A stretch of DNA of 20,607 bases from a virus, in IMG/VR virus record IMGVR_UViG_3300024273_001771, positions 1 through 20,607 of that record, one strand, 5' to 3'. The stretch's first letter is position 1. Each line of letters begins with the position of its first letter. Shown here piece after piece: positions 1-20,607 of the stretch. The notes under the pieces were generated by a model. It had not been told where the DNA came from, did no database searches, and was given only the letters and a program-made list of their open reading frames with translations. Made by a program: the position numbers and the translations under genes.

Positions 1-2
1 AA

Positions 3-746
3 TTTATCATAAATGATGAAACATTGATTGCTCCTGCCATCCTGATTGAACTAAAAGGTCAACAAGAACCATTGTATAGAACCGGGCAAGTACGCTGGTA
101 CAAGAAACCCGAAGCTGGTAAACTTTATGTAGTGGCACTGGACCCTAGTCTAGGCACAGGAGGCGACCCTGCTGCTATACAAGTGTTTGAGGCCAACACC
201 ACTACCCAAGTAGCCGAATGGCGCCACAACAAAACAACAATTCCGGTGCAGATACGCATACTGGCAGACATTTGTAAGCATATAAACGAAGTAGTCAAAG
301 ATCCCAAGAGTGTGTACTACAGTGTAGAAAACAATACCATTGGCGAAGCTGCACTTATCTCCATTGCTGAATACGGCGAAGAAAATATCGAAGGTTACTT
401 CCTGAGTGATAACTCAGTGGCCAAAGGTGCCCGCCGCATTAGAAAAGGATTCAACACCACACACAGCAGTAAACTTTCTGCTTGCAACAAGTTAAAAATT
501 CTAGTTGAATCTAAAAAACTACACATCAACAGTGTACCATTGGTGTCAGAACTCAAAACATTCATTGCACATGGCACTTCCTATGCTGCTAAAGCAGGCG
601 AAACTGACGATTTAGTAATGAGTACGCTGTTGGCAGTTCGTATGATGCAGTTGCTGCAAAACTATCATACCGAAATGGACTCACAGATGCGGGACTTTGG
701 CGACACCTATTTAGAGCCCATGCCGTTTTTTGCCACACTGAGCTAA
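3..746 (+). CDS. 17: Large terminase subunit, C-terminal nuclease part (partial)
   Basis: This is the DNA-packaging motor protein of T4-like phages. The part present is the RNase H-like nuclease domain that cuts the concatemer to start and end headful packaging. The frame is open to the left edge, so the ATPase domain lies outside the window; the TTG at 24 is inside the gene, not its start. Three acidic sites match the T4 gp17 nuclease triad (D401, E458, D542): Asp at 141-143 in VVALDPSLGTGGD, Glu at 327-329 in YYSVENNT, and the Asp pair at 606-611 in GETDDLVMS. The order and spacing fit the family, and the protein ends about 45 residues after the last Asp. The 27-base gap to the next gene holds an AATAAATA late-type motif. 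Assignment to gp17 is firm. Only the N-terminal half is unseen. Confidence 0.93.
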   Translation, partial: FIINDETLIAPAILIELKGQQEPLYRTGQVRWYKKPEAGKLYVVALDPSLGTGGDPAAIQVFEANTTTQVAEWRHNKTTIPVQIRILADICKHINEVVKDPKSVYYSVENNTIGEAALISIAEYGEENIEGYFLSDNSVAKGARRIRKGFNTTHSSKLSACNKLKILVESKKLHINSVPLVSELKTFIAHGTSYAAKAGETDDLVMSTLLAVRMMQLLQNYHTEMDSQMRDFGDTYLEPMPFFATLS

Positions 747-758
747 TGCTAAAACTTT

Positions 759-766
759 AATAAATA
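759..766 (+). promoter_or_regulatory. Late-type promoter motif AATAAATA
   Basis: AATAAATA differs from the T4 late consensus TATAAATA only in its first base. It lies 7 bases before the ATG at 774. T4 late transcription starts about 6 bases after the motif, so the transcript would begin almost at the start codon. No Shine-Dalgarno-like sequence is present. This suggests a leaderless late message, or that the motif is chance and the gene is read through from the terminase gene. Confidence 0.55.
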
Positions 767-773
767 CAACACT

Positions 774-3356
774 ATGGCACAGAATACTCCAGGACAACAA
801 CTTTCCGACCTATTGGTCACCCGCGGCTTTTCACCAGAAATGCTGGACAGTTCGGGCAAACCCGCACCCTCTGCACAGGATGCAGAGATTTTCAGCTTTG
901 ATTTTCTCAGTTCCGCCGGTACCAACTACGGCACAGTGGTTATCATGATCGGCGAGGACAAGCAAATCGAAATCTTCAGCGGTGACAATGTAGGTCGCGG
1001 TATGGACAGCGAAGACAAATCCGAGTGGTACGAGTTCCAGCATCAAATCAAGAACTTTGCTACAAAGAATTTCATGACCTTTGGCAGTCAAAATATCAAC
1101 AGACTCAAGTACAGTATGCAGGGCCAAGCTGCTCTTAAAGAAGGACTGTTTGAAAGCTGGAACGGCACAAAGAATGTCAGCTGGAACGGTGGACCAGATT
1201 CGGTTCGTTTGATGATTCGTCATACACGCCCAATGGGAGTTACAGAGTCGCGCTTCCGTCAAGTGGAAAGTCTATTTGTTGAAACAGCCGACGGCGAGCG
1301 TTATAAATTACCGTTTACCAAATTATCCGGCGGTCGGGCCATGGTAGAGCATGTGCGCCAGGGCGGCAAGCCATACGACATGCGCGGCACACACATTGCC
1401 ACCATAGTGGAAGAACTCAATGTACTGAGTCGTTTCCGCCGTGCTGCACAGGGCAAAGTGTTTGAAGGCGATACTGCCAACTTGGTAACCGAGACAAACG
1501 AATATTACAGCACCCTTAGCAAAACACTCAAAGGGCTAGCGTCGACTCGTGGGTATTCTGGATACTTCGAATCCTGGAATCCCGCTGACATTACACAGCA
1601 AGATGTTATCATCGAGAACATCAAAACATTATTCGTTCAAGAAACAATTGATTCACGAATCGAACAGGCCCTACCTATTTTGGCCCGCATACAACAACAA
1701 GGAAACGCAATGAAAGAAGCAAATATATTCGAAGCCTGGGCCAATCGCCTGATGGAGGGCACTTGGGCAACACCTGATACCCCAGAAGCACAGCAAGAAC
1801 TAATTGCTTTGTTGTCATCCGAACTGCCAGTTGGCGCAGACGCTACCAATGTTACATCACAGCTAGACAGTTTGTTTGGTGATGATGTACTGTTTGACCA
1901 ATTGCAAGATTTAGCAGCAGCAGACGCAAATGCAGATGCTCGTGAATTGATCATTGCTCGTATGAAAGAACTAGCCGATACTGACACTGATATTGGCAAA
2001 GTGGTCACAGCATTGGATTCGGCAATGCCCGATGACGGTGCCGACCAAGATGACGAGCTGGGCGATTACTCACAAGATGACGGCGATGTTGCAGACCAAG
2101 GTGAATTTGGTGAAGACCCAATAGACGAAACTTCGGTTGATCGTATACGGGAATTGTCCGGGATGGCACACTCGGTGCACGGTGGAATGGATAATGATAT
2201 CCTGCAAGACGGGGTACTTGGCTCGGTTGCCGGCGCTGCATTGGGTGCAGCAGCAGGTGGCCTTCCGGGCGCAAGTCTTGGTGCTACATTGGGCGGAACA
2301 GTACAAGATGCAATGTCAGACGATGAAGAAGTTAACGAAGGCATGGCGGGCATGGACAATGCAGAACCCTACACAATCGGCGGCGCAGTTGATAAACAGT
2401 ATGTGTATACTGTTATGAGAGACGGCAAATCCATGGGAATCTATCATAGTTTGGACGATGCTAAAAGTATTGTTGCCAATAACAAGCGGACCAACCAGCG
2501 TTCTGAATTCAAAGTTATGCGCAAGCCACGAAGCAAGATGTCGGGCCCTGTAGGTAAACTACCAGTGCAAGGCATGGATGAAGATGTTACACAATCAATA
2601 CCAATGAGTGATGCTGCAAAAACATTGCGTCATTATGGTGCAGATCGTTTCAAAACAACCAGCGATACTTTGAATTTTTATAAAAATGGCCAACTATTCA
2701 GTGTTGATCTAATCATGAACCCTGATGCGACCCGCAGTGTAAATTTAAGCCAATTAAATTCAGTTACTCGCAGCTTAAAAGGTCAAGGCATGGAAGAAGG
2801 AGTCATGGGAAACATTGCCAACAAAGTAATGGGAGCAGCACCCGACACTCCGAAATATCAAGTTGGCCAACGAGTCAATTATGAAACAAGTCCGCATCAA
2901 CCCGATTGGGAAGATAGTGGGAGAGGCACTGGGGTAATTACTGCTTATAAGAATGGTCACTATATGATCAATGGCCACCCTGTGAATCACTTTGAAATTA
3001 AAAGTGCCGAGCAAGGTATGGAAGAAGGTGAACATACTCAACACTACATGGACGCAAACGAGCCAAACGCCCGTGATTATGCAGATGAGAAATTGGCCGA
3101 TATCAAGCCAATGAGCTTCAAGCAAGATCCAGTGCAAGCAACAACCGATCGTGCGTTGAAGTACGGTGCCAAGGGTGTGGACAAATTGCGTGATATGTTC
3201 CGCGAAGACGACCAAGTGGTTGCCGAAGATACCGATCAGTACTCAGTGCTGAGTGGACAATACGGGCATTCTGGAAAAATGCAAAAGTTTGACGATGTCG
3301 AAGAGGATATCCTGACTAGACTAAAACAACTGTCCGGAATGCTACGATCGTCGTAA
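774..3356 (+). CDS. Large modular acidic phage protein of unknown function
   Basis: I do not recognise a function for this 860-residue protein. The N-terminal 300 residues look globular. A FESWN motif appears at residues 126-130 and 265-269 and a variant (FEAWAN) at 319-324. Residues 418-460 are very acidic. Residues 480-510 form a Gly/Ala zipper (GSVAGAAL, GAAAGG, GATLGG) that could insert in a membrane or pack helices. After that come three short unlike domains, about 533-590, 605-670 and 692-747, each bounded by a GM(D/E)E linker (at about 523, 600, 672, 749). The middle of the protein has RIRELSGM (457-464) and the C-terminus has RLKQLSGM (849-856). The last domain (about 692-747) looks like a small beta barrel. 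Its place after the terminase and behind a late motif suggests a virion or packaging-related protein, possibly one delivered with DNA. That role is inference. Confidence 0.85.
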   Translation: MAQNTPGQQLSDLLVTRGFSPEMLDSSGKPAPSAQDAEIFSFDFLSSAGTNYGTVVIMIGEDKQIEIFSGDNVGRGMDSEDKSEWYEFQHQIKNFATKNFMTFGSQNINRLKYSMQGQAALKEGLFESWNGTKNVSWNGGPDSVRLMIRHTRPMGVTESRFRQVESLFVETADGERYKLPFTKLSGGRAMVEHVRQGGKPYDMRGTHIATIVEELNVLSRFRRAAQGKVFEGDTANLVTETNEYYSTLSKTLKGLASTRGYSGYFESWNPADITQQDVIIENIKTLFVQETIDSRIEQALPILARIQQQGNAMKEANIFEAWANRLMEGTWATPDTPEAQQELIALLSSELPVGADATNVTSQLDSLFGDDVLFDQLQDLAAADANADARELIIARMKELADTDTDIGKVVTALDSAMPDDGADQDDELGDYSQDDGDVADQGEFGEDPIDETSVDRIRELSGMAHSVHGGMDNDILQDGVLGSVAGAALGAAAGGLPGASLGATLGGTVQDAMSDDEEVNEGMAGMDNAEPYTIGGAVDKQYVYTVMRDGKSMGIYHSLDDAKSIVANNKRTNQRSEFKVMRKPRSKMSGPVGKLPVQGMDEDVTQSIPMSDAAKTLRHYGADRFKTTSDTLNFYKNGQLFSVDLIMNPDATRSVNLSQLNSVTRSLKGQGMEEGVMGNIANKVMGAAPDTPKYQVGQRVNYETSPHQPDWEDSGRGTGVITAYKNGHYMINGHPVNHFEIKSAEQGMEEGEHTQHYMDANEPNARDYADEKLADIKPMSFKQDPVQATTDRALKYGAKGVDKLRDMFREDDQVVAEDTDQYSVLSGQYGHSGKMQKFDDVEEDILTRLKQLSGMLRSS

Positions 3357-3380
3357 TCTAGCCATTAGAACAACTGCGTC

Positions 3381-3387
3381 ATAAATA
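3381..3387 (+). promoter_or_regulatory. Late-type motif ATAAATA inside a small hairpin loop
   Basis: ATAAATA sits at the edge of the 10-base loop formed by GCGTCA (3376-3381) and TGACGC (3392-3397). Transcription from it would start near 3393 and meet the terminator at 3405-3444, giving an RNA of about 50 bases unless the terminator is read through. It may equally be a chance match in A+T-rich DNA. Confidence 0.3.
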
Positions 3388-3404
3388 TCATTGACGCTAA
3401 CAAC

Positions 3405-3444
3405 AAAAGCGTGTATACTACATTATGTAGTGCATACGCTTTTT
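3405..3444 (+). terminator. Rho-independent terminator upstream of gp32
   Basis: AAAAGCG (3405-3411) pairs with CGCTTTT (3438-3444). The inner part continues the stem with one mismatch and two G-T pairs to a three-base TTA loop, giving about 18 stacked positions followed by a T run. It closes the late 774-3356 unit. The stem has A and T runs on both sides, so it may work in both directions. Confidence 0.85.
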
Positions 3445-3491
3445 CCATTAGTATCACAGGCAACTTTAAAAAACATTTTTACAACACTTTG

Positions 3492-3496
3492 AAAGG
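3492..3496 (+). promoter_or_regulatory. Ribosome binding site of gp32
   Basis: AAAGG lies 8 bases before the ATG at 3505. It supports that start. Confidence 0.7.
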
Positions 3497-3504
3497 CAAT
3501 TAAA

Positions 3505-4521
3505 ATGGCAACTTCACTCGCAGAAATCCGCGCAAGACTCGCAGCATCCGAAGGCAACAACAAAGGTGGTTCATCCACTGGTGGCGGCGATAACGCAATT
3601 TATCCACACTGGAACATGGAAGAAGGATCATCAACAACACTCCGCTTCCTCCCCGACAGCAATCCAAAGAACACATTCTTCTGGCAAGAACGAGCAATGA
3701 TTCGTTTGCCATTCAATGGTATCAAGGGAGAAATGGATTCCAAACAAGCAATCGTACAAGTACCGTGTATGGAAATGTGGCAAGAAACATGCCCAGTTCT
3801 AACCGAAGTGCGTGGATGGTTCAAAGACAAGAGTCTTGAAGACATGGGTCGTAAGTACTGGAAAAAACGCAGTTATATTTTCCAAGGCTTTGTTCGCGAA
3901 AACCCAATGAGCGACGAAAAGACTCCTGCAAGTCCGATCCGTAGATTTATCATTGGCCCACAGTTGTTTACTCTTATTAAGAGTGCATTGATGGACCCTG
4001 AGTTGGAAGAAATGCCAACTGACATCCTGCGTGGACTGGACTTCCGCATCACAAAAACATCCAAAGGTGGATATGCTGACTACAACACATCAAAGTGGGC
4101 TCGTAAAGAATCTGCATTGACTGAAGAAGAACAAGCAGCAATCGAGACTCACGGTTTGTGGGATCTAAGCACATTCTTGCCTAAAAAGCCAGATGCTGTT
4201 GCAGTGCAAGTTATCAAAGAAATGTTCGAAGCGTCAGTTGACGGTCAAGCATATGATACCGAGCGTTGGGGTGCTTACTTCCGTCCAGCAGGTGTATCTG
4301 CACCAGCAGGCAGTGCTGATTCATCCCCTGCTCCACAGGCAGTGTTTGCAGCAGCAGCACCAGCACCAGCGCCGAGAGTAGTAGCTGCACCAGCTCCGGC
4401 AGCTTCAGACTTTGATGAAGATGAGCCAGTGGCTCGCACTGCACCTGTGTCTGCTCCGGCAACCAAGTCGCCTAATGCAGTAGACATCCTGGCTCAGATT
4501 CGCAGCCGTCAACAGAAGTAA
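3505..4521 (+). CDS. 32: gp32-type single-stranded DNA-binding protein
   Basis: This protein coats single-stranded DNA at the fork and works with UvsX and UvsY in recombination. The 338 residues include an OB-fold core (about 42-260) with TTLRFLPDSNPKNTFFW at 44-60 and SYIFQGFVRENP at 123-134. T4 gp32 (301 residues) binds zinc through one His and three Cys. Here only C88 and C96 remain (CMEMWQETC) and no matching third Cys is seen, so the zinc site is probably lost or rebuilt. From about 262 the protein is a flexible Ala/Pro-rich tail with a short acidic patch (DFDEDEP) and a basic end. The first helix, LAEIRARLA (5-13), is echoed at the C-terminus by LAQIRSR. A good ribosome binding site fixes the start. 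The gene is flanked by terminators, so it is probably its own transcription unit. Identity is confident. Confidence 0.92.
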   Translation: MATSLAEIRARLAASEGNNKGGSSTGGGDNAIYPHWNMEEGSSTTLRFLPDSNPKNTFFWQERAMIRLPFNGIKGEMDSKQAIVQVPCMEMWQETCPVLTEVRGWFKDKSLEDMGRKYWKKRSYIFQGFVRENPMSDEKTPASPIRRFIIGPQLFTLIKSALMDPELEEMPTDILRGLDFRITKTSKGGYADYNTSKWARKESALTEEEQAAIETHGLWDLSTFLPKKPDAVAVQVIKEMFEASVDGQAYDTERWGAYFRPAGVSAPAGSADSSPAPQAVFAAAAPAPAPRVVAAPAPAASDFDEDEPVARTAPVSAPATKSPNAVDILAQIRSRQQK

Positions 4522-4527
4522 TAAATA
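4521..4527 (+). promoter_or_regulatory. Late-type motif ATAAATA between gp32 and its terminator
   Basis: ATAAATA begins at the last base of the gp32 stop codon. The predicted start near 4533 is about 10 bases before the terminator hairpin at 4543-4567. If real, it would make only a very short RNA, or feed the small gene at 4588 by readthrough. Confidence 0.3.
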
Positions 4528-4542
4528 TATATACAAGAAGCG

Positions 4543-4573
4543 GCGCAGTACAAGACTTGTACTGCGCTTTACT
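4543..4573 (+). terminator. Rho-independent terminator after gp32
   Basis: GCGCAGTACAAG (4543-4554) and CTTGTACTGCGC (4556-4567) are perfect inverted repeats with one base between them. The real loop probably opens a few pairs. A TTTACT tail follows. It ends the gp32 message 22 bases after the stop codon. Confidence 0.85.
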
Positions 4574-4587
4574 ACATATAAAATATT

Positions 4588-4854
4588 ATGAAAAAATTGC
4601 GCAAACATCTCACCGAACATCTTAAAGAGGCAAATTGGACGTATTGGCAACATTTGTCTCATGCATTGGTACAATGCAACAAGCTGGCTAAAATGACATT
4701 CAAGGGACTTGTTCATGGTTTTATTCCATGGGTGTGGCCAAGCTATGCACCAGTTGAAATTTATCGAATGTATAAAGAAATGAGAAAATTAAGGCATATT
4801 CGGCGGCGCTACGATGAAGAAGATGCTAACGAAAATAAACAATCCAACAATTAA
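4588..4854 (+). CDS. Small DUF6356-like protein
   Basis: This 88-residue protein resembles small proteins of the DUF6356 type, which share an N-terminal HLxExxxTYxxH pattern and a downstream HGxxPxxxPxxA pattern. Here these are HLKEANWTYWQH (11-22) and HGFIPWVWPSYAP (43-55). The middle part is mildly hydrophobic and aromatic and could touch a membrane. The C-terminus is strongly basic, then acidic and polar. The role of the family is unknown. The gene follows the gp32 terminator. A TATAAAATA stretch (4577-4585) just before the ATG is a poor match to a late promoter, and no ribosome binding site is visible. The family assignment rests on pattern memory and is moderate. Confidence 0.7.
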   Translation: MKKLRKHLTEHLKEANWTYWQHLSHALVQCNKLAKMTFKGLVHGFIPWVWPSYAPVEIYRMYKEMRKLRHIRRRYDEEDANENKQSNN

Positions 4855-4910
4855 AATACTTTTGCCAAAAATTGATTAAACAATATCTACGGGCTAATCC
4901 TGTTGTACTA

Positions 4911-4951
4911 GTTAATTATCTTACCCTGGTAATTGTACGTTGATAACTAAC
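4911..4951. repeat. Imperfect inverted repeat before the small glycan island
   Basis: GTTAATTATC (4911-4920) and GATAACTAAC (4942-4951) are complementary at 9 of 10 positions. Inside is a smaller palindrome, TTACC-CT-GGTAA (4921-4932). The repeat ends 4 bases before the ATG at 4956. It could be a regulatory hairpin, an operator or an old junction. There is no T run, so a terminator is unlikely. Confidence 0.45.
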
Positions 4952-4955
4952 TATA

Positions 4956-5618
4956 ATGCTACTCACTACACACTCAAATATTCGACTCATTGGCTATCCT
5001 GACGCCGCGTTGACTCAGGAAATGTATTATTATTTTTCAAAAGAGTCAGGTATGACTGTAGAAATAGTAAGCCCCGAATGGGTGTTGAGTAAGGACCACG
5101 AGAGTTTAAAAAACTTTTCGTACATGATATCTTTTACTCTAAACAAACATCTTCGATTAAAAGTAATTAATAGAATTGAAGATTTAAAGTTAGATTGCAT
5201 AATTTACTGTCACAACAGTTCCATTCTAAATTTTGATGTAACCGATGTTGCTTTAGTAAAAAAAATAATTGGCCATGGAACATTTATTGGTCCTTTAAGT
5301 TTTGTTCTAATAAGCTCGACTATAGGAAAACACTGCATAGTTGAAGCAGATGTAAAAATTAGCCATCATGTGTCAATTGGCAACAATGTAATTATACACC
5401 CGATGGTAGGGATTGCTGGAAGATCAACCATTGGAAATAACTGCGAAATTAACATAAAATCAGCAATTTTCCCCAAAATAACAATATGTAATAATGTGTT
5501 AGTAGGGGCCCTAACCGACATTACTAAGGACATAACAGAATCAGGAAAATATGTAGGGTTTTCTACTGGTCGCAGATCTGTCAGGCGTGTTGGTAATTTT
5601 CCGTCTGACACTAATTAA
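4956..5618 (+). CDS. Hexapeptide-repeat sugar O/N-acyltransferase (NeuD/PglD-like)
   Basis: This probably transfers an acetyl or other acyl group to a nucleotide-linked or glycan sugar. The 220 residues follow the NeuD/PglD layout: an N-terminal sugar-nucleotide-binding region (NIRLIGYPD, 8-16) and a left-handed beta-helix of hexapeptide repeats (about 106-195; for example STIGKHCIVEADVKISHHVS at 121-140). The His pair at 137-138 sits where PglD has its catalytic His. It is the first gene of a three-gene unit. The next start lies 2 bases after the stop, and the downstream DegT-like gene suggests the classic pairing in which an aminotransferase makes an amino sugar that this enzyme acylates. 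No ribosome binding site is seen before the ATG. Family firm, substrate unknown. Confidence 0.85.
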   Translation: MLLTTHSNIRLIGYPDAALTQEMYYYFSKESGMTVEIVSPEWVLSKDHESLKNFSYMISFTLNKHLRLKVINRIEDLKLDCIIYCHNSSILNFDVTDVALVKKIIGHGTFIGPLSFVLISSTIGKHCIVEADVKISHHVSIGNNVIIHPMVGIAGRSTIGNNCEINIKSAIFPKITICNNVLVGALTDITKDITESGKYVGFSTGRRSVRRVGNFPSDTN

Positions 5619-5620
5619 AT

Positions 5621-6307
5621 ATGTATCAAACTTGGCCAAATCATTCCATTGTTGAAAACTTCTCAAGACCCGACCTACGTATGTTATGCGAGCAAGGTTA
5701 TACTTGGGAAGATCCTTTTGAGATAGTAGAAATTTTTGAAAATAAAATAGCAAAATTTGCAGGGGCTGAACACGCTATTGCGGTTGATTGCTGTAGTCAC
5801 GGGTTATTCCTATGTCTAAAATACTTAAAAGCATCTGGCAATGTAACAATACCTAAACATACTTACGCTAGTGTTCCGATGCAGATTTTGCATACTGGTT
5901 GTAACGTAACATTTGATAATACGCAGTGGCAAAAACGATACAAGTTACATCCTTACCCAGTATGGGATGCAGCCGCTTTGTGGGAACCAAATATGTTTGT
6001 TGATGATTTTTCGGTAATATCATTTCAAATAAAAAAACCTATTCCAATCGGCCGGGGAGGAATGATTCTAACAAATGACGAAACTGCTAGTGATTGGTTG
6101 CGGCAATCCCGTTATGATGGTAGAAAAATTAAAGGCCAACAGAATAGTGAAAATATAAATTTGTTGGGATGGCATTACTATATGACACCCGAGGATGCAG
6201 CTCGTGGAATTTTGCTATTTGACGCATTACATTCCAGCACTAACATCCCTAGTTGGCAAAATTATGTAGATGTTTCATTAAACGATGTTTTTAAAAATGA
6301 TTGTTGA
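5621..6307 (+). CDS. Short DegT/DnrJ/EryC1/StrS aminotransferase-like protein
   Basis: Family members are PLP enzymes that aminate keto-sugars. This one has only 228 residues against about 370 in the family. The large domain is present: AGAEHAIAVDCCSHG (47-61) is the cofactor-phosphate region, VWDAAAL (114-120) has the PLP-ring Asp116, and SFQIKKPIPIGRGG (134-147) places the PLP lysine at K139 by comparison with SFHPxK in relatives. The small C-terminal domain is missing; similarity stops near AARGILLFDAL (193-203) and the next gene starts inside the last codons. It could be an active minimal form, work with another subunit, or be a decaying enzyme. The stop-start joint before it is TAA-AT-ATG, also seen at the 18036/18033 joint. 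Fold assignment good, activity uncertain. Confidence 0.82.
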   Translation: MYQTWPNHSIVENFSRPDLRMLCEQGYTWEDPFEIVEIFENKIAKFAGAEHAIAVDCCSHGLFLCLKYLKASGNVTIPKHTYASVPMQILHTGCNVTFDNTQWQKRYKLHPYPVWDAAALWEPNMFVDDFSVISFQIKKPIPIGRGGMILTNDETASDWLRQSRYDGRKIKGQQNSENINLLGWHYYMTPEDAARGILLFDALHSSTNIPSWQNYVDVSLNDVFKNDC

Positions 6308-7331
6308 TTACGATTTAGTATCTGATAGACCGAATCCTTCAATTATGTACGCAGTGCCTCAGAGGAAAAGGTCAATAACTGAAATACTATCAAATTCTGA
6401 CAGTATTGTTTTATGGGACCACCTGGGCGATAACTTGACTGGTACACTGACAGCAATTCAACAGATAGCAGCTAGTCGTCAAAATTATATACATGTGCAT
6501 TGCCCTGTGATAAATTGGATCAACCCACAATTGTATGCTAGTTGTTCAAATTTAATATTCCACGATAACTATCTGCAACAAATCTACAATCTAGTGACAC
6601 CTATGTTTGGATTTAATATTCATAGTCCGGTGAATTTTAAAAATTTTTTAGTATCGTTTAACGGATCGGACCATGTGTCTAGAAAATTGGTAGTGTCAGC
6701 TCTGCAACAGCAAGGATGGTTTAATCCTGAATATTCTACTAAAAATTTTGTAATGTCACCAGCTTCGATAGATGGGCATATCGACGATATTGTAAAAGAT
6801 AAAAGTAGATTTTACCGTAAGTTTTTTGCAATAACTGATGACCAATTTAATGATTCTGTATGCAGCATGCAATATCAAAAAATTAGCCACCAGTTAAACT
6901 GTGAGATTCTCACCGATAGAATGGCAGAGAGCTTTGTACACGTAGTGAGCGAAACAATGGCCACGTCGCAGTCTCCAATAATATCAGAGAAAATATTCTA
7001 TAGTATTGTAAATCGGGGGCTTTTTGTTCCTTATGCAGGACTGCTGGCAGTTGAATATTTTTCTTCCGTACTGGGATTTAAACGATACGATACTCTTTTT
7101 GATTACAGGTTTGACAGCATTTCTAATCCTATTGAACGATTAGTTGAATTGCTTTCGATGTTGTCTAAATTTAGCAAACTAACCAAATTAGATTGGCATG
7201 ATTTGTATTTGATGGAAATAGAAAATATCGAGTATAACTATGATCATTTCTTTAGTGAAAATTTTGTAAAGCATTATTATTCAGTATGCGACAACATAAT
7301 TAATAACAAAGACAACCCAAGTATAACATAA
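6297..7331 (+). CDS. Putative glycosyltransferase (phage/marine family, C-terminal donor-like motif)
   Basis: I read this as a putative glycosyltransferase of a family often found in large marine viruses. It is recognised by a C-terminal block of type 'sEK.f..i..g.pF...g...L..l...GF..ydtlfD..yD.i.n..eR'. Here that block is SEKIFYSIVNRGLFVPYAG followed by GFKRYDTLFDYRFDSI and NPIERL. A central FLVSFNGSDHVSRK segment and an acidic, aromatic remainder complete about 344 residues. It resembles the arrangement in GT10-like enzymes, but I cannot prove that relation by eye. I chose the ATG at 6297 (MIVDYD); another ATG at 6285 adds four residues. Both overlap the DegT-like gene, which suggests translational coupling. 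It is the last gene of the small island. Confidence 0.65.
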   Translation: MIVDYDLVSDRPNPSIMYAVPQRKRSITEILSNSDSIVLWDHLGDNLTGTLTAIQQIAASRQNYIHVHCPVINWINPQLYASCSNLIFHDNYLQQIYNLVTPMFGFNIHSPVNFKNFLVSFNGSDHVSRKLVVSALQQQGWFNPEYSTKNFVMSPASIDGHIDDIVKDKSRFYRKFFAITDDQFNDSVCSMQYQKISHQLNCEILTDRMAESFVHVVSETMATSQSPIISEKIFYSIVNRGLFVPYAGLLAVEYFSSVLGFKRYDTLFDYRFDSISNPIERLVELLSMLSKFSKLTKLDWHDLYLMEIENIEYNYDHFFSENFVKHYYSVCDNIINNKDNPSIT

Positions 7332-7350
7332 ATTTTCTTTAAAGTACTAG

Positions 7351-7397
7351 TAGTAAGTGATGATTAAATGTAATTCACACTATATCATCAGTTAGTA
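7351..7397. repeat. Imperfect inverted repeat after the small glycan island
   Basis: TAGTAAGTGATGAT (7351-7364) and ATCATCAGTTAGTA (7384-7397) are complementary at 12 of 14 positions, with a 19-base loop. No T run follows, so a standard terminator is unlikely, though it could slow transcription leaving the island. With the repeat at 4911-4951, it brackets the three-gene island. Confidence 0.45.
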
Positions 7398-7458
7398 TAC
7401 AATGATTTTAACTGTAAATTAGTTGGAGACTTTTGGCAATACTATATAGATTTACACA

Positions 7459-7487
7459 TAGACAAACTCCAAAATACATAGTATAAT
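7459..7487 (+). promoter_or_regulatory. Sigma70-like promoter for uvsX
   Basis: TAGACA (7459-7464) and TATAAT (7482-7487) are separated by 17 bases and match the -35 (5 of 6) and -10 (6 of 6) boxes of the housekeeping sigma factor. It would start transcription near 7494, about 20 bases before uvsX. This fits early or middle expression by host RNA polymerase. The rest of the 183-base gap 7332-7514 has no credible gene. Confidence 0.7.
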
Positions 7488-7514
7488 ATATTAACATTTT
7501 TAAAAAGGCAAATT

Positions 7515-8621
7515 ATGGCAAAACCATTTGACATTTCGAAGTTCCGCAAGGACATCACAAAAAGCATTGAGGGACTAAGCATTGGATTTAACGATCCAAC
7601 AGACTGGGTCAGCACTGGCAATTTTGCATTGAACTATCTTATCTCAGGAGACTTTAACAAAGGTATTCCATTGGGCAAGGTCACAGTGTTTGCTGGCGAA
7701 TCTGGCGCTGGCAAAAGTTACATCTGTTCTGGAAACATTGTAAAGAACGCACAAGATCAGGGAATTTTTGTTATTTTAGTAGATACCGAAAATGCACTTG
7801 ACGAAGCATGGTTACATGCACTCGGAGTTGATACCGGCCCAGCCAAGTTGCTTAAACTCAACATGAGCATGATCGACGACGTTGCCAAGGCAATTTCGAC
7901 ATTTATGATTGATTACAAAGCATTGCCGGAAGAAGACCGCATGAAGGTGTTGTGGGTCATTGACTCGCTGGGCATGTTGCTCACACCAACTGACGTTAAC
8001 CAGTTCCAAGCTGGTGACATGAAGGGCGACATGGGTCGTAAACCCAAGGCATTGACTTCGCTGGTGCGTAACTCTGTTAACATGTTTGGTAATCACAATG
8101 TGGGATTGGTCGCAACAAATCATACATACGCTAGTCAAGACATGTTTGATCCCGATGACAAGATCTCCGGTGGTCAAGGCTTTATCTATGCATCAAGTAT
8201 TGTTGTTGCAATGAAAAAGATGAAGCTTAAAGAAGACGAAGACGGCAACAAGATTACTGATGTTATGGGTATCCGTGCAGGTTGTAAAGTAATGAAAACA
8301 CGCTATGCTAAACCTTTCGAGGGCATGCAAGTCAAGATTCCGTACTCAACTGGCATGAGTCCACACAGCGGTCTAGTTGATCTTGCAGAACGAAAACAAA
8401 TTCTCAAGAAAGAAGGAAACAGTTTAGTGTTCATCACCGGCGACGGCGAAGTGATTAAACAGTTCCGCAAAAAATGGGAAGCAAATACCGACGGGTGTTT
8501 AGACAAGTTGATGGCAGAATTTGCAAAACAAGCAGAAGCAAAAGATGCAGTGATTGAACTGGCACAAGCGGTTGCAGAAACTGATGCAGATGACTCGCCA
8601 GAACTAATAGAAGGAGAATAA
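7515..8621 (+). CDS. uvsX: UvsX, RecA-like recombinase
   Basis: UvsX forms filaments on single-stranded DNA and drives strand invasion, which in T4-like phages also starts replication. The 368 residues carry a Walker A motif GESGAGKS (61-68), the catalytic Glu region LVDTENALDEAW (88-99, E93), a Walker B strand VLWVIDSLG (145-153), and LVATNHTY (198-205), the RecA-type motif at the end of the ATPase core. Loop segments around 165-180 (GDMKGDMGRKPKAL) fit the DNA-binding loops. Length is close to T4 UvsX (391). A ribosome binding site (AAAAAGG, ending 6 bases before the ATG) fixes the start. It heads a tight unit with the small acidic gene and uvsY. The last 15 residues are acidic. Confidence 0.95.
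   Translation: MAKPFDISKFRKDITKSIEGLSIGFNDPTDWVSTGNFALNYLISGDFNKGIPLGKVTVFAGESGAGKSYICSGNIVKNAQDQGIFVILVDTENALDEAWLHALGVDTGPAKLLKLNMSMIDDVAKAISTFMIDYKALPEEDRMKVLWVIDSLGMLLTPTDVNQFQAGDMKGDMGRKPKALTSLVRNSVNMFGNHNVGLVATNHTYASQDMFDPDDKISGGQGFIYASSIVVAMKKMKLKEDEDGNKITDVMGIRAGCKVMKTRYAKPFEGMQVKIPYSTGMSPHSGLVDLAERKQILKKEGNSLVFITGDGEVIKQFRKKWEANTDGCLDKLMAEFAKQAEAKDAVIELAQAVAETDADDSPELIEGE
8611..8616 (+). promoter_or_regulatory. Strong ribosome binding site inside the end of uvsX
   Basis: AAGGAG lies 7 bases before the ATG at 8624 and overlaps the last codons of uvsX. It is the best match to the anti-Shine-Dalgarno sequence in this unit and suggests high translation of the small acidic protein. Confidence 0.75.
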
Positions 8622-8623
8622 GA

Positions 8624-8881
8624 ATGTCAGCTGATTTATCAAGTGAAATTTGGAACGAACTCAAGCGATATGTCAACACTGTTGATCGTCAAGAGGCCGC
8701 GGAAGTATTGGTATCTGTTCTTGTTGACAACGATATCGCTCCTGACGACATCCGTGTCAATTTCAAAGGTGACAATGATGTAAAGTTAGCACTGGCCGCT
8801 TACATTAAAGATCTTGACGACGAGCCCGAAGAAGAAGAGTACGACGATGAAGACGACGAAGAGTCAGAGTTTGAAGACTAA
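8624..8881 (+). CDS. Small protein with a very acidic C-terminal tail, between uvsX and uvsY
   Basis: I cannot name this 85-residue protein. Residues 1-60 look like a small helical domain (DLSSEIWNELKRYVNTVD, then QEAAEVLVSVLVDND). The last 25 residues are nearly all Asp and Glu (DEPEEEEYDDEDDEESEFED). Such tails often mimic DNA or bind basic DNA-binding proteins. Its place between uvsX and uvsY, behind a strong ribosome binding site, suggests a part in recombination, for example tuning UvsX, gp32 or UvsY loading. That is inference from position and charge only. The gap to uvsX is 2 bases and to uvsY 2 bases. Confidence 0.82.
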   Translation: MSADLSSEIWNELKRYVNTVDRQEAAEVLVSVLVDNDIAPDDIRVNFKGDNDVKLALAAYIKDLDDEPEEEEYDDEDDEESEFED

Positions 8882-8883
8882 CT

Positions 8884-9336
8884 ATGTGGTATAATCGTGT
8901 TACAGCAAATTTGGGAGAAATCCCAAATTTTATTGCATACTTTGAAAAAGAGCTTGATGCAGCACGACGAGATTGCGCAATCGGCGGTATGGTAGAAAGA
9001 AACATTACTGCACTGCCCGGTATGACAGAACATAGATTTAATCAGCTTCAGGAAATTGAAGCTGTGTTGAATCATCTTAATATCCAGTTGCGCAAGATCC
9101 GGCGCAAGCATTTCCAAAAGTATTTAGAAGGCTATGCCCGAGCATTGACCAGTAGAGATGCTGAAAAATATGTCGACGGCGAAGACGAAGTGATTGACTT
9201 TGAAACAATCATCAACGAAGTTGCATTCTTAAGAAATCGATTCCTGGGCATTATGAAAGCAATGGAAAGTAAAAACTTCATGCTGGGGCATGTAGTGCGT
9301 CTAAGAGCAGCAGGAATGGAAGATATACAACTATGA
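8884..9336 (+). CDS. uvsY: UvsY-like recombination mediator
   Basis: UvsY helps UvsX displace gp32 from single-stranded DNA. This protein of 150 residues (T4 UvsY has 137) is helical and charged, with a basic middle (QLRKIRRKHFQKYLEGYARA) and a C-terminal helix pair ending in FLGIMKAMESKNFMLGHVVRLRAAG, written here in two overlapping halves: FLGIMKAMESKNF and NFMLGHVVRLRAAG. These align well with the T4 UvsY end, where a GILLDFC..ALDAIKSRGF segment is followed by an IKHIQDMRA segment. The position two genes after uvsX supports the call. Its last codon overlaps the ATG of the next frame (ATGA). No strong ribosome binding site is visible, so coupled translation is likely. Confidence 0.8.
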   Translation: MWYNRVTANLGEIPNFIAYFEKELDAARRDCAIGGMVERNITALPGMTEHRFNQLQEIEAVLNHLNIQLRKIRRKHFQKYLEGYARALTSRDAEKYVDGEDEVIDFETIINEVAFLRNRFLGIMKAMESKNFMLGHVVRLRAAGMEDIQL

Positions 9337-9428
9337 CATTTAGAAAAGCAGAAGAAAGTCACGCGCACAGTCTGCAGACACTTGATACATTGTTTGATTT
9401 AGGATGCATTGCCCGGATGGGACGATAA
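9333..9428 (+). pseudogene. Truncated gene start, probably a SAM-methyltransferase remnant
   Basis: An ATGA overlap with uvsY starts a frame of only 31 residues (MTFRKAEESHAHSLQTLDTL ... ). The first 23 residues resemble, from memory, the N-terminus of class I SAM-methyltransferases of marine phages (HSL..L..L pattern ahead of the glycine-rich motif). The glycine motif never comes: the frame ends at 9428, inside the tail of the opposite gene that ends at 9399. This fits a gene cut at its 5' part when the large glycan block was put in. It could also be a true tiny peptide. Confidence 0.5.
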
Positions 9429-10250
9429 TAATCTTGCCAGTGGTAGTCCAGATGCAATTTCTTCTGGATACCATTCTGTATGTGCCAGTTGTTCTAACCA
9501 TTCGTCTCGGCACGGTCTACTTGGGTTGTTAATAGCCAACAGGTCTAAATTTCCAACTGGTGCTGCCAAACTGGTACTATCAACAAACGCCGGGACACCT
9601 GCTAACACAGCTTGTGATCCTGGTCCACTGTTGTGATTGATCACTGCCCATGCAGTGCGTAAACACCGATCGTAATCAAAGTTATCGTAAGTTCCCGGCA
9701 CTGGCTGCGGAGTTTCAATCAAGCATCCTGGTATATTGCCTATACGCTGCCGTGGATGCGGCCGTATAACAATAGGCCTGTCTGTGTACAATCTAATCTT
9801 ACGAACAGTTTCTGTTAACCATGCCACTGTGGGAGGCTGTCCGGACCATTGTTCACTGTCGGAACGCTGTGCAGCAATGACAATATTATATCCCGAGTTG
9901 GTCCATGGCATTGCCTCTAGCCGCAACTTCGCTGCACGATCTGGTATCATCTCGCTGCCGTAGTATGCACTACTACCGGTGCCGTTTAGCCCCAGCTTCC
10001 ATGTAGCACCACGACGCAGCATGCCTACTTCTGCTACAATAACTGATCTACCGCTGTTCCTGAATGTTTCCCACACAGCACGATTGTACTTCATACGACC
10101 GTGCCAAAGCTGACTCCATATCACAGCAACATCTGCTGAACTGTCCATGCTGTTGTGCTGTATACCAAGCTGGTCCAACCCTGTACGGATGGCATTAAAC
10201 ACGGGAGGGCTATTGAGCGCACCGTACTGGTCAAAAATACTTACTATCAT
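9399..10250 (-). CDS. KpsS-like capsule/glycan biosynthesis protein (paralogue A)
   Basis: The protein has 283 residues and a GT-B-type C-terminal half. YTDRPIVIRPHP is followed by a segment AWAVINHNSGPGSQAVLAGV, then PAFVDS. This 'RPHP ... NHNS ... G.pa' layout is that of KpsC/KpsS and CDP-glycerol glycerophosphotransferase-like proteins, in which the His and Ser-rich loop binds the nucleotide sugar or phosphate. It is a close paralogue of the gene at 15535-16443 (same YTDRPI..RPHP, same WAV.NHNS). A ribosome binding site (AGGTG at 10259-10255, minus strand) is 4 bases before the ATG. The gene stands alone on the minus strand and its 3' end marks the edge of the large island. Transfer function is likely; the substrate is unknown. 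Confidence 0.8.
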   Translation of the reverse strand: MIVSIFDQYGALNSPPVFNAIRTGLDQLGIQHNSMDSSADVAVIWSQLWHGRMKYNRAVWETFRNSGRSVIVAEVGMLRRGATWKLGLNGTGSSAYYGSEMIPDRAAKLRLEAMPWTNSGYNIVIAAQRSDSEQWSGQPPTVAWLTETVRKIRLYTDRPIVIRPHPRQRIGNIPGCLIETPQPVPGTYDNFDYDRCLRTAWAVINHNSGPGSQAVLAGVPAFVDSTSLAAPVGNLDLLAINNPSRPCRDEWLEQLAHTEWYPEEIASGLPLARLLSSHPGNAS

Positions 10251-10291
10251 AAATCACCTGGTTAAATATACACTTAGTTATAAGGAAAATC
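10251..10291. promoter_or_regulatory. Divergent late-type promoter pair
   Basis: In 41 bases two late-like motifs face apart. On the plus strand TTAAATA (10262-10268) would start RNA near 10274, followed by AAGGA (10282-10286) 5 bases before the ATG at 10292. On the minus strand TATAACTA (10282-10275) differs in one base from TATAAATA and would start RNA near 10265, with AGGTG before the ATG at 10250. Each gene thus has a short leader with a ribosome binding site. Confidence 0.5.
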
Positions 10292-11098
10292 ATGAGTCGT
10301 AAATTCTCTGTAGTTACTACTTTCAATGCTGCTGGATACGAGCAGTACGGTAAACGAATGATCAATACATTCTTACACAACTGGCCCGACGGAGTTAGAT
10401 TGATAGTATATGCCGAGGATTGTAAAGTAGCAGAATCTGCACCAAACTTAACCGTATTAGATCTTCATCGTGACAGCCCTGAGTTGGTTGCATTTAAGAA
10501 TACATGGAAACATGTGCCCAGGGCCAATGGCGATGTATCTGCTGATCCCGTTAGGTCCAAACGAAAAGACTCCAAAAAAGGATTCAAATGGAATGCGATT
10601 AGATTTGCACACAAGGTCTATGCTATATTTGCAGCAATGCATGCCAACACAGATTGGCTGATATGGATGGATGCTGACACAGTGTGTCACAGTCCCATCA
10701 CAGTGGAACAGCTCACTGAGTTGTGTCCTCCTGCCAAAGATATTTGTTTTTTGGGCCGAAACGGAAAATACACCGAGTGCGGATTGTATGCAATGAATCT
10801 ACGATCTCCACAGACATTAGAGTTTTTAAAAGAATTCCAACGAGTGTATGATGATGCAGAGCAAGGAATATTTACATTGGCCGAGTGGCATGACAGTTTT
10901 GTGTTTGACAGCGTACGAAAGACCATGCAGTTAGAGGAACTAGACTGGAGCAGTCATGTTGTAACAGGCGAAGGCCATCCATTGATCAACTCTGAATGGG
11001 GCGCATATTTAGATCACCTCAAAGGTAATAGAAAAGACCGGGGGCGAAGCAAGGATTCAGATCTGACAGTGAAACGAAGTGAGGCATACTGGCAATGA
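10292..11098 (+). CDS. GT-A-type glycosyltransferase
   Basis: This 268-residue protein starts with a typical GT-A nucleotide-binding region (SVVTTFNAAGYEQYGKRMI) and has the metal-binding DxD as DAD at 127-129 (WLIWMDADTVCHSPI). Downstream, EWHDSFVFD (198-206) and GHPLINSEWGAYLDHLKG (228-245) look like acceptor-side or catalytic loops. It starts the five-gene plus-strand operon. The next gene overlaps it by 4 bases (ATGA). It would transfer a sugar from a nucleotide donor inside the host cell. No signal peptide or membrane segment is visible. Donor and acceptor are unknown. Confidence 0.85.
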   Translation: MSRKFSVVTTFNAAGYEQYGKRMINTFLHNWPDGVRLIVYAEDCKVAESAPNLTVLDLHRDSPELVAFKNTWKHVPRANGDVSADPVRSKRKDSKKGFKWNAIRFAHKVYAIFAAMHANTDWLIWMDADTVCHSPITVEQLTELCPPAKDICFLGRNGKYTECGLYAMNLRSPQTLEFLKEFQRVYDDAEQGIFTLAEWHDSFVFDSVRKTMQLEELDWSSHVVTGEGHPLINSEWGAYLDHLKGNRKDRGRSKDSDLTVKRSEAYWQ

Positions 11099-12408
11099 AA
11101 AGTTTTATTATAAATTTGTCCAAAATAGAATCATCGGCTGCAAGTGCAATACGATTAAAAGAACAATTAGAACAGTTTGGAATGACAGCAGAACTATTTG
11201 AAGGCACTTACGGTAACGATGCAGCACGACAAATGGAGCAGGAAGGCCGGGCAATGCACGCCTGGGGTATCAAAGGGCCTCCCGATGATCCTGATATAGT
11301 AAACCTATCGCTGCCAAAACTCGGATCTCCTGGCGTGAAAGGATGTTTCTACAGTCATTACAATCTTTGGAAAAAGTGTGTTGAACTAGACGAACCTATC
11401 ATTATTTGGGAAGATGATATTTTAATATCTCGCCCTTACATACCAGTTGAGTGGGACGATGTGCTGGTACTGGCAATCGGCCATCCTAAGAAAAGTTGGA
11501 GATACTTGCCGTTGTTGGAAGATCCTACTGGCCCTCCCGGCAGTGTAGATTATAGATATGCATCCATGCCAGGTTGCTGTGGCTATGCAATCAAGCCACA
11601 CGCTGCTAAACATCTACTAGAAGTATATGCAAACACTTACTTGCCGGCCGATAACGCAATTAACAAATTTCATATTACCATTCAGATACACAACTATTTA
11701 ATGGGTATTGCTATGATTAAAAAAGATGGCAAGGACAGCTTGACCAGGACCAAGTTCTGGAATGAAAAGTTGTACAGCACATATGTTATATCAAACAAAC
11801 CTGATAAATTCCCTGCTATAAAAGAAAGAATCTCTCCGGAACTGATTACATACTTTGATGGCACTGGATATTCATCTTTTTCGGCACTGGTCAACGACTG
11901 TGTCGCAAAGTCACCGTACGAAACAGTGATTGTTATGTCGGACAAAGTGTTGCCGGTTGAGGAAAATGTAAAAAAGTTATTATCTCTATTAGATCAAGGC
12001 TATGCATTTGTTGGGCTGTACCGACTGGGATTTTTCGGATTCCGTAAGGAATTACTACGACAAATTGGCATGTTCGATGAAAGGTTTGTCGGCGGGGGTT
12101 ATGAAGACGACGACTTCTATATCAGATTAAAGGAAGCCGATTTAGCAATGTATATCACTCACGAAGTAGAATACACTAAAAATGCATCGTCCTGGAACTA
12201 TTCTCGATCGGCAATACATTTCAATAAAAAATGGGGCGATATACATACAGCTCAAGCTATTCACCGGACCATGCCCGAGGATATATATAAATATAATTTA
12301 GGAAAATCCATCCCTGTAAATTTCTTAACATGGGAACACAGTGTCATTGGGCCCAGCAAAGCAAAAAAATACATTGGATATCCTATTATAGATGAAGGTA
12401 ATCAGTAA
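11095..12408 (+). CDS. Two-domain glycosyltransferase (GT25-like plus GT2-like)
   Basis: Residues 1-210 look like GT25 (LPS beta-galactosyltransferase family): the start MKSFIINL, GCFYSHYNLWKKCVE (83-97) and WEDDILI (105-111) match the 'g..lSH...w......l.EDD' pattern. Residues 225-437 look like the second half of a GT-A/GT2-type enzyme: VIVMSDKVLP (278-287) in place of the donor site, FFGFRKELLRQIGMFDERF (313-331), GYEDDDFYIRL (335-345) and HFNKKWG near the end. The fusion may add two sugars in series. GAGG lies 10 bases before the ATG, and the gene overlaps its neighbour upstream by ATGA. A perfect TATAAATA (12286-12293) is embedded near its 3' end. Both fold calls are moderate to good. Confidence 0.8.
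   Translation: MKSFIINLSKIESSAASAIRLKEQLEQFGMTAELFEGTYGNDAARQMEQEGRAMHAWGIKGPPDDPDIVNLSLPKLGSPGVKGCFYSHYNLWKKCVELDEPIIIWEDDILISRPYIPVEWDDVLVLAIGHPKKSWRYLPLLEDPTGPPGSVDYRYASMPGCCGYAIKPHAAKHLLEVYANTYLPADNAINKFHITIQIHNYLMGIAMIKKDGKDSLTRTKFWNEKLYSTYVISNKPDKFPAIKERISPELITYFDGTGYSSFSALVNDCVAKSPYETVIVMSDKVLPVEENVKKLLSLLDQGYAFVGLYRLGFFGFRKELLRQIGMFDERFVGGGYEDDDFYIRLKEADLAMYITHEVEYTKNASSWNYSRSAIHFNKKWGDIHTAQAIHRTMPEDIYKYNLGKSIPVNFLTWEHSVIGPSKAKKYIGYPIIDEGNQ
12286..12293 (+). promoter_or_regulatory. Internal perfect late consensus TATAAATA
   Basis: An exact TATAAATA lies inside the two-domain glycosyltransferase gene, 115 bases before the methyltransferase ATG at 12409. It could give a second late start for the three downstream genes. 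The codons (Ile-Tyr-Lys-Tyr) could also make it by chance. Confidence 0.35.
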
Positions 12409-12969
12409 ATGAGTAGTATTATAATTAATAATTTGCCAAACATAAAAGAATATTCATATCTTGAACTCGGAGTCAATGACAACGTTAATTTTAATAAAAT
12501 TACCGCCAAGCTCAAAGTCTCTGTTGACGTTAACGGCAATGCAACGTTCACTGGCACAACAGATGAGTATTTCGCAAGTCTGTTGCCGACGGACAGCTTT
12601 GATATTATCTTTATTGATGCATGTCATGATTACGAATATGTGCTTCGGGATTTTAACAATGCAGTGATGCATGCCACCAAGTGGGTATTGCTGCATGATA
12701 TGATTCCTCCGTCAAGAAAACATACACAACAAAAGTTTTGTTCAGACAGCTATAAAATTCTGTTCTACATGCTGAGTAAAGAACAGTTTGAGATCTACCC
12801 AATGGATAATAATTTTGGACTAACATTGATTAAAATGCCAGCATCGAAGATTTATCCGTCTGACGATTACCGGGACACACCGTATGATAAGTTCTTAGAA
12901 TTCATAACGGCTGCAAAACTATACAGCGATGCAGAGATAATTGCTATGTTAGGAAATGAAAATGTTTAA
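12409..12969 (+). CDS. Class I SAM-dependent methyltransferase (Methyltransf_24-like)
   Basis: The protein of 186 residues has a compact Rossmann core. YLELGVNDNVNF (17-28) is the SAM-binding motif I, SVDVNGNATF (38-47) the acidic loop after strand 2, and FDIIFIDACHDYEYVLRDF (63-81) the strand-4 region with the FIDACHDY signature of the Methyltransf_24 group that often methylates sugars. WVLLHDM (106-112) follows. The gene starts directly after the previous stop codon with AAGG 10 bases before the ATG. Its 3' end overlaps the next start. A sugar O-methyltransferase role is likely from context. Substrate unknown. Confidence 0.82.
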   Translation: MSSIIINNLPNIKEYSYLELGVNDNVNFNKITAKLKVSVDVNGNATFTGTTDEYFASLLPTDSFDIIFIDACHDYEYVLRDFNNAVMHATKWVLLHDMIPPSRKHTQQKFCSDSYKILFYMLSKEQFEIYPMDNNFGLTLIKMPASKIYPSDDYRDTPYDKFLEFITAAKLYSDAEIIAMLGNENV

Positions 12970-13942
12970 TAATACCCGAATTTTTGTAAGTGGTGCAACA
13001 GGCTCATGGGGGCAAACACTAATAGCGATGCTGTTAGAAAAATACAATGTAAAAGAAATTATATGTTTTTCCCGCGGCGAGTTACAACAGGTATTAATGA
13101 AAAGAAAATTTAACAACCCTGCGCTTAAATTTGTAATAGGAGATGTTAGAGATTACGAGTCGGTTAAAAGTGCAACAAAGAATGTTGATTACATCTTTCA
13201 TCTTGCTGCACTAAAACATGTTCCTGTATGCGAAGAGAATGTGCAAGAGACTATTAAAACAAACATAAATGGCACAACTAACATTGTTAATGCAGCAATT
13301 GAGAATCGTGTTAAAAAAGTAATTGACGTATCGTCTGACAAGGCGGTTGAACCCATCAACCTATACGGCATGTCAAAGTCGGTGGGCGAGAAAATTGTAA
13401 TTCAAGCAAACGATCTAAGTGACTACACCAAGTTTGTTTGTATTCGCGGCGGCAATGTAATGGGGTCAAGCGGCTCTGTTATACCGTTCTTTATTGATCA
13501 AATCAAAGCCGGTGGTCCAATTACTATTACAGATGTAAGAATGTCTAGGTTCTTCCTTACATTAGAAGAAGCAATCTTGCTGTTGTTCAAAGCATCAATT
13601 GACAGCATCGGCGGCGAAACATTTGTAATGAACATGCCTGCTTGTTATATCAAAGATCTAGCGGAAGTATTGATGGAAACATACGGCACAGTTGATATAC
13701 ACGAAACTGGTATACGACCCGGCGAAAAATTAGACGAGATGCTGATTTCTCATCATGAATCTAGCCTATCGTATTGCTACGATAACAATTACTTCCTGAC
13801 GTTGCCTGCTAATTTTAACCAAACACTAGCAGTTAGATATCAGGATTGCGAGCCGTTCCCGCATGTTGAGTTCTCGTCCAGAACAACCATTATGAACAAA
13901 AATGAAATTAGAAAAATGCTCATCAATGGGAAATTTATATGA
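12962..13942 (+). CDS. UDP-GlcNAc 4,6-dehydratase/5-epimerase-like (CapE/WbvB type)
   Basis: This NAD(P)-dependent SDR enzyme probably turns UDP-GlcNAc into a UDP-4-keto-6-deoxy-L-hexulose. The glycine motif FVSGATGSWGQTL is at the N-terminus. GDVRDYESV and HLAALKHVPVCEENV follow; the latter matches the CapD/FlaA1/CapE 'AA.KHVP..E' signature. SSDKAVEPINLYGMSKSVGEK, split here as SSDKAVEPINLYG and YGMSKSVGEK, is the active-site region. CIRGGNVMGSSGSVIPFF and TDVRMSRFF are further CapE-type blocks. I chose the ATG at 12962 because AGGA (12951-12954) is 7 bases before it. The ATG at 12956 is only one base from AGGA. It overlaps both neighbours and pairs with the reductase that follows. Family firm, exact product inferred. 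Confidence 0.9.
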   Translation: MFNNTRIFVSGATGSWGQTLIAMLLEKYNVKEIICFSRGELQQVLMKRKFNNPALKFVIGDVRDYESVKSATKNVDYIFHLAALKHVPVCEENVQETIKTNINGTTNIVNAAIENRVKKVIDVSSDKAVEPINLYGMSKSVGEKIVIQANDLSDYTKFVCIRGGNVMGSSGSVIPFFIDQIKAGGPITITDVRMSRFFLTLEEAILLLFKASIDSIGGETFVMNMPACYIKDLAEVLMETYGTVDIHETGIRPGEKLDEMLISHHESSLSYCYDNNYFLTLPANFNQTLAVRYQDCEPFPHVEFSSRTTIMNKNEIRKMLINGKFI

Positions 13943-14757
13943 AAATTTTAGTAATAGGTGCCGGCGGCATGGCCGGGCATGTTGTTAGCAAGTACCTTAT
14001 GCAACAGGGACACACGGTCATAACTTCTGCCAGAGTTAACTCTGACATCAACATCAATATTGAACGCGTTGCACATAACGATTCATTTTTTAGTATGCTC
14101 ACTGATTACGATTTTGTTATTAACTGTGCGGGATTGCTGGTTAAAGACAGTATTGTTCGACCTGACCGCGCTGCACTTATCAATGCATGGTTTCCGCATT
14201 ACCTCGAAAACTCTGTTAGAGATACACCTACTAGGTTAATACACTTGTCAACTGATTGCGTATTTGACGGCAAAGAAGGAAACTATGTAGAGACAGCAGC
14301 CCATAGCGAAACCAATGCATACGGTCGATCAAAGTCTCTTGGAGAAATTAATAATTCTAAAGATATTACATTTAGGATGAGCATCATTGGGCCTGAAATT
14401 AAAACAACCGGCACAGGACTTTTTCACTGGATCTACACATCTGCACAGCAGGATCTACAAGGATGGGATAATGCTTGGTGGAACGGCATTACCACTGTGG
14501 AGTTGGCAAAATGCATCAACAAGTACATTAACAATCCAACAATAGCAGGAACATATCACCTGGTCAACAATGCCAATAAGATTAATAAATTTGATCTATT
14601 GTCTAAGATCAACACAGAATTTCAGTTGGGTAAAAACATTGTTAGAACCAATGGACCAAAACCAGTTAATAAAATTCTGGTGGACACCAGACAAGAATTT
14701 GACTTTGGAATCAGCGATTACGATACAATGCTGTTAGAATTAAAATCATATGTGTGA
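13939..14757 (+). CDS. RmlD/WbvR-like sugar-nucleotide reductase
   Basis: This SDR enzyme of 272 residues probably reduces the 4-keto group of the product of the gene before it. The start MKILVIGAGGMAGHVV has the NAD(P) glycine motif, FVINCAGLLVKDSIV follows, and LSTDCVFDGKEGNYVET (83-102 region) with YGRSKSLGE is the RmlD signature, including the catalytic Tyr and Lys. In RhaNAc pathways (WbvB then WbvR) such a pair makes UDP-L-RhaNAc, which a 2-epimerase (WbvD) turns to UDP-L-QuiNAc. No epimerase is seen in this window. ATGA overlap and GGGA 7 bases before the ATG. Its last 40 bases overlap the 3' end of the converging minus-strand operon. Confidence 0.88.
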   Translation: MKILVIGAGGMAGHVVSKYLMQQGHTVITSARVNSDININIERVAHNDSFFSMLTDYDFVINCAGLLVKDSIVRPDRAALINAWFPHYLENSVRDTPTRLIHLSTDCVFDGKEGNYVETAAHSETNAYGRSKSLGEINNSKDITFRMSIIGPEIKTTGTGLFHWIYTSAQQDLQGWDNAWWNGITTVELAKCINKYINNPTIAGTYHLVNNANKINKFDLLSKINTEFQLGKNIVRTNGPKPVNKILVDTRQEFDFGISDYDTMLLELKSYV

Positions 14758-15530
14758 CCAGGCCGGTACTCGGTTACAGACCCTATGTAGCTATTAATTA
14801 AATCAAGAGCTTCTCCACTGGACCATTCTGTATTTGTGAACTGACACCATGCCAGATGTTCGTGCCACGCATCTCGTAACTTAGGTTCAGTTGGGTCTTG
14901 CCAGTTTGCCAATGTAGAGTCAGTAGCAGCCCATGTAGTGCATGGATGCAGGCTAATTACTTTTTTGCCATACCAGAATGCTTCCGCTGTAATTGCAGAC
15001 CCTTGTGATACAACCAAATCGGCCCAGTCTAGATCGTCCCATAATGAAGCCCATCGTATGCCGGCTTTTCCTGCCTTTGTTCTGACCCTGACCTCGGCAC
15101 CGGGGAATTGTTGCGAAATATAGTTGGTCCATTCCCACCCATGTACAGGATCCCAGATAGGCGCTGTCATTTTGCTGGGTGCAATCAACACATGCTTTAC
15201 TTCTTTAACTTTCCACGTGTGCTTTTCAAGATTCAACATTGGCCACCTAGAATACGGAACACTGAGTAATTTTGTATTTGCCCACCCGTTGACACTATAC
15301 CGCCATAGCTGCCTTTTCTTATAGATATGATTGCCGACATATCCTCTTCCTATGTATATAGCAGGTTGGCAATAGGTGAGCCATTGCCTTACATAGGGCT
15401 GCAACACGTCAGAGCCAACGATAACAGGAGTCTCCTGATTGACATTCTGCCATTCGTTTCTGACATTTACATTCTGCCAGTTGGAAAACCAGGGACTGGT
15501 GTCGTAGTCAGCTTGTAACACTTGATACAT
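14718..15530 (-). CDS. KpsS-like glycan biosynthesis protein (divergent paralogue C)
   Basis: This protein of about 270 residues is a distant relative of the genes at 9399-10250 and 15535-16443. The shared parts are in the C-terminal half: WADLVVSQGSAITAEAFWYG in place of the NHNS loop, followed by KKVISLHP and a final LRDAWHEHLAWCQF..TEW..GEA block like the end of its paralogues. The RPHP site is replaced by VRVRTKAGKAG, so donor binding may differ. The N-terminal half looks like an acceptor domain. I start it at ATG 15530; a TTG at 15542 would add four residues and overlap the gene before. It is the last gene of the minus operon. Confidence 0.72.
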   Translation of the reverse strand: MYQVLQADYDTSPWFSNWQNVNVRNEWQNVNQETPVIVGSDVLQPYVRQWLTYCQPAIYIGRGYVGNHIYKKRQLWRYSVNGWANTKLLSVPYSRWPMLNLEKHTWKVKEVKHVLIAPSKMTAPIWDPVHGWEWTNYISQQFPGAEVRVRTKAGKAGIRWASLWDDLDWADLVVSQGSAITAEAFWYGKKVISLHPCTTWAATDSTLANWQDPTEPKLRDAWHEHLAWCQFTNTEWSSGEALDLINSYIGSVTEYRPGHTYDFNSNSIVS

Positions 15531-15534
15531 GCAG

Positions 15535-16443
15535 TTACACAAACTTTTTCATATGTTGCCACGCTTGACCTGACATGATTTCCTGTTGGCTCCAGTGGCA
15601 CATGGAAATCTTCTCTAGCCATGCTTGCCGGGCCGGCATCATTGGTGTTTCTATTAGACTCAAATCGGTATTTGCCACAGCAGTACACTGACTTTTTGCA
15701 GGGTCAGTCACAAACACAGGATACCCTTCGATCACAGATCCCACTGCGGGACTTGAATTATGATTCACCACTGCCCAGCAATTTTGTAAATTGTCCATCA
15801 ATGATGCACCTTCAGCAGATAGAGTAACATTATGCATATGGGATATATCGCCGATATGTTGTCTTGCTGATTTATCCCCGGGGTGCGGTCGTAATATAAT
15901 GGGTCTATCAGTGTATTGTCTTAACTGTGTAATTGTTTTTGCTGCCCACGCAACAATATCATATGTGCCCATACTCCATCCACCGTTGCGCTGTAGACAC
16001 ACCAATATGTGATCGCCGTTGGTTCGCCAGTCTTTTAATGATATGCCTGTTTCGCGGCTAATTGATTGCCAGTGAGCAGGATCGGGGTTATCCCAGAAGT
16101 ATATCCCGGTGTTGGGAAATACTCCATCAAAACTGTATCGAGAGTAATCGTTTTTACCTTGATAGTTAAACAAGTTGCTGTCTACAACCAACAGTCTATT
16201 GTTGTTTTTCTTCTGATAGTCGTGTACTGTTTTTCTAAACACATTGTGAGCACCTTGCTTGCCAGTGGGATGCGGCCAACCTTGTATAAATGCCACTTCG
16301 CAATGCCCCAATTGCGGAGTTGTACTAACTATGCCAGTATCGCCAGTGGCAGTTACTCCGCTGATAAACCTTTTTAATAAGTCAGATTTATGCTGACTTT
16401 TTTTGCTGGGCGGCACGGATGAGAGATATGCTACCACCTTCAT
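15535..16443 (-). CDS. KpsS-like capsule/glycan biosynthesis protein (paralogue B)
   Basis: The 302 residues share YTDRPIILRPHPGDKSA and CWAVVNHNSSPAVGSVIEGY with the gene at 9399-10250. The end (MPARQAWLEKI...HWSQQEI.SG) is also shared. This marks the KpsC/KpsS and CDP-glycerol glycerophosphotransferase-like group. The N-terminus (MKVVAYLSSVPPSKKSQHKS) has a basic stretch. It overlaps the pyruvyltransferase gene by ATGA (16443-16440). With paralogues A and C it gives one phage three related enzymes, so each may add a different residue. No membrane segment is seen, so it would act in the cytoplasm. Substrate unknown. Confidence 0.8.
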   Translation of the reverse strand: MKVVAYLSSVPPSKKSQHKSDLLKRFISGVTATGDTGIVSTTPQLGHCEVAFIQGWPHPTGKQGAHNVFRKTVHDYQKKNNNRLLVVDSNLFNYQGKNDYSRYSFDGVFPNTGIYFWDNPDPAHWQSISRETGISLKDWRTNGDHILVCLQRNGGWSMGTYDIVAWAAKTITQLRQYTDRPIILRPHPGDKSARQHIGDISHMHNVTLSAEGASLMDNLQNCWAVVNHNSSPAVGSVIEGYPVFVTDPAKSQCTAVANTDLSLIETPMMPARQAWLEKISMCHWSQQEIMSGQAWQHMKKFV

Positions 16444-17351
16444 TTTATTTTTTCCCAGAATTCTTCAGTTGCCTCGCGGCATTCGTCCAATGCATCAATA
16501 TCAACTACAACATTGTCGACTATATCTTTCCAGTCGTTGTCACGACTTAAAATATGCGGCATATGTTTCATGCTTAGAAATTTGCTACTCCACGCATCGA
16601 CTACTATAACTCGCTTGCCCAGCAGCATACCCCAGTAAGCACCGTGATAGCTGTTGGTTAAAATTATGTTTGCACTGCCCAGTAGTTCGATCGTTTGGTC
16701 AATATTACTTCCTGAATTTACAAATCGAGGAATACTATCGTTGCCGAAGTTTTTAATCAACTGTTTTTTGTGTTCAAAGAATATTACGTCGTTTTTAATG
16801 GCGTATTTCTTGGTCAATGCCGGATGCATACAACTGGCACACGGTACCCACGGTTGATTTTGATTCCAGTCACGGATTCCTACCTGGTCGAAACTCATAA
16901 GCCAGTCTGGGTACTTGACTATTGCAGTCCCGCGTTTTTCAAGCGGCCCATTGTGCCCAGCACCCCAAATATGTCTCGGAGCTGTAATAGGCTTAATTTT
17001 ATTCATGTACTTTTTAATAAAATTTCTATGAGCAAATATAAATTCTTCATGAGATTTTTCATTGGCTTGATCTTTTAACTCCCATTTGTGTTGTTGTATT
17101 TGGATCAGTTGATCTAGATCTGCCGACGGCAGCAATGTCTGGATAGTATCTCCGAAGAACTCATTGGCGATCAATCCACCACCGCCTACTACCATTGGTA
17201 GTGTAGAGTTGTATGCAGTATTTTTTACTTGTGTAATATCGACTACTTGATATTCGTCGGGTTTAAGGAAATACTGCAACGGATTGCTAGCAAGATCACC
17301 GACATTATTTTTATCGGCCCGGTGTACCACTGTAAATTTAGTTTTACTCAT
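16440..17351 (-). CDS. Polysaccharide pyruvyltransferase-family protein
   Basis: Family members add pyruvate ketals to sugars from phosphoenolpyruvate, or transfer other groups. The 303 residues show NNVGDLASNP (15-24), the family's 'n.GD' start, then VVGGGGLI (54-61), IWGAGHNG (128-135), GIRDWNQ (157-163), PCASCMHPAL (169-178), and ILTNSYHGAYWGMLLGKRVI followed by VVD. The Ser-Tyr-His-Gly motif is the conserved active-site loop. Overlaps 8 bases with the gene before (17344-17351). A negatively charged ketal would change the surface charge of a glycan. Family good. The donor is not certain, as many phage members are untested. Confidence 0.85.
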   Translation of the reverse strand: MSKTKFTVVHRADKNNVGDLASNPLQYFLKPDEYQVVDITQVKNTAYNSTLPMVVGGGGLIANEFFGDTIQTLLPSADLDQLIQIQQHKWELKDQANEKSHEEFIFAHRNFIKKYMNKIKPITAPRHIWGAGHNGPLEKRGTAIVKYPDWLMSFDQVGIRDWNQNQPWVPCASCMHPALTKKYAIKNDVIFFEHKKQLIKNFGNDSIPRFVNSGSNIDQTIELLGSANIILTNSYHGAYWGMLLGKRVIVVDAWSSKFLSMKHMPHILSRDNDWKDIVDNVVVDIDALDECREATEEFWEKIK

Positions 17352-18033
17352 TGTGTGTTCTTTGCTGACAGAATTCAGTCAGTGCGCGTTCGTTATGCCA
17401 TTCTTCGCCCTGTGGAGTATCTGCAAACTCGTCAAAGCAAGGTGTACCCAGTGTGTAGTGCAGTAGTTTAGCGTCAGGGTTTGCTCCGTATTCATCGGGC
17501 AACCAGTTCCACTCTCTTGGCAACTCGCCGATTCGGCTATCGTCTAACCAAGTAAATCTATGCAGCTCTGCACCTGAGGATTTTTGTATAAACTCCGGAG
17601 TCAGTTGCCTATTGGGAAAACTGCTGCAATTCCAGAGTATAACACTACTCCAGTTCTTGCGCGGATAGTCTTCGTTCTTGCTGCCGAGATACTTGATTGG
17701 CATTTTTGTTTTGTAATCGTGCTTGACTACCATTACATCCATATAGGGATTTTGTAGATTCCAAAGTTTAGCAATGTCGTCGCGTACAATCATATCACCG
17801 TCGATAAACAATGCCCAGTTACTGAACCCTGTCAGGTGTGGCACTAGGAATCGTGTGTAGATAAAATGATTAGATCCGTCTTGGTGTGTTTCTTTATAGT
17901 CAGTAAACAAGTTCAGTGCTACTGGTATAATAGAAACCGGTCGAGTCGAATGGCGAATAATGCTGTTGACACAGGTATGATAAGCAATGGCTTCTCGTGG
18001 ATCGTATCCGATAAAAATAGGAATAGGTAGCAT
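17344..18033 (-). CDS. GT8-like glycosyltransferase
   Basis: The protein has 229 residues of a short GT-A type. IFIGYDPREAIAYHTC (6-21) is the nucleotide-binding start, ALFIDGDMIVRDDI (74-87) has the DxD metal site (DGD), and NWSSVILWNC (126-135) with LHYTLGTPCFDEF near the end are typical of a GT8-like family seen in marine bacteria and phages. The first Asp-Gly-Asp and the final His would hold the metal and donor. The previous gene ends 2 bases before the ATG through a TAA-AT-ATG joint. Donor and acceptor unknown. Confidence 0.85.
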   Translation of the reverse strand: MLPIPIFIGYDPREAIAYHTCVNSIIRHSTRPVSIIPVALNLFTDYKETHQDGSNHFIYTRFLVPHLTGFSNWALFIDGDMIVRDDIAKLWNLQNPYMDVMVVKHDYKTKMPIKYLGSKNEDYPRKNWSSVILWNCSSFPNRQLTPEFIQKSSGAELHRFTWLDDSRIGELPREWNWLPDEYGANPDAKLLHYTLGTPCFDEFADTPQGEEWHNERALTEFCQQRTHNE

Positions 18034-18035
18034 AT

Positions 18036-18494
18036 TTAAATAATTTCTACAGATCGATTCGAACAGTCGGCAATAATATATCCGCCTGCACTGATGTATT
18101 TACAATCACTCCACTGACCGTCTAGCAAAGCAGCAAACGATTCTTGTGTAAATGATTGTCGCCATTCTGATTTAGGAACAGATCTGGACAATATCAGAAT
18201 GATAAATCTATCAGCAAATGGTTTTATTGAACGGACAAATTCAGCAGGATCTTTAAGATATTCTAAAACACCCAGTACAAGACCTACATCGTAATGCTTG
18301 TTTAATGCAACAGTGTCGATGTCAAAGTCAATTTGAATATCAGCAGTAGCAGTACAATCTAACCCTGTATACTCACGGAATGATTGATAGTTTAATACAC
18401 TGCGGTCGCCACACCCAAAATCAACCACGCTGCAACTAGCCAGATCAAATTGATCTAACAGTTTATTACGCCATGCCCAGATTGGTTCAGTCAT
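18036..18494 (-). CDS. Class I SAM-dependent methyltransferase
   Basis: The protein has 152 residues. VVDFGCGDRSVLNY (23-36 region) is the SAM-binding glycine motif. YTGLDCTATADIQIDFDIDT holds the acidic loop after strand 2. YDVGLVLGVLEYLKDPAEFV is the strand-4 and helix region with a typical 'gvleyl.dp' pattern. It is short and lacks an insert for a protein or DNA target, which fits a small-molecule or sugar methyltransferase. Its start shares one base with the stop of the gene before (TAATG). This is a different type from the methyltransferase at 12409. Confidence 0.82.
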   Translation of the reverse strand: MTEPIWAWRNKLLDQFDLASCSVVDFGCGDRSVLNYQSFREYTGLDCTATADIQIDFDIDTVALNKHYDVGLVLGVLEYLKDPAEFVRSIKPFADRFIILILSRSVPKSEWRQSFTQESFAALLDGQWSDCKYISAGGYIIADCSNRSVEII

Positions 18495-19258
18495 TATTTT
18501 CTTTCGATGTCCTCTTCCTCACAGCTTTCACCGTATTGAATTTCTATTACTTTCAACGGCTTGTCTGTTTCATTGCACAATTGATGCCACTCGTTCAATC
18601 GTATCCATGTATTTTGATGTGCATCCAGTGTGGCAAGTAACTCACGCTCGGGACTGTACGGGTCAACTGTGTACACAGCAGCCTCGCCCTCGGCCACGAA
18701 CCAGAACTCTGCTCTGTGCTCGTGACGTTGCATACTAAGGCAAGTCTTGGGATTGACAGTTAGCTCTTTAAGTTTGACATTTGCTCCGACTTCATGCAGC
18801 ACACGATAGTATCCCCAGGCACGACCAGTCTTGGGTGTTTTCCACTCTTCCAGTATCCACGAACTGCTGTTGGCTTTGTTGGTTCCACCTATGCCAAACA
18901 CAAATTCAAGATGATCATCTACCATCATCATTTCGGGAATGTTTTTTTCAGTTCTATCACCGCCATTGGCAAACACAATGTCTGCGTCGGGATACAGCAT
19001 CCGGACATTTTTAATAGCTTCGATTGCCGAACCGTCATCGTCGTTGAACAAGATGACTCCGTCCACTGCTTTTAAATTTTCAACAATTGACACTCGTTCG
19101 GTCACTGGCATAAACGATCTACCTTTTTTACGGGCAAGCCATGCGTCGGAATTAACACCTACTATCAGCATATCTCCCAGTTTGCGAGCTTCTTTAAAAT
19201 ATGCAATATGTCCCGAATGAATAGGGTCAAATCCCCCAGATACTAAAACTATTTTCAT
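18494..19258 (-). CDS. Cytidylyltransferase-like domain fused to a type II mannose-6-P isomerase-like cupin
   Basis: Residues 1-140 (numbered from the ATG at 19258) form a nucleotidyltransferase of the TagD/HldE-C type: GGFDPIHSGH (8-17) has the HxGH active site, GVNSDAWLARKKG (34-46) follows, and MPVTERVSIVENL (50-62) is the equivalent of the ISSTxR-type motif. Residues 155-254 form a cupin like the C-terminal domain of type II mannose-6-phosphate isomerase: MQRHEHRAEFWFVAEGEAAV (176-195), a metal site from H179, H181 and H225, and IEIQYGE (238-244). The first domain would activate a sugar or polyol phosphate with CTP or ATP; the second may isomerise or bind sugar phosphate. I chose MKIVLVSGG at 19258 over the upstream ATG because a late motif ends 5 bases before it. 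The first gene of the minus operon. Confidence 0.85.
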   Translation of the reverse strand: MKIVLVSGGFDPIHSGHIAYFKEARKLGDMLIVGVNSDAWLARKKGRSFMPVTERVSIVENLKAVDGVILFNDDDGSAIEAIKNVRMLYPDADIVFANGGDRTEKNIPEMMMVDDHLEFVFGIGGTNKANSSSWILEEWKTPKTGRAWGYYRVLHEVGANVKLKELTVNPKTCLSMQRHEHRAEFWFVAEGEAAVYTVDPYSPERELLATLDAHQNTWIRLNEWHQLCNETDKPLKVIEIQYGESCEEEDIERK

Positions 19259-19295
19259 AATAATATTTATGTGTGTATACAACGGTAAATATCAA
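19259..19295. promoter_or_regulatory. Divergent late-type motifs at the second switch point
   Basis: On the minus strand ATAAATA (19270-19264) lies 5 bases before the ATG at 19258. On the plus strand GTAAATA (19285-19291) lies 4 bases before the ATG at 19296. Neither gene has a ribosome binding site. If the motifs act as T4-like late promoters, both transcripts would start at or just inside the start codon. Confidence 0.45.
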
Positions 19296-20027
19296 ATGAT
19301 ATCCATTCCCACTAACACTACGCCCTTAGATTGTGCGTGTGTAATACACGGCACTGGTTACGATTGGATCTATGTAGAACGACTGTATAGTATGTTGTGC
19401 AGACATTTATCTCGCCCTGTGACGTTGCATGTGTATACTGAAGAAGATAGAGCTGTACCGAGTCATATGATCAAACATGTATTACAAGACTGGGGATTCG
19501 GCGGTTTAAAAAAGTCATGGTGGTATAAATTACAGTTGTTCAATACCGAGCATCACCAAGGTCCGTTGCTGTACTTTGATTTGGATGTTGTTATAGCAAA
19601 CAATATTGATTGGATTTGGCAGCTGAATCAGCGACCCTTTTGGTCAATAAAAGATTTTAAGTATTTGTGGAAACCCAGCTTTACTGGATCAAACACCAGT
19701 GTTATGTGGTGGGATACTATGAAGTACCGGCATGTATGGCAAACAGTTGTGGATCAGGATATAGATTTTTTTGTTCGTAAATATCGAGGCGACCAAGACT
19801 ATATATCAGACGTAATACCCGTTGCACAGCGCCGCTTCTTCCACACCGAATGGGTAAAAAGCTGGCGCTGGCAGTGCTTAGATGGCGGATTCGACTTTGC
19901 TCGTAGAAAGTATCTAACCCCAGGAACAGGAACTACAATAGACAACGATACTAGTATTCTAATATTTCATGGCCATCCTAAACCATACGAAATAGCAGAT
20001 TCAGTGATAGTAAATCATTGGCAGTGA
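19296..20027 (+). CDS. GT-A-type glycosyltransferase
   Basis: The protein has about 243 residues from the ATG at 19296. CACVIHGTGYDWIYVERLYS is the N-terminal start, PLLYFDLDVVIANNIDWIW holds the DxD metal site, and FHGHPKPYEI near the end is a conserved His-rich loop. GDQDYISDVI is probably the acceptor or catalytic region. I prefer this start because the ATG at 19269 gives nine extra residues with no conserved pattern, and overlaps the divergent gene's promoter region. It is the only plus-strand gene at this end of the island, and its stop codon overlaps the late motif of the next gene. Related in type, not closely, to the gene at 10292. Confidence 0.82.
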   Translation: MISIPTNTTPLDCACVIHGTGYDWIYVERLYSMLCRHLSRPVTLHVYTEEDRAVPSHMIKHVLQDWGFGGLKKSWWYKLQLFNTEHHQGPLLYFDLDVVIANNIDWIWQLNQRPFWSIKDFKYLWKPSFTGSNTSVMWWDTMKYRHVWQTVVDQDIDFFVRKYRGDQDYISDVIPVAQRRFFHTEWVKSWRWQCLDGGFDFARRKYLTPGTGTTIDNDTSILIFHGHPKPYEIADSVIVNHWQ

Positions 20028-20033
20028 TAAATA
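20026..20033 (+). promoter_or_regulatory. Late-type promoter GATAAATA
   Basis: GATAAATA matches the T4 late consensus at 7 of 8 bases. RNA would start near 20039. AGGAG (20042-20046) is 8 bases before the ATG at 20055. It is the most complete late gene start in the window. Confidence 0.7.
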
Positions 20034-20054
20034 AACATAACAGGAGACCACTCA

Positions 20055-20591
20055 ATGGCAACAAACAGAACGATCAATTTTTACGGATATGCATACGGCG
20101 ACGTACCAGTCCAACTCAACGCGCACATCAACGGAGAACTAGTATTTTCCGGTGCAGTAACAACACTCAATGAGTCAATGCCCGCTACCAGCGGACTTGA
20201 TCTGTCCGGCGCACCGATATTGTTCTCGATACCAGACTCTGCATTGTTTCCTGTGGAGTTTGCAGGAACTTACCCATTGACACTGTCGGTGGCAACCGGT
20301 GACGGCATACTACAGTGTAATACATTCTGTAATTACATGTCACAGTACACTAAAGACGGTGATAAGTGGATCAGTACACCGGGCACTGCGGATGTTTTTT
20401 CAGACGCATACAACGGTATACCGGTCAACTCTTCCGCTAGCACCGATTCTCGTAGCAGTGTATTCATCGACGGCGTAGCAATGGCAGAAGATAGAACCAC
20501 TGGCGGCGCAGGTCAATGGACTATTGAAATACTAGCAGGCAGTACAATGTCATGCGATTTCACTGTTGCACTGGGCAATGTAGCTGCATAA
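20055..20591 (+). CDS. Probable virion-associated beta-rich protein, function unknown
   Basis: This 178-residue protein has no motif that I can name. It is rich in Ser, Thr, Gly and beta-prone residues, has three Cys, no signal peptide and no membrane segment. INFYGYAYGDVPVQLNAHIN at the N-terminus, then VFSGAVTTLNES, resemble small beta-sandwich decorations. The C-terminal half has WTIEILAGSTMSCDFTVALG. A strong late promoter and ribosome binding site imply high late expression, as for head or tail parts. A glycan made by the island before it could be attached to such a protein, but nothing in the sequence proves that. It may be a first copy of a repeated family lying outside the window. Confidence 0.75.
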   Translation: MATNRTINFYGYAYGDVPVQLNAHINGELVFSGAVTTLNESMPATSGLDLSGAPILFSIPDSALFPVEFAGTYPLTLSVATGDGILQCNTFCNYMSQYTKDGDKWISTPGTADVFSDAYNGIPVNSSASTDSRSSVFIDGVAMAEDRTTGGAGQWTIEILAGSTMSCDFTVALGNVAA

Positions 20592-20607
20592 TAAGTGCTT
20601 ATTTTCA
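20590..20607 (+). terminator. Possible terminator at the window edge
   Basis: AATAA (20590-20594) pairs with TTATT (20599-20603) around a GTGC loop, followed by TT. The stem is short and all A-T, and the window ends 4 bases later, so it may be part of a larger structure or chance. Confidence 0.3.

What the first reader, a model, noticed from the sequence alone, without database searches (positions are those of the whole stretch)
18494..19258. Nucleotidyltransferase fused to a mannose-6-P isomerase-like cupin
The order is an HxGH cytidylyltransferase-like domain, then a cupin of type II PMI, a layout different from the usual ManC/type II PMI fusion, where the transferase is an NTP_transferase (GT-A-like) domain. 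This could be a different solution to coupling isomerisation and activation of a sugar, or the cupin may bind the product.
Basis: partly seen in the sequence, partly recalled or inferred. Interest (0 to 1): 0.65.

Follow-up and report, generated by a model that had tools for sequence, protein, structure and literature searches.

The report
Second, unrelated route to GDP-mannose
A phage gene fuses a sugar isomerase to an unexpected kind of nucleotide-attaching enzyme, and gene order in ocean, gut and tiny-genome bacteria indicates that the pair makes GDP-mannose without the standard enzyme, which most of the bacteria that carry it appear to lack.

Summary
The 254-aa ORF at 18494-19258 (-) is an HxGH cytidylyltransferase-like (NT) domain followed by a type II phosphomannose-isomerase (PMI) cupin; both active sites are intact. 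The fusion is common: hundreds of uncultivated T4-like phage contigs and chromosomes of SAR11, SAR86 and Patescibacteria carry it. It matches no curated equivalog. Comparative genomics points to one role: the NT is a non-orthologous mannose-1-phosphate guanylyltransferase, so the fusion covers steps 1 and 3 of GDP-mannose synthesis, as ManC does with an unrelated transferase. Evidence: (i) the NT is fused to PMI, to phosphomannomutase (PMM) and, as NT-PMI-GMD, to GDP-mannose dehydratase; PMI is also fused to PMM beside a standalone NT. (ii) In one alphaproteobacterial order 22 of 24 GMD-bearing genomes carry the NT, always within 2.5 kb of GMD, and none of 153 genomes has the ManC transferase domain. 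(iii) In 240 class-wide genomes NT (10) and ManC (137) never co-occur. In phages a GT8-like gene follows the fusion in 134 of 154 loci. Shown: architecture, conserved residues, predicted fold, gene linkage. Inferred: mannose-1-phosphate and GTP as substrates, and the glycan made. No assay of this family was found.

The parts
18494..19258 (-). NT-cupin fusion gene, 254 aa plus stop: proposed bifunctional phosphomannose isomerase / mannose-1-phosphate nucleotidyltransferase
18842..19258 (-). N-terminal HxGH nucleotidyltransferase domain (residues 1-139)
   Evidence: PF01467; TagD 1coz Z 16.1, HldC 5xf2 Z 15.4
19208..19219 (-). HSGH (residues 14-17), HxGH nucleotide-binding motif
   Evidence: invariant in A1; H14, G16, H17 invariant in A2 and A3
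19124..19129 (-). K44-K45, invariant lysine pair
18953..18964 (-). GGDR (residues 99-102), family signature FANGGDR; HldC has GGDY here
   Evidence: invariant in A2 and A3; HldC alignment
18857..18871 (-). NSSSW (residues 130-134), at the position of the second HxGH-superfamily motif
   Evidence: S131 and S132 invariant, S133 at least 90% in A2 and A3
18500..18826 (-). C-terminal PMI type II cupin (residues 145-253)
   Evidence: PF01050 E 1.5e-22; Thermococcus PMI 7zvm Z 16.2, rmsd 1.7
18707..18736 (-). Cupin motif 1, residues 175-184 (S175, Q177, H179, R182, E184): PMI phosphate, metal and catalytic residues
   Evidence: invariant in 41 diverse fusions and 15 cupins; residue roles from PMC9602691
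18584..18586 (-). H225, cupin motif 2, fourth presumed metal ligand
   Evidence: invariant
17344..18033 (-). GT8-like glycosyltransferase, the conserved partner gene; directly downstream of the fusion in most phages, presumed user of the activated sugar
   Evidence: PF01501; homologue on the same strand in 134/154 viral loci, median offset 719 bp
18036..18494 (-). Methyltransferase between the fusion and GT8 in this phage; homologues in 5/154 viral loci
   Evidence: PF13489

Best explanation
The protein is a two-domain enzyme of GDP-mannose synthesis. The C-terminal cupin is a type II phosphomannose isomerase (fructose-6-P to mannose-6-P, metal-dependent). The N-terminal domain belongs to an undescribed HxGH nucleotidyltransferase family that activates mannose-1-phosphate with an NTP, most likely GTP, to GDP-mannose. 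The step between, mannose-6-P to mannose-1-P, needs a phosphomannomutase; none was seen near the phage gene, so the host would supply it. The family is thus a non-orthologous substitute for the GT-A mannose-1-P guanylyltransferase of ManC, joined to the same isomerase. In phages the product most likely feeds the GT8-like transferase encoded next to it and the phage's other sugar genes, for remodelling host or virion surface glycans. Shown: architecture, intact motifs, predicted folds, wide distribution, fusions, linkage, absence of the ManC transferase domain. Inferred: catalytic activities, GTP as donor, alpha anomer, and the final glycan.
For: Fusions: NT-PMI (window, hundreds of phage contigs, SAR11, SAR86); NT-PMM (L283); NT-PMI-GMD in one 665-aa protein (L142/L275; GMD part 587 bits, cut-off 415); PMI-NT in reversed order, divergent from GMD (L293); PMI-PMM beside a standalone NT (L148, L155, L162). 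Operons: PMI-NT-GMD (L147), NT-GMD (L150), GMD-GDP-fucose synthase-NT (L304, L305), PMM-NT-GT-GMD (L310). Association: 22/24 GMD+ genomes of one order have the NT against 26/129 of the rest (one-sided Fisher 2e-11), all 22 within 2.5 kb of GMD. Absence of ManC: 0/153 genomes of that order have the TIGR01479 transferase domain although 143 have its cupin; NT (10) and ManC (137) do not overlap in 240 class genomes (p 1.6e-4), nor do 89 NT and 20 cupin-bearing ManC genomes in 384 Patescibacteria (P 0.004). G001 and G004 have GMD and NT but no PF00483 hit at all; of the PF00483 hits in other GMD+ genomes, the ten typed include RmlA, GalU, GlmU, RfbF and GlgC types and none passes a mannose-1-P guanylyltransferase cut-off. 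The family is one clade apart from other HxGH proteins (95% SH-aLRT), with phage fusions beside SAR11 and alphaproteobacterial members.
Against: No biochemical data. GTP preference rests on GMD and Fcl linkage, not on residues. The nearest known enzymes use ATP (HldC) or CTP (TagD). Rows of the association tests are related genomes, so the p-values overstate independence. About half of NT+ genomes in that order lack GMD. Eleven GMD+ genomes in the class sample have neither ManC nor NT, so another transferase exists (e.g. the Rv3264c type). Many genomes are incomplete MAGs or single-cell assemblies. A few NT+ genomes do carry a ManC-like transferase (G020, G047, G048, G049). Some members sit in other contexts: fused to a weak DAC-like domain in Patescibacteria, to GT2 (L154, L161) or to GT2 plus a CDP-glycerol-transferase-like domain (L152), although L152 carries a genuine TagD nearby. 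In phages a GMD-like gene was found in only 5/35 contigs tested, and no GMD was seen in the window. AlphaFold pTM is 0.68, so domain packing is unsure.
Confidence: 0.78

Rival explanations
1. The NT is a heptose-1-phosphate (HldE-C-like) nucleotidyltransferase and the cupin replaces GmhA as isomerase of sedoheptulose-7-phosphate: an ADP- or GDP-heptose route.
For: Nearest curated family by score is HldE domain II (81 bits); PHROG 7878 carries that name; HldC structure Z 15.4.
Against: Far below the family cut-off (81 v 181.5). Fusions and operons are with PMM, GMD and GDP-fucose synthase, and no heptose operon was noticed beside the NT in the neighbourhoods read. The cupin keeps the PMI catalytic residues.
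Confidence: 0.07
2. The NT is a glycerol-3-phosphate or other polyol-phosphate cytidylyltransferase (TagD-like), as some cyanophage records annotate it, and the PMI cupin is an unrelated passenger.
For: Best fold match among NTs is TagD 1coz (Z 16.1); cyanophage annotations; L152 fuses the NT to a CDP-glycerol-transferase-like domain.
Against: 45 bits against a TagD cut-off of 165.4. The L152 contig carries a separate true TagD (195 bits). A passenger does not explain fusions with PMI, PMM and GMD.
Confidence: 0.06
3. The NT makes a different NDP-mannose (ADP-, CDP- or UDP-mannose) or activates a mannose-derived sugar; GDP-mannose for GMD comes from an unrecognised enzyme.
For: Base specificity cannot be read from the sequence; close superfamily members use ATP or CTP; some NT+ genomes lack GMD.
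Against: Tight linkage to GMD and Fcl, which use GDP-sugars, in genomes without the ManC transferase domain, two of them without any GT-A transferase hit.
Confidence: 0.07
4. In phages the cupin has lost isomerase activity and serves as a binding or regulatory domain.
For: The middle HxH histidine (H181) is not conserved among phage copies.
Against: S175, Q177, H179, R182, E184, H225 and R253 are invariant in the 41-member alignment A2. Thermococcus PMI is the top fold match. H181 is not among the PMI residues listed in PMC9602691.
Confidence: 0.05

Closest known systems
ManC / AlgA / PslB (TIGR01479, type II PMI-GMP)
   Same: Couples the first and last steps of GDP-mannose synthesis in one chain; homologous C-terminal PMI cupin.
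   Different: Its transferase is a GT-A NTP_transferase of about 350 aa; here an unrelated HxGH domain of about 140 aa. TIGR01479 matches only profile positions 358-460.
HldE C-terminal domain / HldC (TIGR02199)
   Same: HxGH fold; activates a sugar-1-phosphate of manno configuration.
   Different: 81 bits against a cut-off of 181.5; FANGGDR and NSSSW signatures; linked to mannose rather than heptose genes.
TagD glycerol-3-phosphate cytidylyltransferase (TIGR01518)
   Same: Same fold (1coz Z 16.1) and size of NT domain.
   Different: 45 bits against 165.4; different gene context.
Standalone cyanophage HIGH-superfamily NTs and cupin isomerases (PMC7824862; S-SCSM1 MPI in PMC9602691)
   Same: Same protein families carried as separate genes by cyanophages; that review places HIGH NTs in NDP-sugar synthesis.
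   Different: The passages retrieved here report neither the fusion nor a mannose role for the NT; no phage record in the collection searched carries the fusion.
Thermococcus phosphomannose isomerase (7zvm, 7zvy)
   Same: Small cupin PMI, top structural match to the C-terminal domain (Z 16.2).
   Different: Standalone and only distantly similar in sequence.

Membership tests
HxGH nucleotidyltransferase superfamily (PF01467) | Above Pfam gathering score, HxGH motif, Rossmann-like NT fold | tested here: met
   57.7 bits v 21; HSGH at 14-17; TagD and HldC fold matches
Type II PMI cupin (PF01050) | Above Pfam gathering score | tested here: met
   80.4 bits v 23.6
Type II PMI cupin (PF01050) | Ser, Gln, His and Arg of the shared PMI motif | tested here: met
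   S175, Q177, H179, R182 invariant (residue roles from PMC9602691)
Type II PMI cupin (PF01050) | Isomerase activity | not testable with these tools
   -
ManC bifunctional GMP-PMI (TIGR01479) | N-terminal GT-A NTP_transferase domain and score above 372.95 bits | tested here: not met
   66.2 bits, cupin part only
HldE-C / HldC (TIGR02199) | Score above equivalog-domain cut-off 181.5 | tested here: not met
   81.1 bits
TagD (TIGR01518) | Score above equivalog cut-off 165.4 | tested here: not met
   44.9 bits
GDP-mannose pathway enzyme (functional role) | Gene fusions with pathway enzymes | tested here: met
   PMI, PMM and PMI-GMD fusions
GDP-mannose pathway enzyme (functional role) | Linkage to GMD in genomes without the ManC transferase domain | tested here: met
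   22 of 22 NT+GMD+ genomes within 2.5 kb; 0/153 with the ManC transferase domain
GDP-mannose pathway enzyme (functional role) | Catalysis: mannose-1-P + GTP to GDP-mannose | not testable with these tools
   -

The most novel reading that the evidence does not exclude
Beyond being a new class of mannose-1-P guanylyltransferase, the phage cassette (NT-PMI plus GT8, commonly beside uvsX in the replication module) supplies an activated mannose for glycosylating the phage's own DNA, a GDP-mannose counterpart of T4 UDP-glucose DNA glucosylation.
Probability: 0.07. Interest if true: 0.88.

Novelty: new variant of a known kind. Interest (0 to 1): 0.72.

Why it matters
GDP-mannose is a central sugar donor, and to my knowledge its synthesis is described only with GT-A type transferases. 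A second, unrelated transferase family would fill a gap in SAR11, SAR86, Patescibacteria and gut alphaproteobacteria that carry GDP-mannose dehydratase without the ManC transferase domain. It would correct annotations such as 'heptose-1-P adenylyltransferase' and 'glycerol-3-P cytidylyltransferase' in phage and bacterial genomes. It may also explain part of the abundant 'mannose-6-phosphate isomerase' signal reported in ocean viral metagenomes (PMC9602691). It is directly testable with one small protein.

Tried and rejected
A first structure model from close relatives only (A1) had a poor linker (pLDDT 76.8) and was replaced by the A2 model (93.9). The idea that loss of H181 breaks the cupin metal site was dropped, because the residues described for PMI in PMC9602691 do not include it and Q177/H179/E184/H225 are invariant. 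A heptose route (cupin as GmhA substitute) was considered first because of the HldE score and dropped after reading the neighbourhoods. Canonical ManC as supplier was tested and found absent over the transferase domain in 46 of 50 NT+ genomes. PMM was sought in 154 viral loci with two bacterial PMM queries by tblastn and not found. HIGH-motif GDP-mannose enzymes in the literature: nothing found; the library holds only open-licence PMC papers. Transferases that do not score with TIGR01479 (Rv3264c type, NF052502) were checked only through PF00483 hits in 23 genomes, ten of which hits were typed.

Full report
Observation. The finding is real. The minus-strand ORF 19258-18494 encodes 254 aa with an HxGH cytidylyltransferase-like domain (PF01467, residues 6-101) and a mannose-6-phosphate isomerase cupin (PF01050, residues 145-253). 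The record is a viral contig of 20,607 bases. Its other genes include a terminase large subunit and a UvsX recombinase, and many glycan genes, so it is a T4-like phage fragment.

Family by sequence. The N-terminal half is nearest to HldE domain II (81 bits) but far below that model's cut-off (181.5), and further still from TagD (45 v 165.4). The C-terminal half matches only the PMI end of ManC. A tblastn of phage records finds standalone NTs in cyanophages at about 50% identity but no full-length fusion. A genome scan found full-length fusions at 34-55% identity in SAR11, SAR86, Rhodobacteraceae and Patescibacteria contigs, and standalone NTs at 51-60% in other alphaproteobacteria and in SAR86.

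Active sites. In 41 diverse fusions (A2) the invariant positions include H14, G16, H17, K44, K45, the FANGGDR stretch 96-102, K128, S131 and S132 in the NT, and S175, Q177, H179, R182, E184, H225, E239, E248, D250 and R253 in the cupin. The same cupin positions are invariant in standalone and PMM-fused cupins (A4). PMC9602691 lists Ser95, Gln97, His99 and R408 as the important PMI residues; they align to S175, Q177, H179 and R182. An AlphaFold model built on A2 has mean pLDDT 93.9 and pTM 0.68. Its best matches are Thermococcus PMI for the cupin (7zvm, Z 16.2, rmsd 1.7) and TagD and HldC for the NT (1coz Z 16.1; 5xf2 Z 15.4).

What the NT does: fusions. The decisive evidence comes from relatives. 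In Holosporaceae and gut alphaproteobacteria the NT is a separate gene next to a PMI cupin (L147) or a PMI-PMM fusion (L148, L155, L162). Patescibacteria hold an NT-PMM fusion (L283; PMM PF03332, E 8e-15), an NT-PMI-GMD fusion of 665 aa (L142/L275; GMD equivalog 587 bits v 415), a PMI-NT fusion in reversed order divergent from GMD (L293), and NT-PMI genes next to HAD-type genes, one of which matches PMM (L276). Further operons are GMD-GDP-fucose synthase-NT (L304, L305), PMM-NT-GT-GMD (L310) and NT-GMD (L150). Every other enzyme from fructose-6-P to GDP-mannose and on to GDP-fucose is thus fused or adjacent; the one step without a known enzyme is the guanylyl transfer.

What the NT does: absence of ManC. 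Of 50 genomes that carry the NT, 46 match the ManC model TIGR01479 only over its cupin or not convincingly over the transferase (exceptions G020, G047, G048, G049), yet 21 carry GMD above its cut-off. In the order of G016 (153 genomes) the NT occurs in 48, GMD in 24, both in 22 (one-sided Fisher 2e-11), every pair lies within 2.5 kb, and no genome has the ManC transferase domain although 143 have the cupin. In a class-wide sample of 240 genomes NT (10) and ManC (137) never overlap (p 1.6e-4), and among ManC-less genomes GMD is enriched with the NT (6/10 v 11/93, p 0.001). In 384 Patescibacteria, 89 NT and 20 cupin-bearing ManC genomes do not overlap (P 0.004). These genomes are related to one another, so the p-values overstate the strength. 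A PF00483 scan of 23 genomes found no hit at all in G001 and G004, which have GMD and NT; ten hits from other genomes were typed and none passes a mannose-1-P guanylyltransferase cut-off.

Phylogeny. A tree of 56 NT domains separates the family from other HxGH proteins (95% SH-aLRT). The phage fusions lie among SAR11, cyanophage and alphaproteobacterial members, and gain or loss of the cupin needs about 7 changes, i.e. the coupling is recurrent. This was a short search and many inner branches are weak.

Phage context. A GT8-like gene follows the fusion on the same strand in 134 of 154 viral loci (median centre distance 719 bp), and uvsX lies nearby in 108. Cyanophages keep the standalone NT between DNA polymerase and uvsX. 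In the window the cassette is on the minus strand, about 10 kb from uvsX, with a methyltransferase between fusion and GT8. GMD-like genes occur in 5 of 35 larger NT-bearing phage records, one of them in an acyltransferase-DegT-GMD run (L271); the window carries a hexapeptide acyltransferase and a DegT-like gene without GMD. No PMM was found in the phage loci. The phage enzyme would therefore raise GDP-mannose from fructose-6-P with the host's PMM, for the GT8-like and other transferases.

What is shown and what is inferred. Shown by sequence: architecture, conserved residues, predicted fold, distribution, fusions, linkage, and absence of the ManC transferase domain. Inferred: substrate mannose-1-P (strong), GTP as donor (from GMD and Fcl linkage), alpha anomer (from PMM and GMD chemistry, general knowledge), and final use in the phage (weak).

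Comparison with the known. It works like ManC but is not a ManC: the transferase domain was tested and is absent. It is a member of the HxGH superfamily and of the PMI cupin family, but of neither the HldE-C nor the TagD equivalog. PMC7824862 already placed HIGH-superfamily NTs and cupin isomerases in cyanophage sugar clusters in general terms; the mannose assignment, the fusions and the link to ManC absence were not found in the literature searched.

Verdict. An uncharacterised, widespread, probably non-orthologous GDP-mannose enzyme; new variant of a known kind; confidence 0.78; interest 0.72.

Noticed in passing
L294-L302 (Patescibacteria): The same NT domain is fused to a roughly 200-aa C-terminal part that weakly matches the DisA/DAC diadenylate-cyclase domain (PF02457, E 3.5e-4 in L298, below gathering). 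The GDP-mannose model does not explain it.
   Followed up: partly
window 7515-9336 and viral loci L001-L236: In most related phages the NT-PMI/GT8 cassette lies near uvsX in the replication module; cyanophages keep the standalone NT between DNA polymerase and uvsX. In the window the cassette is inverted and a roughly 9-kb glycan region separates it from uvsX.
   Followed up: partly
window 4956-6307: Hexapeptide acyltransferase followed by a short (228 aa) DegT-like aminotransferase; in L271 a similar pair is followed by a GMD-like gene, suggesting a perosamine-type sugar.
   Followed up: partly
window 12956-14757: Polysacc_synt_2 dehydratase followed by an RmlD-like reductase, an apparent second nucleotide-sugar pathway on the same phage contig.
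   Followed up: no
L152:5751-8426: 892-aa protein of GT2, CDP-glycerol-transferase-like and NT domains, on a contig that also carries a genuine TagD.
   Followed up: yes
L303:1818-2246 and 9781-10212: Two near-identical NT genes about 8 kb apart in one alphaproteobacterial glycan cluster (G016).
   Followed up: no
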